A DNA stretch of 53,245 nucleotides, taken from assembly GCA_018402155.1 (NCBI GenBank), contig JAGYJG010000002.1, positions 1 through 53,245 of the forward strand. The letters are read 5' to 3'. The position numbers and the translations under genes were made by a program. The stretch is from Bacteroidia bacterium. GTDB taxonomy: Bacteria > Bacteroidota > Bacteroidia > NS11-12g > UBA9320. Shown piece by piece: positions 1 through 53,245 of the stretch. Under the pieces are notes generated by a model. That model saw nothing but the letters and a program-made list of their open reading frames with translations, was not told the origin of the DNA and searched no databases. Position 1 is the stretch's first letter. Each line of letters opens with the position of its first letter.

Positions 1-1
1 G

Positions 2-337
2 CTTTTTGAAAACATCCCAGGCGTAAGCGTATTTTCTGCTCCCAATGAAGATTATGTACCCAATTATTGGCTAAGCGCCATCACCATAGATCCATCCAAA
101 ACCAGTGGAATCACCCGAGAAAGCTTGCGTTTGGCATTTGAAGCCGCCAACATAGAATCGCGTCCGTTGTGGAAACCCATGCATTTGCAGCCTATATTTT
201 CAAGCTATCCTTATTATGGTAGTAATACCGCTGAAACGCTATTTGAAAATGGCTTGTGTTTACCTTCCGGCTCCAATCTTACCGAAGAAGATAGGGGGAG
301 GATTGCGGTGGTTGTGAGGGGAGTTTTCGGTTTGTAG
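2..337 (+). CDS. DegT/DnrJ/EryC1-type PLP aminotransferase, C-terminal part (5' end outside window)
   Basis: Only the last 111 residues lie in the window; the frame is open from base 2 to a TAG at 335-337. The segment matches the C-terminal domain of sugar aminotransferases of the DegT/DnrJ/EryC1/StrS family (PglE-like), with the typical stretches NIESRPLWKPMHLQP and LFENGLCLPSGSNL. Such enzymes transfer an amino group from glutamate to a UDP-linked keto-sugar in surface polysaccharide or glycoprotein glycan synthesis, using pyridoxal phosphate in the cytoplasm. The family is known; the exact sugar is not deducible. A second, about 87 percent identical copy of this same tail lies at about 1303-1776, on the far side of a Bro-N gene. 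This copy is in frame with whatever lies upstream, so it is probably the functional end of the gene. Confidence 0.85.
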   Translation, partial: LFENIPGVSVFSAPNEDYVPNYWLSAITIDPSKTSGITRESLRLAFEAANIESRPLWKPMHLQPIFSSYPYYGSNTAETLFENGLCLPSGSNLTEEDRGRIAVVVRGVFGL

Positions 338-409
338 TTATCGGTTAGCTATTGTCAGTTCTAAACTTAAAGTTGAAAAGTGAGCATTATAATTAAAATA
401 CGATCTTTG

Positions 410-425
410 TAAAAGTAAACTTTTA
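410..425. promoter_or_regulatory. Perfect inverted repeat upstream of the Bro-N gene, possible operator
   Basis: TAAAAGT at 410-416 and ACTTTTA at 419-425 form a perfect 7-bp inverted repeat with a 2-bp centre. It ends 12 bp before the ATG of the Bro-N gene. A palindrome in this place could be a binding site, for instance for autoregulation, but AT-rich palindromes also occur by chance. Confidence 0.3.
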
Positions 426-437
426 AAAATATTGAGT

Positions 438-1271
438 ATGACACAACGCCAAGCCTTACAGTTATTCGAAAACAAAAAAGTACGCACTCTTTGGGATTCG
501 GAACAGGAGAAATGGTATTTCTCAATTGTAGATACTATTGCTGTTTTGACGGATTCTCAAAATGCGAGAAAATATTGGAGTGTTTTAAAAACACGACTAA
601 AAAAAGAAGGAAGCGAGTTGACTACAAATTGTAGTCAACTGAAAATGCAATCTTCAGACGGTAAATATTATAAAACCGATGTGGCAGATACCGAGCAGCT
701 TTTCAGACTGATACAATCGATACCTTCACCAACAGCGGAACCTTTTAAGCTTTGGTTGGCACAAATAGCATCAGAACGCTTGGATGAGATGCAAGATCCT
801 GAACTGACTATCGATCGTGCCTTAGAACAGTATTTGCTATTGGGTTATTCAGAAAGTTGGATCAATCAACGACTGAAAAGTATTGAAATCCGAAAAGAAC
901 TGACCGATGAATGGAAAAACAAAGGGCTGAAAGAAGGAGTTCAATTTGCCACATTAACCGATATTATTACCAAAGCCTGGTCAAATAAAACGACGAAAGA
1001 GTTTAAAATCTTGAAGGGATTGAAAAAAGAAAACCTGAGGGATAATATGACTAATACGGAGTTGATTTTAAACATGTTGGCAGAGGCTTCTACCAAAGAT
1101 ATTTCACAAGCCGTAAATCCTAAAAGTTTTGATGAGAGTCAAAAAGTGGCTCAACAAGGAGGTAATGTAGCCAAAGTAGCTCTCCAAGAATTGGAAGCAA
1201 GAACAGGTAAAAAAGTTGTAACAGGATTGAATGCAAAACAGGTTTTGCAAGAGAAAAATAAAAAACAGTAA
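438..1271 (+). CDS. Bro-N domain protein, DinD/phage-antirepressor-like
   Basis: The protein has 277 residues if it starts at the ATG at 438; a TTG six bases earlier (432) is in frame but less likely. The N-terminal ~110 residues (FENKKVRTLWDSEQEKWYFS, DVADTEQLFRLIQSIPS) look like a Bro-N domain, a DNA-binding fold found in phage antirepressors and baculovirus BRO proteins. The C-terminal part, ending in LEARTGKKVVTGLNAKQ, resembles the tail of DinD-type proteins, which in E. coli are SOS-induced. Function here is unknown; DNA binding is inferred from the fold only. It is a lone gene sitting between two copies of the same aminotransferase 3' end, which marks it as the cargo of an insertion. 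No clear Shine-Dalgarno sequence is present, as is usual in this phylum. Confidence 0.8.
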   Translation: MTQRQALQLFENKKVRTLWDSEQEKWYFSIVDTIAVLTDSQNARKYWSVLKTRLKKEGSELTTNCSQLKMQSSDGKYYKTDVADTEQLFRLIQSIPSPTAEPFKLWLAQIASERLDEMQDPELTIDRALEQYLLLGYSESWINQRLKSIEIRKELTDEWKNKGLKEGVQFATLTDIITKAWSNKTTKEFKILKGLKKENLRDNMTNTELILNMLAEASTKDISQAVNPKSFDESQKVAQQGGNVAKVALQELEARTGKKVVTGLNAKQVLQEKNKKQ

Positions 1272-1302
1272 TCGATTTGCAAAGAAGAACAATCTAGAGA
1301 CG

Positions 1303-1776
1303 CACCCACCCCATTATCAAAACAGCCATACAGGGTACAACTACCGCATGAGCAATATTTGTGCAGGTATTGGTAGGGGCCAAATGGAGGTATTGGACCG
1401 GCACGTAGCCTTACGCCAACAGATGCATGCTTTTTATGTAGCACTTTTTGAAAACATCCCAGGCGTAAGCGTATTTTCTGCTCCCAATGAAGATTATATA
1501 CCCGATTATTGGCTAAGCGCCATCACCGTAGACCCATCCAAAACCAGTGGAATCACCCGAGAAAGCTTGCGTTTAGCACTTGAGGCAGGAAATATAGAAT
1601 CGCGTCCGTTGTGGAAACCTATGCATTTGCAACCCATATTTTCAAGCTATCCTTATTACGGAAACAAAGTTGCGGAGACGTTGTTTGACAATGGCTTGTG
1701 CTTACCTTCCGGCTCCAATCTTACGGGAGAAGACAGGGGGAGGATTGCGGTGGCAATTAAAGCGGTTTTTGAATAA
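1303..1776 (+). pseudogene. Displaced second copy of the aminotransferase C-terminal half
   Basis: From HYQNSHTGYNYRMSN onward (about 1312) this frame matches the middle and end of a DegT-family aminotransferase and stops at 1774-1776. It lacks the N-terminal half with the PLP-binding lysine, so it cannot be an enzyme. An open frame reaches back to an ATG at 1231, but its first 24 codons overlap the end of the Bro-N gene in another frame and have no aminotransferase likeness. Bases 1444-1776 align with 2-337 with roughly 15 amino-acid changes in 111. It contains about 45 codons more upstream sequence than is visible for the first copy. Best read as the original gene end that was separated from its start by the Bro-N insertion. 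Confidence 0.8.
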
Positions 1777-1842
1777 TCGATTAATATTTTAACATTCACT
1801 TATGCTGATAGCATTCAGCAATTAGCTTTTCGTTAATACCAT

Positions 1843-1865
1843 ATCCGCTCTTCGCGGATTTTTTT
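1843..1865 (+). terminator. Rho-independent terminator after the aminotransferase remnant
   Basis: ATCCGC at 1843-1848 pairs with GCGGAT at 1854-1859 around the loop TCTTC, followed by a T run to 1865. It would end transcription of the polysaccharide operon. Confidence 0.75.
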
Positions 1866-1882
1866 GTTTTCAATCACAATAC

Positions 1883-1906
1883 ACCGCCTTAGGGCGGTTT
1901 TTTTTT
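1883..1906 (+). terminator. Second, tandem rho-independent terminator
   Basis: ACCGCC at 1883-1888 pairs with GGCGGT at 1893-1898 around TTAG, followed by nine T residues. It lies about 20 bp after the first terminator and gives a double stop at the end of the locus. Confidence 0.75.
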
Positions 1907-2134
1907 GCTTTTTTTTTACCGCTTCGCGAGTTTGGGAGTTTAGTAGTTTAAAGTTTATAGTTTATATTTTAGGAGTTTAAAGTTTAATTCCTTCATAGTC
2001 TTCGTCATCGTCTTTGTCTCAACACCTAAACCTTAAACCCTCAACTCCTCAACTGGTTAAAGTTTATATAAAACATTTTCTGTTTAGTCTAATAAACAAA
2101 AAAGGCATATATTTATATAATAGAACAAACAAAC
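1907..2134. other. AT-rich spacer with short GTTTAAAG-like repeats
   Basis: No gene is visible. The stretch is built of repeated short words such as AGTTTAAAGTTTA and AACACCTAAACCTTAAACC, a low-complexity pattern of the sort often left between polysaccharide gene clusters in this phylum. It ends just before a truncated ATPase gene. Confidence 0.5.
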
Positions 2135-2287
2135 ATGGAATCTTTAGTAGGTAAATTTTATAAAAAATTAGACGCAACTGATGTAAGCTTTGTCAGAGAT
2201 ACGATGCACAAAGTCAATTGGGAGGCAAGACTTGTGGGCATAAAAGGGGCTAGAGGTATTGGTAAAACAAGTTTATTGATATACGAT
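2135..2287 (+). pseudogene. 5' fragment of an AAA ATPase gene (DUF4143-associated type)
   Basis: The first ~50 codons match the start of the AAA_14/DUF4143 ATPases: MESLVGKFYKKL at the N-terminus and the Walker A loop GARGIGKTS at residues 38-46. Family members are about 380-450 residues long. Here the likeness ends near base 2285, eight bases before the pdhB stop codon on the other strand; after that the frame merely reads antisense through pdhB until 2425. Function of the intact family is unknown. This is a dead fragment left by a deletion or rearrangement. Confidence 0.75.
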
Positions 2288-2292
2288 TTTCC

Positions 2293-3273
2293 TTATCGAT
2301 ACATTACTGCGTTTACCGCCTCGGTCACGCGTTGTACATTGGGCAGCCAAGCATCTACCAAGGTGGCAGCATACGGTAGCGGAGTATCTCTGGTGGTTAC
2401 CCGTTTTATGGGTGCATCAAGGTGATCAAACACCATTTGACTCATCATATAGCTAATTTCAGACGAGATAGAAGCCAAAGGCCATGCCTCTTCAAGCACA
2501 ACACACCTATTTGTTTTTTTGATACTTTCGGCTATCGTGTGGTAGTCTATGGGCCGCACCGACTGTAGGTCTATAAGCTCTACGTCTATACCTTGTTCCC
2601 CGAGGGCTATCACTGCCTCTTCAGCTACTCGCATCATTTTACCAAAAGAAACCAAGGTTACATCCGAACCTGCTTTTTGGATATTAGCTTGACCTATGGG
2701 AATGTAGTATTCTTCTTCAGGTACTTCGTGTTTTAGTCCGTACATCTGCTCACTTTCCATAAAAATAACAGGATCGGGGTCTATAATTGCTGATTTAAGT
2801 AATCCTTTGGCATTGTATGCATTGCTTAGCACGACTACTTTTAGTCCGGGGCAGTTGGCATACCAGTTTTCAAACGCTTGCGAGTGTTGTGCACCAAGCT
2901 GGCCTGCACTACCGGTAGGGCCACGAAAAACAATGGGTGAACCAAATTGTCCGCCGCTCATGCTGTTCATTTTGGCCGCAGCATTGATCACTTGGTCTAT
3001 CGCCACAAGGCTAAAATTGAAGGTCATGAACTCCACAATAGGTTTCAGTCCGTTCATGGCAGCACCAGTGGCAATACCTGCAAAACCCAATTCGGCAATG
3101 GGTGTATCAATTACCCGTTTAGCTCCAAACTCATCAAGCATACCTTGGCTCACCTTGTATGCTCCATTGTATTCGGCTACTTCTTCTCCTATCAAGAAAA
3201 CATTCTCATCTTTTCTCATTTCTTCGCTCATTGCTTCACGAAGTGCTTCACGTATTTGCAGTTGTCTTGCCAT
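2293..3273 (-). CDS. pdhB: Pyruvate dehydrogenase E1 component, beta subunit
   Basis: The 326-residue protein matches the E1-beta subunit of the pyruvate (or branched-chain 2-oxoacid) dehydrogenase complex, which with E1-alpha uses thiamine diphosphate to decarboxylate pyruvate and load the E2 lipoyl arm. Diagnostic stretches are GEEVAEYNGAYKVSQGML, ELGFAGIATGAAMNGLKPI, FRGPTGSAGQLGAQHSQ and TTRDTPLPYAATL. I choose the ATG at 3273 (MARQLQIREALREAM) because a TAnnTTTG promoter box at 3292-3299 overlaps the alternative TTG start at 3294. Its E1-alpha partner is not in the window. The gene end abuts a truncated foreign ATPase fragment, so the original downstream neighbour has been lost. Full length and apparently intact. 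Confidence 0.95.
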   Translation of the reverse strand: MARQLQIREALREAMSEEMRKDENVFLIGEEVAEYNGAYKVSQGMLDEFGAKRVIDTPIAELGFAGIATGAAMNGLKPIVEFMTFNFSLVAIDQVINAAAKMNSMSGGQFGSPIVFRGPTGSAGQLGAQHSQAFENWYANCPGLKVVVLSNAYNAKGLLKSAIIDPDPVIFMESEQMYGLKHEVPEEEYYIPIGQANIQKAGSDVTLVSFGKMMRVAEEAVIALGEQGIDVELIDLQSVRPIDYHTIAESIKKTNRCVVLEEAWPLASISSEISYMMSQMVFDHLDAPIKRVTTRDTPLPYAATLVDAWLPNVQRVTEAVNAVMYR

Positions 3274-3291
3274 TTCTATTTTTACGAAGGG

Positions 3292-3299
3292 CAAATGTA
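3292..3299 (-). promoter_or_regulatory. -7 promoter box of pdhB
   Basis: On the minus strand the box reads TACATTTG, fitting the Bacteroidota consensus TAnnTTTG, and lies 18 bp before the ATG at 3273. Confidence 0.5.
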
Positions 3300-4194
3300 A
3301 GAATTATTGATTAGTTATGGGTGAGGGATTCAGGATTTTTGACGCAGTAATTTCAGCTTTGAATGGATAGGCTGCAGGCACAAGACTAATTAGCGTTAAA
3401 CAACAGCCTTGTTTTTCACAAATGCCACTGCAGGGTTTTATTTTGCGCCTGTGGAGCACTAGAGGACGCAGTCCTCTAACCCCTGCGGCTGCCGCGAGCT
3501 TAGCGAGAGGCAAAAATGGCGCAGAACTTGCGCCTAAGGTGTACTTTTTTGTACCCAAAAGACGGTGGGTCACACGTTTGTTTTTGGGTAATCATTGATT
3601 GAATTATTCCTTAAAATAGCCAAACGAAAAAAGTGTCGCTCGCTACGCTCGCGAATCGTCTGGGGGAAAGGGCTATCGCCCTTAAAAACCGCTTTTTTAG
3701 TATGCGAGAAACACAATCATCAAAAAACAACAAGCGACACAAGGCCAACTGCCTCCAAAAGTTATCCGCATTGTTGGACGCTATTTACTTGATAATGTGC
3801 ATGTTATGTTGTACCTTAAAATTTCCCATAAAAATTTCCCATAAAAATTTCCCTTAAAAATTAAATAGTGCTATATTCACGGAATCAATCAATGAAAACG
3901 ACGTGAAAACGCGCTAAACAACGTAGCTAGTTGCAAGGCCGAAAAAAGCAAAAAAATGGTGCTGTATTTAGCACAACACAGGTAAAAAATGCTTCTCTTC
4001 AAACGGATTTATGTTTCTTTTGTATTTAGTGATTATTTCTTTCGGTAATCAGAGTTTTGGTGGAACCTATAGTTCTTAGCTTTTTGGCTAAGTGCGGCTC
4101 TGTTAGCGTCTTTTGAGTTATTTTTGAGCGTGCCGTAGGGTATGGCTCTTATTTTTATGTATCGGAGCACAAGTTCCACAAATTTTTAAATTTT
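3300..4194. other. Gene-free, hairpin-rich spacer of about 900 bp
   Basis: No convincing gene is present; the open frames here lack family likeness and look like read-through of GC-rich debris. What can be seen: a hairpin TAGAGGA/TCCTCTA at 3460-3478; a GC-rich block (about 3480-3540); a hairpin AAGGGC-TATC-GCCCTT at 3668-3683; three tandem ~14-bp repeats of AAAATTTCCCAT type at about 3817-3862; and a hairpin CTTAGC/GCTAAG at 4075-4092. A 22-codon ATG frame at 4011-4079 (MFLLYLVIISFGNQSF...) could encode a tiny secreted peptide but has no support. Confidence 0.5.
3817..3862 (+). repeat. Short tandem repeat, about 14-bp unit
   Basis: The unit AAAATTTCCCATA is present three times in a row (the last with CCCTT), on the + strand. 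It lies in the gene-free spacer between pdhB and the lipoprotein pair and could vary in number by slippage. Confidence 0.6.
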
Positions 4195-4839
4195 ATGAAA
4201 AAGTATGTTTTTATTTTAGCGGCCGTGGTTTTAGGAACTGTGGCTTGTAATGAGAGAGAAATTCAAAGAACAAATCCAAGTGAAGCAGATGTAATAGAAT
4301 CCGCTCCAATACCTGATTACGACGATAAACCATTGAAAAACTTCTGTAAAGGTTGTGGTGTATCAAACATTGCTGCTGACGGATGTCACGGGGCAGATTG
4401 TAGAGAAGATCATATTTGCGAAATGGCTAGAGCGGAGGATATAGCTTCAGATGCAAATGTGCCATTTGACCTAAGCTTTAATGAAGCATATGAAATCCGT
4501 GACAGTTTCCTAGTAAACTCATTGAAAGGACAGGATTATATTTCTCATTTTTATGAGTTCGGTGGGTTTCTAGTCGACAACAACCTTATAAATTCCTCCA
4601 ATATTATTGATTTTATAAGTTTTGGTCACGAAGTGTATGACGCAGTGGATGTTGTACGTAATGGTAGTGAAAATTCCATAGTTGTAAATGCTCAATTGAA
4701 GTCTACTTGTTTATCTTATATAAACCTAATAAGATCACACAATCCACCGCAGTATATTACTACTCGCTTAGATATGGTCGCAGATGATTTAGATTTATTT
4801 GAAGGTCAGCAGAGAAGTTTTATTCTATCACACTTATGA
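4195..4839 (+). CDS. Putative lipoprotein with a cysteine cluster, unknown function
   Basis: The 214-residue protein starts with a lipoprotein signal (MKKYVFILAAVVLGTVAC), with the lipidated cysteine at position 18. After a 30-residue linker come C51, C54, C64, C69 and C75 with nearby H65 and H73, spaced CxxC-x9-C-x4-C-x5-C, in KNFCKGCGVSNIAADGC and HGADCREDHIC. This could bind a metal or form disulfides in the periplasm. The rest appears helical and is not recognised. Its stop codon overlaps the ATG of the next gene by four bases (ATGA), so the two are probably translated together. Confidence 0.7.
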   Translation: MKKYVFILAAVVLGTVACNEREIQRTNPSEADVIESAPIPDYDDKPLKNFCKGCGVSNIAADGCHGADCREDHICEMARAEDIASDANVPFDLSFNEAYEIRDSFLVNSLKGQDYISHFYEFGGFLVDNNLINSSNIIDFISFGHEVYDAVDVVRNGSENSIVVNAQLKSTCLSYINLIRSHNPPQYITTRLDMVADDLDLFEGQQRSFILSHL

Positions 4840-5408
4840 TAAAAATGGCAATACCATTTGTTATTGTTCTATTTTCTTTGATTTCTTGCAGTAGTTCGCA
4901 GGAAAAAATAGGTTCTTACACAGGTGTTTATACATCACATCTACCGAGAATTGGTCCGCTTATTAGAATTCAAGAAAAAAAGCATAACGGTAAGATGGTA
5001 CCGATGTCTGCATATATGGTTTATCTGAGAGCGGACGGCACATTTGTTATGGGTGGTTGTGACTTACAGATTAGAGAGGCTGGTAGGTATTTAGTGGAAC
5101 CAGATAGTATTATTCTAACTGACATTTACAGCTTTAGGCAAGAATCAAAATTGCCAGATAAAAAGTTTTTCTTTGACCAGAGTTCCAACTCCATTTATTA
5201 TCGTCATTCCAATCCAGATTCATTAACTTACATAAGGTATCCTGAAAGCATTGCGATACTGGAATTGGGATTCATTAGAAGTCACTTAGGCTTTTTGAGA
5301 AATCAAGAAATGAGGCTAGATTCTCTATTGACCTATAACAAATTTCTAACATACGATGAGCAAATGGTTTGGGTAGAGAGTAGGTTAACTATTAAAACGG
5401 CGGATTAA
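4836..5408 (+). CDS. Putative lipoprotein, unknown function
   Basis: This 190-residue protein begins with MIKMAIPFVIVLFSLISC, a lipoprotein signal with the lipobox cysteine at position 18. The mature part is rich in beta-type segments (TGVYTSHLPR, YMVYLRADGTFVMGG) and could be a small lipocalin-like or barrel-like fold, but I recognise no family. The start codon overlaps the stop of the preceding cysteine-cluster lipoprotein, implying one operon. A start three codons later (4845) is also possible. Confidence 0.7.
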   Translation: MIKMAIPFVIVLFSLISCSSSQEKIGSYTGVYTSHLPRIGPLIRIQEKKHNGKMVPMSAYMVYLRADGTFVMGGCDLQIREAGRYLVEPDSIILTDIYSFRQESKLPDKKFFFDQSSNSIYYRHSNPDSLTYIRYPESIAILELGFIRSHLGFLRNQEMRLDSLLTYNKFLTYDEQMVWVESRLTIKTAD

Positions 5409-5620
5409 TAATAGACGAACCACCAACACTATGTATATGTAATGCCGCTTTTGTACACGCTGTAAGGCGGCACTTACGCATAGACAAAACCTTTACAAAT
5501 AGCAAGTGACGGAAGCTTACGCCATAGTTTTTACTCGCTTAAATTAATAAGCAATAATGAAGTCCAATATTTAAAAATTTACATTGATTAGATATGAGAA
5601 ATTTAACAATCATAGTCCTT

Positions 5621-5656
5621 ATCATCCCTACAAGCCGAAAGGCTTGTAGGGATGAT
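5621..5656. other. Perfect 16-bp hairpin with GAAA tetraloop
   Basis: ATCATCCCTACAAGCC at 5621-5636 pairs perfectly with 5641-5656 around the loop GAAA. The 3' arm continues ATTGTTTAA-like sequence that is repeated as TTTAACAATCAT just before the 5' arm, so the stem would extend if a 12-bp stretch (AGTCCTTATCAT) bulged out. There is no T run, so it is not a typical terminator. It sits 20 bp before repeat array 1. Confidence 0.7.
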
Positions 5657-5677
5657 TGTTTAACCTGTCCAGATAAA

Positions 5678-6457
5678 ATGCTTGGAGTCTTAATGCGAGG
5701 GTGGACCGGAGTCCTGAGCAAGATGCTTGGAGTCTTAATGCGAGGGTGGACCGGAGTCCTGAGCAAGATTGCAAGCCTTCGTCTTGCAATGACGTCAGTC
5801 GTCTGTCGGTATGTGGCACTTCGCCACGGTAGTACTCCATGGCATTTAGCAGATTCAGAGCGAAGCGCCGAATCTCATTATACACCTTCACGAAGCACCG
5901 TCACTCCAAGCAAAATGCTTGGAGTCTAAATTGGACGCGGAAACGGAGTCCAGAGCAAGATGCTTGGAGTCTAAATGGGAGGGAAGACCGGAGTACTGAG
6001 TAAAATGCTTGGAGTCTGAATGCGAGGGTGAACCGGAGTACTGAGCAAGATGCTTGGAGTCTGAATGCGATTATGAAACGGAGTCCTGAGCAAGATTGCT
6101 TGGAGTCTTTATGCGAGGGTGGACCGGAGTACTCAGTAAGATGCTTGGAGTCTGAATGCGAGGGAGGACCGGAGTCCAGAGCAAAGTGCTTGGAGTCTGA
6201 ATGGGATTATGAAACGGGGTCCAGAGTAAGATTGCAAGCCTTCGTCTTGCAATGACGTCAGTCGTCTGTCGGTGTGCGGCACTTCGCCACGGTAGTACTC
6301 CATGGCATTTAGCAGATTCAGAGCGAAGCGCCGAATCTCATTATACACCTTCACGAAGCACCGTCACTCCAAGCAAAATGCTTGGAGTCTGAATCGGATT
6401 ACGGACCGGAGTCCTGAGTAAGATTGCTTGGAGTCTAAATGCGAGGTTGAGCGCAAC
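5678..6457. repeat. Composite repeat array 1 (45-bp units plus two 147-bp elements)
   Basis: Short units begin at 5678, 5723, 5915, 5960, 6005, 6050, 6095 (46 bp, one extra T), 6141, 6186, 6378 and 6423 (the last broken). Each starts with TGCTTGGAGTCT, has a variable core of about 11 bp (for example GCGAGGGTGGA, GGATTATGAAA, GGACGCGGAAA) and ends CGGAGT(A/C)CTGAG(C/T)AAG. Long elements of exactly 147 bp lie at 5768-5914 and 6231-6377. Each long element holds hairpins ATTGCAAG/CTTGCAAT, GTGGC/GCCAC and AGATTC/GAATCT, and its end ACTCCAAGCA pairs with the start of the next short unit (TGCTTGGAGT) around AAA. Open frames inside it are by-products. A second array of the same family is at 28905-30016. 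Confidence 0.9.
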
Positions 6458-6474
6458 AAATAAAACACGCTATT

Positions 6475-7827
6475 TCAAGCAAAAATTAGGTCAAACATCT
6501 GACGTACATTACCTACTTTGTGCATTTTTATGCTAAAACCAGCTTGACTGATGTCCAACTGATCGGACATTAAAAAATCAGTAAAACCAAGTTTTTCCGC
6601 TTCCTTAAGTCGTTGATCTATCCTATTAATTCCCCGTATTTCTCCGCTTAGCCCTATTTCCCCAGCAAAAACCATCTTGTTGGGCAATGCCAAATTTTGC
6701 ATTGATGACACAATAGAGGCGGCTATACCTAAATCTGTGGCGGGGTCATTTATTTTGAGTCCTCCTGCTATATTAACAAATACGTCGTGTTGGCTCAGTT
6801 TATATCCACAACGCTTTTCGAGCACAGCTAGTAGCATATTGAGGCGTTTTATGTCATATCCATTTGTGTTTCTTTGTGGGTTGCCATATACTGCTGCACT
6901 CACTAGTGCTTGTGTTTCTATCATCAAGCAACGGTTGCCTTCTAGCGAGGCCACCACGCCTACGCCACTTAGGTTTTCGCTTCGCTGGTTTATGAGGATC
7001 TCGCTTGGATTATCGATTTCTCGCATACCTGCTGAAGTCATTTCATAGATACCTAATTCTAGGCTACTCCCAAATCTGTTTTTGAGTGTGCGCAGTATGC
7101 GATAGCTGTTTTGAGTTTCACCTTCAAACTGTAATACGGTATCTACCATGTGTTCCAATAGTTTTGGCCCAGCGAGTTGGCCATCTTTGGTTATATGTCC
7201 TACCAGTATTATAGGTACTTCGTTTTGCTTGGCATATTGTATGAGCAATGAGCTGCTCTCCCGTATTTGCGAGATGGTGCCAGGGGTAGAATCGAGGTAT
7301 TTACTATACATAGTTTGTATAGAGTCTATAATGACAAAAGCGGGTTTAACTTCTTTCATTTTTCCGATGATATTTTCTACGGAGGTCTCATTGAGTAGCA
7401 AGCAATCTTCGTTGGTTATACCTATACGGTCGGCACGCATTTTTATCTGGTTTAAACTCTCTTCGCCACTCACATAAAGCACACGCTTATTCATACGTAA
7501 GGCGCTTTGCAGTAGCAGTGTAGATTTTCCTATGCCGGGCTCACCTCCCAAAAGTATGACGGACCCTGGCACAATTCCTCCACCCAGCACTCTATTGAGC
7601 TCTATACCGGGAGCTTTTAATCGTTTGAGCTCGATGGCGTCTACATTATGTATTGGGGTTACTACACCGTCTATATCATTGAGGTTCATCATACCACCGC
7701 TCGTAGATTGCACAATCACTTCTTCTACTATTGTATTGTACTCGCCACAAGAAAAGCATTTGCCCATCATCTTGGCGTAGTTGCTTCCGCAGTTTGAGCA
7801 GATATATACTTTTTTAGCTTTGGCCAT
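6475..7827 (-). CDS. radA: DNA repair protein RadA (Sms)
   Basis: The 450-residue protein is a full-length RadA/Sms, a cytoplasmic hexameric ATPase that drives branch migration of recombination intermediates. Seen in order: a zinc ribbon with C10, C13, C24 and C27; a Walker A motif GGEPGIGKST at 94-103; Walker B-type FVIIDSIQ near 164-171; the RadA signature KNRFG at 249-253; and a Lon-protease-like C-terminal domain (GGLKINDPATDLGIAASI) that lacks protease function in the family. The gene ends only ~20 bp from repeat array 1 and is transcribed toward it. Confidence 0.97.
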   Translation of the reverse strand: MAKAKKVYICSNCGSNYAKMMGKCFSCGEYNTIVEEVIVQSTSGGMMNLNDIDGVVTPIHNVDAIELKRLKAPGIELNRVLGGGIVPGSVILLGGEPGIGKSTLLLQSALRMNKRVLYVSGEESLNQIKMRADRIGITNEDCLLLNETSVENIIGKMKEVKPAFVIIDSIQTMYSKYLDSTPGTISQIRESSSLLIQYAKQNEVPIILVGHITKDGQLAGPKLLEHMVDTVLQFEGETQNSYRILRTLKNRFGSSLELGIYEMTSAGMREIDNPSEILINQRSENLSGVGVVASLEGNRCLMIETQALVSAAVYGNPQRNTNGYDIKRLNMLLAVLEKRCGYKLSQHDVFVNIAGGLKINDPATDLGIAASIVSSMQNLALPNKMVFAGEIGLSGEIRGINRIDQRLKEAEKLGFTDFLMSDQLDISQAGFSIKMHKVGNVRQMFDLIFA

Positions 7828-7953
7828 ATTTTTATCGTATTTTAATCAAGCGAAAATGGGTGTTTTTATACTCTTATGAAAATTTTATGGTGTTTTGATG
7901 CACCTTTGAACGAAGTAAACTAAAAAGAAACATTAAAATAATGTTCAAAAACG

Positions 7954-7982
7954 TTTGGCGAAGTGAAATTTTTATACTTTTG
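7954..7982 (+). promoter_or_regulatory. Promoter of the exbB operon (-33/-7)
   Basis: TTTG at 7954-7957 and TACTTTTG at 7975-7982 fit the Bacteroidota promoter pattern TTTG-N17-20-TAnnTTTG. The -7 box lies about 34 bp upstream of the ATG at 8017. Confidence 0.65.
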
Positions 7983-8016
7983 TCCGCGATACGTAAAATC
8001 AGATTTAAAAAAGAAA

Positions 8017-8841
8017 ATGAAAAAAATCACATCAGTGCTAATGTTATTATGTTTAATGGCATTTAGCGTACAATCAGTAGTAGCACAAGACAGCGCAATG
8101 GCAGAAACAACCACGGATTCTACAGAAGAAACGATAGATTCTGCAGCGGTAGCAGTAGAAGCTGAAACAGAGGAGGAGGCTCCAATAGTTGAGGTAGAGG
8201 AAAGTGGATTACAAGTTCTTAAGAAAAAATTCATAGAAGGTGGACCAGGCTTTATGGCTTTGCCCCTCATTTGTCTTATTTTAGGTCTTGCTATAGCTAT
8301 AGAGCGAATTATTTCTCTATTTTGGATGAGCATCAATACAGAAAAATTTGTTGCTGAAATAGAAAATGAAGTTGCTTCTGGTAATATAGAAGCAGCTAAA
8401 GAATTGTGCAGAAACACTCGTGGTCCTGTTGCTAGTATCTTTTATCAAGGTCTAGACCGTTCAGATCAAGGATCTATAGATGTTGTAGAAAAATCAGTAG
8501 TGAGCTATGGTTCGGTACAGATGGGCCAGCTAGAGAAAGGACTCGTATGGCTATCATTGTTTATTGCACTAGCGCCTATGCTTGGTTTTATGGGTACAGT
8601 TATTGGTATGATTGGTGCGTTCGATGCTATCAAAGCGGCTGGTGATATCTCTCCAGGGGTAGTTGCAGATGGTATTTCGGTAGCACTTTTGACTACAGTT
8701 GCCGGTCTTATTGTAGCTATTATCTTGCAAATATTTTATAATTTCATTACTTCAAAAATTGATGGTATTGTGAATAAAATGGAAGATGCTTCTATCTCTT
8801 TGGTAGATATATTGGTAAAAAACAAAGTAGTAAAAGCGTAA
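8017..8841 (+). CDS. exbB: ExbB/MotA/TolQ-family proton channel protein
   Basis: With the ATG at 8017 (MKKITSVLMLLCLMAFS) the protein has 274 residues; an upstream in-frame start at 7963 would overlap the promoter and is rejected. A signal peptide is followed by an acidic, Glu/Thr-rich linker (about residues 25-70), a membrane helix (GFMALPLICLILGLAIAIER) and the MotA/TolQ/ExbB channel domain with two more helices (GLVWLSLFIALAPMLGFMGT, VALLTTVAGLIVAIILQ). ExbB forms the inner-membrane proton channel that with ExbD energises TonB and outer-membrane receptors such as those at 22467 and 32607. First gene of a four-gene operon with gaps of 1-6 bp. The N-terminal extension is common in this phylum. 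Confidence 0.93.
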   Translation: MKKITSVLMLLCLMAFSVQSVVAQDSAMAETTTDSTEETIDSAAVAVEAETEEEAPIVEVEESGLQVLKKKFIEGGPGFMALPLICLILGLAIAIERIISLFWMSINTEKFVAEIENEVASGNIEAAKELCRNTRGPVASIFYQGLDRSDQGSIDVVEKSVVSYGSVQMGQLEKGLVWLSLFIALAPMLGFMGTVIGMIGAFDAIKAAGDISPGVVADGISVALLTTVAGLIVAIILQIFYNFITSKIDGIVNKMEDASISLVDILVKNKVVKA

Positions 8842-8842
8842 A

Positions 8843-9256
8843 ATGAAAAAATTTGGTAAAATAATATACTACGCAGTTGTAGTCTTGCTTGTACTCATTT
8901 TCGTGGGTATATTGTCAGGAGACAGCTCCGCAGGTTCAGAAATGGGGCTATTCTTCACCATAGCGCTTGCTGCTATCGCAGTGGGTGGTACGGTGGTATC
9001 CTCAGTACTTCACCTTATGCACAACCCAAAATCGGCCAAAAGTCTATTGATAGGTGTAGGTGTGCTAGTAGTGGTGTGTATCATAGGCTACTCAGTGTCT
9101 AGTGGAGAGCTTACCGAGCACTCACTAAACTACGGAGTATCAAGCGAAAAGCAATCTAAGTTGATTGATATGGGTATTTACTTGACGGCCTTTTTGAGCA
9201 TAGTTTCTGTGGCTTCTATTCTTATTTCAGAAGGGATATCACTATTCAAAAATTAA
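8843..9256 (+). CDS. Four-helix membrane protein in the exbB-exbD operon
   Basis: The 137-residue protein consists almost entirely of four predicted membrane segments (IIYYAVVVLLVLIFVGIL, FFTIALAAIAVGGTVVSSV, SLLIGVGVLVVVCIIGYSV, LTAFLSIVSVASILIS). No enzyme motif is visible. It starts one base after exbB and ends six bases before the first exbD, so it is certainly co-expressed. A protein of this kind is often found in this position in Bacteroidota; its role in the TonB-energising complex is not known. Confidence 0.8.
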   Translation: MKKFGKIIYYAVVVLLVLIFVGILSGDSSAGSEMGLFFTIALAAIAVGGTVVSSVLHLMHNPKSAKSLLIGVGVLVVVCIIGYSVSSGELTEHSLNYGVSSEKQSKLIDMGIYLTAFLSIVSVASILISEGISLFKN

Positions 9257-9262
9257 GAAATC

Positions 9263-9814
9263 ATGGGAAGTAGAAGACGAGACATACCAGAAATAAATGC
9301 CGGCTCTATGGCCGATATCGCCTTCTTACTATTGGTTTTCTTTTTGGTAACTACTACCATGGATATCCCAACGGGACTGCAGGTAGCATTGCCACCAATA
9401 TCGGAAGAACCTCCGCAAGACAGTAAGCAACGTAAGCGAGAAGTACTAGAGGTGCTTGTAAACTCTGCCGACCAACTGCTCGTAGAAGGTTCTCCACTTA
9501 CTATAGAAAGATTGCGTCAAAAAACTGTAGACCACTTGACCAACGAAGGAAAAGACCCTACACTTTCTACAACATCTACCAAGGCTATTGTTTCTTTGAA
9601 AAATGACCGAGGTACGTCGTATGATATGTATGTGCAGGTGTACAATGAGTTGACTGCTGCCTATAGTGAGGTAAGAGATGAGTATTCAATGAGAGAATTT
9701 GGGAAAGAATACACTAAACTAGATCCTACTAGAGACAAGGATAAAATAGAACAAGTGAAGGATAAATATCCAAAAAAACTCTCGGAAGCAGAACCAGTAA
9801 GTTTAGGAAAATAA
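9263..9814 (+). CDS. exbD: ExbD/TolR-family biopolymer transport protein
   Basis: The 183-residue protein has the ExbD layout: a short basic cytoplasmic start (MGSRRRDIPEIN), one membrane helix with the essential aspartate D18 (SMADIAFLLLVFFLVTTTMD), then a periplasmic domain. ExbD works with ExbB in proton-driven energising of TonB. It is larger than the usual ~140 residues because of a charged C-terminal part (about residues 120-183). Second subunit-type gene follows after two bases; the phylum commonly has such an ExbD pair. Confidence 0.92.
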   Translation: MGSRRRDIPEINAGSMADIAFLLLVFFLVTTTMDIPTGLQVALPPISEEPPQDSKQRKREVLEVLVNSADQLLVEGSPLTIERLRQKTVDHLTNEGKDPTLSTTSTKAIVSLKNDRGTSYDMYVQVYNELTAAYSEVRDEYSMREFGKEYTKLDPTRDKDKIEQVKDKYPKKLSEAEPVSLGK

Positions 9815-9816
9815 CT

Positions 9817-10281
9817 ATGGCGAAATTTAAAAAAGACGGAGGAAGGGCGACACCCGCTATCAATACATCGGCACTGCCAGACATCGTATTTATGCTCCTG
9901 TTTTTCTTTATGGTGGCTACCAAAATGAGAGATAGGGAAATGAAGGTGAGAACCCAACTTCCCCAAGCTACCGAAGTAGAAAAATTAGAAAAAAAATCAC
10001 GACTACATTACATTTTTGTAGGTCCACCACTAGACGGTGCCTTGGGTACTGCTCCGCGTGTTCAGCTAGATGACGCGTTTGCTACAGTTGATGATATTCA
10101 ACAATATATCACACTGAAAAATAGTGAGAAAGATGAAAAGGAAGTTCCTTTTATGACTACCTCACTAAAAGCAGATAAAGTAGTGAAAATGGGTATTATT
10201 ACGGACATAAAGCAAGAACTTAGAAAAGTAAATGCCCTGAAATTAAGCTACACAGCTTCTAAAGCGTCCGAAAACAAATAA
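9817..10281 (+). CDS. exbD: Second ExbD/TolR-family protein
   Basis: The 154-residue protein again shows the ExbD N-terminus and membrane helix with the conserved aspartate D22 (INTSALPDIVFMLLFFFMVA), followed by a periplasmic domain ending KLSYTASKASENK. It differs clearly from the first ExbD, so the pair is not a recent duplication; a heteromeric ExbD dimer is a plausible reason for two genes. Last gene of the operon, followed by a strong terminator. Confidence 0.92.
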   Translation: MAKFKKDGGRATPAINTSALPDIVFMLLFFFMVATKMRDREMKVRTQLPQATEVEKLEKKSRLHYIFVGPPLDGALGTAPRVQLDDAFATVDDIQQYITLKNSEKDEKEVPFMTTSLKADKVVKMGIITDIKQELRKVNALKLSYTASKASENK

Positions 10282-10304
10282 AAATGTAATATAACAAAAC
10301 AAAA

Positions 10305-10328
10305 AGAGAGCATTTGCTCTCTTTTTTT
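10305..10328 (+). terminator. Rho-independent terminator of the exb operon
   Basis: AGAGAGCA at 10305-10312 pairs with TGCTCTCT at 10315-10322 around TT, followed by a run of T residues to 10328. Confidence 0.85.
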
Positions 10329-10371
10329 GTTTATACCTGTATAACGGTTGTTATTTGTACCACTATATTCA

Positions 10372-11346
10372 ATGGCAGACATTTTAGCCTATATCAAATC
10401 ACCCATAGAAAAGGAACTCAAAATCTTCGAAGACCGTTTTAAAGACAGTGTGAAGAGTCATGTACCCCTTTTAGATACCATTATGAATTACATTGTAAAG
10501 CGTAAAGGTAAACAAATGAGACCGCTCCTTGTGCTTCACTGCGCTAAGCTTTTTGGAGAAATAAATGAGGCTACATATCGCGGTGCTGCTCTAGTAGAAT
10601 TGCTACATACTGCAACCCTAGTGCACGATGATGTGGTAGATGAAAGTAACATGCGCCGAGGTTTCTTTTCCATAAATGCCCTTTGGAAAAATAAGGTGGC
10701 TGTACTGGTTGGTGATTATCTTCTCAGTAAAGGACTCCTATTATCCCTACGAAATAAGGATTTTAAAGCGCTAGAAATACTGTCTACCGCCGTAGAACAA
10801 ATGAGCGAAGGTGAACTCCTACAAATGGAAAAAGCACGTAAACTCGATATCTCAGAAGAAGTATACTTCGAAATTGTCACTAAAAAAACGGCGTCACTAT
10901 TAGCAAGTTGTTGCGGTATAGGTGCCAATAGCACAAAGCAAAGTGAAGAGACTTTAAACCATGTTATCGCCATGGGAAATGCCATAGGTATTGCTTTTCA
11001 AATCAAAGATGACCTCTTTGACTACGGTGATAACAAAGTAGGAAAACCTACAGGAATCGATATCGTAGAGAAAAAGATGACCTTACCCCTCATTTATGCT
11101 CTTTCTGTTGCCGATAAAGGCGAGCGTCGAGATAAAATACGCATCATTAAAAAGAACAAAAAAAGTAAAAGTGAAATTAAAGAGGTAATAGATTTTGTGA
11201 AGCGAAACGGGGGCCTAGAGTATGCCCAAAAAAGAATGTTGGAATACAAATCTGAAGCAGAAGATCTGCTTGCTAAAATACCTGGAAGTGGAGATACGTC
11301 ATATATCCTTGCTCTTATCAGCTACGTAATAGAGCGAAGAAAATAG
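10372..11346 (+). CDS. Polyprenyl (octaprenyl/heptaprenyl) diphosphate synthase
   Basis: With the ATG at 10372 (MADILAYIKSPIEKELK) the protein has 324 residues; the in-frame ATG at 10348 lies in the leader and is not used in relatives. It is a trans-isoprenyl diphosphate synthase with both Asp-rich motifs, DDVVD (HDDVVDESNMRRG) and DDLFD (KDDLFDYGDNKVGKPTG). Such enzymes add isopentenyl diphosphate units to farnesyl diphosphate; in Bacteroidota this one usually makes the menaquinone side chain. Chain length cannot be read from the sequence. It stands alone between a terminator and marC. Confidence 0.93.
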   Translation: MADILAYIKSPIEKELKIFEDRFKDSVKSHVPLLDTIMNYIVKRKGKQMRPLLVLHCAKLFGEINEATYRGAALVELLHTATLVHDDVVDESNMRRGFFSINALWKNKVAVLVGDYLLSKGLLLSLRNKDFKALEILSTAVEQMSEGELLQMEKARKLDISEEVYFEIVTKKTASLLASCCGIGANSTKQSEETLNHVIAMGNAIGIAFQIKDDLFDYGDNKVGKPTGIDIVEKKMTLPLIYALSVADKGERRDKIRIIKKNKKSKSEIKEVIDFVKRNGGLEYAQKRMLEYKSEAEDLLAKIPGSGDTSYILALISYVIERRK

Positions 11347-11501
11347 CAACACAGAAAATAGGGAATAAATTTCTATACCAGTGGATATTCTTCGGTATGA
11401 TGACATGGTAATACTTGTTTTTTCGACGGCTAGTATCCTTCAACCAAATGATTGGTAAACTACGCACTTTTTTTTAGACCTTTGTACGCTATATATCACC
11501 T

Positions 11502-12080
11502 ATGGATTTTAAAGAGACGGTTTCTTCATTTTTGGTACTGTTTGCCGTGATCGACGTACTCGGCGCTATACCACTTATTATCGCTATAAAGGAGCGAACA
11601 GACATACGGCCAGGTCTTGCTACATTGGTAACGGCGGTTATTATGATCAGTTTCTTATTCTTAGGTGAAAGTATGCTAAGGTTTGTAGGTGTTGATGTAA
11701 AATCATTTGCCGTAGCAGGAAGTATTCTTATGGCATTTATTGCCTTCGAAATGTTGTTGGGTATCCAAATTTTTAAAGACGATGATGCGGATACTGCCAC
11801 TGCCAGTGTAGTACCCTTGGCTTTTCCTTTACTCGCGGGTGCAGGCTCGCTAACTACTATACTGTCTATCAGAGCAGAGTACCAAACAATCAATATTATT
11901 GCAGGTATTTTACTCAATATGGTAGTTGTTTTTATAGTCTTACGATCCGTAAATACCATTAAGAAAATACTAGGGCCAGTAGGTGCTAAAATTTTAAATA
12001 AGGTTTTTGGTATTATACTGTTGGCTATAGCGGTAAAACTTTTCAGTGCTAATGCTCGAGACTTATTTGCGCCCCAATAA
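11502..12080 (+). CDS. MarC-family integral membrane protein
   Basis: The 192-residue protein has six membrane segments and the MarC/UPF0056 pattern (MDFKETVSSFLVLFAVIDVLG..., VPLAFPLLAGAGSLTT, LNKVFGIILLAIAVKLF). The family is named after E. coli MarC, but no transport substrate is proven. Stops three bases before the next gene, implying an operon with the outer-membrane-like protein. Confidence 0.9.
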   Translation: MDFKETVSSFLVLFAVIDVLGAIPLIIAIKERTDIRPGLATLVTAVIMISFLFLGESMLRFVGVDVKSFAVAGSILMAFIAFEMLLGIQIFKDDDADTATASVVPLAFPLLAGAGSLTTILSIRAEYQTINIIAGILLNMVVVFIVLRSVNTIKKILGPVGAKILNKVFGIILLAIAVKLFSANARDLFAPQ

Positions 12081-12083
12081 AGA

Positions 12084-12731
12084 ATGAAAAAATGGTACCT
12101 TATTTTCGTATTTGGTGCATTTTCTGCATCTGCTTATGCCCAGTACTCGGTATTAGATTCCATTAAATCTGCACTTGGAGGCGAGTCTAGACCCTATTTG
12201 GGTTTTCATAACCGCAACACATTCATACTTTCTGAACGAACCTTGCTTTTTGGTCTTGTAGCTGGGGTAGATTTTGACCAGCGGGTGAAACTTTACGCGG
12301 GCTTATACGGATTTGGTAAGGCAAATAAAACACAGCTGATTAATAGGCCCGATTTGTTGGTAGATACGGCAAATCGGTTTACTTCTACTACCAATTTTAG
12401 TTTAGGGATAGAATATGATTATTATCATTTTAAACGATTAAGTATCAGTGTACCTCTGCAAATAGGCATAGGCAAGGTACGGTATGATTATACCAATGCC
12501 AGAGATAATAGTCTTATTCGAAGCAATCTATACACGGTTGTACCCATTGAGTTTGGCACCAATGCCTACTTCGTAATGTTGCCTTGGTTGGGTTTGCGCA
12601 CAGAGTTGGGTTACCGCATAAATTTAGGTGCTAGAGAGGTACGTAGGCTAAGCTCGCCATACTTCTCTTTGGGTCTTTCTATACCTTTGGGTCCGCTTTA
12701 CCAAGAAGTAAAAAAAGCATTTGCCGATTAA
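12084..12731 (+). CDS. Secreted beta-barrel-like outer membrane protein, unknown function
   Basis: A signal peptide (MKKWYLIFVFGAFSASAYAQ) precedes about 195 residues of alternating amphipathic strands (LLFGLVAGVDFDQRVKLYAG, FSLGIEYDYYHFKRLSISV, LRTELGYRINLG) ending in SLGLSIPLG. This fits a small outer-membrane barrel of about eight strands. I do not recognise the family. It is probably co-transcribed with marC three bases upstream, and runs convergently into the thioredoxin-like gene eight bases away. Confidence 0.75.
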   Translation: MKKWYLIFVFGAFSASAYAQYSVLDSIKSALGGESRPYLGFHNRNTFILSERTLLFGLVAGVDFDQRVKLYAGLYGFGKANKTQLINRPDLLVDTANRFTSTTNFSLGIEYDYYHFKRLSISVPLQIGIGKVRYDYTNARDNSLIRSNLYTVVPIEFGTNAYFVMLPWLGLRTELGYRINLGAREVRRLSSPYFSLGLSIPLGPLYQEVKKAFAD

Positions 12732-12739
12732 ATTTTGGG

Positions 12740-14194
12740 CTATTTCTCGCTATCAGTCGATGTTGTCTCTTTTTTCTTTGGAACTACCCCTTGTTCTTCA
12801 AGAAGATACTGTACGGTACCCGGAATATCTTTTGCCCCTATTTTTTTGAAACGAATATTTTTATCGCGGTCCAAAACATAGATCTGTGGCGTAGTTCTAA
12901 TATTATAACTATCTCTAAACGTATCTTCGCCAAAGGCATTTGCAACATTTATAAATGTATATTTTTCTTTTGCTATTCGTTTTTTCCATCCTTCCCAATC
13001 ACCCTGAGTATATACGGCATAGATTTCAACATGCTCATGGTTCATACTATCATATTGCTTACTTATCAAGGGCATTTCTTTTTTACAGTGACCGCAGTTT
13101 ATATCCCAGAAAATAAGTACTGTTACTGGCTTGGTGATCTCAGACATTACCACCCGTCGTCTGAGATTGGTATCTGGCATGGCAAGGTCCGGTGCGCGTT
13201 TGTCGCACAAGGTAGGCTCCATTTTACTGCTCTCTTCGCACATCTTAGCTACGTAGGCAGAGTCTGACCACCATGCTTTACCCGCACAATAATAGTTTTT
13301 TGCAATGTGCCATACTGCTTTATCAAAACACATGTATTTGGCATCTTCAAAATGGCCAAGCATAAAATGGACAGTATATTTATATTGTTCTTTACTTCCA
13401 GCAGTTTCAATTTTTGTGGTAAGGGCATCAGCCATTACTATGGCTGTATCTACCAAAGGGGACATGTAGTTCGTGAAATATTCTTTGAGCTTGGAGTGAA
13501 AGACCGGCGATCGAACTAGACCATCTTCACTCATATCTACATAATCCCAAAAATGCTCTCTGAGCCAGTAAAATTGCCACTTGAGAAGCTCGTCTTTGCT
13601 CATTTCTTTAGGAGATTCTGGTGCTATTACCTCTCGCATGGCATTATATAGTTTGCCGATAAAAAGTTCAGGATGCTTGTTTTGTATATCCTCTCTCTTT
13701 TTTGTAACACTTACTCCTATGGCTTTCAGTTTGTTTTGTATTGCTTCTTGTTCTTGTGCATTGTCGGTGAGTTCTTTTTCATTACGTAGTTTATTTGCAG
13801 CTAAACTTTGAGCTACCGCAAAACGATTGAACTCAAAAAATAACTCATTTTCCTGCGAGCCACTTACAGTCATTTTGTCTGGAAGTAAAGAGGTGTCGGT
13901 GGCAAAGGAATAGTTTAGTTGGTTCTCATCCTTGGATACCAATATCTCAAAATAGTTTTTTTGTGGCAAAACCACTAAATACACACCGGATTCTAACTTT
14001 TGGTCACCTCTGAAATGAAAAACTCCGTTGGTGCACTCAGCAGTATCCTTTAAATATTGCTTATTGCCAAAATGATTGGCTAATAGAAGCTCATCTTCGC
14101 ACGTTAATCCATCCATTTTTACAGTGATATCATATTGGGCAACAGAGGTAATATAAACAAATAGGCCAATTAGAATTGAGATGTTTCTTGTCAT
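12740..14194 (-). CDS. Secreted thioredoxin-like (TlpA/ResA-type) protein
   Basis: With the ATG at 14194 (MTRNISILIGLFVYITSVAQ, a signal peptide) the protein has 484 residues; the longer frame to 14251 runs into the promoter. The N-terminal ~110 residues (DITVKMDGLTCEDELLLANH...GVYLVVLPQKNYFEI) resemble the DUF4369-type domain that often precedes TlpA-like thioredoxins in Bacteroidota. A helical middle region follows, then a thioredoxin fold with the active site CGHC in FWDINCGHCKKEMPL and TTPQIYVLDRD with the cis-proline. It is likely a periplasmic or surface disulfide reductase. Partner unknown. Confidence 0.88.
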   Translation of the reverse strand: MTRNISILIGLFVYITSVAQYDITVKMDGLTCEDELLLANHFGNKQYLKDTAECTNGVFHFRGDQKLESGVYLVVLPQKNYFEILVSKDENQLNYSFATDTSLLPDKMTVSGSQENELFFEFNRFAVAQSLAANKLRNEKELTDNAQEQEAIQNKLKAIGVSVTKKREDIQNKHPELFIGKLYNAMREVIAPESPKEMSKDELLKWQFYWLREHFWDYVDMSEDGLVRSPVFHSKLKEYFTNYMSPLVDTAIVMADALTTKIETAGSKEQYKYTVHFMLGHFEDAKYMCFDKAVWHIAKNYYCAGKAWWSDSAYVAKMCEESSKMEPTLCDKRAPDLAMPDTNLRRRVVMSEITKPVTVLIFWDINCGHCKKEMPLISKQYDSMNHEHVEIYAVYTQGDWEGWKKRIAKEKYTFINVANAFGEDTFRDSYNIRTTPQIYVLDRDKNIRFKKIGAKDIPGTVQYLLEEQGVVPKKKETTSTDSEK

Positions 14195-14226
14195 TTTTTT
14201 TTCGTAATTTTGAAATATATAGTGTA

Positions 14227-14234
14227 CAAATATA
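14227..14234 (-). promoter_or_regulatory. -7 box of the thioredoxin-like gene
   Basis: TATATTTG on the minus strand, 32 bp before the ATG at 14194, fits TAnnTTTG. Confidence 0.4.
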
Positions 14235-14297
14235 CTAGTTGTAAGACGCATTTTAACGAAGGATTGTTGTCTTTTGTTTCCTATTGCTACAAAAACG

Positions 14298-14636
14298 ATG
14301 CCTAAAAATTCAAATTTTTTTCTCGATGTATATGATGTTGTTCGATGTATTCCGTACGGGCGGGTTTCCTCTTACGGTGCTATCGGAGCATATCTTGGCA
14401 CAGTAAAGTCAGCTAGAATGGTGGGCTGGGCTATGAACCAAGCACACAACCTAAGTCCACCAGTACCTGCTCATAGAGTTGTGAATCGCAATGGTCTGCT
14501 AACTGGGAAAAATCATTTCAGCACACCTACCCGTATGCACGAGTTATTGACTAATGAAGGAGTACAAGTGATAAACGATCAAATTATTAATCTCGAAGAA
14601 TACTTTTGGGATCCGCAAGACCACCTGCAATGTTGA
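14298..14636 (+). CDS. Alkyltransferase-like (MGMT-family) DNA-binding protein
   Basis: The ATG at 14298 gives 112 residues that match the C-terminal DNA-binding domain of O6-methylguanine-DNA methyltransferase: FLDVYDVVRCIPYGRVSSYG, the arginine finger region (VKSARMVGWAMNQ) and the active-site loop. Where methyltransferases have PCHRV, this protein has PAHRV (A58), so it cannot accept an alkyl group. Alkyltransferase-like proteins (E. coli YbaZ/eAtl, S. pombe Atl1) bind O6-alkylguanine and hand the lesion to nucleotide excision repair; those usually have Trp in place of Cys. The same role is inferred here. Confidence 0.9.
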   Translation: MPKNSNFFLDVYDVVRCIPYGRVSSYGAIGAYLGTVKSARMVGWAMNQAHNLSPPVPAHRVVNRNGLLTGKNHFSTPTRMHELLTNEGVQVINDQIINLEEYFWDPQDHLQC

Positions 14637-14687
14637 TGGCTCTCCTATTTAGTTTAAATATTGCCTTGCATTACCTAGTGATATAAG

Positions 14688-14984
14688 CTACAGACCTAAT
14701 CCAGGAATATTAGGCATAATGGCCGACATTTCTTTTTGAACAACTCTGTCAGCCTCCATTTGTGCTCGGTCTATAGCTTCTAGTATCATTTGTTGTACTT
14801 CTTCTCTGCTGCGTATTTTAAAAATACTGTCGTCGATTTCTAAGGAGTGAAAACGCTTGTCTCCGGTACAGGTTATACGTACTTTTTCGTTGTACGATTT
14901 ACCTTCAAAATCCATTCCTGCCAATTTCAATTTGAGAGCTTCAGCCTTCTCCTTTGCTTCTTTTAGTTTACCAAGACCTAACAT
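14688..14984 (-). CDS. YbaB/EbfC-family nucleoid-associated protein
   Basis: The 98-residue protein matches the YbaB/EbfC family: an N-terminal helix with LGKLKEAKEKAEALKLKLAG, central beta strands (YNEKVRITCTGDKRFHSLEI) and a C-terminal helix (EVQQMILEAIDRAQMEADRVV). Family dimers bind DNA as tweezers and may affect nucleoid structure. It stands alone and is not next to dnaX/recR, as it is in many other bacteria. Confidence 0.88.
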   Translation of the reverse strand: MLGLGKLKEAKEKAEALKLKLAGMDFEGKSYNEKVRITCTGDKRFHSLEIDDSIFKIRSREEVQQMILEAIDRAQMEADRVVQKEMSAIMPNIPGLGL

Positions 14985-15180
14985 ATCTTTTGAATTTTTT
15001 ATGCTACATTTACTAGCTAATATATACCAGCTCTACTTATTAGAGCTCGTGCAAAGAAACAGTGAAATACGCGAAAGCCAATATCAGTTCCTCTATTTTT
15101 TTTCTCAGTAGTTGCCATAGTGATTAGTTAAAAAGGCCTTCAGACTGTTCAGTTAATATTATTTTTTGTATCATCGCAAG

Positions 15181-16821
15181 ATGATGAATAAAGGGATATT
15201 ATCGTTTTACGTTATTTTGGTGTTAACTGCGGCATGTAGCGAAGGCCCAAAAGAGGATGCTGCCACAGATTATATTGAAGGGCTTACTACCTACATACCT
15301 GTAAAACTAACGACTGACTTAGCAGAATTAACACCCAGCGAGATGGCTATGCTGCCTCACCTTTTTTCAGCTGCTGAGGTAATGAACGAGCTTTTTTGGA
15401 TACAAGCTTATGGTGATAAAAACGTATTGCTCAACTCTATATCAAATCCTCAGCTGAGAGAGTTTACCATAATAAACTACGGCCCGTGGGACAGACTAGC
15501 TAATGATGCTCCTTTTTTAGATAAGGTGGGCAAAAAGCCTGCAGGTTCTAACATTTATCCGGCAGATATGACCAAATCGGAGTTTGAAGCCTTGGGACTG
15601 CCCGATGAAAAAGACCAATATAGTATGGTTCGTAGAGATGAAGCAGGTAAAATATACACGATACCATATCATGAGTTTTTCAGACCACAATTAGAAGAAG
15701 CAAATGGGCATCTTATGCAAGCCGCTGAACTATGTGAGGACCCCGAGCTGAAAAACTACCTAGAACTGCGGGCTAGCGCACTGCTCAATGATCAGTATAC
15801 TAGAAGTGACATTGCGTGGCTCACTATGAAAAATAACACCCTAGATATAATTATAGGCCCCATAGAGCACTACGAAGATAAATTGTACAACTACCGCACC
15901 GCCTATTCAGCCTACATTCTTATTAAAGACAAAACTTGGAGTAAAAAACTAGAGAAGTATACCAAATATTTGCCACAGCTGCAAGCAAACTTGCCAGTAG
16001 ATAGTGCCTATAAGGTAGAGACACCAAACAGTGATGCTGCACAACTAAATGCCTACGATGTAATACTATATGCAGGAGACTGCAATGCAGGAAGCAAGAC
16101 CATAGCCGTAAATTTGCCAAACGATGAGCGGATACAAGTTGAACATGGAACGCGCCGCAGCCAACTCAAAAATGCAATGAAAGCCAAGTACGATCATATT
16201 TTAGTACCTATAGCTAATTTGCTAATAGATAAGGACCAACGCAAGCATATTACGTTCAATGCATTTTTTAGTAATACTATGTTTCATGAGGTAGCGCACG
16301 GACTAGGTATTAAACAAACTATAAATGGCAAGGGAACGGTGCGGGAGGCACTGGGCGAGGAGTTTAGTGCTTTAGAAGAGGGTAAAGCTGATATACTTGG
16401 TCTATATATGGTGACCCAGCTAAAAGACCAAGGAGTACTAGAAGAGGGCGAGCTTATGGACTATTACGTTACCTTCTTGGCCGGTATATTTCGCTCTGTA
16501 CGATTTGGTGCTAGCAGTGCTCACGGCCAAGCCAATATGTTGCGGTTCAATTATTTCCAACAGCAAGAAGCATTTACCAGAAATGATAACGGCACGTATG
16601 CTGTAGATATGGTAAAAATGAAAAATGCTATAGCAGGCCTATCCGAGCTTATATTGAAACTACAAGGCGATGGTAACAAAATCGGCGTAAAAACACTTAT
16701 GAGTAAAGACGGTTATGTGGGTGGAGCATTGCAAGAAGACCTTGATAAGCTGAGTACAGCCGGTATACCCGTAGATGTGGTTTTTGAGCAAGGTCTTGAA
16801 ACCTTGGGAGTGGAGCAGTAA
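15181..16821 (+). CDS. DPP3-like zinc metallopeptidase lipoprotein
   Basis: From the ATG at 15181 the protein has 546 residues and a lipoprotein signal with C19 (FYVILVLTAAC). The C-terminal half holds HEVAHG at 369-374 and EEGKAD at 399-404, the spacing of the zinc ligands in gluzincins. Overall likeness is to dipeptidyl-peptidase 3 family (M49) proteins of Bacteroidota. Classical M49 enzymes have HExxxH (HELLGH) and EECRAE; this protein has the five-residue HEVAH form. It probably cleaves peptides at the cell surface or in the periplasm. A second ATG three bases later is possible. Confidence 0.82.
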   Translation: MMNKGILSFYVILVLTAACSEGPKEDAATDYIEGLTTYIPVKLTTDLAELTPSEMAMLPHLFSAAEVMNELFWIQAYGDKNVLLNSISNPQLREFTIINYGPWDRLANDAPFLDKVGKKPAGSNIYPADMTKSEFEALGLPDEKDQYSMVRRDEAGKIYTIPYHEFFRPQLEEANGHLMQAAELCEDPELKNYLELRASALLNDQYTRSDIAWLTMKNNTLDIIIGPIEHYEDKLYNYRTAYSAYILIKDKTWSKKLEKYTKYLPQLQANLPVDSAYKVETPNSDAAQLNAYDVILYAGDCNAGSKTIAVNLPNDERIQVEHGTRRSQLKNAMKAKYDHILVPIANLLIDKDQRKHITFNAFFSNTMFHEVAHGLGIKQTINGKGTVREALGEEFSALEEGKADILGLYMVTQLKDQGVLEEGELMDYYVTFLAGIFRSVRFGASSAHGQANMLRFNYFQQQEAFTRNDNGTYAVDMVKMKNAIAGLSELILKLQGDGNKIGVKTLMSKDGYVGGALQEDLDKLSTAGIPVDVVFEQGLETLGVEQ

Positions 16822-16855
16822 AACACGGTAAAATCACGGGTATATTTAGTACCGA

Positions 16856-17869
16856 TTAATGCGAATAAGGTGACGTAGTTTGGGAACGAATAGCTCGGGT
16901 AATGACAACTTTCATTTCTTCAAATTCGATATCCAGCGCATTCTTAATCTTACTATTATCAAAGGAGTTCACAGCGATACTAGCGCGCACAGTTTCTTTG
17001 CTCAACATCCCACCCAGTCCTAATAGCTCTTTTAATGAAACTAGGCCGTAAGCCAATTGGTAGCGCCACCCTCTTATTTCTAGGTAAGGCTTTCTGGTGG
17101 CCAATTGGAAGGCCATGATGTCGGCTATTTCTTTGAAACTTTTATTTTCACTCACCACTATGTAGCGTTGGCCAGTGCATGCAGATAAGCATAGTCGCTC
17201 GGCTACACGTGCAACATCTTGAACGCCCACCCAGCCAGTAACGCCATTGCTGTAAAAAGGAAATCCTTTTTTTGCATTATCAAAAAGCTTGTTACTCCCT
17301 TTAGTCCAATCGCCGGTGCCTAGTATAATCCCTGGATTTATAGCCACAGTTGGCAAACCTTCTTCTTGCGCCCGCCATAGCTCACACTCTCCTAGGTATT
17401 TTGTGTATCCATAGTTGCTGTGTGCTATTTTGTCATCCCATGGAATATCCTCTGTTATCAGCTGCCCAGACATATTTTTAGTGATGGCAGCTATACTGCT
17501 ACAGTAAAGCAATTTTTTCACCTTTGCATCCTTTGCTACGTTTACTACATTGGCAGTATACTCTTGGTTTATAACCATCAGCTTGCTCAAATCTCGGCTT
17601 AAATACGAGATGCTACCCGCAAGGTGCATTACATAGTCTACTTCTGTAAAAATTTCTTCCAACCCTTTTACATCATACAACTCACAGGCATTCCATGTTA
17701 CTTGTTTGTAAGCCGAAGGAGATAAGTTGTAGTACTTTTTTACTTTTTCAAATTCTGCCAATGATGCATCGGGGCGAAGAATAGCTCGCACAGTATGTCC
17801 TTTTGCTAGCAAATGATGTATAATGTGTACACCTAAAAATCCATTGGCTCCGGTTATGGCAAAAATCAC
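16856..17869 (-). CDS. NAD(P)-dependent epimerase/dehydratase (extended SDR)
   Basis: The 337-residue protein begins, on a GTG codon, with the Rossmann motif TGANGFLG and contains the SDR triad pieces: S in LLYCSSIAA and the YxxxK motif YGYTK. It is related to nucleoside-sugar epimerases and dihydroflavonol-reductase-like SDRs. The substrate is not deducible. The GTG start is chosen because the protein begins directly with the nucleotide-binding strand. It is divergent from the arginase-like gene with 40 bp between. Confidence 0.88.
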   Translation of the reverse strand: MIFAITGANGFLGVHIIHHLLAKGHTVRAILRPDASLAEFEKVKKYYNLSPSAYKQVTWNACELYDVKGLEEIFTEVDYVMHLAGSISYLSRDLSKLMVINQEYTANVVNVAKDAKVKKLLYCSSIAAITKNMSGQLITEDIPWDDKIAHSNYGYTKYLGECELWRAQEEGLPTVAINPGIILGTGDWTKGSNKLFDNAKKGFPFYSNGVTGWVGVQDVARVAERLCLSACTGQRYIVVSENKSFKEIADIMAFQLATRKPYLEIRGWRYQLAYGLVSLKELLGLGGMLSKETVRASIAVNSFDNSKIKNALDIEFEEMKVVITRAIRSQTTSPYSH

Positions 17870-17909
17870 GATTTACTTGGTTTATTTTTGTTGGCTACGA
17901 ATATATTTA

Positions 17910-19010
17910 ATGCTAGAACAATATTTCACACCGATACAAGATAAGTCTATATATAAACCCTATCAGATAGGGGCTTCAATTATGAATTTTACCTTGCATT
18001 TTCCTGAAATATATCATGGAGCCATCGTTCTCTTTGGCATAGCAGACGAGCATAGCACAATAGATCAGATACGCAAACACCTCTATTCACTAGTATCTAG
18101 TATTTCTTTAGAGAAAAAACTAATAGACCTGGGCGATATACCGCAGGGTGATGCTCCTGCTGACACTCACGCTGCCATACGATGTGTAACAGAAACTATA
18201 CTAGAGAAAGGCGGAATACCCGTGCTTTTAGGAACACATTTAGACCAAGGAGAGTCCTTGTATAAGGCACTTGCGCCGCAAAACTTTCAAGTAGAATTAG
18301 CCCTTATTTCTGCCTATTTGCCGTTATTAGAATATCAACTGCTACACCGTATTTGCACGAGTGAACCAAATTACCTCAAAAATATCAATGTACTGGGCTT
18401 TCAGGCGCATTATACACCTCCGCGTGCGCTAGATATGCTCGAAAATATGAATTTCAACCACCTAAGACTTGGCGCGCTCAAAACACAAATAGAGGAGGCA
18501 GAAGTACTCTTGCGAGACGCACACATAGCCCTTTTTGATCTCAATGCCATAAAACACAGTGATGCACCGGGCACACACACCGTGCAAGCCAATGGACTGT
18601 CTGGAGAGGAAGCATGTCAATTGGCTAGGTATGCCGGATTGAGTGACCACTTGCATTGTTTTTCACTATTGGGTTATAACGCTCGAAGCGATTTTAATGA
18701 ACTTACTGCTGCACTTTGTGCGCAGCTCATTTGGTATTTTGCTGATGGAGTGATACACCGCACCACAGATCATACAGAAGCACACACAGATTTTGTAAAA
18801 TATCGGTGCGATTTTCAGAAAGACGGGGTTCCTATTCTGTTTTTGAAAAGTAAACGCACTGCGCGCTGGTGGATGTGTATAGACCACCCCAGCGACCCCG
18901 AAAATAAGGCCAAAACCATAACGGTGCCTTGTACTTATAGCGACTACCTAGAAGCGGCCAATGGTGAAACACCAAAACGATACCTAGATAATATAAAAAG
19001 ACTGGTGTAA
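17910..19010 (+). CDS. Arginase/formimidoylglutamase-fold protein, metal site degenerate
   Basis: The ATG at 17910 gives 366 residues (MLEQYFTPIQDKSIYKPYQIG). The fold is that of the ureohydrolase family, closest to the Bacteroidota formimidoylglutamase-like group (LFDLNAIKHSDAPG, GLSGEEACQLARYAGLSDHL). The manganese-binding motifs of true arginases (GGDHS, DAHxD, SxDxDxxDP) are not seen; in their places are GTHLDQGE and FDLNAIKHSD. It may be a non-hydrolytic relative. The C-terminal ~60 residues (FLKSKRTARWWMCIDHPSD, VPCTYSDYLEAANGE) are typical of this Bacteroidota group. No other histidine-degradation genes are near. Confidence 0.78.
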   Translation: MLEQYFTPIQDKSIYKPYQIGASIMNFTLHFPEIYHGAIVLFGIADEHSTIDQIRKHLYSLVSSISLEKKLIDLGDIPQGDAPADTHAAIRCVTETILEKGGIPVLLGTHLDQGESLYKALAPQNFQVELALISAYLPLLEYQLLHRICTSEPNYLKNINVLGFQAHYTPPRALDMLENMNFNHLRLGALKTQIEEAEVLLRDAHIALFDLNAIKHSDAPGTHTVQANGLSGEEACQLARYAGLSDHLHCFSLLGYNARSDFNELTAALCAQLIWYFADGVIHRTTDHTEAHTDFVKYRCDFQKDGVPILFLKSKRTARWWMCIDHPSDPENKAKTITVPCTYSDYLEAANGETPKRYLDNIKRLV

Positions 19011-19302
19011 TGTCTTCAGGAAAAATAAGTAGTTTATCAATTGCATCAAAAAATGAAAGATCAATAGCATTCGATAGCAAAACATAGGACACCTTTTAGT
19101 ACATTATTTTTTATAGAAAAAATCATTATTGCTGCACTTTTTAAGATACTTCGCATCCCGTTAAACTGATGCAATAATGCCAATAAGGACTAGCTGATGA
19201 GTTGGCGCATCCCTATTTTGGTGCAGAATTATTTTCGAATAGTTTGGGAAACAGTCAAGATTTAATATATCAATGCAATTTTGAGGAGTCGATTACCACA
19301 TT

Positions 19303-20067
19303 TTATTTGGTAATTTCCAGACCTACGGGGCAGTGGTCACTCCCAAAAATATCATTATCTATGAAAGCGTTAGTCACGCTAGATAATAGAGCTTCTGACA
19401 CCAAAAAGTAGTCTATGCGCCAGCCAGCGTTATTTTTTCGTGCATTGAAACGAGTGCTCCAAAAACTATATTTTTCCTCGTTAGGATGTAGCTCTCGAAA
19501 GGTATCTTTAAGGCCGATGTTGAGAAGACCATTTAACCCATCTATTTCTGTTTGAGTGTAGCCACTCGTTTTATTATAGTTCGCTGTGTCATTTTTTAAA
19601 TCTAAAGCAGTGTGTGCTACATTGAAATCTCCGGTTACTATGATGGGTTTTGTTTTTTGCAAATGCGCTAAGTAGTTTTTGAAAGCTGTGTCCCAAGTTG
19701 CTCGATAGTCGAGTCTTTTCAAGCCGCTACCGCTATTAGGTACATATACATTTACCAAAAAAAAATCGGGATATTCTGCGCAGATAATACGGCCTTCGTC
19801 GTCATGCTCTGCGATGCCCATATCTTTGGTTATACCTATGGGTTTGGTTTTAGAAAGTATTGCTACACCGCTGTAACCCTTTTTGGTAGCGGAGTTGGTG
19901 TATATCGAAAATCCATTGAGGTTTTGTAGTGCTTCTGCGACTTGGTCATCCTGGGCTTTTGTTTCTTGTAAGCAGTATATATCTGCATCGCTTTGGTGTA
20001 TTATCTCTAGGAGTCCTTTTTTTACAGATGCCCGCACACCATTTACATTCCACGACACTATTTTCAT
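19303..20067 (-). CDS. xth: Exodeoxyribonuclease III (AP endonuclease)
   Basis: The 254-residue protein is a full-length exonuclease III/APE1-type enzyme. Seen: MKIVSWNVNGVRA at the start, the metal-binding glutamate in CLQETKAQD, IIVTGDFNVAH, and the catalytic GSDHCPVGLE near the end. It cuts DNA at abasic sites and trims 3' ends in base-excision repair. A TAnnTTTG box four bases before the ATG suggests a leaderless message. The Gre-like gene lies nine bases upstream in the same direction. Confidence 0.96.
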   Translation of the reverse strand: MKIVSWNVNGVRASVKKGLLEIIHQSDADIYCLQETKAQDDQVAEALQNLNGFSIYTNSATKKGYSGVAILSKTKPIGITKDMGIAEHDDEGRIICAEYPDFFLVNVYVPNSGSGLKRLDYRATWDTAFKNYLAHLQKTKPIIVTGDFNVAHTALDLKNDTANYNKTSGYTQTEIDGLNGLLNIGLKDTFRELHPNEEKYSFWSTRFNARKNNAGWRIDYFLVSEALLSSVTNAFIDNDIFGSDHCPVGLEITK

Positions 20068-20071
20068 GAGG

Positions 20072-20079
20072 CAAATTTA
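20072..20079 (-). promoter_or_regulatory. -7 box of xth, four bases before the start codon
   Basis: TAAATTTG on the minus strand, overlapping the stop codon of the Gre-like gene. Its position implies a message that begins at or next to the ATG. Confidence 0.45.
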
Positions 20080-20523
20080 GACTATGGATATGATTTTTTC
20101 TGTTTTTCCTGCAAACTCTATTGTACTACCTGCGCTTTTGCCTATGAGCTGCAAGCCAATGGGAGATGAGCTAGAAATTACAAAATAGGTCTTACTGTCT
20201 ACGACCAAACGACCCAAACCGACTGCCATATAGATTTCTTTTTGATCGGTGGTAACTACGGCACCTAGTTGTGCTGTATTGCAAGGTTTTGCTGGGTTTA
20301 TATTGTTTAGTATCATTAGCTCCCTTTGGGCTATTGACATGGTTTTATTGAGGCGATCCATTTCCTCTTGACCCATAGCACGTGCAGTTTCAAATTTATT
20401 GCCTGCTGTGCTATTTTCTTCACCTACAATAGACTCTTGTACGTTGTTTATAGCATTTTGCAGTTCATCTATTTTTATAAGTTGCCTGGCTATGCAAGCA
20501 GCGTGGATGTGTGACTTATTCAT
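20077..20523 (-). CDS. GreA/GreB-like protein (C-terminal domain type)
   Basis: With the ATG at 20523 (MNKSHIHAACIARQLIKIDE) the protein has 148 residues. The middle is helical (possible coiled coil) and the C-terminus PIGLQLIGKSAGSTIEFAG matches the C-terminal domain of transcription factors GreA/GreB, which bind RNA polymerase near the secondary channel. The N-terminal acidic coiled-coil tip of genuine GreA is not obvious, so a cleavage-factor role is doubtful. A TATATTTG promoter box lies 12 bp before the start. Next gene downstream is xth. Confidence 0.75.
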   Translation of the reverse strand: MNKSHIHAACIARQLIKIDELQNAINNVQESIVGEENSTAGNKFETARAMGQEEMDRLNKTMSIAQRELMILNNINPAKPCNTAQLGAVVTTDQKEIYMAVGLGRLVVDSKTYFVISSSSPIGLQLIGKSAGSTIEFAGKTEKIISIV

Positions 20524-20535
20524 TTTACTAATATC

Positions 20536-20543
20536 CAAATATA
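20536..20543 (-). promoter_or_regulatory. -7 box of the Gre-like gene
   Basis: TATATTTG on the minus strand, 12 bp before the ATG at 20523, fits TAnnTTTG. Confidence 0.45.
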
Positions 20544-20599
20544 TTGTTTTGTGACTTTAGTTGCAATTGTTTGATACAGAAATCTTCAAATTTGTACCA

Positions 20600-20902
20600 A
20601 TGTTAGGATTTATAAAAAAATTATTTGGACCAGGAGTAGACCTTTCTGAGAAAATGAGGGAGGGTGCAGTCATTGTAGATGTTCGTAGCCCAGGAGAGTA
20701 CGCCGGAGGGCACGTGAAAGGAAGTAAAAATATCCCTTTGGATAAAATTAGCGGGAAAATAAATACCATTAAAAAGTGGGATAAACCGGTAATTACCTGC
20801 TGTGCAAGTGGTATGAGAAGTGGAAGCGCCGCATCTATTCTGAAACAAAATGGTGTAGAGGCGTACAACGGTGGTTCGTGGCAAAAAGCAAATCGATTGT
20901 AA
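20600..20902 (+). CDS. Single-domain rhodanese-like protein
   Basis: The ATG at 20600 gives 100 residues. The rhodanese fold is shown by VIVDVRSPGEYAGGHVKGS, NIPLDKI and the active-site loop CCASGMRS, with the catalytic cysteine in the CxSGxRS context. Such proteins carry persulfide sulfur. It lacks a signal peptide, so it is cytoplasmic. The thioredoxin gene 68 bp downstream may reduce it. Confidence 0.92.
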   Translation: MLGFIKKLFGPGVDLSEKMREGAVIVDVRSPGEYAGGHVKGSKNIPLDKISGKINTIKKWDKPVITCCASGMRSGSAASILKQNGVEAYNGGSWQKANRL

Positions 20903-20970
20903 AAAACTAAGTTACCTCAACCAAAAGGGTATTATTAGAAAGATGTTTGTGTGCAAAAAGAAATAGTAGA

Positions 20971-21261
20971 ATGGCAAGTTTTAAAGAAATAGTTGGTGGA
21001 GATATCCCTGTATTAGTAGATTTTAGTGCAGAGTGGTGTGGTCCGTGTAAAATGATGGTTCCCATATTAGACCAAGTAAAACAAGAATTAGGTGATCGGG
21101 TGAAGGTTGTAAAAATAGATGTAGATCAAAATCAAGCACTAGCTGCGGCTTATGATGTGCGCGGTGTTCCTACACTTATGGTTTTTAAGGATGGCAAGCA
21201 GGTGTGGAGAGAGAGTGGAGTGAAACAGGCTGCAGAACTAGTGGCTCTCCTGCAAGGGTAG
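20971..21261 (+). CDS. trxA: Thioredoxin
   Basis: The ATG at 20971 gives 96 residues with the complete thioredoxin fold: active site WCGPC in FSAEWCGPCKMMVPILDQ, the buried aspartate in LVDFSAEW, and the cis-proline GVPTLMVF. No signal peptide, so it acts in the cytoplasm as a disulfide reductase. The in-frame ATG at 20947 gives an unusual N-terminal extension and is not preferred. Confidence 0.94.
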   Translation: MASFKEIVGGDIPVLVDFSAEWCGPCKMMVPILDQVKQELGDRVKVVKIDVDQNQALAAAYDVRGVPTLMVFKDGKQVWRESGVKQAAELVALLQG

Positions 21262-21390
21262 TTCACTACAATAAATGAAATCAGATTTCTCGGGTTAGAT
21301 TAACGGTTTTGGGACTAAAGCTAACGGCAATTGTTTGTTGTGTATAAGTTGCAATGGGGCTAGGGGAGTTATGGGTGCTGCTTACCAAAA

Positions 21391-22392
21391 TCAATAAGGA
21401 AATAGTATATGTACACGCTCCAAAATGTCATTGTTTTCTAGGCTTAGGAGGTCGGCAATGGTATGCACTCCTGTAGCATCCTTAAAAATATTGAGCAACC
21501 CGAAATTTAGTACTGCGTGGTATGAGCCAATTCGGTATCGATTTGGTTCAAAATTGTTTATTGACCAGGTATGTGTAAGTCCGCTAGCCGTTATATCATA
21601 CAGAGGAAAATAGGCATGAGGAACTAGTGAGAATTCGCCAATATGGCGGTCCCCGCTCAGAATAATGACAGGTTTATCAGATATAAGTCGTAGGAGTTTC
21701 TCTTTTTCTCTGGGGAAATTCGCCCATTTTTCATAGCCATGCTCTTCCGAAATGACTTGTATGCTTGAACTAAGTATGAATAAATCAACATCGTCATCTA
21801 CTAGTTCATTTTGAAGCCAATCCCATTGTTCGGATCCTAGCATTGTTCCGCTGTCTGTGGCATCGTACCTTTGATTTTTTATTGTACTTTGCTTTAGTGG
21901 GCTACGAAAGGTACGCGAGTCTAGGAATATGGCCTTGATAGTGAGATTTTTTTGTTTGATAGTTGTGGCGTAATAAATGCCAGGATGATTTGTAAGTGAT
22001 TGAGATATTGTGTCGTCAAAATTCATAAAACGCATAAACTCAATTTTACTTTCCTTCTTTTTCGAAAACTCTGCGCCACCATCATTTAATCCATAATCAT
22101 GGTCGTCCCATGTACCTAGAATAGTGGTTTCTTTCGCAAATGTTGCGTAAAATGAGTCTTGCTTCAGGTCGTGATAAATTTTGTGGAGTTTGTCCATATT
22201 ATCGGTATCGGCATATACATTATCGCCTCCCCAAAACCAATAGTTTGGGTGATAGTCTAGTATGGATTTCCAAAATGATTGGGTTTTTTTATGATTGTTG
22301 CAGCTTCCAAAGGCTACAGTCAAAGTATCAGAAGATACCTGACCAAATGTGGGCAATGTAAATAGGATCAGAAAATATAAGATTGTACGCAT
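21391..22392 (-). CDS. PhoD-like metallophosphatase, secreted
   Basis: The ATG at 22392 (MRTILYFLILFTLPTFGQVS, signal peptide) gives 333 residues. Likeness to alkaline phosphatase D: FGSCNNHKKTQSFW, WFWGGDNVYAD, TWDDHDYGLNDGG and VIILSGDRHIGEF, supplying the metal ligands (D, N, H). Such enzymes cleave phosphate mono- or diesters in the periplasm or outside the cell. The preferred substrate is unknown. A hairpin lies in its leader just after the TonB-receptor gene. Confidence 0.9.
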   Translation of the reverse strand: MRTILYFLILFTLPTFGQVSSDTLTVAFGSCNNHKKTQSFWKSILDYHPNYWFWGGDNVYADTDNMDKLHKIYHDLKQDSFYATFAKETTILGTWDDHDYGLNDGGAEFSKKKESKIEFMRFMNFDDTISQSLTNHPGIYYATTIKQKNLTIKAIFLDSRTFRSPLKQSTIKNQRYDATDSGTMLGSEQWDWLQNELVDDDVDLFILSSSIQVISEEHGYEKWANFPREKEKLLRLISDKPVIILSGDRHIGEFSLVPHAYFPLYDITASGLTHTWSINNFEPNRYRIGSYHAVLNFGLLNIFKDATGVHTIADLLSLENNDILERVHILFPY

Positions 22393-22407
22393 AGGTTTAA
22401 AATTAAA

Positions 22408-22434
22408 AGAGGGAGGATAAAAATCCCTCCCTCT
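22408..22434 (-). terminator. Hairpin between the TonB receptor and PhoD-like genes
   Basis: On the minus strand AGAGGGAGG (22434-22426) pairs with CCTCCCTCT (22416-22408), followed by TTTTAATTTT. It can terminate the TonB-receptor message. It is only 16 bp before the PhoD-like ATG at 22392, so partial read-through or an attenuator role is possible. Confidence 0.6.
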
Positions 22435-22466
22435 ATGATAATTATTGAGAAATAAAAACAAGATTA

Positions 22467-25400
22467 TTAGTTAAAGCTGTAGCGCAGCCCTATTTGTCCT
22501 TGCCATCTTGAACTATTTATACCGCTATCGTCAATAGTCCATATTTGGTCTTCAGCATCACCTTTGTATTGGTAAGTAGGTTTATTTGTTCCAGATTCGA
22601 AACCAGCAAATCGGTACAAGGCAAATTGATCGTTTCCAATAAAGTGTCTTCTACCCCAGTTTTTGTTGATTAAATTAGTCACATTAAATACGTCAAAAGT
22701 TACTTGCAATGCGTGTTTTTTACCGTTTGTTCTGATATAGAAGTCCTGAGCTAAACGGAAGTCTAGAACAGTTTCAAATGGAAGTCTCGCGCCATTTCTG
22801 CTTGAGTACCCACCCTTAGCGTCGCTTAGATGCTTGTCACTTTCTATGTACGCTTGCAACTCAGACCATTGCTGAGCAGCTGTTTTAGTTACATTACCAG
22901 CGTTGTCTTTTATGTCCACTAAGTTGATTTCAGATTGGCTTGCTGGCACAAAGATTAACTCATTGTCTGAATTATCTTCATTAGTCATATTTCGTCCGTC
23001 ACCGATTACATATGAGAATCTTCTACCACTTTGTCCGTTGAAGAATAGTGAAGCGCTAGTTTTATAATTTTTTGCATATTGCTTTGAATAACCAATATAT
23101 CCGCTTATTCTATGTCCAAGGTCAAAGTCAGACAACGAAGTGCCTAAATCATTTCTTCCATTCACTTGCTCTACGAACCTCCAGTTAGACGAATTTTGTG
23201 ACGATGTTCCGTCGTTGATAGTCATAGAACGTCCAAAGGTATATGCTATACTTGTAGATAGACCGTTTGAAACAATTCGTTGCAATTGGCCAGTAACCGT
23301 TGCATTATAACCTTTGTTTGTGTTGCTTATGAGGTAGATACCTGAGTAGGTGTTGTCAATTGGGTTACGACGATCATACAATGGTCTGTCATCTTTACCT
23401 CCGTCTAGGGTTTCAGTGCTATTTTTGATGTTGATATTTTCTACAAGTAGATTGTTCAGTGTTTTGCTAAAAATACCTTCTACAGTAGCTCTGATATTGT
23501 ATGGAAGCTCTTTGTCAAAAGCAAGACTTGTTCTCCAAACTTGTGGGTATTTAAAATCCTGCGCAAACAAATCCATTTGGCCAGAAGGCTTTCTATCTGT
23601 TCTGCCCAAGTCTGTAGCCTGAGGTTGATTATTCCAAACAGGATTGTATGGTATTCTTTGGTTAAATACACCTCCAACAGTGTACCCATTATTTGTAAAC
23701 ATTCCTCCTGGCCATACGAAAGGTACTCTCGATGTAAATATACCTGTACCACCGCGTATAACAGCGGATTTATCTTTTTTCATAGCGTAGTTGAACCCAA
23801 CGCGAGGTGAAAATAGTATTTGTGCTCCTGGCGCTTTCCCAGCTTCTGCACCTTGTAGGTCTTTCCCTTCTGCAGCGAGTAGAGCGGTTGTTGTACTATT
23901 AAACTCGGGGTTTGTTATAGGATCTGTGAGTATCATAGGAACATCTAGGCGCAAACCAGCAGTTAGCGATAGTTTGTTATTTACTTTGTACTCATCTTGT
24001 GCATAGAAGCCCAGCTGCATAGCTTGGAATTGTGCTGCAGCAGCTGATCCGTCTCCTGTTTTGTTGTCTACCAAAGAATAGCCTCTGTCGTAGTCTATAG
24101 CGGTATCGTTGTTTAGGAAAGAGTTCAAACTACTGAAGGTGTACGATCCAAAGTTTTGTCTCATAAACAAGTTGTATATATCATAGAACTCGTGGTGCAT
24201 ACCAAAAGTCAGTGAGTGGTTACCGCGGTACACTTTCAAATTATCTGTAAGAGTAAGAATTTTTTGATTAAGCTGATTTGCCGTAGAAAACTGCTCAGAA
24301 CCTGCTCGTATCGATCCAGAACCGTCTCGTATAGTAACATACGGCATATTCTCACCAAGAGGATTTCTATCATCTCGTACGTCGGTATATCCAATGATAA
24401 GATTGTTGGTTACATTAGATGAAAGTTGTGAGGTTAACTCTGCTGAAGTAGAGTTAGTAATACTTGGGAAAAATATTCCATTGTTGTAAAAGTTGATAGT
24501 GTTGCTAGACGATCTGTTTGCATTAATGGCCTCGTTGTACACATAGTTGTGACGAACCATAAGTTTGTGCTTTTCGTTGATATTGTAGTCTATTTTTGCA
24601 AATATTTTATTGGAGTTAAGTTCTCTTGCGTTATCAAGATATCCTCCAGCATCGTAGTTGTATTCATTTTTAAACTTATCAGATAGTCGCGCTAAATCAG
24701 CTTCAGTAGAATTTCCTCTGTAGTCTGAAAATACAAAAGGTTGTGGCGTGATGTCTCTTTGAGCTTCTACGCTTAGAAAGTAAAACAACTTGTTCTTTAC
24801 AAGTGCGCCACCAGATGTAAAACCAAATATTCTTGAATTAAATTCTGCTAGTTTTTCACGTGTTGCGTTTTCGTCATTTGTAGGAGTACGGCCTGCTAGC
24901 TGATCATTTCGAAATAGTGAGTAAGCAGAAGCACTGGTTTGGTTGGTACCACTTTTTGTCACTGCATTTATACCACCACCGGCAAAACCACCTAGAGTTA
25001 CATCGTAGGGTGCTACAGATATTTGTATTTGGTCAATAGCATCTAATGATATGGGTGATCCACCTGTTTGACCTCCATTAGTTCCAGATGCAGCCAACCC
25101 GAATACGTCATTGTTAACGGCTCCATCAATAAATATACTGTTGTAACGATTGTTTGAGCCTGCCACTGATATCTCATTGTCTCCAGTTACATTCACCTGA
25201 GGGTTTGTTCTTGCAAAATCTGCAAGCGAACGACTTACGGTTGGTAAAAGTGCTAATGCATCTCTATTTACCACAGATTCGGCGCCAGTTTGCGCAGTGT
25301 TTATTCCACTTTTGGCGGATCCTACTACTACCTCATTCAAAAATGTTGTTTGAGAATTTAATGCTATAGTAATACCATACGCCTGACCAAGTTGTAGATA

Positions 25401-25691
25401 GATGTCGCTATTTTTTTCGGAAGAGTATCCTGCGGAAGAAATGGTAACTTCATATGGTCCACCTACTCGCATGCCATTCAGGTTAAAATTACCATTTTGA
25501 CGAGTAATAGCTCCGTACTTAGTGCCAGAAGGTGTGTGAATAGCCACAACTGCAGCACCTTGAAGTGGTGTTCCAGTCTCATCTGATACTACTCCATACA
25601 TTGATGAAGTGGTGTTTCCTTGTCCGAAAGAAGTGATTGACCAGCACAAGGCTAAAGCTATAGTCAATACTTTGAATACATTTTTTTTCAT
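22467..25691 (-). CDS. TonB-dependent receptor with CarboxypepD-like N-terminal domain
   Basis: The 1074-residue protein has a signal peptide (MKKNVFKVLTIALALCWS), an N-terminal carboxypeptidase-regulatory-like domain (GVVSDETGTPLQGAAVVAIH, about 33-115), a plug domain (SLADFARTNPQVNVTGDNE, IFIDGAVNNDVFG, ISVAPYDVTLGGFAGGGINA) and a long outer-membrane barrel ending in GLRYSFN. This is the Oar-like class of TonB-dependent transporters, which are energised by ExbB/ExbD/TonB. No SusD partner is adjacent, so it is not a typical glycan-uptake pair. The substrate is unknown. The PhoD-like phosphatase downstream hints at an organophosphate link, which is inference only. Confidence 0.93.
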   Translation of the reverse strand: MKKNVFKVLTIALALCWSITSFGQGNTTSSMYGVVSDETGTPLQGAAVVAIHTPSGTKYGAITRQNGNFNLNGMRVGGPYEVTISSAGYSSEKNSDIYLQLGQAYGITIALNSQTTFLNEVVVGSAKSGINTAQTGAESVVNRDALALLPTVSRSLADFARTNPQVNVTGDNEISVAGSNNRYNSIFIDGAVNNDVFGLAASGTNGGQTGGSPISLDAIDQIQISVAPYDVTLGGFAGGGINAVTKSGTNQTSASAYSLFRNDQLAGRTPTNDENATREKLAEFNSRIFGFTSGGALVKNKLFYFLSVEAQRDITPQPFVFSDYRGNSTEADLARLSDKFKNEYNYDAGGYLDNARELNSNKIFAKIDYNINEKHKLMVRHNYVYNEAINANRSSSNTINFYNNGIFFPSITNSTSAELTSQLSSNVTNNLIIGYTDVRDDRNPLGENMPYVTIRDGSGSIRAGSEQFSTANQLNQKILTLTDNLKVYRGNHSLTFGMHHEFYDIYNLFMRQNFGSYTFSSLNSFLNNDTAIDYDRGYSLVDNKTGDGSAAAAQFQAMQLGFYAQDEYKVNNKLSLTAGLRLDVPMILTDPITNPEFNSTTTALLAAEGKDLQGAEAGKAPGAQILFSPRVGFNYAMKKDKSAVIRGGTGIFTSRVPFVWPGGMFTNNGYTVGGVFNQRIPYNPVWNNQPQATDLGRTDRKPSGQMDLFAQDFKYPQVWRTSLAFDKELPYNIRATVEGIFSKTLNNLLVENINIKNSTETLDGGKDDRPLYDRRNPIDNTYSGIYLISNTNKGYNATVTGQLQRIVSNGLSTSIAYTFGRSMTINDGTSSQNSSNWRFVEQVNGRNDLGTSLSDFDLGHRISGYIGYSKQYAKNYKTSASLFFNGQSGRRFSYVIGDGRNMTNEDNSDNELIFVPASQSEINLVDIKDNAGNVTKTAAQQWSELQAYIESDKHLSDAKGGYSSRNGARLPFETVLDFRLAQDFYIRTNGKKHALQVTFDVFNVTNLINKNWGRRHFIGNDQFALYRFAGFESGTNKPTYQYKGDAEDQIWTIDDSGINSSRWQGQIGLRYSFN

Positions 25692-25914
25692 GTTTTTTTA
25701 ATTTTAGTACTGCGAAAGTCTATAGACAATGTTTTGAGTTTGTAAAGATGTGGTTATGTTTTAGTGGCTAAAATATTTCCAAATTATTATGAACGTTATT
25801 AAATTGTTTCAAAAAAATCTGTCAAATTATGCAAACTTGTTGATTATCTGATGATACTGTTGGTCTGAACAACCAGGTTGCAAATGGGACTTCTGGAGTA
25901 GCAGTTTATAGAGC

Positions 25915-26793
25915 CTACCTTCCCTTGTTCACTAGGGTAAGACCCAAAACAATTAGCAGGCCATATCCTAGCTTGCTCCAAGTGAGAATGTCTATTCCAA
26001 GGGCTACCGCTATGAGTGTGGCTAGCAATGGCTGTAGGTATATATAACTGCCTACCTGTGTACTTGTGCTGTGTTGCACGGCCCAAACATTCAATATGTA
26101 ATTGAGTATGGTTACAAAAATGACAACAAATACGAGAGAGAAAATAGCTTGATTGGTAAATGTAGACCACTGAACCGTTAAAAAGTCGCTGTAACCCACC
26201 GGAAGTACAAACAAAAATCCAATCATAAACATAAATGCTGTTACAGTGGTAGCTTTATATTTTTTTAATAATCGGGCTACGTAGTAAAGATGAAAAGCAA
26301 AACTAGCAGCATTGAGCATGATGAGTAAATCTCCCTTTAGCCCGTCGCTGGCTAGTGAAAAAGAACGAACATTGACCAGCAATGCTGCACCAAGAAATGA
26401 AACAAAAATTCCGATAAGAACATGACGATTGATGCGTGATCGAGTACCTAAGGCAGTATAAATCACCACTAAAATTGGCGAAAGAAGCATTAAAACAGAA
26501 GCGTTGATAGCAGAAGTGAGACTGAGCCCTTCAAAAAAGGCAAGCATATTTAGTGCTACCCCAAAAAAAGCACACACCGCAAAATCTAGATAGTCCCGCT
26601 TTGCTACAATTTTTTCTCGGGCTACAAAAAAATAATAAGCCCCAAAAAATAATGCGCCACAACCCACTCGCACTGTTATAAAGGCAAATGGTGAGATAAA
26701 CTCTGGCATTGCCCATTTGGCTATTGAGTAATTTGCAGCGTAAAACAACGCAACAGAAAACATAGCGAGGTGAACCTTGATTTTGCTATCCAT
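25915..26793 (-). CDS. DMT-superfamily (EamA) transporter
   Basis: The 292-residue protein has ten predicted membrane segments and two EamA repeats (SVALFYAANYSIAKWAMPEF at the start; GDLLIMLNAASFAFHLYYVA in the middle; GSYIYLQPLLATLIAVALG in the second). Such proteins export amino acids or other metabolites. Substrate not deducible. Stands alone. Confidence 0.9.
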   Translation of the reverse strand: MDSKIKVHLAMFSVALFYAANYSIAKWAMPEFISPFAFITVRVGCGALFFGAYYFFVAREKIVAKRDYLDFAVCAFFGVALNMLAFFEGLSLTSAINASVLMLLSPILVVIYTALGTRSRINRHVLIGIFVSFLGAALLVNVRSFSLASDGLKGDLLIMLNAASFAFHLYYVARLLKKYKATTVTAFMFMIGFLFVLPVGYSDFLTVQWSTFTNQAIFSLVFVVIFVTILNYILNVWAVQHSTSTQVGSYIYLQPLLATLIAVALGIDILTWSKLGYGLLIVLGLTLVNKGR

Positions 26794-26887
26794 TTTAAAC
26801 CTGCGAAAAACGATTATTTTTAGAGCTTATTCACATGCAGCTAGTTAAAAAATTAATTTATCCAAACTTGCACTAAGCCAAAAAAAT

Positions 26888-27286
26888 TTAAGGAATTTCT
26901 TCGTAGTCTGTATAGGTAGTAGAAGTAGAATTAAGTGATTTTTTTGGTTTTTTTATCAAATGCTCTAAAATACTATTGGCGGTCGATACAATAACTCCAA
27001 GTAAGAGTGCCCACCAAAATGAATCTATATGTAGGCCAGACACAAAATAGTCGGTTATTTCTACCATAAAAGCAGTAAGCACAAAACTGAATAAACCAAA
27101 ACTAATCAGGGTAATAGGTAGCGTAATTAGCGCAAGTAATGGGCGCACTAACGAGTTAACCAATGCCAAGACTATGGCAGCTATTAGTGCTGCTGTATAG
27201 TGCGTAACAGTAACACCTTCCAGGTATTCAGCGCAAAGCCAAACTACACCACCCAAAGCAAGAAATTTTATACTTTTGTTTATCAT
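26888..27286 (-). CDS. Phage-holin-family-4-like membrane protein
   Basis: With the ATG at 27286 (MINKSIKFLALGGVVWLCAE) it has 132 residues and four membrane segments, with LALVNSLVRPLLALITLPIT and a cytoplasmic Lys-rich tail. It fits the family named phage_holin_4_2 (DUF360). Despite the name, such genes are chromosomal in most bacteria and no lysis role is shown. There are no phage genes near it. Confidence 0.85.
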   Translation of the reverse strand: MINKSIKFLALGGVVWLCAEYLEGVTVTHYTAALIAAIVLALVNSLVRPLLALITLPITLISFGLFSFVLTAFMVEITDYFVSGLHIDSFWWALLLGVIVSTANSILEHLIKKPKKSLNSTSTTYTDYEEIP

Positions 27287-27449
27287 AGCTAGATTTTTAT
27301 TAATAGTAAGACACAATAAATAAGCCAAAACGTATTGGCTGACAAAATTACAACCTATAGTTACACGAGATAGCTAAATTTGTTAAATTAAAACAATCAT
27401 TGATATTTTGACTTCGATTATGTCGTTTTTTGTATTACTTTGACCACTC

Positions 27450-28895
27450 ATGTCGGAAAATAAAATTAGTAAGAAAGCTGCACTTCATATTTGGGAGGCA
27501 CTGCTGCCGGTAGTAGCCTTGGTGGCAATGTTGGGGTACAATGTCTTTGTTTTTAAGGATGACGCTATTTCTGGGAGCAATCAGTTTGTACTGCTACTAG
27601 GTGCGGCTGTAGCTGGGGTAGTAGGGTATTTTAATAGGGTTAGTTTCTCTGTTATGATGGATAATGTGGGTAATAATTTAAAGTCAGTAAGTGGTGCTAT
27701 ACTCATTTTACTATTGGTGGGCTCGCTTGCTGCGGCGTGGCTAGTGAGTGGTATTATTCCTGCTATGATTTTTTATGGTATCAAACTTATAAATCCAACG
27801 GTATTCTTACCCACTGCAGTCATTATCAGCGCATTGGTTTCTGTAGCTACCGGTAGTTCTTGGACTACTAGCGCTACCATCGGCATAGCACTCGTAGCCA
27901 TAGGTGAGGCTATAGGATTGCCTGCAGGCATGGTGGCAGGTGCGGTTATTAGCGGTGCATATTTTGGCGATAAAATGAGCCCACTGAGTGATACTACAAA
28001 CCTAGCCGCTGCTATGGCAGGCACCACTCTATTTACCCATATAAGATACATGGCGTACACTACAGTGCCTACTATTGTGATTACGCTTATTGTATTTTCG
28101 GGTTTTAGTATGAATTATTCAGTGGGTGAGGTACAGGGTACAGAGGTTCTTTTGGCCTCTATAGCGGAAAAATTTTATATTACTCCGTGGCTTTTTGTAG
28201 TTCCACTTATAGTGATAGGACTCATAGTAAAAAAAGTGCAGCCACCGATAGCTTTGCTAGTAGGCACGCTTCTTTCTGTAGTGCCTTTTGTGCTTTTTCA
28301 GATGGATATATTGATAGATGCCACGAGTGGATCAGTAGTGCAGCAGGTATACCATTATTTTATGGGGGCTATAACTACGGGAGTAGAAGTACAAACAAGT
28401 AATAATGTACTCAATGATCTTTTTTCTTCTGGCGGAATGAGTGGGATGCTGGGTACCGTGTGGCTCATTATCTGTGCAATGGTTTTTGGCGGAGTAATGG
28501 AGGCTATAGGAGCATTGAGTAAAATAAGTGAAGCACTACTAAGTTTAGCCAGTACCGTTTTTGGTCTATTTGCTAGTACGGTAGCTAGCTGTTTAGCACT
28601 CAATATCACGGCAAGTGACCAATACCTTGCTATAGTAGTGCCGGGTAAAATGTTTGAAAAAGCATACAAAGACAAAGGTCTGGCACCTGAAAACCTAAGT
28701 AGGACCCTCGAAGATAGCGGTACAGTGACTTCTGCCCTAGTACCGTGGAATACGTGTGGAGCTTACCAAAGCGGGGTTTTGGGTGTAGGAGTAAGCGAAT
28801 ATTTTGTGTATGCTATTTTTAATTATCTCAGCCCGTTTATGACCCTATTGGTTGCAGCGTTTAAGATTAAAATTGCACAGATATCAGCGAAATAA
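27450..28895 (+). CDS. nhaC: NhaC-family Na+/H+ antiporter
   Basis: The 481-residue protein has about 12 membrane segments and NhaC hallmarks: VATGSSWTTSATIGIALVAI, GAVISGAYFGDKMSPLSDTT and DSGTVTSALVPWNTCGAYQS. It exchanges Na+ for protons across the inner membrane (pH and salt homeostasis). It ends 10-20 bp before repeat array 2, which therefore starts within the gene's 3' untranslated region. Confidence 0.94.
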   Translation: MSENKISKKAALHIWEALLPVVALVAMLGYNVFVFKDDAISGSNQFVLLLGAAVAGVVGYFNRVSFSVMMDNVGNNLKSVSGAILILLLVGSLAAAWLVSGIIPAMIFYGIKLINPTVFLPTAVIISALVSVATGSSWTTSATIGIALVAIGEAIGLPAGMVAGAVISGAYFGDKMSPLSDTTNLAAAMAGTTLFTHIRYMAYTTVPTIVITLIVFSGFSMNYSVGEVQGTEVLLASIAEKFYITPWLFVVPLIVIGLIVKKVQPPIALLVGTLLSVVPFVLFQMDILIDATSGSVVQQVYHYFMGAITTGVEVQTSNNVLNDLFSSGGMSGMLGTVWLIICAMVFGGVMEAIGALSKISEALLSLASTVFGLFASTVASCLALNITASDQYLAIVVPGKMFEKAYKDKGLAPENLSRTLEDSGTVTSALVPWNTCGAYQSGVLGVGVSEYFVYAIFNYLSPFMTLLVAAFKIKIAQISAK

Positions 28896-28904
28896 CAGAT
28901 TTTA

Positions 28905-30016
28905 CTGCAAGCAAGATTGCAAGCCTTCGTCTTGCAATGACGTCAGTCGTCTGTCGGTATGCGGCACTTCGCCACGGTAGTACTCCATGGTATTTAGCAG
29001 ATTCAGAGCGAAGCGCCGAATCCCATTATACACCCACACGAAGCACCGTCACTCCAAGCAAAATGCTTGGAGTCTAAATGGGATTATGGACCGGAGTACT
29101 GAGCAAAATGCTTGGAGTCTGAATGGGAGGGTGGACCGGAGTACTGAGCAAGATGCTTGGAGTCTGAATGGGATTATGGACCGGAGTACTGAGTAAGATT
29201 GCAAGCCTTCGTCTTGCAATGACGTCAGTCGTCTGTCGGTATGCGGCACTTCGCCACGGTAGTACTCCATGGCATTTAGCAGATTCAGAGCGAAGCGCCG
29301 AATCCCATTATACACACACACGAAGCACCGTCACTCCAAGCAAAATGCTTGGAGTCTAAATTGGATTACGGACCGGAGTCCTGAGTAAGGTGCTTGGAGT
29401 CTGAATGCGACGCGGAAACGGAGTACTAAGCAAGATTGCAAGCCTTCGTCTTGCAATGACGTCAGTCGTCTGTCCGCATGTGGCACTTCGCCACGGTAGT
29501 ACTCCATGGCATTTAGCAGATTCAGAGCGAAGCGCCGAATCTCATTATACACACACACGAAGCACCGTCACTCCAAGCAAAATGCTTGGAGTCTGAATTC
29601 GATTATGGACCGGAGTACTGAGCAAAATGCTTGGAGTCTGAATGGGAGGGAAGACCGGAGTACTGAGCATGGTGCTTGGAGTCTGAATGGGATTATGGAC
29701 CGGAGTACTGAGTAAGATTGCAAGCCTTCGTCTTGCAATGACGTCAGTCGTCTGTCGGTATGCGGCACTTCGCCACGGTAGTACTCCATGGTATTTAGCA
29801 GATTCAGAGCGAAGCGCCGAATCCCATTATACACGCACACGAAGCACCGTCACTCCAAGCAAAATGCTTGGAGTCTAAATGGGATTATGGACCGGAGTAC
29901 TGAGCAAAATGCTTGGAGTCTGAATGGGAGGGAAGACCGGAGTACTGAGCATGGTGCTTGGAGTCTGAATGGGATTATGGACCGGAGTACTAACTCATGG
30001 TGCTTGGAGTCTGAAT
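28905..30016. repeat. Composite repeat array 2 (45-bp units plus four 147-bp elements)
   Basis: Four long elements of exactly 147 bp lie at 28916-29062, 29198-29344, 29435-29581 and 29717-29863. Short units of exactly 45 bp begin at 29063, 29108, 29153; 29345, 29390; 29582, 29627, 29672; 29864, 29909, 29954 and 29999 (truncated). Ends and hairpins are as in array 1 (5678-6457): every long element starts ATTGCAAGCC and ends ACTCCAAGCAAA, every short unit starts (A/G)TGCTTGGAGTCT. Unit cores alternate between GGGATTATGGA and GGGAGGGTGGA-like forms, and blocks such as long element + 3 units recur almost unchanged, showing copying within the array. No transposase is present. Open frames here are by-products. 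Confidence 0.92.
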
Positions 30017-30062
30017 ATCTATTGGCTTTATTAAAGTATGAAATCACGTGTACTTCATTCTA

Positions 30063-30542
30063 TTACTCGCCAGCGGTGATGTCCTCTATTTCTAGCGTAT
30101 AGTCATATTGTAGGTCTTCGTGCATTTTGCTAACGGTTTTTTTGGCCAGTTCCATTTGTCTATAAAACATATTGCCTAGAACGCTGCTAGTTCTGTTGGG
30201 GTCTATATGCTGTAGGCGGCGGCAAAAGTGAATGAGAAGTGCAGCCTCTGTTTCTGGCTTTTTAGAAAATTTGACGTATTTCTTGACCATACGCAAAATT
30301 TTGCGCGTGCTTTTTTTGATGTAGTAGTAGTGCTGTTGTTTCATACCGTCAAATTCTGCGTCTATGTATTCCTTTATTGCATCTACGTAGCCGTCTTCGT
30401 TACTTTCTTCAAAAAGCAGATAGGTGAGTAGTTCCTTGTTTTCTACTTTGTATTTTCCTACTCGCAGCAATATAGTCATTAATTCATCTTTAGAGAGGTG
30501 GTGTAGCTCTCTTTTGATGTGCGTTATGGATACGGGTTTCAT
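30063..30542 (-). CDS. Conserved hypothetical protein
   Basis: The 159-residue protein is charged and mostly helical (ITHIKRELHHLSKDELMTIL, KENKELLTYLLFEESN-like region, YYYIKKSTRKILRMVKKYVK). It lacks a signal peptide or membrane segment, so is cytoplasmic. I have seen this pattern in Bacteroidota proteins of unknown function but recognise no domain. It lies seven bases after the VF530-type gene and is probably co-transcribed with it. Confidence 0.75.
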   Translation of the reverse strand: MKPVSITHIKRELHHLSKDELMTILLRVGKYKVENKELLTYLLFEESNEDGYVDAIKEYIDAEFDGMKQQHYYYIKKSTRKILRMVKKYVKFSKKPETEAALLIHFCRRLQHIDPNRTSSVLGNMFYRQMELAKKTVSKMHEDLQYDYTLEIEDITAGE

Positions 30543-30549
30543 AGCAGAT

Positions 30550-30795
30550 TTATGTGAATTTGGGTATCGATTGCAAATAGAGTTTTTCTACTTTATCACG
30601 TGCCCACGGTGTTCTTCTCAAAAATTTTAAGCTACTTCCCATAGTGGGGTTGCTGGTAAAACAGTTTATCTTTACACGTTCTCCAAGGCCTTCCCACCCG
30701 TAGTAGGATACCAAAAACTCGAGTACCTCTTTTAGTTTTACTCCGTGCAACGGATTGTTTGGTTGGTTTTCTTCTGTGTCTTCGTTTCTTTTCAC
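30550..30795 (-). CDS. VF530-family DNA-binding protein
   Basis: The 81-residue protein matches the VF530 family throughout: NPLHGVKLKEVLEFLVSYYG, GERVKINCFTSNPTMGSS and LKFLRRTPWARDKVEKLYL. The family is a small helical fold with reported DNA-binding structure and no known role. It starts on GTG at 30795; no ATG is available in the conserved part. Confidence 0.88.
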   Translation of the reverse strand: MKRNEDTEENQPNNPLHGVKLKEVLEFLVSYYGWEGLGERVKINCFTSNPTMGSSLKFLRRTPWARDKVEKLYLQSIPKFT

Positions 30796-31131
30796 GTGTG
30801 TGCAAATTTAAGCTTTCAGTAGCAACCTAGGCAAAAGCCAAATACAGATAATTGTAATAGGGTGAAATAGAGTACATGAGTTTGACTGAAGTATAGAGAG
30901 GGAAAGAAGGTGTTTTTGGTGATAGGAGTACATTCAGACATTTGTGGTAAAGCAGTGGTAAAAGATATAGTAAATATCTAAGATTTTTGACTACCGTGTC
31001 GTGGTTCCCTAATTCACGGTAATCCATGTTTGAAGGCTTTTCACATCTAGTACAAGTAAAACCCTAATTAGACAGGCTGTATTTTTGTGAGGTGATTTGT
31101 TTTAAAAATTAAAAGTAGAGTTGATACACAA
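30796..31131. other. Spacer without a visible gene
   Basis: No gene, repeat or clear hairpin is seen in these 336 bases. A 66-codon frame on the minus strand (30827-31027) has no signal or family likeness and is taken as chance. Confidence 0.4.
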
Positions 31132-32361
31132 TTACCACGGAGATTGCCCGTCTTGTATTTCCAGTTGCAAGCCACTAGATTCTTTTTTCTCCTCTAGCTT
31201 TTCTATGCTAAAGTAGCTCATAAAGTTCAACTTTTCGTAGGTATCTACGTCCCATTCTTTAGTTATCTTGCCATCTTTCACGTATATAATACGCGGGTAG
31301 GTCTTACCCTCTAGCATCCGCTTAAAATCAGTAAAATCATCGATGCGTGTATGTGGAGATTTCACGTTTCCTCCTTGGGTGAAAAAGTAATTTTGCTCAT
31401 AATCTGTGCCATAGTTTACCAAGTACAGATTAGGCAATTTCCCGCTTGCTTTCATAGCTATGAGGTCTCTATACACTTCTTGGCAGTGGCTACACGTCAT
31501 ACTAAATAAACAGACCAATGTAGGTTTTGAAGCAATGTTTTCTGACTGTAAATCCGGAGCGTAGGTATACAGCAGTTTCAGGGTTTTGTCCAGGGGCGCT
31601 TTGTCTGCACTAGAAATTTTTGGTTGAGTTACTCCTGTTAATTCTGTTTTCTGGTCTTGTATAGTTGCGGGACTAGTGGGTTTTTGCGGTGTTGTTTGTC
31701 TTGGTTTAAATTCTTCTTTTTCCTCAATATTTTCTACTGCAAATTCAGCGCTCAGGCTATCGCTTAACGGTGCAGTTTCTGCTAATCCTGCAGTGGTCCC
31801 TAGTTCAGCGATTACTGGCGCACTAGTAGTTTGGTAGCTTTTTATGCCAAAACTAAGCGTAAATAGGGTGATAATACCTAGAAAAGCAGGAGCCACCCAA
31901 GCGGCAAATAGATCGTCGTTGCGGTATCTGAGCCATGCAAAAATACCGGCCAACATACCTAACATGTTTTTGATAATAGACTCCAAGTTGGTCATGGGTA
32001 GCACATCGCCAAAACAGCCGCAGTTTCCCTCTGTGAATCCGTTTTCTTGTCTAAATCCTTCGTAAAAGAGATGTATGGTAAATAGTATGAGCATTCCCAT
32101 CGTAGCGGGCAGTACCAATTTTTTAAACCATTTATTTTGCAATAGTGCTAGACCGAGTACAAGCTCTACAGCTACCAAAATACGGGTGAGCCACTGTACC
32201 CATAGCATCCCTTTGGGTTGGTCAAAATAATCTTTTCCAAGTAAAAGTTCTGCTACCATACCATCAAAAAATGGCATAGAAACAAGCTTGCTAACTGCCC
32301 CAAAAACAAATAGGAAACTGAGTAATATTCTACTAAATTGTACGATGGTATGCTTATTCAT
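31132..32361 (-). CDS. MauE/DoxX-like membrane protein fused to a thioredoxin-like domain
   Basis: The 409-residue protein begins with a four-helix MauE/DoxX-like membrane domain (ILLSFLFVFGAVSKLVSMPF, LVAVELVLGLALLQNKWFKK, and GNCGCFGDVLPMT with its cysteine pair), a fifth helix, a Pro/Thr-rich linker (about 190-255) and a periplasmic thioredoxin-like domain with the CxxC-containing CSMTCSHCQ and YPRIIYVKDGKI. The layout is the 'BT_3928-type' protein common in Bacteroidota. By analogy with DsbB/VKOR-like and MauE proteins it probably passes electrons to or from periplasmic disulfides. Substrate unknown. Confidence 0.87.
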   Translation of the reverse strand: MNKHTIVQFSRILLSFLFVFGAVSKLVSMPFFDGMVAELLLGKDYFDQPKGMLWVQWLTRILVAVELVLGLALLQNKWFKKLVLPATMGMLILFTIHLFYEGFRQENGFTEGNCGCFGDVLPMTNLESIIKNMLGMLAGIFAWLRYRNDDLFAAWVAPAFLGIITLFTLSFGIKSYQTTSAPVIAELGTTAGLAETAPLSDSLSAEFAVENIEEKEEFKPRQTTPQKPTSPATIQDQKTELTGVTQPKISSADKAPLDKTLKLLYTYAPDLQSENIASKPTLVCLFSMTCSHCQEVYRDLIAMKASGKLPNLYLVNYGTDYEQNYFFTQGGNVKSPHTRIDDFTDFKRMLEGKTYPRIIYVKDGKITKEWDVDTYEKLNFMSYFSIEKLEEKKESSGLQLEIQDGQSPW

Positions 32362-32543
32362 GATGGGTTATTTTTATAACGCGGTACACATAAATTTTGT
32401 TCGGTACTTAATGGCTACTTCAAAGTTAGTTAAAAATTGTACGTTATCTTATATTTTCTGCGAGTTGTGGTGCCTATTGGTTTATTAATTTAATTGTGAT
32501 AGTGGCTATGTTTATGCAGTTGTGCTTTACTCGGTAAATGGCA

Positions 32544-32581
32544 CAAAAAAAGCAATCTCAAATGTACTTTGAGACTGCTTT
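32544..32581 (-). terminator. Terminator of the FecA-like receptor gene
   Basis: On the minus strand AGCAGTCTCAAA pairs with TTTGAGATTGCT around GTACA (one mismatch), followed by seven T residues (A run at 32544-32550 on +). It lies about 26 bp after the receptor stop codon. Confidence 0.8.
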
Positions 32582-32606
32582 TAAACAACAAAAAACGAAT
32601 CGTAAC

Positions 32607-34841
32607 TTAAAATTTTGCTCCAATTGAAAGAAAGAAAGTACGCCCTTCTCCTGGTAAAATTCCCGGCCCTGGATACCCACTAGCTCTTCGGGTTGCATAG
32701 GTTTCATTAGTCAGGTTATTTATTCCAAAACGCATATTATAGTGTTTCAAAAAGGAGTATTCGGCAGAGATATCCATAACATTGTATGCAGCTATCACCC
32801 CAGTTACCCCATTTGTTGATGCTGCGCTTGTATTATTTGCATCGGTAAATATATCGCCTGTCATTCGGTATTGTAGCGTGGTAGAAAAACTATTTTTCTG
32901 CCAATTTAAACCAAAATTATGAATGTATCTAGGTGAATTTTCAACCTGATTCCCATCCAAGTTACCTTCGGTAATTTCTTCATTTGGGGCATCTCCTTGT
33001 ATAGTTGAAATGGGGAAGTCTGTATACCTGGAATCGATAAAACTTAGTGTTGTAAAAGCATCTAAACTCCCAATGGATTTGTCTATTTTCAAGAAGTTTG
33101 AAAGATTGAAGTTGACAAAACTTTCGAGTCCCTTGTTTATAGTTTCACCTAGGTTTGTTCTAAATAGAAATGTTCCTTGAGCAGGGTCATTATTTGTAAA
33201 TTGACGAATACCACCAATTCTATTGGTGTAGCTGAGATAAAACAAGCTTACATCAAAGCTCAAATAATTTTTGATTGCTCCTCGGTAGCCTATGTCAGCA
33301 TTGAAACCAGAGGCATCTCTAAGATTAGGATCTATTATATCGGTAACGGCAGGTGGCGTAAGGTCTGAAAATAATACGGGTCTGTACGCCTGAGTAATAT
33401 TGGCATATAGATTTGTAGTTCTTAGTTTATATTCCATTCCTAAACCAAATAGGGGTTGATTTCGGGTGATTTCTGTAGCCTCAAAAGGAACATCATTGCC
33501 AGCATTAATGCCAAATCTTCCTTCGCCTGTGGAGTTTATGTATTCGTATCGTATTCCGGGTGTTACGCTAAATTTTGGACTTATTTTAATTTGATTTTCA
33601 GCAAAAAATGCAATGTTTTCAGTAAAGAAATTTAAGTCTCTAGCATATCTGTTGACTATTGTAAGGTCGAAGTCAGCTCCTGTAGTACCTCTACCGTTTT
33701 GCTGTCTTTGTGTGTTTGCCCTATAAAGACGAGCGCCAAATGCAAGGTTATTATCAATTTTCCCAATAGAGTACTTAAATAAATTTCGGTTTTCTAACCC
33801 AAAATTTGTATAAAAATCTCGGTCAACCCTTCTGTTAGCAAAATCATTTGTAGTAGGGTCAATTACATCTTGAACGTTTGGAGTAGCTGTAAAACCAACA
33901 CTATTTCGTTGACCTATCAATCCAAATATCTTGGTATTTGAAGATAGTTTGTCGTTAATTTTGGTATCAAAATTTAAAGCTAAAATATTCCACGGTGCGC
34001 CAAACCAGTTTCTGTTGCGCAACGATTGTTGTGGGTTGGTTTTAAATTGCTCGTCTGTGAGTCCTCCCGCTTGCTGCATGGCATAGTTCATATTAGTATA
34101 CTCTATCGACAAATTGGTTTTTTTAGAAAAATCATATCCTAAAAAGATGTAAGAGTTTCTTATTGAGTACGCACTGTTATCTCTCCAGCCGTCTGCACTT
34201 CGTGAGTGATTGTATGCGTAGTAAGAGAATTTACCTGCTTTCCCGCCAATGGCATTATAACTACTAGCAAGATTATAACTACCCACGGTATTTTGAGTTT
34301 CAAAGGAGAATTTTTTCTTGGTTTCCCTCTTCAATTTATAGTTTAACATGCCACCAAACTGTGGTCCAAATTGTAAAGATGCACCACCACGAACCATTTC
34401 GATAGACTCTACAGCTTCTAATGGCGGATTATAGTAAGCCTCGGGATACCCAAAAACATCGGAGGAAATATCATACCCATTTTGTCTGGTATTCAATTCC
34501 CAACTTCTATTTGGGCTCAGGCCTCTCACACCAACATTTATCTGAATTCCCGAGCCATCATTTTCCCAAATTGAAACTCCAGGGATTCTTGAAAATACCT
34601 CGCGTGCATTATTCGTTGTCAAATTTGCTTGTATTGAAGATAGCTTGATAACTTCATTTTTTTTACCAGAATATATGACGTTATCCAGTGTTTCTGGCAT
34701 TCGCTCTGGACTCTGTGTCGATTGGAGTATAGTTACCTCCTTCAATACATTTACAGAATCACCCACCATTGTTTGTTGGTTTTCTTGAGAATATACAGTG
34801 ACAGTTAGTAGTAGTGCTATCAAGCTATAGGTAAACTTCAT
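32607..34841 (-). CDS. fecA: FecA-like TonB-dependent siderophore receptor
   Basis: The 744-residue protein has a signal peptide (MKFTYSLIALLLTVTVYSQ), a TonB-box-like start (DSVNVLKEVTILQS), a plug domain (NAREVFSRIPGVSIWENDGS, INVGVRGLSPNRSWELNTRQ, VESIEMVRGGASLQFGPQFG) and a 22-strand barrel ending FFLSIGAKF. The plug sequence is closest to iron(III)-dicitrate/siderophore receptors of the FecA type. There is no signalling domain before the plug and no fecI/fecR next to it. The promoter region contains repeated TCTAAAT words and an inverted repeat, suggesting metal-dependent repression. Substrate is inferred. Confidence 0.9.
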   Translation of the reverse strand: MKFTYSLIALLLTVTVYSQENQQTMVGDSVNVLKEVTILQSTQSPERMPETLDNVIYSGKKNEVIKLSSIQANLTTNNAREVFSRIPGVSIWENDGSGIQINVGVRGLSPNRSWELNTRQNGYDISSDVFGYPEAYYNPPLEAVESIEMVRGGASLQFGPQFGGMLNYKLKRETKKKFSFETQNTVGSYNLASSYNAIGGKAGKFSYYAYNHSRSADGWRDNSAYSIRNSYIFLGYDFSKKTNLSIEYTNMNYAMQQAGGLTDEQFKTNPQQSLRNRNWFGAPWNILALNFDTKINDKLSSNTKIFGLIGQRNSVGFTATPNVQDVIDPTTNDFANRRVDRDFYTNFGLENRNLFKYSIGKIDNNLAFGARLYRANTQRQQNGRGTTGADFDLTIVNRYARDLNFFTENIAFFAENQIKISPKFSVTPGIRYEYINSTGEGRFGINAGNDVPFEATEITRNQPLFGLGMEYKLRTTNLYANITQAYRPVLFSDLTPPAVTDIIDPNLRDASGFNADIGYRGAIKNYLSFDVSLFYLSYTNRIGGIRQFTNNDPAQGTFLFRTNLGETINKGLESFVNFNLSNFLKIDKSIGSLDAFTTLSFIDSRYTDFPISTIQGDAPNEEITEGNLDGNQVENSPRYIHNFGLNWQKNSFSTTLQYRMTGDIFTDANNTSAASTNGVTGVIAAYNVMDISAEYSFLKHYNMRFGINNLTNETYATRRASGYPGPGILPGEGRTFFLSIGAKF

Positions 34842-34844
34842 ATG

Positions 34845-34867
34845 TTAATTAGATTTAGATTAATTAA
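34845..34867. promoter_or_regulatory. Perfect inverted repeat at the fecA-like start, candidate operator
   Basis: TTAATTA (34845-34851) and TAATTAA (34861-34867) flank a 9-bp centre GATTTAGAT, three bases upstream of the ATG. On the minus strand the centre reads ATCTAAATC, a word also found in the promoter spacer. Confidence 0.45.
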
Positions 34868-34880
34868 AAATTGTGTGGCG

Positions 34881-34912
34881 CAAAAGTATAATGCTATTTA
34901 GATTTAGACAAA
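34881..34912 (-). promoter_or_regulatory. Promoter of the FecA-like receptor gene
   Basis: On the minus strand TTTG (34912-34909), a 20-bp spacer containing TCTAAATCTAAATAG, and TACTTTTG (34888-34881) make a close match to the Bacteroidota -33/-7 promoter. The start codon is about 39 bp downstream. Confidence 0.65.
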
Positions 34913-35229
34913 TTATAAATAGTATTTTTTTTAGATAAATTGTGGGACTTGGAAGTGCAGTGAATCTCTTTTAAACTCCTGCGGTCGAGGTCTAATTTAT
35001 GCGCCAGTAAAGTATGGTTATCCCAAAACTATCAGAGTAAAAACAATCAACAGTAATAACCTCTTCGTTCGGGTCTAAGGCTTTGTACAAATTTTATTCA
35101 ATGCTAAAATTTATTCTAATTTTATAGCAAATTGAAACCACCAAACTCTAAGTTCGTTATTCCTGTATTAATTTCCGTCTGCTTTTTGTGATTTATTTAA
35201 CCTCTTAAGGCTAAACAAATCACAAACTA
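34913..35229. other. Spacer upstream of the FecA-like receptor
   Basis: No gene is visible. A further TTTAGATAAATT word at about 34930-34941 resembles the repeated half-site of the receptor promoter. The rest shows no obvious structure. Confidence 0.4.
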
Positions 35230-36642
35230 TTATTTCAAAGTGCTTGGACAAATTTCTGGTGTTACAGGGAGTTTGGTTTTTTTAATAGCTGCAAAACCTC
35301 CTTCGATATTTGTCAGATTATGATAGCCCCGCATCTTTAAGATGGATCCTGCTATTACTGATCTATATCCTCCTGCACAGTGTACATAAAAATTAGCTTC
35401 TTTTGGAAACTCAGCTAAGCTCTCATTAAGTGTACTGAGGCAAATGTGTTGAGCATTTTCAAGGTGGCTACTAGCCCATTCTCCTTGTTTCCGAACATCA
35501 AAAACAGGGAGTTTTTGCTGAGCGGATTCAGTCTCAAAATCTGCAGCGGATATAGACCGTATCTGATCTACTTCTCTCTTGTCTGCTTTCCACGCGTCAA
35601 AACCTCCAGCTAAATAACCTATGGTATTGTCAAAGCCTACGCGACTTAGTCTTGTGATTACTTCCTCTATTCTATCGTGGTCTGCCACCAGCAGTATAGG
35701 TTGTTTTACATCTTTTATAAGTGACCCTACCCACGGAGCAAAACCACCGTCAATGCCTATAAATATACTTCGAGGGATGTGACCAGCTACAAATTTTTCT
35801 TGATGGCGCGTATCTAAAACTACGGCTTCTGTTTCGTTGGCAGCAGCTTCAAACTCTGCAGGACTCAGTGCTCTACTTCCTTGCTTTATCACCTCATCTA
35901 TATGGGTATATCCATCCTTATTCATGGCTACATTCATAGGAAAATATGCGGGAGGTGCAGCTAGCCCATCGGTCACTTCTTCTATAAATTCGGCGCGCGT
36001 CATGTCTGCCCGTAGCGCATAGTTCATCTGTTTCTGGTTACCGAGTGTATCCACGGTTTCCTTCATCATATTCTTTCCACATGCACTTCCCGCTCCGTGC
36101 GCTGGATACACTATTATCTCATCAGCTAGCGGCATTATTTTATTCCGAAGGCTGTCAAAGAGTATTCCTGCCAGCTCTTCTTGTGTCATGGTAGCTGCCT
36201 TTTGGGCTAAATCGGGTCTTCCTACATCGCCCAAGAAAAGAGTATCTCCAGAAAATATAGCGTGGTCTTTACCACTAGCATCCTTTAGCAAGTAGGTAGT
36301 GCTTTCCATAGTATGTCCAGGCGTATGTAGCGCCGTTATTGTGATTTCTCCTAGCTCAAAAACTTCCCCGTCTTTTGCTACATGAGCTTTAAAACCTGTT
36401 TTGGCTGTTGGTCCAAAAACAATAGATGCACCTGTTTTTTCGGCTAGGGTAACGTGTCCACTTACAAAATCAGCATGGAAATGTGTTTCAAAAATATACT
36501 TGATTTTTGCGTTGTCTTTTTGTGCCCGAGCTATGTAGTCGTCTACTTCTCTCAGCGGGTCTATGATGGCAACCTCTCCATTGCTTTCTATGTAGTAAGC
36601 TCCTTGGGCCAAACAGCCCGTATATATTTGTTCTATTTTCAT
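35230..36642 (-). CDS. Metallo-beta-lactamase-fold hydrolase with two rhodanese domains (persulfide dioxygenase-like)
   Basis: The 470-residue protein has an N-terminal MBL domain (THFHADFVSGH with HxHxD, GHTMESTTYLL, FSGDTLFLGDVGRPD, YPAHGAG) of the ETHE1/glyoxalase-II-like type, then two rhodanese domains. The first (AVVLDTRHQEKFVAGHIPRS, loop LLVADHDRIEEV) lacks the catalytic cysteine; the second (PVFDVRKQGEWASSHLENA, loop CAGGYRS) has it. Such fusions oxidise glutathione- or protein-persulfides and handle sulfane sulfur in the cytoplasm. The Crp/Fnr gene lies 0.5 kb upstream in the same orientation, a common pairing in the phylum, so it may control this gene. Confidence 0.92.
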   Translation of the reverse strand: MKIEQIYTGCLAQGAYYIESNGEVAIIDPLREVDDYIARAQKDNAKIKYIFETHFHADFVSGHVTLAEKTGASIVFGPTAKTGFKAHVAKDGEVFELGEITITALHTPGHTMESTTYLLKDASGKDHAIFSGDTLFLGDVGRPDLAQKAATMTQEELAGILFDSLRNKIMPLADEIIVYPAHGAGSACGKNMMKETVDTLGNQKQMNYALRADMTRAEFIEEVTDGLAAPPAYFPMNVAMNKDGYTHIDEVIKQGSRALSPAEFEAAANETEAVVLDTRHQEKFVAGHIPRSIFIGIDGGFAPWVGSLIKDVKQPILLVADHDRIEEVITRLSRVGFDNTIGYLAGGFDAWKADKREVDQIRSISAADFETESAQQKLPVFDVRKQGEWASSHLENAQHICLSTLNESLAEFPKEANFYVHCAGGYRSVIAGSILKMRGYHNLTNIEGGFAAIKKTKLPVTPEICPSTLK

Positions 36643-36658
36643 CTTGCTTATAATACTT

Positions 36659-36666
36659 CAAAGGTA
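36659..36666 (-). promoter_or_regulatory. -7 box of the MBL-rhodanese gene
   Basis: TACCTTTG on the minus strand, 16 bp before the ATG at 36642, fits TAnnTTTG. No good -33 box is seen, as expected if an activator is needed. Confidence 0.45.
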
Positions 36667-37184
36667 AAGCGAAGTTTATAGATGAATGTTACCAGAATCA
36701 CCAAAGTGTAAAATACTTTTAACTGCCCTATCTCCTCTGCTTTATTTATGGCTAAATTTTTACTTTTTTATTGAAGAGTATAGACCACAATTGGTTTGCA
36801 TCCTTCGGTATGTAGCACAATCAAAACGTACAGGCCTATTTCACTTTATCTATTTTTAGGTTAGTTTTCTGCAAAAATATACGGTTTGTATTGACTTGAA
36901 AATTTTGTCAAATTACCCATATTAGTAAAAAAAAATTCTCTATAACCACTACTACTAGATGATTTAATGTTTATATACTACTAGTTGTTATCATGTAGTT
37001 TTTTGTGTTTAACAACATATCGTTTAGCTAGGTAGAGACAAGGAATATTGGCATTACCGTGACGGATTTTCTAGGTATTTTATAGTGTGTTTCTAAAGTG
37101 CTAGAATTTTATGAGTCCAAATGAAAAATGTATTTTGGAGAGCTTGCGTTAAGCAAAAATTCCAGGCTCAGAATATAAGCTATA
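36667..37184. other. Long spacer between MBL-rhodanese and Crp/Fnr genes
   Basis: About 520 bases without a convincing gene. AT-rich with several TA(C/G)TAGT-type words near 36945-36990. It may hold the control region of the MBL-rhodanese gene; no FNR-type TTGAT-N4-ATCAA site was found by eye. Confidence 0.4.
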
Positions 37185-37844
37185 TTACAAATGTTTTAAA
37201 GATATTTTGTTTCGACTGTGGGTCAGAACCCCATCTTTCTCTAGTTTGGCAAGCATACGAGATATCACCACTCGGCTAGAGTGCAGATTATTGGCAATGT
37301 CAGCGTGTGTGCCATGTATTTCTGTACTACCAGTTACCATGGCTTTATCGCGCAGATGCTTTAGTAGTCGGTTTTCCATGTTGTCAAACGCCAATGAGTC
37401 TATCGCTTCTAGCATCTCGCTCATACGGTAGTTGTAGGTCTCCATTATAAAAGTGCGCCACTCTTTGTACTTCACCATCCATTCGTCTACTTTGATAGTA
37501 GGCAAGAAAAGAATTTCGCACGTGTCTTCGGCTACAGCACGTATTTTGCTACGGTTGCCTTGTGAGGTGATATTGAGAGTTATAGCACAAGTGTCTCCCA
37601 TTTCTAAATAGTAAAGCAGAAGCTCTTTTCCTTCTTTATCTTCAGTCAAAATTTTCACTGAACCCGACACTATAAGCGGGAAAAACTCCATTTTGTCTCC
37701 TATGTCTATAATTATTTCTTCATGTTGAAATGATTTTAAGTGGCCATTATAACAGATCTCATTGATGAGTTCTTCGTTAAAAATGTTTTGAAAACGCTCG
37801 TATAAGTGGTTGTAGCAAGTGATATCAAATGGTGTCAAAGACAT
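37185..37844 (-). CDS. Crp/Fnr-family transcription regulator
   Basis: The 219-residue protein has a cyclic-nucleotide-binding-like sensor domain (about 20-130; IIDIGDKMEFFPLIVSGSVK, LLLYYLEMGDTCAITL) and a C-terminal winged helix (THADIANNLHSSRVVISRML, LEKDGVLTHSRNKISL). No Fe-S cysteine cluster of FNR type is seen. The effector is unknown. Its nearest downstream neighbour is the persulfide-handling MBL-rhodanese gene. The promoter -7 box lies only four bases before the ATG. Confidence 0.92.
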   Translation of the reverse strand: MSLTPFDITCYNHLYERFQNIFNEELINEICYNGHLKSFQHEEIIIDIGDKMEFFPLIVSGSVKILTEDKEGKELLLYYLEMGDTCAITLNITSQGNRSKIRAVAEDTCEILFLPTIKVDEWMVKYKEWRTFIMETYNYRMSEMLEAIDSLAFDNMENRLLKHLRDKAMVTGSTEIHGTHADIANNLHSSRVVISRMLAKLEKDGVLTHSRNKISLKHL

Positions 37845-37848
37845 GCTA

Positions 37849-37856
37849 CAAATTTA
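37849..37856 (-). promoter_or_regulatory. -7 box of the Crp/Fnr gene, four bases before the start codon
   Basis: TAAATTTG on the minus strand followed by TAGC and then ATG. The message would start at or next to the start codon. Confidence 0.45.
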
Positions 37857-37971
37857 AGACATTTTTTGCCGTGAAGGCAATTTACTAGCGATTCAATCTA
37901 TTTCTAGGATTCATTCACTTGCTGTATTCTTCAAAATAATGAAAGGGATATTTTTTGTAATGACCTTTCTG

Positions 37972-38574
37972 CTATTTCACGCTCATCCTCACGAAGGCAA
38001 AATTTTGGATAGTACCAAAAGGAGTATGGTGGTCTGTGTAAAATGAGTCGCAAAGGTGAAGTTTAGGCTCAAAAGTTTGAGCTAGTGTGCGTGTGCTGTA
38101 TTGAGAAATATCCAGCCCACTGCACTTTTTTGGTCCATTTTGGGAAAATGTGCCCACTACCATATTTCTTACACATTGGCCAACCAATTGAGTGTATTGT
38201 GCTATATCTAGGGTTGTAGTCAAAAAATGAAATACAGCTCGATCGTGCCAGATATAATAGTTTTTTGTGGGTTTAAAATCTAAAATATCAGCTACTATCC
38301 AAGTTATTTTGCTAGCATCTTCTCCCAATCGGTTCTTCGCTCGCTCTATAGCGGCTGCTGAAATATCTAAAACGGAAATATCTGTATAGCCTAGTGCCAA
38401 GAGTGAATCTACTACCAAGCTGTCTCCACCACCGATATCAATAATGGCAGCATCTTTGGGTGCATTGCAGGCAGCCAGCAGTTCTATACTGGTTTTTGGA
38501 TAGGTTTCTGTCCAGCTTACCTCAGCTGGTGTTTTTGTGGTATAAATATTTTCCCAGTGTTCTTTATTGGTCAT
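37972..38574 (-). CDS. Class I SAM-dependent methyltransferase
   Basis: The 200-residue protein has the SAM-binding motif IDIGGGDS, the acidic ribose-binding end of strand 2 (SVLDISAAAIERAK) and ITWIVADIL, followed by YYIWHDRAVFHFL. Likeness is to the thiopurine/arsenite-type small-molecule methyltransferase branch in Bacteroidota, with the loop GPKKCSGLDI near the end. The substrate is not known. Confidence 0.85.
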   Translation of the reverse strand: MTNKEHWENIYTTKTPAEVSWTETYPKTSIELLAACNAPKDAAIIDIGGGDSLVVDSLLALGYTDISVLDISAAAIERAKNRLGEDASKITWIVADILDFKPTKNYYIWHDRAVFHFLTTTLDIAQYTQLVGQCVRNMVVGTFSQNGPKKCSGLDISQYSTRTLAQTFEPKLHLCDSFYTDHHTPFGTIQNFAFVRMSVK

Positions 38575-38817
38575 TACTTATTTGCTTACTTCGTTTAATA
38601 TTTTTAAAATCTGTTTTCCCTTTTGAGTGTTCGCTAAGCGTTATATGTTACTTTCAAAATGTAGTAAGAAAAGGAGTATTGAAGCGGTAAAGTGCCACGT
38701 TTTGAAACTCACCTTTTGTCTATAATCTGTAAAAAAGTAGGGTATTATTTCCGTCAAAATCTAGGGAGTTATCGTATCAGTATGTGAAGTCATATTCTTC
38801 TAAGTTTTTGCAGTTTT

Positions 38818-39057
38818 TTAGTGCCTATACCTTTTTTTTAGTTCATAAATTATATTCTCTAGGCCATTGAGTTTTATCTCATACACGGTATCTAATTGTA
38901 CACCAAGTTTGCCTTTAGGGAAACCGCCTTTGCGCTTGAACCACTCCAAATACTCCACTGGTAGGTCGCACAGCAAGCGACCGGAGAACTTACCAAATGG
39001 CATTTTCTCATTTACAATTTGTCGTAGTATTTCTGAATTTGGCAGCAAGGAGACCAC
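38818..39057 (-). CDS. DUF3820-family protein
   Basis: The 79-residue protein matches DUF3820 (MPFGKFSGRLLCDLPVEYLE, WFKRKGGFPKGKLG). Structures of family members resemble small nucleic-acid-binding domains, but no role is established. The start is uncertain: GTG at 39057 is in frame, and a TTG three codons later is also possible; the conserved part begins near residue 8. Confidence 0.8.
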   Translation of the reverse strand: MVSLLPNSEILRQIVNEKMPFGKFSGRLLCDLPVEYLEWFKRKGGFPKGKLGVQLDTVYEIKLNGLENIIYELKKRYRH

Positions 39058-39340
39058 GAATATCGTGCTTTATTTCTGTAATTTTGGTTCTAACGTAATG
39101 TTCGATTATTTCTGTTGCGTTAATTGGTGCTCGTATATAGCGCCTTGCGCAACATAGCGGCTCATTTTTTCTCTTTTTCAAGAAAATGATGCTCCTTGCA
39201 AGTGCATTCGTATCGTGGTTTTTTCACAAGGAATACAGGTGTGTAGGTATCTTGAAGAAGCCCTTAACAAGGGCAATAAATCCTATAGTGAAGCTATTTT
39301 GGTTGGTAAATAAGGGAAAAACAACTCCCCCGAATATTTT

Positions 39341-39348
39341 TACTTTTG
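39341..39348 (+). promoter_or_regulatory. -7 box of trmB, four bases before its GTG start
   Basis: TACTTTTG fits TAnnTTTG exactly and is followed by CGGT and the GTG start codon. No matching -33 box is visible. Confidence 0.45.
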
Positions 39349-39352
39349 CGGT

Positions 39353-39994
39353 GTGGGTCAAAAAGGAAAACTACAAAAATTTGCAGAAGTAACAGCATTT
39401 GAGAATTGCTACGAATACGCCAAAGAATTGAAAGGTAAGTGGAGTAGTGATGTTTTTAAGAACAATAATCCAATCACAGTAGAATTAGCTTGTGGCAAGG
39501 GAGAGTATACTGTAGGTCTAGCCACGCGTTTTGCTAATCGCAATTTTATAGGCATAGATGTAAAGGGAAATAGAATTTGGCAAGGTGCCAAATATGCCTT
39601 AGAAAATAACCTTACAAACGTAGCTTTTCATAGGTTAATGATAGGTAATATTGAAGAGTATTTTGCCAAAGACGAAATTGACGAATTTTGGATTACATTT
39701 CCGGATCCACAGCATGCCAAAGAGCGAAAGAGACTTACAAATCCTATGTTTTTGAATCACTATAGAAAGATTTCTAAGGCAGGTACTACAATGAATTTAA
39801 AATGTGATTCTACCCGATTTTATACGTACACCAAGGAGATTATTGCATCGCAAAACCTGGAAATACTTCAAGACTCAGACGATATCTATGCTTGGGATGA
39901 CATACCTGAACACCTGGCTAATATCCAGACCTTTTATGAAAAAATGTGGCTAAAGGAAGGCAAGAAGATTAAATTCTTGCGGTATGTATTATAG
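39353..39994 (+). CDS. trmB: tRNA (guanine-N7-)-methyltransferase
   Basis: The 213-residue protein is TrmB, which methylates G46 of tRNA with SAM. Seen: [17 protein letters not shown] (SAM site), [36 protein letters not shown] (the family signature with FPDP) and [19 protein letters not shown]. It starts on GTG because the conserved N-terminus [11 protein letters not shown] begins there and no ATG is in frame nearby. It converges with gmhA, overlapping its 3' end by six bases. Confidence 0.94.
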
Positions 39995-40552
39995 ATTTTG
40001 CTCTACGTAGTCTATGAGTGCGTGTATCACCTTGATGTGTATTTCCTGCGCTCGGTCTGCATATTCGCTTTTCGGCGCCCGTATTTCTACATCACATAGC
40101 TCTGCCATTTTACCTCCGTCTTTGCCGGAAAGTCCAATTACTTTCATGCCTTTTTTCTTGGCTGCATCTATAGCATTTATAACGTTTTGACTATTGCCAC
40201 TGGTACTTATAGCTAGTAGCACATCTCCTGTTCTACCTACGCCTTCTACGTATCGAGAAAATACATAATCATAGCCATAATCATTGCCCACACAAGCCAT
40301 ATGGCTGGCATCTGCGATGGCTATAGCGCCTATGGCTGGCCTATCGTGGCGGTAGCGGCCAGTCAGTTCCTCAGCAAAGTGCATAGCGTCGCACAGACTA
40401 CCTCCATTGCCGCAGCTCATTACTTTACCTTCGTTTTTTAAACTGGCTACAAGTATTTTACCTGCGGCTTCTATGGTGTCAAAATTTGTATCATCTGCTA
40501 TGAAAGCAGCTAGCACCTCTTGTGCCTCTTTGAAATGTTGTTTTATGCTCAT
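39989..40552 (-). CDS. gmhA: Sedoheptulose 7-phosphate isomerase (SIS domain)
   Basis: The 187-residue protein matches Gmh[58 protein letters not shown] and the C-terminal [18 protein letters not shown]. It converts sedoheptulose 7-phosphate to D-glycero-D-manno-heptose 7-phosphate, the first step toward heptose of the lipopolysaccharide core. It follows dsbD after four bases, so both are probably on one message. Confidence 0.95.
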
Positions 40553-40556
40553 TTTG

Positions 40557-42800
40557 CTAGTTTGTAGCCAACTTTTGGTTCATTCTATTTTTATATTCTT
40601 CTAGGCCGCTAGTCAGAAAGACAACGTAGGCTTCTTTGTCTTTATCATACGTGCGCGTAGGTTGTAGAAGGTTGCCTTCATTGTCTAGTAAGGCATATAA
40701 CGGCTGTGCGTTTGCGTTAAAAAAGCACTCTTGTATCCAGCTGTTCTTTTTGGCTAGGTTGGTTACCTTTCTGCTGCCGTTTTTTGTGTAAAATTGTTCA
40801 CTAGCGGGTAGCTCTATAGTTTTATCGTCTACATACAGAGAGATTACAATGTATTCTTCGTTTAGCAATTTGCGTACCCGCTGTTCAGACCAAACTACGG
40901 CTTCCATTTCTCTACAGTTTACACATCCGTGGCCTGTAAAATCTAAAAATACAGGACGTCCAGTTAGTCTAGCTACTTCCATACCTTGCTCATAGTCATA
41001 ATAGCCACGCAAACCGTGAGGTAGGTGCAATTTATCAGCATATTTTGGTTTTACCCCAGCAAAATAATCTGTGGTATTACTGTTATTGCTGTTTTTCATT
41101 ACATTAAAATCATGGGTGCTCATAGGTGGCATATAGCCAGCAAGAGCTTTCAGTGGAGCGCCAAATAGCCCGGGAATAAGGTAGGAAACAAAGGCAAAGG
41201 TTAGAATTGCCAAAAGCAGACGCGGTACTTTGAGGTATGGCATATCGCTATCGTGACTAAATTTTAATTTACCAAGTAAATAGAGGCCCATTAAAAAGAA
41301 GATAACAATCCAAAGTCCAATGTATATCTCGCGGTCTAAGATCCCCCAATGATAGGTTTGATCTGCTACACTCAAAAATTTGAGACCAAAGGCCAATTCC
41401 AAAAAGCCAAGAACAACTTTTACAGAGTTTAGCCAGCCACCAGATTTTGGCAACCCATTGAGCCAACTCGGAAAAATAGCGAATAGGGCAAAGGGAATAG
41501 CAAAAGCCAGGGAAAATCCAAGCATACCCACCATAGGCTTTACAAATGCACCTCCGGCAGACTCTACCAATATACTACCCACAATAGGACCAGTGCACGA
41601 AAACGACACCAAAACGATAGTGAACGCCATAAAAAATATGCCTGTTAATCCGCCTTTGTCTGCTTGGGAGTCTGCCTTATTTACAATCCAGCTGGGTAAC
41701 ACGATTTCGAATGCCCCCAAAAATGAAGCCGCAAAGATGACAAAAATTAAGAAAAATAGAATATTGGGAAGCCAGTGTGTGGCCAGCAAATTGGCAAACG
41801 CAGGTCCCAAAAGAACAGCAACAAGCGTACCTATGAGAACGTATATACCCACAATGCTTAATCCGTAAATAATGCCATTTTTTCGTGCTGTAGCCTTGCT
41901 GCCATCTTTCATAAAAAAAGATACCGTCATAGGTATCATCGGAAAAACACACGGGGTGAGCAGGGCAACCAAGCCCGATAAGAATGCCACTATAAACAAG
42001 CCCCAAAAGGTTTGATTAGAGCTGGTTTCTTGCCCGTCAAATCTTTTTACAAGACATGTAGAAGTGTCATTTTCGCTTTGCCCTTGGTAAGCAGAATAGT
42101 TAACTGCGGCTGCGGGAATTACTCCTGCATATTGCGTAAAACCTGTCGTGTTTGTTGCGGGAAATAGGCTAGTCTTTGAGGTAGTAGAAATCGTAATATC
42201 ATCGGTTTTTAAAACATCCGTTAACTCGTTTATGGGCTCTTCACTTTGTTTTTTATTTTTGTCTACAACACCCATTTTATCGCCCGTAGCTGTCGCTTGT
42301 TTGTTGTCATTTTGTGTAGGAGATATTTTGCCAACACCGCTTACTTGTAGGCCTTTTACGGAGTATTCGTATTCAAAAAGTACACACATACCATCATCGG
42401 TACACATCTGATATTCTAATACACCGGTTATAATGGGTTTTAGTGAAAGTATCTTTACTTGCTGTCTAAACTCTGCTCGGTTTTCAAAATCTGCCACTTC
42501 ACATTCAAAGATTTCATCTGTGTAGTGATGAGACCCAATTGGCTTGGCTTGACCTACTAGCTGGTATGAAGCATTTTTATCCCATACAAATTTTGCTTTC
42601 ACAGGAGGGCAATCTCCATAGTCGTTGGAATAAATATGGTAGCCCTTGGGGATATCCGTTTTGTAAATGACTGTAATTACATCGCCAATTGAAATTTCTT
42701 TTTTATCCACCGAAGTGCTCCACTCAGCGGCAGGTACTTTTTGTCCGTATACTATAGATGCTAGCAGCATCGTAAATCCTAAAAACAAGATTTTTTTCAT
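40557..42800 (-). CDS. dsbD: Thiol:disulfide interchange protein DsbD
   Basis: With the ATG at 42800 the protein has 747 residues: signal peptide ([20 protein letters not shown]), N-terminal periplasmic DsbD-alpha-like domain ([20 protein letters not shown]), a Ser/Thr-rich linker, eight membrane helices with the redox cysteines in [17 protein letters not shown] and [14 protein letters not shown], and a C-terminal thioredoxin domain with CVNCREME. It carries electrons from cytoplasmic thioredoxin to periplasmic disulfide reductases. All cysteines needed for the central and C-terminal domains are present. Upstream of gmhA in an operon and divergent from the LysM gene. Confidence 0.94.
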
Positions 42801-42933
42801 TATTACTTCTTTCAACACTTCAAATAAAACGCTTTGTTATACAAAACATTACATTAGATGTAGATAAGTGTATAAAAGTTACTCCGTACCACCTCTTAAT
42901 GCGCCTACATTTGAGCCCACAAACCAACGTTGG

Positions 42934-44349
42934 ATGAAATCATTTTTCAGTATATTGCTAGTCTTTACGGCCAGTGCTACATTCGCACAAAAGCAGACGC
43001 CGCAAGAATATTTGGCAAAGTTTAAAGACTTGGCTATCATAGAAATGCACCGAAGTGGGGTGCCTGCGAGCATCACTTTGGCGCAAGGAGTGCTCGAGAG
43101 CAACAGTGGCAATAGTCGATTGGCTAAATTTGCCAATAATCACTTTGGTATAAAGTGCAAAGGAAACTGGACAGGCAATGTTATCTATGCCGATGATGAT
43201 GAGGCCGATGAGTGTTTTAGAGCATATGAGAGTGTTTTAGCTTCGTATAAAGATCATTCCGATTTTTTAAGAAATAATTGGAGATATCACCCGCTTTTTG
43301 AGCTAGATCCGAAAGATTACAAAGGTTGGTGCCATGGTCTGAGAAAGGCCGGATATGCTACCAATCCGCAATATGGCGAGATATTAATACGTCTAATAGA
43401 TCGCTATGAGCTGCATCAATATGATCTTGAAAAACTACCCAGCGCTAGTATCACAGAGCTGGTAGTTGGGGAGACTATAAACGGTGTACCCGTAAAAACG
43501 GTTAAACCAGGCGAGACCGTAGAAACCATAGCTAACGCTCAAGAGGTTAAAGACCGGCACATTAGAAAATGGAATGACCTACCAAAGAATGCAGAAATAA
43601 AAACGGGTGAAATTGTTTATTTGAAGCCCAAGAGAAGAAGGGGCTCTGAGGAGATACATACCGTAACAAAAGGGGAGGATATGAGGCAAATATCGCAGCA
43701 GTACGGTATAAAACTAAAAGTTCTTTACCGCAAAAACCGAATGGAATCTGGCAGTGAACCACAAGAAGGAGAGGTGATTTATATGCAGAAAAAGAGAGCA
43801 AAAGAGGATACCGTATTTTTGAGTGATACAAAGCAGCAGTGGAAAGAGGAAGAGGTCTTTGTGAATCCCCATACCGTGTCCAAAGAAGTGATAAAGAATA
43901 CAGATTTTAGTTCGCCGGGGGTGCAGGGCAAAAAACAAATAGAAGTGCCAGATTTTCACATCGTTAAAAAAGGAGACAATATATACCGAATTGCAGAAAC
44001 GTATCAAGTTTTTGAAGAAGATATACTCAAGTGGAACAAGAATTTGAATCCCAATACGATGGGAATAGGCCAAAAAATTTACCTAAAGGAAAAAGCCGCA
44101 AAAGCAGCCAATAGTGTGGTAGAAAAAATTGAAGTGCCCATAGAAAGTAGCATAATCACAGACAAAGATGAAGAAAACATAAAAAATAATATAACTGTAG
44201 ATGGCCCAATAACACACGTGGTGATAAAAGGAGATACACTCTACAGTATTTGCAAGCGCTATGGTGTAACAGTAGACCAAATAAAACAATGGAATAATAT
44301 GATAGACGCTACTATTACACTTGGTCAAAAGCTAAAAGTATCTGAGTAA
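42934..44349 (+). CDS. Secreted glucosaminidase with LysM repeats
   Basis: The ATG at 42934 (MKSFFSILLVFTASATFAQ, signal peptide) gives 471 residues. A glucosaminidase/FlgJ-type domain follows (ITLAQGVLESNSGNSRLAKF, NNHFGIKCKGNW, about 25-165), then LysM-like repeats: one weak (TVKPGETVETIANAQEV) and three clear (TVTKGEDMRQISQQYGI; HIVKKGDNIYRIAETYQV; HVVIKGDTLYSICKRYGV), the last at the C-terminus. It probably cleaves the glycan strands of peptidoglycan, with LysM as anchors. Its stop codon shares a base with the start of the symporter gene (TAATG). Confidence 0.92.
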   Translation: MKSFFSILLVFTASATFAQKQTPQEYLAKFKDLAIIEMHRSGVPASITLAQGVLESNSGNSRLAKFANNHFGIKCKGNWTGNVIYADDDEADECFRAYESVLASYKDHSDFLRNNWRYHPLFELDPKDYKGWCHGLRKAGYATNPQYGEILIRLIDRYELHQYDLEKLPSASITELVVGETINGVPVKTVKPGETVETIANAQEVKDRHIRKWNDLPKNAEIKTGEIVYLKPKRRRGSEEIHTVTKGEDMRQISQQYGIKLKVLYRKNRMESGSEPQEGEVIYMQKKRAKEDTVFLSDTKQQWKEEEVFVNPHTVSKEVIKNTDFSSPGVQGKKQIEVPDFHIVKKGDNIYRIAETYQVFEEDILKWNKNLNPNTMGIGQKIYLKEKAAKAANSVVEKIEVPIESSIITDKDEENIKNNITVDGPITHVVIKGDTLYSICKRYGVTVDQIKQWNNMIDATITLGQKLKVSE

Positions 44350-45797
44350 TGAGCCACTATCTCATACTAGGAATACTACTCACTTACTTTGGAGTGCTTA
44401 TTCTTATAGCTTGGATTACCGGTAAAACAAGTGATTCTACCTCTTTTTATACGGGTAATAAAAAGTCTCCTTGGTTTTTGGTAGCCTTTGGTATGATAGG
44501 GGCATCGCTATCTGGAGTCACATTTTTGAGCATACCAGGATGGGTGGGTAGTACACACTTTGGCTATATGCAGACGGTGCTGGGCTATATGGTAGGATAT
44601 CTGGTTATAGCCCAAGTGCTCATACCCCTGTACTACAAGCAAAACCTAACTTCTATATACACCTACCTGCAAAATAGGTTTGGTATAGTATCTTACAAAA
44701 CAGGCGCTGCCTATTTTCTTTTGAGCCGTATCGTGGGTGCTTCATTCAGGCTATTTTTGGTAGCAGGCGTACTACACACTGTGGTTTTTGCTCCATTTCA
44801 TGTGCCCTATTGGGGCGCTGTGGCCATCACTATTTTGCTAATTTTTACTTATACTGCAAAAAGTGGAATAAAAACCGTGGTCTATACGGATGCATTACAA
44901 ACATTTTTTTTGGTAGCGGCCGTGGTACTCACCATCATTTTTATTATACAAAAACTAGACTGGACAATAGTTGAAACATGTGCTAATCTAGCCGCCGACC
45001 CCAATACACAAGTATTCCATTTTGAAGGAAACGGCTCAAACGTATTTTGGAAACAGTTTTTGGGTGGCATTTTTATAGCATTAGCAATGACGGGGCTAGA
45101 CCAAGATATGATGCAAAAAAACCTAAGTATTAAAAATGTGAGCGGGGCACAAAAGAATATTTATATTCAGATGGCAATGTTTCTGGTAGTCAATATTATA
45201 TTTTTGAGTCTTGGTGCTCTGCTATACCAATACGCTGATATTCTAGGCTTAGAACCTATTACAAAAAGTGATCAACTATTTACTACTATTGCCACAAAGC
45301 ACGCTACGCCACTTGTGGGTGTTTTTTTTGTGATAGGCTTGGTAGCAGCAGCATATAGCAGTGCAGATAGTGCACTCACAGCACTTACAACCAGCTTTTG
45401 TGTAGATTTTTTAGGTTTTGAACGCAATAAACCTACCAATAGAACTACGCGACGCTGGGTGCATATAGGGTTTGCAGTAGTGCTATTTTTTACTATCCTA
45501 CTTTTCGATGCCCTAAACAATGACGCAGTGATTAAGGAACTTTTTAGAGCTGCAGGATTTACGTATGGGCCATTGCTCGGGCTCTTTGCATTTGGCATAC
45601 TTACTACCAAAAACATCAATGATAAAAGCGTACTACTCATTACATTACTCTCTATTGGCCTCACTGCAAGCTATTTTTATGGAATGCCTTTTGTGATAAA
45701 AGGATTTGAACCTGGATTTGAGCTCATTATAATCAATGGTGGGATTACATTTGTACTACTTTGGGTTAACAGCCTATTTTACACTAAGAAAAACTAA
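44349..45797 (+). CDS. Sodium:solute symporter (SSS family)
   Basis: The 482-residue protein has about 13 membrane segments and SSS family features: FGMIGASLSGVTFLSIPGWV near the start, GGIFIALAMTGLDQDMMQKN and GLVAAAYSSADSALTALTTS (the Na+-site SS pair). The solute cannot be read from the sequence. It overlaps the LysM gene by one base and is three bases from the LOG gene, so the three form an operon. Confidence 0.92.
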   Translation: MSHYLILGILLTYFGVLILIAWITGKTSDSTSFYTGNKKSPWFLVAFGMIGASLSGVTFLSIPGWVGSTHFGYMQTVLGYMVGYLVIAQVLIPLYYKQNLTSIYTYLQNRFGIVSYKTGAAYFLLSRIVGASFRLFLVAGVLHTVVFAPFHVPYWGAVAITILLIFTYTAKSGIKTVVYTDALQTFFLVAAVVLTIIFIIQKLDWTIVETCANLAADPNTQVFHFEGNGSNVFWKQFLGGIFIALAMTGLDQDMMQKNLSIKNVSGAQKNIYIQMAMFLVVNIIFLSLGALLYQYADILGLEPITKSDQLFTTIATKHATPLVGVFFVIGLVAAAYSSADSALTALTTSFCVDFLGFERNKPTNRTTRRWVHIGFAVVLFFTILLFDALNNDAVIKELFRAAGFTYGPLLGLFAFGILTTKNINDKSVLLITLLSIGLTASYFYGMPFVIKGFEPGFELIIINGGITFVLLWVNSLFYTKKN

Positions 45798-45800
45798 AAC

Positions 45801-46511
45801 ATGACAGATAAATCGAACGATAGAATCAAAAAAGCTTTTGAAAATAAAGATTGGCCAGAGATAAAAAGTTCCAATAGTTGGAATATTTTTAAAATAATGT
45901 CAGAATTTGTGGAGGGGTATGATACCTTATCACAGATAGGCCCGTGTGTATCTGTTTTTGGCAGTGCACGAACAAAGCCAGGAACACCCTACTATGAAAT
46001 GGCAGTAGAAATAGGTAAAAAACTAGCTGCAGCAGGCTTAGGCGTAATTACCGGTGGGGGACCAGGTATTATGGAGGCGGGCAATAAAGGAGCTAGCCAA
46101 GAAAAAGGAGCGTCAGTAGGATTAAATATTGATCTGCCCTTTGAGCAAAGCTCCAATCCATATATAGACCACGACAAATCCATAGATTTTAAATTTTTCT
46201 TTGTACGAAAAGTAATGTTTATGAAATACGCTCAAGGTTTTATAGTACTGCCCGGTGGTTTTGGGACATTAGATGAGCTTTTTGAAGCACTCACTCTGGT
46301 GCAGACTCAAAAAACAGCTAAATTCCCCATAATACTTGTGGGTGTTGACTTTTGGGGTGGTATGATAGAATGGATAAAAAACACAATGCTGACAGAAGGT
46401 AATATTAGCCAGGCAGACTTGAACCTATTTAAGCTAGTAGATACCGCTGATGAAGCAGTAAACGAAATTTTTGACTTCTACAGTAAATACAGCATGAGCT
46501 TAAATTTCTAA
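45801..46511 (+). CDS. LOG-family (TIGR00730) Rossmann-fold protein
   Basis: The 236-residue protein has the LOG signature: GVITGGGPGIMEAGNKGA and LPGGFGTLDELFEALTL. Relatives are cytokinin riboside 5'-monophosphate phosphoribohydrolases, which cleave the N-glycosidic bond of nucleotides; in bacteria they may act on AMP-like nucleotides. The N-terminal ~50 residues with ENKDWPEIKSSNSWNIFKIM are typical of the longer form of the family. Confidence 0.9.
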   Translation: MTDKSNDRIKKAFENKDWPEIKSSNSWNIFKIMSEFVEGYDTLSQIGPCVSVFGSARTKPGTPYYEMAVEIGKKLAAAGLGVITGGGPGIMEAGNKGASQEKGASVGLNIDLPFEQSSNPYIDHDKSIDFKFFFVRKVMFMKYAQGFIVLPGGFGTLDELFEALTLVQTQKTAKFPIILVGVDFWGGMIEWIKNTMLTEGNISQADLNLFKLVDTADEAVNEIFDFYSKYSMSLNF

Positions 46512-46516
46512 CTTTG
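46509..46516 (+). promoter_or_regulatory. -7 box overlapping the LOG stop codon
   Basis: TAACTTTG fits TAnnTTTG; its first three bases are the LOG stop codon. It lies six bases before the ATG of the lipoprotein gene at 46523. Confidence 0.4.
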
Positions 46517-46522
46517 CGCCAT

Positions 46523-47047
46523 ATGAAAAAAATAGTTTTAGTACTTGCTGCCTTTGTGATACTTGCTGCATGCAATGACGACATTACTACCCCAAACAAT
46601 AAAGTAATAGACGAAAACGCTACGGTAGAGGGAGTATGGAATTTTGTAAAACAAACACAAACCGATGGCAAAACATTTGTAGACGGAGAATTAGTTTCAA
46701 CATTTACTGCTGAAACTGGTGAAGAAAATGGCACACTACAATTTAACAGTGAGGGAAAATATGGCTCAAACTTTGGCTATAAAATGTACTATACCACCAA
46801 TACCAGTGGTAGCGAGGGGTCATACGAGGAGCTGCTGCCGCCACAAGCCGGAGGAGGCGATTATGTGTACAATACTGATGCTGGTACTATAACTACTACC
46901 GCGCTAGATGGAAAAGTCACGGTGCTCACCATAACGGAACTAAGTGCTACTAAATTGGCATATTCTACCACGCGAAACACTTCTATGACAGATGAAGGAG
47001 TAACAACTACTATTACAGCAAATGTGATTTCTACGTTTAGCAAGTAG
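46523..47047 (+). CDS. Putative lipocalin-like lipoprotein
   Basis: The ATG at 46523 gives 174 residues with a lipoprotein signal (MKKIVLVLAAFVILAAC, C17). The mature part (VEGVWNFVKQTQTDGKTFV, YVYNTDAGTITTTALDGKVT, TVLTITELSATKLAYSTT) has the strand pattern of the lipocalin-like domain family frequent in Bacteroidota. No enzymatic motif. Function unknown. Confidence 0.8.
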   Translation: MKKIVLVLAAFVILAACNDDITTPNNKVIDENATVEGVWNFVKQTQTDGKTFVDGELVSTFTAETGEENGTLQFNSEGKYGSNFGYKMYYTTNTSGSEGSYEELLPPQAGGGDYVYNTDAGTITTTALDGKVTVLTITELSATKLAYSTTRNTSMTDEGVTTTITANVISTFSK

Positions 47048-47125
47048 TAAAACTACTTTAGTCAAAAGAGAATAGTAGAGTAAATGTAATAGTCACTTTT
47101 TAGATTACCCTAGACCTGCACACCT

Positions 47126-47133
47126 TATCTTTG
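47126..47133 (+). promoter_or_regulatory. -7 box of mnmE
   Basis: TATCTTTG fits TAnnTTTG and lies 13 bases before the ATG at 47147. Confidence 0.5.
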
Positions 47134-47146
47134 CATTCAGCAAAAC

Positions 47147-48493
47147 ATGCACAACCTACAAGATACCATAACAGCACCGGCCACACCTGCAGGCGTATCT
47201 GCTTTAGCAGTAATACGTGTGTCTGGCGCTCATGCCATAGCAATAGCCAATCAGTGTTTTGATAAAAACATAGAAAATGCAGAAGGCTACACCATACACT
47301 ACGGACACATTGTAGATGATACAGTGCGGATAGATGAGGTACTTCTCAGTGTATTTAGAAACCCGCATAGCTACACGGGAGAAGACTCGGTAGAAATATC
47401 TGGCCATGGATCGCCCTATATCACCCGCCGTATTATAGAAACTCTTCTCAAAAACGGAGCTCGTATGGCAGAGCCCGGAGAGTTCACGTTACGTGCATTT
47501 TTGAACCAAAAATTAGACTTGGCACAGGCAGAGGCGGTAGCAGATATGATAAGTAGCAATAGCGAAGCGAGCTTGCAAATGGCACTTAGCCAGATGCGAG
47601 GCGGTTTTAGTAAAGATATTGCTGTGCTACGCCAGGAGTTAATAGATTTTGCGGCACTTATAGAGTTAGAAAATGATTTTGGAGAAGAAGATGTAGAATT
47701 TGCGGATAGGGAAGGTCTAAAAGTACTAATAGCCAAGTTGCTCACTCAAATAGAGAAGCTACGTAGCTCTTTTGCCGCAGGGAATGTGCTGAAAAATGGG
47801 ATAAACACCGTACTAGCAGGAAAACCCAATGCTGGTAAAAGTACATTACTCAATGCATTGCTAAATGAAGAGCGTGCTATTGTATCAGAAATAGCGGGCA
47901 CTACCAGAGACACTATTGAGGAGGTTTTTACGCTTAATGGTATGCAGTTTAGACTTATAGACACGGCAGGATTGAGAGAAAGTAGTGACACCATAGAGCA
48001 AATAGGTGTAGGTAAAACCAAAGAAAGCATGCGCAAAGCAGAGTTGCTGGTTTATCTTTTTGACCTATCTACCACCACTCCAGCACAATTGGGAGAAGAA
48101 CTAAAAGCCTTGCCACCCTCGGGGCAAACTATAGTGGTTGCCAACAAAGCTGAAATAGGAAGGTATACGCTTTCAGACTGGCCAGAAAGCACTGTTTTTA
48201 TTTCTGCCAAAGAGCTAGAAATACAGCCACTACTGAGTGAGTTAGAGCGTGTAGCAAGCCATTATGAGTTGGGCAACGAAACGGTTATAAACAATGCTAG
48301 ACATGCTGATGCACTAGCCAAAAGCTCAGAAGCACTACAAAAAGTATTGCACGGCCTAGACCACGGATTAACTAGCGATATGGTTGCCTTAGACATACGC
48401 AACGCATTATTTCAATTGGGACTTATAACCGGAGAAGTAACCAACGATGAGGTGTTGGATTCAATTTTTACACGATTTTGTATCGGAAAGTAG
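47147..48493 (+). CDS. mnmE: tRNA modification GTPase MnmE
   Basis: The 448-residue protein is complete: the N-terminal tetrahydrofolate-binding domain (MHNLQDTITAPATPAGVSAL), helical domain, the inserted G domain (Walker A AGKPNAGKSTLLNALL, GTTRDTIEE, DTAGLRE, NKAE) and the conserved C-terminal FTRFCIGK with its essential cysteine. With MnmG it installs the cmnm5 group at U34 of certain tRNAs. The mobile island begins in the 235 bp after its stop, so the gene itself is not disrupted. Confidence 0.97.
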   Translation: MHNLQDTITAPATPAGVSALAVIRVSGAHAIAIANQCFDKNIENAEGYTIHYGHIVDDTVRIDEVLLSVFRNPHSYTGEDSVEISGHGSPYITRRIIETLLKNGARMAEPGEFTLRAFLNQKLDLAQAEAVADMISSNSEASLQMALSQMRGGFSKDIAVLRQELIDFAALIELENDFGEEDVEFADREGLKVLIAKLLTQIEKLRSSFAAGNVLKNGINTVLAGKPNAGKSTLLNALLNEERAIVSEIAGTTRDTIEEVFTLNGMQFRLIDTAGLRESSDTIEQIGVGKTKESMRKAELLVYLFDLSTTTPAQLGEELKALPPSGQTIVVANKAEIGRYTLSDWPESTVFISAKELEIQPLLSELERVASHYELGNETVINNARHADALAKSSEALQKVLHGLDHGLTSDMVALDIRNALFQLGLITGEVTNDEVLDSIFTRFCIGK

Positions 48494-48557
48494 TAACAGT
48501 ATTAGTCTGTCTGACGTAATACGATTTAAACACACAAATCCCTGTAATATTGAGCGT

Positions 48558-48575
48558 TTAAGAGCAAACTCTTAA
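48558..48575. terminator. Weak hairpin after mnmE
   Basis: TTAAGAG (48558-48564) pairs with CTCTTAA (48569-48575) around CAAA, followed by TATTATTTTG. It could be a weak terminator for mnmE or part of the island boundary. Confidence 0.4.
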
Positions 48576-48595
48576 TATTATTTTGTCGCACACAC

Positions 48596-48627
48596 TTGTA
48601 TTATCCAATAGTGTAATTGTATCTTTG
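48596..48627 (+). promoter_or_regulatory. Candidate promoter of the island's first operon
   Basis: TTG at 48596-48598, a 21-bp spacer and TATCTTTG at 48620-48627 fit the Bacteroidota promoter. The resulting leader of about 95 nt would contain the phased TTACA repeats. Confidence 0.45.
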
Positions 48628-48656
48628 TTGTATCTTAATGTTTAAAGGTACAATTA
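48614..48656. promoter_or_regulatory. 8-bp inverted repeat TAATTGTA / TACAATTA
   Basis: TAATTGTA at 48614-48621 and TACAATTA at 48649-48656 are perfect inverted copies 27 bp apart, and TTGTATC occurs twice 11 bp apart (48617 and 48628). Could be arm or core sites of the integrase, or an operator; not distinguishable by eye. Confidence 0.35.
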
Positions 48657-48680
48657 TTTGCAATTTCTTTTGTTTAATAG

Positions 48681-48728
48681 TTACACTTTGTTACATTATG
48701 TTACAATTTTTTACAAAATGTTATATAA
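48681..48728 (+). repeat. Five 10-bp-phased TTACA repeats before the island's HTH gene
   Basis: TTACACTTTG, TTACATTATG, TTACAATTTT, TTACAAAATG and TTATATAAAT follow each other at exactly 10 bp (48681, 48691, 48701, 48711, 48721), ending at the ATG at 48729. The helical spacing puts all copies on one DNA face, as in arrays bound by excisionase or initiator proteins. Confidence 0.7.
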
Positions 48729-49082
48729 ATGAGTAGTACCTTAACCATACCCAAGATTTGTTTTGAATGTAACAGTACATTTATTGCAAAAACAACAGTT
48801 ACAAAGTTTTGCAGTCAAAAATGCGCTGGACGAGCATACAAGAAAAATAAAAGAAATGAAAAAATTGCTGCAGCAAAGAAGCAAGAATATGAAAAAGCAG
48901 TTGGTGTGGATATGACTCTAATACAATCAAAAGAGTATTTAAGCATAAAGGAAACGTGTCTTCTGCTTGGTATCAGTAGAATGAGTTTGTATCGGTACAT
49001 CAAGAATAAGACAATCATTCCATCCCGTGTTGGAGGAAAAGTAATAATCAAAAAACAAGTAATAACCAACGTTATAAAATAA
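48729..49082 (+). CDS. Zinc-ribbon plus HTH excisionase-like DNA-binding protein
   Basis: The 117-residue protein has four cysteines (C11, C14, C28, C32: CxxC-x13-CxxxC) forming a probable zinc ribbon, a Lys/Arg-rich linker (about 35-50) and a MerR/excisionase-type helix-turn-helix (YLSIKETCLLLGISRMSLYR, YIKNKTIIPSRVGGKVIIKK). It stops three bases before the integrase gene and begins directly after the phased TTACA array, so it is a good candidate to bind that array and control integrase expression or excision. This is inference from context. Confidence 0.82.
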   Translation: MSSTLTIPKICFECNSTFIAKTTVTKFCSQKCAGRAYKKNKRNEKIAAAKKQEYEKAVGVDMTLIQSKEYLSIKETCLLLGISRMSLYRYIKNKTIIPSRVGGKVIIKKQVITNVIK

Positions 49083-49085
49083 ACT

Positions 49086-50204
49086 ATGGGCGTACATTTA
49101 AGAAAAAAGAAAATTGCTAATGGCAAGGAAAGTTTGTATTTGGATTTTTACCCTCCAATAAAAGGGGGTCATGGCAAACTCACAAGAAGGGAATATCTTA
49201 ACAAGTATATCTATGAAAACCCAAAAAACGCAGATGAAAAACTTCAAAATAAAGAAAACTTGATTATTGCAGAGGGCATTAAAAACAAACGAGAAAAGGA
49301 AATATTAAACGAGCAAGATGGAATTTTCAACACTCAAAACAAGAAGCGTGATTTTTTAGAGTTTTTTGAAAATCTATGCGAAAAGCGCAAAGAAAGCGAA
49401 GGAAATTATGGTAACTGGTTAAGTGCATTACAATACTTAAGAGCATTTACTGGAGGAAAGTGTAAAATGGGTGATTTAACAGAAGAATTTTGTGAAAAGT
49501 TCAAAGAGTATCTACTCCATGCTAATAGGCTAAATACAGTTAAAGGATTGAAGTTGTCACAAAATTCAGCGTTAAGTTATTTTAACAAGTTCAGATGCGC
49601 AATTAACGAAGCATACGAATCTCGGCTCATAAATGAAAACCCTTTGCGTCACGTCAAAGGGATTAAGCAAAAGGAAAGCAAAAGGGAGTTTTTAACACAA
49701 GAAGAATTGCAATTATTGGCTCAAACAGAATGTGATTTGTTGCCTTTAAAAAATGTAGCACTTTTTTCAGCCTTGACTGGCTTGAGGTGGGGTGATATCA
49801 GTAAATTAAAATGGAGTGACGTTCAATTAACCGAAACTGGTTATTTTATTCATATTGTACAAAAGAAAACAACTGACGTGATAATGCACCCAATTAGTGA
49901 AACTGCGGTCAAACTGCTCGGTGTTCGATGTAACACAAGTGAAGCAATTTTTGAGGACTTGAAATATACAGATAGTAATAATGATAAAATTAAGCGTTGG
50001 GTCTTAAAGGCGGGTATTCATAAAAAAATTACACTTCACAATTTTCGCCACACCTATGCTACTTTACTTCTTAATAAAGGAGTTGACATATATACAGTTT
50101 CCAAAATGCTTGGACATAAGAAGATAGAAACAACAATGATTTATGCAAAAGTGTTAAGTGAAACAAAAGTAAAAGCAGCAAATGTAATAGACATAGAACT
50201 ATGA
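49086..50204 (+). CDS. Tyrosine recombinase (phage integrase family)
   Basis: The 372-residue protein has an Arm-type N-terminal region, a SAM-like core-binding domain (about 88-190) and the catalytic domain. Catalytic residues are all visible: R234 (TGLRWGDISK), K260, H318 and R321 (HNFRHTYATLL), H344 (MLGHKKIETT) and Y353 (MIYAKV). The layout is that of Bacteroidota conjugative-transposon/genomic-island integrases. It probably integrated the island next to mnmE. It overlaps the next gene by four bases (ATGA). Confidence 0.93.
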   Translation: MGVHLRKKKIANGKESLYLDFYPPIKGGHGKLTRREYLNKYIYENPKNADEKLQNKENLIIAEGIKNKREKEILNEQDGIFNTQNKKRDFLEFFENLCEKRKESEGNYGNWLSALQYLRAFTGGKCKMGDLTEEFCEKFKEYLLHANRLNTVKGLKLSQNSALSYFNKFRCAINEAYESRLINENPLRHVKGIKQKESKREFLTQEELQLLAQTECDLLPLKNVALFSALTGLRWGDISKLKWSDVQLTETGYFIHIVQKKTTDVIMHPISETAVKLLGVRCNTSEAIFEDLKYTDSNNDKIKRWVLKAGIHKKITLHNFRHTYATLLLNKGVDIYTVSKMLGHKKIETTMIYAKVLSETKVKAANVIDIEL

Positions 50205-51112
50205 TTGAATCAGCAGATAATTTCCCAAATGTTAAGCGACACGTTTATGACGTTGATGCTTTTGAAATCTTAGACAGATTAAGAGATAAATATCTAAAAG
50301 AGGAAGGATTTGTAACAGAGCAAATGCTTTTACTTGAGGAGGAAAATTTACTTAAACTTTTGGATGCAGAAGGATATAATACAAAGGAGCGTCAAAAATA
50401 TAGAAACTTCATCTTACCCTCAAATTTTAATCATTACAACAATTTTTTAGCCTACAAATTATTAACTATAGACCCATACAAAATAGAACTAGTTCTATCA
50501 TACCAGTCAGTATTTTTTTTAGGTAATTCTTACGCCGTGAAAGAAAATTTTATGGGATTACTTGAGTTTTTAGTCTATGACTTCGTTCAAAAACGTGTTC
50601 TTCCAAACGAGCAAATTAGATTGGAAAAAATAGTTAATTGGTTGGAGCGAAAAAGAGCTTTTTTACTTGCAAAAGCACACAATGAAATAGATGTAGGGGA
50701 TACAATTCGACCTAAAAGAACAATAATAATGGATCCTGAATTTGCGAATATTTTATATGAAAAGTTAAAATGTTTTTTTGAAGGGCAAGAAACAGCCCTT
50801 TACAATAAATTAATTAAGAATGAAATTACCAAAACATTGGTTTTTGATGGGAATGCAAACCAATTAGCCGAATTATTTAAACGGTTGCGTTATAATGCAC
50901 AAATCACAGTATCTACCAATAAACTTTTGGCGGAATGGTTAGTAGAGGGTTTTTGTAACATTAATACACGAGGTAAAATTTCGAGATTGGTATTCAGTAC
51001 GGTAGAGGGGATCTTAAAAAACAGAAATAGAGAGCCACAAAAAAAAAATCGAATTTTAATAGAGGTAGCCCAGTATTTACTGCCGGGAAACAGAAAAATC
51101 GATAAAAAATAA
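50201..51112 (+). CDS. Hypothetical protein coupled to the integrase
   Basis: The 303-residue protein starts inside the integrase stop (ATGA overlap), so its translation is coupled. It is rich in charged helices, without signal or membrane segments. The C-terminal third (FANILYEKLKCFFEGQETAL, NQLAELFKRLRYNAQITVST, WLVEGFCNINTRGKISRLVF) resembles the C-terminal pattern of RteC-like regulators in Bacteroidota mobile elements; this likeness is weak. A role in mobility or its control is inferred from position. Confidence 0.7.
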   Translation: MIESADNFPNVKRHVYDVDAFEILDRLRDKYLKEEGFVTEQMLLLEEENLLKLLDAEGYNTKERQKYRNFILPSNFNHYNNFLAYKLLTIDPYKIELVLSYQSVFFLGNSYAVKENFMGLLEFLVYDFVQKRVLPNEQIRLEKIVNWLERKRAFLLAKAHNEIDVGDTIRPKRTIIMDPEFANILYEKLKCFFEGQETALYNKLIKNEITKTLVFDGNANQLAELFKRLRYNAQITVSTNKLLAEWLVEGFCNINTRGKISRLVFSTVEGILKNRNREPQKKNRILIEVAQYLLPGNRKIDKK

Positions 51113-51215
51113 AAAAACCATGTTCCTTTTATGTCCCTCCTTAAAAGGGGACTTAATTAGTTAATTCTTATTAAGTTCTTTTGCCTTGTATTTAATAAAA
51201 AATAATTAAAATCAA

Positions 51216-51575
51216 ATGAACAAAGAAGAAGTAACATTGGTAGAATTACTACCAAAAATTTATCACCACATTAACGTGGCAGTTTCAAAAGCATTTATGT
51301 TGGCATTGGAACAATTCAAAAAGGACAACGCTCAAAAATCATCTTATGCAGATGAGGATTTTCTATCTGCCAAACAAGCAGCATCTTTTTTGAAACTGAA
51401 ACTCAACACAATTTATTCTAAAGCCGAAAAGGGCGAGTTGCCTTTTTACCGCAGTGGTAAGCGAAAACTTCTTTTTTCTAAAAAGGAATTGGAACAGCAC
51501 GTCCTAAAAAGAAAAGTTAAAAGTCTTGAAGAACTAAAAGAAGAAGTGGAACAATATAGTAGAAAGAAAAAATGA
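51216..51575 (+). CDS. Excisionase-family HTH protein
   Basis: The 119-residue protein has a helical N-terminus (VELLPKIYHHINVAVSKAFM) and a MerR-like excisionase HTH in the C-terminal half (FLSAKQAASFLKLKLNTIYS, AEKGELPFYRSGKRKLLFSK). Such proteins bend DNA at attachment sites or regulate transfer genes. It is the second HTH of this type in the island; the layout (HTH, integrase, unknown, HTH) is common in Bacteroidota islands. A promoter is likely in the AT-rich 100 bp upstream. Confidence 0.85.
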   Translation: MNKEEVTLVELLPKIYHHINVAVSKAFMLALEQFKKDNAQKSSYADEDFLSAKQAASFLKLKLNTIYSKAEKGELPFYRSGKRKLLFSKKELEQHVLKRKVKSLEELKEEVEQYSRKKK

Positions 51576-51772
51576 GCAAGCAAGCAAATAATTCTCAACC
51601 GAACGAAATTAATTCAAACTCCTTTAAAATCTTCGCAATCTGATGTGGCGTACACTTACTCTTTCTCATTTTTTGTGCTATTAAATTTAATTACTTTTTT
51701 CTACTTTTTCACAGTACTATTTTTGGGGGAGATTACATACCCATTAGTTCATTATTTAAGATTACCTCAGTC

Positions 51773-51937
51773 ATGACACAAACTAACTATAACCCCGATG
51801 TACTCTCCTGCCTTGCCAATTTGAGCAATGACGAAGTATTTACGCCACCAAGTTTGGTGAATGATATTTTAGACTTGCTCCCTCTTGAACTTTGGAGCAA
51901 CCCAAACGCCAAATTTTTAGACCCTGTGTCTAAAAGT
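51773..51937 (+). pseudogene. 5' fragment of a restriction-modification DNA methyltransferase gene
   Basis: About 54 codons from the ATG at 51773 match the start of a large adenine-specific restriction-modification methylase (NLSNDEVFTPPSLVNDILDL, PNAKFLDPVSKS). In relatives SKS is followed by GVFLREI and several hundred more residues with the NPPY-type motif. Here the sequence changes after SKS to MFFWIINKL and stops at 51998-52000. The gene was broken by a deletion or insertion at about 51937, so no methyltransferase activity is left. Confidence 0.75.
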
Positions 51938-52288
51938 ATGTTTTTTTGGATAATTAATAAACTTTCTTTTAAATACTTACGGAATATGACTTTTTATTGA
52001 ACTGACCTTTGGCTGCTTTACTTAGGCTAAAAGTGCTATTGACCAGTAGAATTAAGTAGGATTAAATGTATTTTAAGACCACAAAACTGATAGGTCATTC
52101 GAAGTAATCCACTAAAAATTAAAAATCTTGAACCACTAAAAACGCTTTTAGTCCAAGCCACAGGTGTGTGGTTATTCTAATTGTTGATATGCTCAACTTA
52201 CATTGTTTAAGTCGGGAATATATCCCTATTTATACACTTTTGTGATTCCAATTGGATATATTGGCATATTAATAAATGAGATAATTAA
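51938..52288. other. Spacer after the broken methylase, no gene seen
   Basis: No family likeness and no long frame. The junction at about 51937 marks where foreign sequence replaced the methylase. AT-rich throughout with no clear repeat; the insertion's far boundary is not visible. Confidence 0.4.
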
Positions 52289-53170
52289 TTAGATAATTTT
52301 AATATCAACATTTGGATCTTCTATAATTGAGTAAATTAATCCTTCAAGTATCGGAGTAAAATGAACACCCTTACGAATCAAATCAGGATTCAAACAGATA
52401 TAATCCTTTAACTTGAGAAAAAATTGTTCCTCTGATTTATAATTTATCCAATCTTTGTAACCAGCTTTTTTATAGTTATACGCCAATTCAAAAAAATCAC
52501 TAATATAAGGATGGTTATTTTTGGCTTCATAACCTATTAAAAGCCTCGAAAAGGCTACGGCTAGCGCCTCTTCATCATGAAAATTATAAAAATATTTCTC
52601 AGTTATGTGTGATTGCACATCTGTGAAATAATGAAAGAATTCGTGAAAAAGTGTTTTGTTTACACAAAATTTAGCTAATACTTCTAATTTTTCTTTTGTA
52701 AATTCATATTTGCGTTTACAATTCAACTCAAAAATAATAGTCCAAAAAAATATTTGTAAATTATCAATATGTAACGTAATTATTCCTTGGGAATTCATTC
52801 TTTTGAAAGTTCCTAAGGGGGTTATTGTATCATCTTGAATGATTGGTATGCCCCTATTATTTTCTTTAAAATCTAGATCTTCCTCTATTGGGCGGCCCTT
52901 AAATTCTTTAGTTTCTTCAATAGCAATAAGTATTTCAGAATAACTCTTAAGCTTACTTTTGTTCCCATATTTGAACCAATCTACCTTAGTTTTTCGAGTA
53001 TCGCAATCAAATAACTTTTGAATTACCAAACGATCTCTACCATCAAACCAATCCTCAAAAGTATTGAAAGCAGGACCTCTATGAACATTGTAAACTAATG
53101 CGTTAATAAGTCCCTTTTCATTATATCCTAATAAGTTGTAATGTTTGTTTGTTATGCTCAATCTTCTCAT
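52289..53170 (-). CDS. Predicted zinc metalloprotein with HEFFH motif, unknown function
   Basis: The 293-residue protein has no signal peptide. At 176-180 it carries HEFFH inside NKTLFHEFFHYFTDVQSH, and about 20 residues later E200-E201 in FHDEEALAVAFSR, the spacing of zinc ligands in gluzincin peptidases (HExxH...E). The N-terminal 100 residues are not recognised. It points against the island's other genes and its promoter lies near the window end. Peptidase activity is inferred from the motif; a toxin, anti-restriction or defence role is possible for an island gene but unsupported. Confidence 0.65.
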   Translation of the reverse strand: MRRLSITNKHYNLLGYNEKGLINALVYNVHRGPAFNTFEDWFDGRDRLVIQKLFDCDTRKTKVDWFKYGNKSKLKSYSEILIAIEETKEFKGRPIEEDLDFKENNRGIPIIQDDTITPLGTFKRMNSQGIITLHIDNLQIFFWTIIFELNCKRKYEFTKEKLEVLAKFCVNKTLFHEFFHYFTDVQSHITEKYFYNFHDEEALAVAFSRLLIGYEAKNNHPYISDFFELAYNYKKAGYKDWINYKSEEQFFLKLKDYICLNPDLIRKGVHFTPILEGLIYSIIEDPNVDIKII

Positions 53171-53245
53171 AATTTATTATTTTAATAGGTCTTCAATCAA
53201 TAGTGTCCTAAATAAATTTTAATACAAGCGAATTTAACGATTTTA

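Follow-up and report, generated by a model that had tools for sequence, protein, structure and literature searches.

The window, that is, the whole stretch of 53,245 nucleotides analyzed here, is the entire contig C3 of a 2.49-Mb assembly that is 99.6% complete. It carries two repeat arrays, array 1 at positions 5678-6457 (780 bp) and array 2 at positions 28905-30016 (1112 bp), and these coordinates agree with a preliminary description of this DNA, which had reported two arrays built from one pair of modules. Both arrays are intergenic, flanked by convergent genes, and come within 10-18 bp of a stop codon. Array 1 is situated between a lipoprotein-like ORF (4836-5408, plus strand) and radA (6475-7827, minus strand) and ends 18 bp short of the radA stop codon, while array 2 begins 10 bp past the stop codon of an nhaC-type Na+/H+ antiporter gene (27450-28895, plus strand) and is followed by an ORF at 30063-30542 on the minus strand. 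Stop codons were found in all six frames of both arrays, ruling out a coding repeat, and a search for tRNAs found none. Because radA occurs in the genome as a single copy, only on this contig, and is 93% identical to radA of close congeners, the contig is not foreign; by its gene content the genome is assigned to the Bacteroidota. In 14 of the 15 congeners checked, panD lies at most 1.5 kb from radA; it is absent there in the window, where radA is followed by array 1 and two lipoprotein-like ORFs (5600-7850), so that gene order changes where array 1 is located. Among the congeners with a detected nhaC, most (G013, G005, G004 and G001 among them) have a homologue of the 30063-30542 ORF roughly 50-130 bp after this gene, with no array between them. 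Other repeats were also observed in the window. Positions 2-301 and 1444-1743 form a 300-bp direct repeat (90% identical), each copy of which encodes the C-terminal part of a DegT-type aminotransferase; an ORF with a Bro-N domain (432-1271) separates the copies, and the contig starts within the first of them. An intergenic short tandem repeat, AAAATTTCCCATA, is present in 3.5 copies at 3818-3862.

With the short-unit register fixed by placing the cut before ATGCTTGG, the arrays resolve into short units (S) and long modules (L) as follows:

5678-6457, plus strand: array 1, S S L S S S S S S S L S and a truncated S
28905-30016, plus strand: array 2, L SSS L SS L SSS L SSS and a truncated S
5768-5914, plus strand: long module 1 (array 1), 147 bp
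6231-6377, plus strand: long module 2 (array 1), 147 bp
28916-29062, plus strand: long module 3 (array 2), 147 bp
29198-29344, plus strand: long module 4 (array 2), 147 bp
29435-29581, plus strand: long module 5 (array 2), 147 bp
29717-29863, plus strand: long module 6 (array 2), 147 bp
6050-6095, 6378-6423 and 29954-29999: 46-bp short units
6424-6449 (array 1) and 30000-30016 (array 2): truncated closing short units

We counted 21 complete short units and six long modules, in keeping with the more than twenty short and six long copies reported earlier. The strict lengths that had been claimed held for the long module, which is 147 bp in six of six cases, but not throughout for the short unit, which is 45 bp in 18 of 21 cases and 46 bp in the other three. 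The long modules are 95-99% identical to one another, with pairwise differences at 1-7 of 146 positions.

The short unit has constant ends and a variable core, as described previously, and the core comes in a few versions, AGGGTGGACC, ATTATGGACC, ACGCGGAAAC and others, that recur across both arrays. Since these few versions are common to the two arrays, they do not represent unique spacers. An array of cassettes with acquired variable cores, like a CRISPR or an integron, would account for the constant ends and for a variable core of about 11 bp; the cores, however, are far too short for spacers and are found repeatedly, both inside each array and from one array to the other, a scan of 18 window ORFs gave no cas and no integrase gene, and the modules match no phage, plasmid or viral-contig sequence. 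This explanation has a negligible probability and is already refuted by the recurrence of the cores. Exact patterns of the modules scanned against viral contigs gave no match, nor did array 2 when compared by blastn with plasmids and phages, and a plasmid or phage origin of the arrays was rejected.

Several features bear on how the arrays change:

5678-5767, plus strand: identical adjacent pair of 45-bp units, a recent tandem duplication
29063-29197, plus strand: three 45-bp units after long module 3, the first exactly identical to 29864-29908 and the third to 29672-29716

Four short units are exactly repeated, including identical non-adjacent units in array 2, and a higher-order block of 282 bp repeats around positions 28913, 29432 and 29714. 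Core variants are common to both arrays in a different order, 63 of 91 site pairs violate the four-gamete condition, and units differ by 6.9 within an array versus 7.6 between arrays (permutation p 0.027). These patterns, read from a single genome, indicate that the arrays probably change by recombination or slippage, with duplication and exchange of units, although recurrent mutation could be a partial source of the mosaic variants. Because variants are shared by both arrays, a multi-unit piece rather than one unit most likely links the two sites. The view of the arrays as a recombining repeat family, put forward in the preliminary description, thus finds support in the identical distant units, the 282-bp block, the four-gamete violations and the reordered shared variants.

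We then resolved the long module into its component hairpins, of which the following are examples:

29198-29224, minus strand: left CGTC-tagged palindrome, minus-strand reading CGTC ATTGCAAG ACGAAGG CTTGCAAT, the same in six of six modules
29329-29355, plus strand: right CGTC-tagged palindrome, CGTC ACTCCAAGC AAAAT GCTTGGAGT, the same in six of six modules
5851-5875, plus strand: inner stem-loop AGATTC...GAATCT, the second conserved hairpin of a half element found across the genus

The module is an inverted pair of CGTC-tagged palindromes whose GACG and CGTC tags point inward, with inner stem-loops, so that each long element indeed contains several hairpins, as had been claimed. The left palindrome, ATTGCAAG-7-CTTGCAAT followed by GACG, has a stem of 8 bp and a loop of 7 nt; the right stem, ACTCCAAGC, is 9-10 bp long with a 5-nt loop (AAAAT) and a C-G second pair, and its 3' arm is the start of the following 45-bp unit. 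When the window was scanned blindly for hairpins tagged (C/T)GTC, perfect or near-perfect, all 12 palindromes were recovered, plus one marginal TGTC hairpin elsewhere; shuffled windows averaged 0.2 hits. The halves of the module are copies of each other in inverted orientation (alignment p about 0.0005, about 1 in 2000 shuffles aligning better), and as a DNA strand the long module is more stably folded than its shuffles (z -3.5). The short unit extends from the 3' arm of a hairpin into the 5' arm of the following hairpin. The 3' arm of the unit, TGCTTGGAGTCT, does not vary and has the same sequence as the arm closing the long module. The 5' arm is changed and its pairing imperfect; a CGTC tag is lacking.

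Sensitive model searches of the window's own genome confined the 147-bp and 45-bp sequences to arrays 1 and 2; chance was excluded by E-values down to 7e-16 for the 45-bp model (2.5-Mb genome) and down to 6.5e-46 for the long module. Exact patterns of either module gave no further copies in a large genome collection. The long-module sequence model matched congener G010 at two places (E 1.3e-4 and 0.004), one element being a single copy of 161 bp (C20:49257-49417) with the order palindrome-GACG, stem-loops, CGTC-palindrome. The 147-bp module aligns with this single-copy element over its full length, with the tags and both terminal stems kept; 6 of the 23 assigned pairs are changed on both sides and still pair, and one breaks. 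A structured covariance model built from the window modules and the G010 C20 element matched further G010 loci (C50, 5e-7; C27, 8e-7; C55, 7e-5; also C25 and, more weakly, C24), one G013 locus (C128, 2e-7) and one locus in the own genome (C1:254824-254971, E 0.003), which lies 16 bp past a stop codon and has a palindrome with a single mismatch over 10 bp. Weaker matches occurred in G005 and others; we make no claim for those in G007, G008, G009 and G006, with E of 0.07 or above, and the G007 C136, G008 and G009 matches, when read, were without the element. An independent palindrome pattern found C1:254946, G013 C128 and four G010 loci, while its reversed control gave one hit across 19 genomes; two short AT-rich matches of the pattern (own C1:2084351 and G008) resemble chance. 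The dispersed copies, nearly all of them intergenic, amount to about six loci in G010, one in G013 and one clear singleton on the own C1.

Alignment of these elements defined a half element consisting of a GA(T/C)TC...GA(A/G)TC stem-loop, about 25-30 bp, CGTC and a palindrome of the type ATTCCAAAG-N5-CTTTGGAAT (9-10 bp). Across nine aligned half elements, 94% of cells pair for the named structure and 14 cells carry two-sided changes, compared with a shuffle mean of 6.0 (none of 500 shuffles reached 14); the structure collapses when the partner is slid by one column. The stems of the dispersed elements are maintained by compensatory changes, and the 147-bp module is an inverted dimer of the dispersed genus half unit with its tags inward. 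The tag is CGTC in 12 of 12 array palindromes and in all but two of the scored genus relatives, the exceptions being a G010 member with ATATC and a decayed member at 1297 kb on the own C1, which is likely an old one and resembles an element in G005 C240. The genus relatives have a 9-bp stem (ATTCCAAAG), mostly with a 5-nt loop, and the palindrome tails read C(T/C)N (CTA, CTC, CCA), one being exactly CCA.

A superfamily of CGTC-tagged REPs was defined by Di Nocera, De Gregorio and Rocco in 2013 and already reported from Bacteroidetes (PMC3733652). Its members have a stem of 8-9 bp whose first two pairs are A-T, a loop of 4-5 nt and a CCA-type tail, and they were described as having no dedicated transposase (PMC3733652). 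Consistent with this class, in our elements CGTC directly precedes an 8-10-bp palindrome led by A-T pairs, inverted dimers enclose structured spacers, and the repeated, dispersed extragenic copies are sited by 3' ends and have no dedicated transposase; the location of the arrays, between convergent genes and near a stop codon, also agrees with the published REP distribution. The loops, mostly of about 5 nt, and the short C-rich tail (CTA, CTC or CCA) resemble those of the class in part. The elements differ from the class in that their tags point inward (as defined for GTAG dimers), the left loop has 7 nt, the second pair of the right stem is C-G in the window modules, each palindrome comes with a second conserved stem-loop (GATTC), the copy number per genome is very low and, in the window genome, the dimer is tandemly amplified with a derived 45-bp unit. 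CGTC REP dimers predominantly have their tags outside (HH), those with tags inside (TT) being rare, but this is a predominance and not a requirement for membership (PMC3733652). The preliminary description had named no REP layout for the arrays; this does not hold for the long module, which is built of CGTC-tagged REP palindromes with dispersed relatives in the genus (PMC3733652).

If the arrays were instead a plain minisatellite (VNTR), the likeness to CGTC REPs would be a coincidence of hairpin-rich sequence. Head-to-tail tandem units of fixed length, recombining variants, a species-restricted sequence and a 45-bp unit with no homology elsewhere are all features of such repeats; the units here, however, are built from a dispersed palindromic element and have a two-module higher-order structure, and the full-length alignment of the 147-bp module with the G010 single-copy element, including tags and compensated terminal stems, largely refutes this explanation for the long module. 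We consider it unlikely overall.

No homologue of the 45-bp unit was detected outside the arrays by a model search of congeners, by alignments or by scanning the dispersed elements with the short-unit model, which gave nothing; weak model matches in congeners were rejected, since they resembled coding sequence or chance. It is therefore solely the shared arm that points to derivation of the 45-bp unit from a REP hairpin. Other tandem hairpins were observed in the genus. In G010, a CGTC palindrome and its preceding spacer form a two-copy head-to-tail tandem with a 60-bp period (C25:39.1-39.2 kb; L117:1100-1225), an element that overlaps the 3' end of an open frame; it shows, on a small scale, that such duplication occurs in the genus, although its sequence is not demonstrably related to the 45-bp unit. 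A different 55-bp tandem repeat, with the internal palindrome GGACTTTTTAAAAGTC, lies near the end of G005 contig C274 (L034:4284-4407), about 1.4 kb downstream of an nhaC homologue. Homology of the 45-bp unit to either tandem was rejected, as alignments were no better than shuffles. There may be further tandem hairpin arrays in the genus, possibly breaking assemblies.

The position of the arrays next to stop codons between convergent genes would also be expected of a selected structured non-coding RNA or transcription-end element that provides strong 3'-end processing or termination signals, and a function at 3' ends is presumed for the REP hairpins of the literature. Folding is in part consistent with such a role, the minus strand of the long module giving z -3.6 and the plus strand of tandem short units z -0.5 to -2.5, but the favored strand is then inconsistent between the two. 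In addition, one arm of the short-unit hairpin varies while the other is invariant, nhaC is followed by no array in most congeners, and Rfam gave no match anywhere in the window at the gathering score, while array 2 had none even at E<=10, by which a known RNA family was rejected. Selection for such a role is improbable in our judgment; we regard the arrays as tolerated extragenic repeats that may act at transcript ends.

To look for the helper suggested in the preliminary description, we searched for Y1 transposases (Y1_Tnp, PF01797) and found none in the own 99.6%-complete genome (G000). Four matches were present in three congeners (G013, G018 and G010), and 5 of 14 control genomes also had matches. 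The G010 gene (C2:39577-39912) contains two in-frame TAA stops and is probably a decayed RAYT, in the congener richest in CGTC elements. The G018 gene (L079) is flanked by near-identical blocks at 1160-1470 and 1960-2200 (CGTGTCACCGCTATGCGGTT..., GACGTGCCGCCGCGATGCGGCTACA), apparently the REP sequences cognate to this gene. An actively moving REP/REPIN family driven by a RAYT (Y1/HuH) transposase, with the arrays as insertion hot spots, would explain the palindrome with its tetranucleotide tag, the inverted dimers and the dispersed single copies in the genus, and the Y1_Tnp genes of G013, G018 and (with its two stops) G010 would fit. The window elements share with GTAG REPs and REPINs their short extragenic palindromes, inverted dimers and preference for convergent intergenic regions. 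They differ, however, in their CGTC tag, in the lack of a RAYT in the genome and in forming tandem arrays, with module copies at two sites only; moreover, the repeats flanking the G018 locus, the single Y1_Tnp locus read, are different, with no CGTC palindrome in the scan, and CGTC REPs are described without a dedicated transposase (PMC3733652). Because the own genome has no Y1/RAYT transposase, present-day spread driven by a RAYT is not supported, and we give this explanation little credence. The dispersed elements show that the CGTC family spread in the past. The mobility claimed earlier is thus supported historically, by the low-copy dispersed elements, but not for the present, with the modules at two sites and no Y1/RAYT; of the unknown source of replication functions that had been invoked, none was found and none is needed.

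An architectural parallel is provided by Neisseria, whose dRS3 repeats are CGTC-1 elements (PMC3733652) and, together with RS modules of 30-160 bp, build intergenic arrays of 200-2700 bp (PMC3898611). Like these neisserial intergenic mosaic elements (NIMEs), the window arrays are intergenic, fall within the 0.2-2.7 kb size range and alternate CGTC-class palindromes with longer modules of fixed length, an arrangement thought to promote recombination (PMC3898611, PMC3733652). They differ in number, two arrays standing against hundreds of dRS3 copies, in composition, with a single long module and a single short unit in place of diverse RS families, and in showing no evidence of phage integration (no phage or viral match to the arrays). 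To say that the window arrays would work like a NIME array seems a fair description, the likeness being one of architecture, with no claim of neisserial membership. Taken together, the arrays are likely a lineage-specific, NIME-like tandem amplification of a CGTC-REP dimer and a derived 45-bp hairpin unit. According to this model, one CGTC-REP dimer would have lain downstream of a gene in the window lineage, and its right-hand palindrome together with new spacer DNA would have given rise to the 45-bp unit, running from mid-hairpin to mid-hairpin. Replication slippage and unequal recombination between hairpins could then have multiplied single units and whole L+S blocks, keeping unit lengths fixed while reshuffling variants, and a piece of several units would have been copied, in one direction or the other, between the two sites, which are 23 kb apart. 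Most likely the arrays are non-coding 3'-end DNA that is tolerated where convergent genes meet, and they would serve at most as transcript-end hairpins. What we describe looks like an unusual arrangement of ordinary extragenic repeats and not a new mobile system.

A 147-bp module that could not be classified by eye thus turns out to be built from a known repeat class. CGTC REPs are a widespread orphan class for which no transposase is known and about which there is little information outside Proteobacteria. There is a small chance that the arrays are an active, diversifying CGTC REP recombination locus, at which an unrecognized non-Y1 enzyme acts on inward-tagged dimers; if true, this would supply the missing mobilizer of the CGTC superfamily and a Bacteroidota counterpart of the neisserial mosaic arrays. 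Within one genus, one CGTC element is seen singly, as inverted dimers, as a two-copy tandem and in full composite arrays, and with such a graded series array formation becomes testable.

What the first reader, a model, noticed from the sequence alone, without database searches (positions are those of the whole stretch)
48681..48728. Helically phased 10-bp TTACA repeats before the island's control gene
Five direct repeats at exactly 10-bp spacing end at the start codon of a zinc-ribbon/HTH gene that precedes an integrase. Ten-bp phasing places every site on one DNA face and is typical of cooperative filaments (Xis-like) or initiator binding. It could autoregulate the operon or be part of the excision complex.
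Basis: partly seen in the sequence, partly recalled or inferred. Interest (0 to 1): 0.6.

Follow-up and report, generated by a model that had tools for sequence, protein, structure and literature searches.

The report
Phased binding array of an island excisionase
A row of DNA repeats spaced exactly one helical turn apart next to a mobile island's integrase gene is most likely where the neighbouring regulator protein stacks up to help the island cut itself out, and in many related bacteria the repeat's letters and one amino acid of that protein have changed together.

Summary
The array is real: four exact TTACA plus one TTATA at strict 10-bp spacing (48680-48729), ending on the start codon of a zinc-ribbon/HTH_17 gene that precedes a tyrosine integrase. 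The island sits at the 3' end of mnmE. Homologous gene pairs across the Bacteroidota, nearly all after mnmE, mostly keep an exact 10-bp array, but the repeat unit differs (GTTACA, GCTACA, GCACCA, GGCACA, GAAACA, CACTTAA and others).

The unit covaries with residue 85, in the recognition helix of the adjacent HTH protein: it ranks first of 441 columns from both proteins. A rule noted beforehand was right in 45 of 48 new loci (shuffles: mean 16, maximum 28). So this protein very probably binds the array.

The integrase's probable arm sites are different: TTGTAYC or TTGTTGC pairs 11 bp apart, found at both island ends. The array lies at the integrase end only, in helical register with the arm pair rather than with the start codon. 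The modelled HTH domain best matches Pukovnik Xis, then BldC and other excisionases.

Best reading: Xis-type filament sites of a recombination directionality factor (excision, possibly autoregulation). Binding and excision are untested. A new variant of a known kind.

The parts
47147..48493 (+). mnmE (trmE) gene; its 3' end is the island's attachment site (name from recall; ends ...FTRFCIGK)
   Evidence: homologous islands sit after the same gene end in 56 of 68, 63 of 66 and 64 of 66 analysed loci
48479..48494 (+). attL core TGTATCGGAAAGTAGT, repeated at contig C1:30560 (attR, outside the window)
   Evidence: 16-bp exact repeat; second same-strand core copies 8-41 kb away in 14 other islands
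48596..48627 (+). putative Bacteroidota-type promoter: TTG at 48596 and TATCTTTG (TAnnTTTG) at 48620, overlapping the first arm site
   Evidence: TAnnTTTG upstream in 37 of 65 loci, 15.3 expected; consensus recalled
48617..48634 (+). probable integrase arm-type pair TTGTATC at 48617 and 48628 (11 bp apart)
   Evidence: same kind of pair at attL and attR; type follows the integrase
48647..48653 (-). inverted arm-type site (GGTACAA)
48680..48729 (+). 10-bp array: GTTACACTTT GTTACATTAT GTTACAATTT TTTACAAAAT GTTATATAAA; probable filament site of the HTH protein
48729..49082 (+). zinc-ribbon-like (C11, C14, C28, C32) + winged HTH_17/'excise' protein, 117 aa; probable recombination directionality factor; M85 in the recognition helix
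49086..50204 (+). tyrosine integrase with arm-binding domain, 372 aa

Best explanation
The array is the cooperative binding site of the HTH protein encoded right after it. About five molecules sit head to tail on one face of the DNA, one per 10 bp; the recognition helix reads unit bases 2-3 and the wing probably reads bases 6-9. The filament lies beside the integrase's own arm-type sites on the mnmE-side attachment arm, in fixed helical register with them, so it probably bends this arm or helps load integrase for excision: a recombination directionality factor (RDF) of the Xis/Apl/TorI/RdfS kind. Because the rdf-int operon starts inside attL, with its putative promoter overlapping an integrase arm site and the array in the leader, the same complexes probably also damp rdf-int expression. 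Shown by computation: the array, its conserved period, its covariation with the protein, the separate arm sites, the register and the fold. Inferred: actual binding, filament formation, the excision role and autoregulation.
For: Exact 10-bp period conserved with changing units (65 of 85 non-redundant loci have a called array). HTH residue 85 ranks 1 of 441 columns of both proteins for unit base 2 and for base 3. Rule noted before new loci were fetched: 45 of 48 right, shuffles mean 16.4, maximum 28 in 20,000. Different motif, TTGTAYC/TTGTTGC, at both island ends as 11-bp pairs (11 of 16 attR stretches) and following integrase residues. Array start 52, 53, 61, 62 or 63 bp from the second arm site in 26 of 27 loci, 42 in one, while its distance to the ATG runs from -38 to -160. 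Model matches Pukovnik Xis (Z 8.9), BldC, GIsul2 excisionase, RdfS, Tn916 Xis, lambda Xis; Pukovnik Xis also by sequence (E 0.00077); excisionase families by profile. Known RDFs bind direct repeats one turn apart (PMC7498355, passages).
Against: No binding or excision data. MerR-type regulators match the same fold at only slightly lower Z. 20 of 85 non-redundant loci have no called array. The repeat of the register test on new loci was weaker (12 testable, R 0.67, one locus clearly off phase). Tree-aware pair tests are too few to be significant, and uninformative for R. Many orthologues carry extra HTH domains and all a zinc ribbon whose job is unknown. Three attR stretches show no arm pair (L114, L121, L123) and one a single site (L113).
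Confidence: 0.75

Rival explanations
1. The array is only the autoregulatory operator of the HTH protein: it represses the rdf-int operon (at DNA or leader-RNA level) and plays no part in excision.
For: The array ends at the start codon here and lies just upstream of the gene in most loci, downstream of a putative promoter. The covariation shows binding, not its purpose. RDFs of 186, KplE1 and P4 do repress promoters or int (PMC7498355, PMC2951348, passages).
Against: Array phase and distance follow the integrase arm pair, not the ATG; in L093 and L180 the array lies 102 and 160 bp before the gene yet 52-53 bp from the arm site. The fold is closest to excisionases.
Confidence: 0.15
2. The array is the integrase's own arm-type site set (like P'123 of lambda).
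For: The integrase has an Arm-DNA-bind_5 domain, and direct repeats about one turn apart are usual for arm sites (recalled).
Against: A different motif occupies both ends and follows the integrase; no array at attR; the unit follows the HTH helix, not the integrase.
Confidence: 0.04
3. Initiator iterons: the array is an origin bound by a replication protein.
For: Phased direct repeats before a DNA-binding gene.
Against: None of the six proteins scanned from 48729 to 53170 matches a replication family; the HTH protein belongs to excisionase-type families; the array is tied to att sites.
Confidence: 0.03
4. Chance or low-complexity periodicity in AT-rich DNA.
For: The unit is AT-rich.
Against: 0 of 100 simulations; the period is kept with different units, including G+C-richer ones such as GCACCA, in many genera.
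Confidence: 0.01

Closest known systems
Apl of coliphage 186 (RDF and regulator)
   Same: Five direct repeats 10-11 bp apart at att, cooperative, also represses promoters (PMC7498355, passages)
   Different: Apl is an outlier in sequence, from another phylum; no zinc ribbon noted; here the repeat spacing is strictly 10 bp and the gene lies beside its array with int behind it
Pukovnik phage Xis
   Same: Best fold match of the HTH domain (Z 8.9, rmsd 1.1 over 51 residues) and sequence match (E 0.00077)
   Different: About half the length; no N-terminal zinc-ribbon part in the solved 54-residue chain
RdfS of ICEMlSym-R7A and BldC of Streptomyces
   Same: Winged HTH, head-to-tail oligomer, about 10 bp or one turn per protomer (PMC11963761, passages); both matched
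   Different: RdfS reads no clear consensus motif; BldC is a developmental regulator, not an RDF; here the motif is sharp and covaries with the helix
KplE1 IntS/TorI module
   Same: attL overlaps the int promoter; integrase and RDF sites in attL; both repress int (PMC2951348, passages)
   Different: In KplE1 the RDF and int genes are uncoupled; here rdf and int are adjacent and co-oriented
SGI1-family islands
   Same: Integrate at the 3' end of trmE = mnmE (PMC8409611, abstract start in listing)
   Different: Gammaproteobacterial elements; relation of their integrases and RDFs to these was not tested here

Membership tests
Winged-HTH recombination directionality factors (Xis type) | winged-HTH DNA-binding domain of the excisionase/MerR fold | tested here: met
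   (MerR-type regulators share the fold)
Winged-HTH recombination directionality factors (Xis type) | binding sites are direct repeats about one helical turn apart | tested here: met
   the assignment of the repeats to this protein rests on covariation
Winged-HTH recombination directionality factors (Xis type) | sites lie in an attachment arm near integrase arm sites | tested here: met
Winged-HTH recombination directionality factors (Xis type) | encoded with a tyrosine integrase | tested here: met
   (integrase in 63 of 66 loci of the named set)
Winged-HTH recombination directionality factors (Xis type) | cooperative head-to-tail binding and DNA bending | not testable with these tools
   needs purified protein
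Winged-HTH recombination directionality factors (Xis type) | promotes excision or inhibits integration | not testable with these tools
   needs a recombination assay
Arm-binding tyrosine integrases | arm-binding, SAM-like and catalytic domains with R, H-x-x-R, H, Y | tested here: met
   (R234, H318, R321, H344, Y353 invariant in 5 sequences; their roles recalled)
IntCTnDOT subgroup | subgroup membership by sequence | not tested
   PMC8138268 passages describe it for Bacteroidetes; no comparison was run
Integrase arm-type sites (for the array itself) | same motif on both attachment arms | tested here: not met
   array scores at the 15 attR stretches 3.1-4.9 forward and up to 5.0 reverse, against 5.6-7.2 at attL except L091 (3.5)
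Replication origin iterons | cognate replication initiator gene alongside | tested here: not met
   none of the six proteins scanned matches a replication family

The most novel reading that the evidence does not exclude
Islands that share one attB (the mnmE 3' end) across the Bacteroidota diversify the specificity of their excision factor through a small recognition code: one helix residue sets unit bases 2-3 and the wing sets bases 6-9, while the 10-bp filament pitch and its register to the integrase arm sites stay fixed. Frequent switches (at least 15 helix-residue changes against 2 arm-type changes on one integrase tree) would keep resident and incoming islands at the same site from excising each other.
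Probability: 0.3. Interest if true: 0.78.

Novelty: new variant of a known kind. Interest (0 to 1): 0.6.

Why it matters
The excision factors met in the papers read here come from phages and elements of other phyla. If right, this adds a phylum-wide family of zinc-ribbon/winged-HTH RDFs at the mnmE site in Bacteroidota, each with a readable binding array, plus a natural series of recognition-helix/DNA pairs in a filament-forming protein. That makes the question of how a head-to-tail Xis-type filament reads sequence while keeping its pitch directly testable, by swapping one residue and one repeat unit. It would also let att sites, integrase arm sites and excision factors of these islands be found automatically.

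Tried and rejected
Integrase arm sites as the identity of the array: rejected, because the arm motif is different and present at both ends. Initiator iterons: no replication protein nearby. A second array at attR: not found. Promoter: TAnnTTTG is enriched but not in every locus, so the promoter is only putative. Tree-aware sign tests: in the predicted direction for W (3 pairs on supported branches, 6 pairs on all) and M (2), uninformative for R, too few pairs for significance. Empty site: mnmE and the mscS-like flank are about 1.4 kb apart in 2 of the 7 same-genus relatives' loci read; the other 5 show no mnmE end within the stretch, so no exact empty junction was shown. The contigs that hold the island's two ends (C3 end, C1 start) are not shown to be adjacent. 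VIA-align listed no folds over the zinc-ribbon part (residues 1-62), which says nothing about that part. Papers: none held Bacteroidetes + integrase + mnmE + genomic island or excisionase + zinc + Flavobacteria + direct repeats + integrase; the trmE/Bacteroidetes search listed 5, of which PMC2951348 and PMC8138268 were read in passages and three only seen in the listing. PMC9745183 (passages) concerns a tRNA-site island in Riemerella. Absence from print is not claimed beyond these searches.

Method limits: the array caller's register weights were adjusted once, after the second set of loci had been seen with the first version; the adjusted caller was used. Both versions favour G at position 1, A/C at 4, C at 5 and A at 6 and give no weight to which base stands at 2 and 3. 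L021 (in-frame stop) was left out of the protein set, and L106 (duplicate of L089) too; 20 of 85 non-redundant loci had no array call and are not in the covariation count; 5 of the 65 lacked a usable integrase alignment. Failures of the rule: L125, L175 and L275 among called arrays; L147, L162 and L176 among weak ones.

Full report
Observation. The window holds GTTACACTTT-GTTACATTAT-GTTACAATTT-TTTACAAAAT-GTTATATAAA at 48680-48729, ending on the ATG (48729) of a 117-aa gene. Four units carry an exact TTACA, the fifth TTATA. It is the only such run at period 10 in 53,245 bases, none arose at periods 8-12 in 100 Markov simulations, and the three-unit pattern occurs nowhere else in the 2.49-Mb genome with up to one mismatch.

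Setting. Upstream lies a gene ending ...FTRFCIGK, which I name mnmE (trmE) from recall. Downstream are the zinc-ribbon-like/HTH_17 gene and then a tyrosine recombinase with an arm-binding domain. The mnmE 3' end carries TGTATCGGAAAGTAGT (48479-48494); a second exact copy lies at contig C1:30560, beside an mscS-like gene (name recalled). In 2 of the 7 same-genus relatives' loci read an intact mnmE end lies about 1.4 kb from the same gene. The island therefore most likely runs off the end of this contig (C3) and into the start of C1, about 35 kb plus an unknown gap; the join itself is not shown.

Homologues. Profile searches with the HTH protein matched 41 of 108 genomes of the order (E up to 0.001, many of them partial), 44 of 395 sampled in the class and 21 of 395 in the phylum (E up to 1e-15), 47 of 349 and 16 of 299 in two further groups (E up to 1e-18), and 72 loci of a named genome collection, e.g. 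in Chryseobacterium, Algoriphagus, Aequorivita, Sphingobacterium, Maribacter, Draconibacterium and Roseivirga. An mnmE end precedes the gene within 500 bp in 56 of 68, 63 of 66 and 64 of 66 analysed loci, and an integrase is found in 63 of 66 loci of the last set. Second same-strand core copies 8-41 kb away mark the other end in 14 further islands.

The period is conserved, the letters are not. Over 48 non-redundant mnmE-linked loci the mean identity in -75..+3 is 0.47 at lag 10 and 0.44 at lag 20, against 0.23-0.30 at all other lags from 3 to 25; the first 75 coding bases show 0.23 at lag 10. Of 57 non-redundant loci (mnmE-linked or not) 34 reach the floor of 1 in 301 shuffles. Units include GTTACA, GATACA, GCTACA, GCAACA, GCACCA, GGCACA/GACACA, GAAACA, TTGAC, TGACAG and CACTTAA. 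In 46 loci measured the number of units was 4 (16 loci), 5 (24), 6 (5) or 7 (1).

What reads the array. In 60 non-redundant pairs, the column that best explains unit base 2, and also unit base 3, out of 441 columns of the HTH protein and the integrase, is HTH residue 85 (M in the window): 1.23 bits, z 14.2, and 1.18 bits, z 13.1. W goes with GC[TA][AC]CA, M with [TA]TACA, RR/KR with nCACA, T with GAAACA, Q in part with TT[GT]AC. For base 6 the top column is a wing residue (R100). The rule was noted before the second and third sets were fetched; it held in 45 of 48 loci that were under 90% identical to earlier ones and had a called array, and in 46 of 52 with weak calls included; shuffled units gave a mean of 16.4 and a maximum of 28 of 48 in 20,000 trials. 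On a tree of 49 integrases without their arm domains the helix residue changes at least 15 times and arm type twice; T with GAAACA stands in three places (L062, L088, L184) and M in two clades with different arm types. Tree-aware pair tests agree in direction for W and M but are too few to be significant, and say nothing for R. In the AlphaFold2 model (mean pLDDT 86.8) residue 85 is the second residue of the recognition helix 84-92.

What the integrase reads. A different motif, TTGTAYC or TTGTTGC, forms 11-bp direct pairs in attL and again in 11 of 16 attR stretches, at 59-61/48-50 or 81-82/70-71 bp inside the core. Of the other five, L112 is an mnmE fragment rather than an attR, L113 has a single site, L114 only a distant one, and L121 and L123 have none. 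In the window the attL sites are at 48617, 48628 and, inverted, 48647; at C1 they are TTGTATC and TTGTACC. Arm type follows integrase residues (K8 first), and the HTH helix column ranks only 24 of 445. L079 and L081, with an RR helix and a nCACA array beside TTGTTGC arms, show that the two specificities combine freely. Array scores at the 15 true attR stretches are 3.1-4.9 forward and up to 5.0 reverse, against 5.6-7.2 at attL apart from L091 at 3.5.

Register. The array start lies 52, 53, 61, 62 or 63 bp from the second arm site in 26 of 27 loci and 42 bp in the other (circular R 0.94), while its distance to the ATG runs from -38 to -160 (R 0.38 in the same loci). A repeat on 28 new loci, 12 of them testable, was weaker (R 0.67, one locus clearly off phase). 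L093 and L180, with the array 102 and 160 bp before the gene, keep 52-53 bp to the arm site. This favours a role in the recombination complex over a pure operator. A putative promoter box (TAnnTTTG, recalled consensus) is found in 37 of 65 loci against 15.3 expected, mostly 60 or 78 bp before the array, and in the window overlaps the first arm site, so autoregulation by integrase and RDF is plausible as well.

Fold and kinship. Residues 65-117 of the model match Pukovnik Xis best (Z 8.9), then BldC on DNA, GIsul2 excisionase, RdfS, Tn916 Xis and lambda Xis, with MerR-type regulators interspersed; the profile also finds Pukovnik Xis by sequence (E 0.00077). Published RDFs bind direct repeats one turn apart with cooperativity, five of them at 186 att (PMC7498355, passages); RdfS covers 10 bp per protomer (PMC11963761, passages); KplE1 IntS and TorI repress int from sites in attL (PMC2951348, passages).

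Verdict. The likely answer is an Xis-type filament site of a zinc-ribbon/winged-HTH directionality factor in Bacteroidota mnmE islands. That the neighbouring protein binds the array is very likely; its role in excision is likely but inferred.

Noticed in passing
window 51216-51575 (+): A second small HTH_17/'excise' gene lies downstream of the integrase and an unknown 303-aa gene; a second regulator of the island?
   Followed up: no
window 50201-51112 (+): 303-aa gene overlapping the integrase stop, with no Pfam match; a similar start follows the integrase in L019.
   Followed up: no
window 3818-3870: Three near-perfect 13-bp tandem repeats (AAAATTTCCCATA), far from the island.
   Followed up: no
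L112 and L113 (G296:C1:395719, 401993): Two att core copies 6.3 kb apart downstream of one island; one is preceded by what looks like a second mnmE 3' fragment, suggesting tandem islands.
   Followed up: partly
G316:C22:569, 3817, 6051: Three same-strand att core copies within 5.5 kb, possibly stacked small islands.
   Followed up: no
L038, L073, L090, L163: Orthologues of the HTH protein carry two to four HTH_17-like domains; whether the extra domains read other sites is open.
   Followed up: no
L088, L258 (Chryseobacterium-type loci): Upstream repeats look like TTGTTTC/CGTTTC, perhaps a third integrase arm type that my scan did not count.
   Followed up: no
L225, L234, L236, L244-L247, L249: A further class: SER before T in the helix and TGACAG units, all after mnmE; not part of the rule and not tested.
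   Followed up: partly
L275 (IMG/VR contig): The one viral-collection homologue has M at position 85 but GGTACG/GATACG units, with no mnmE end or integrase in the stretch; it counts as a failure of the rule.
   Followed up: partly
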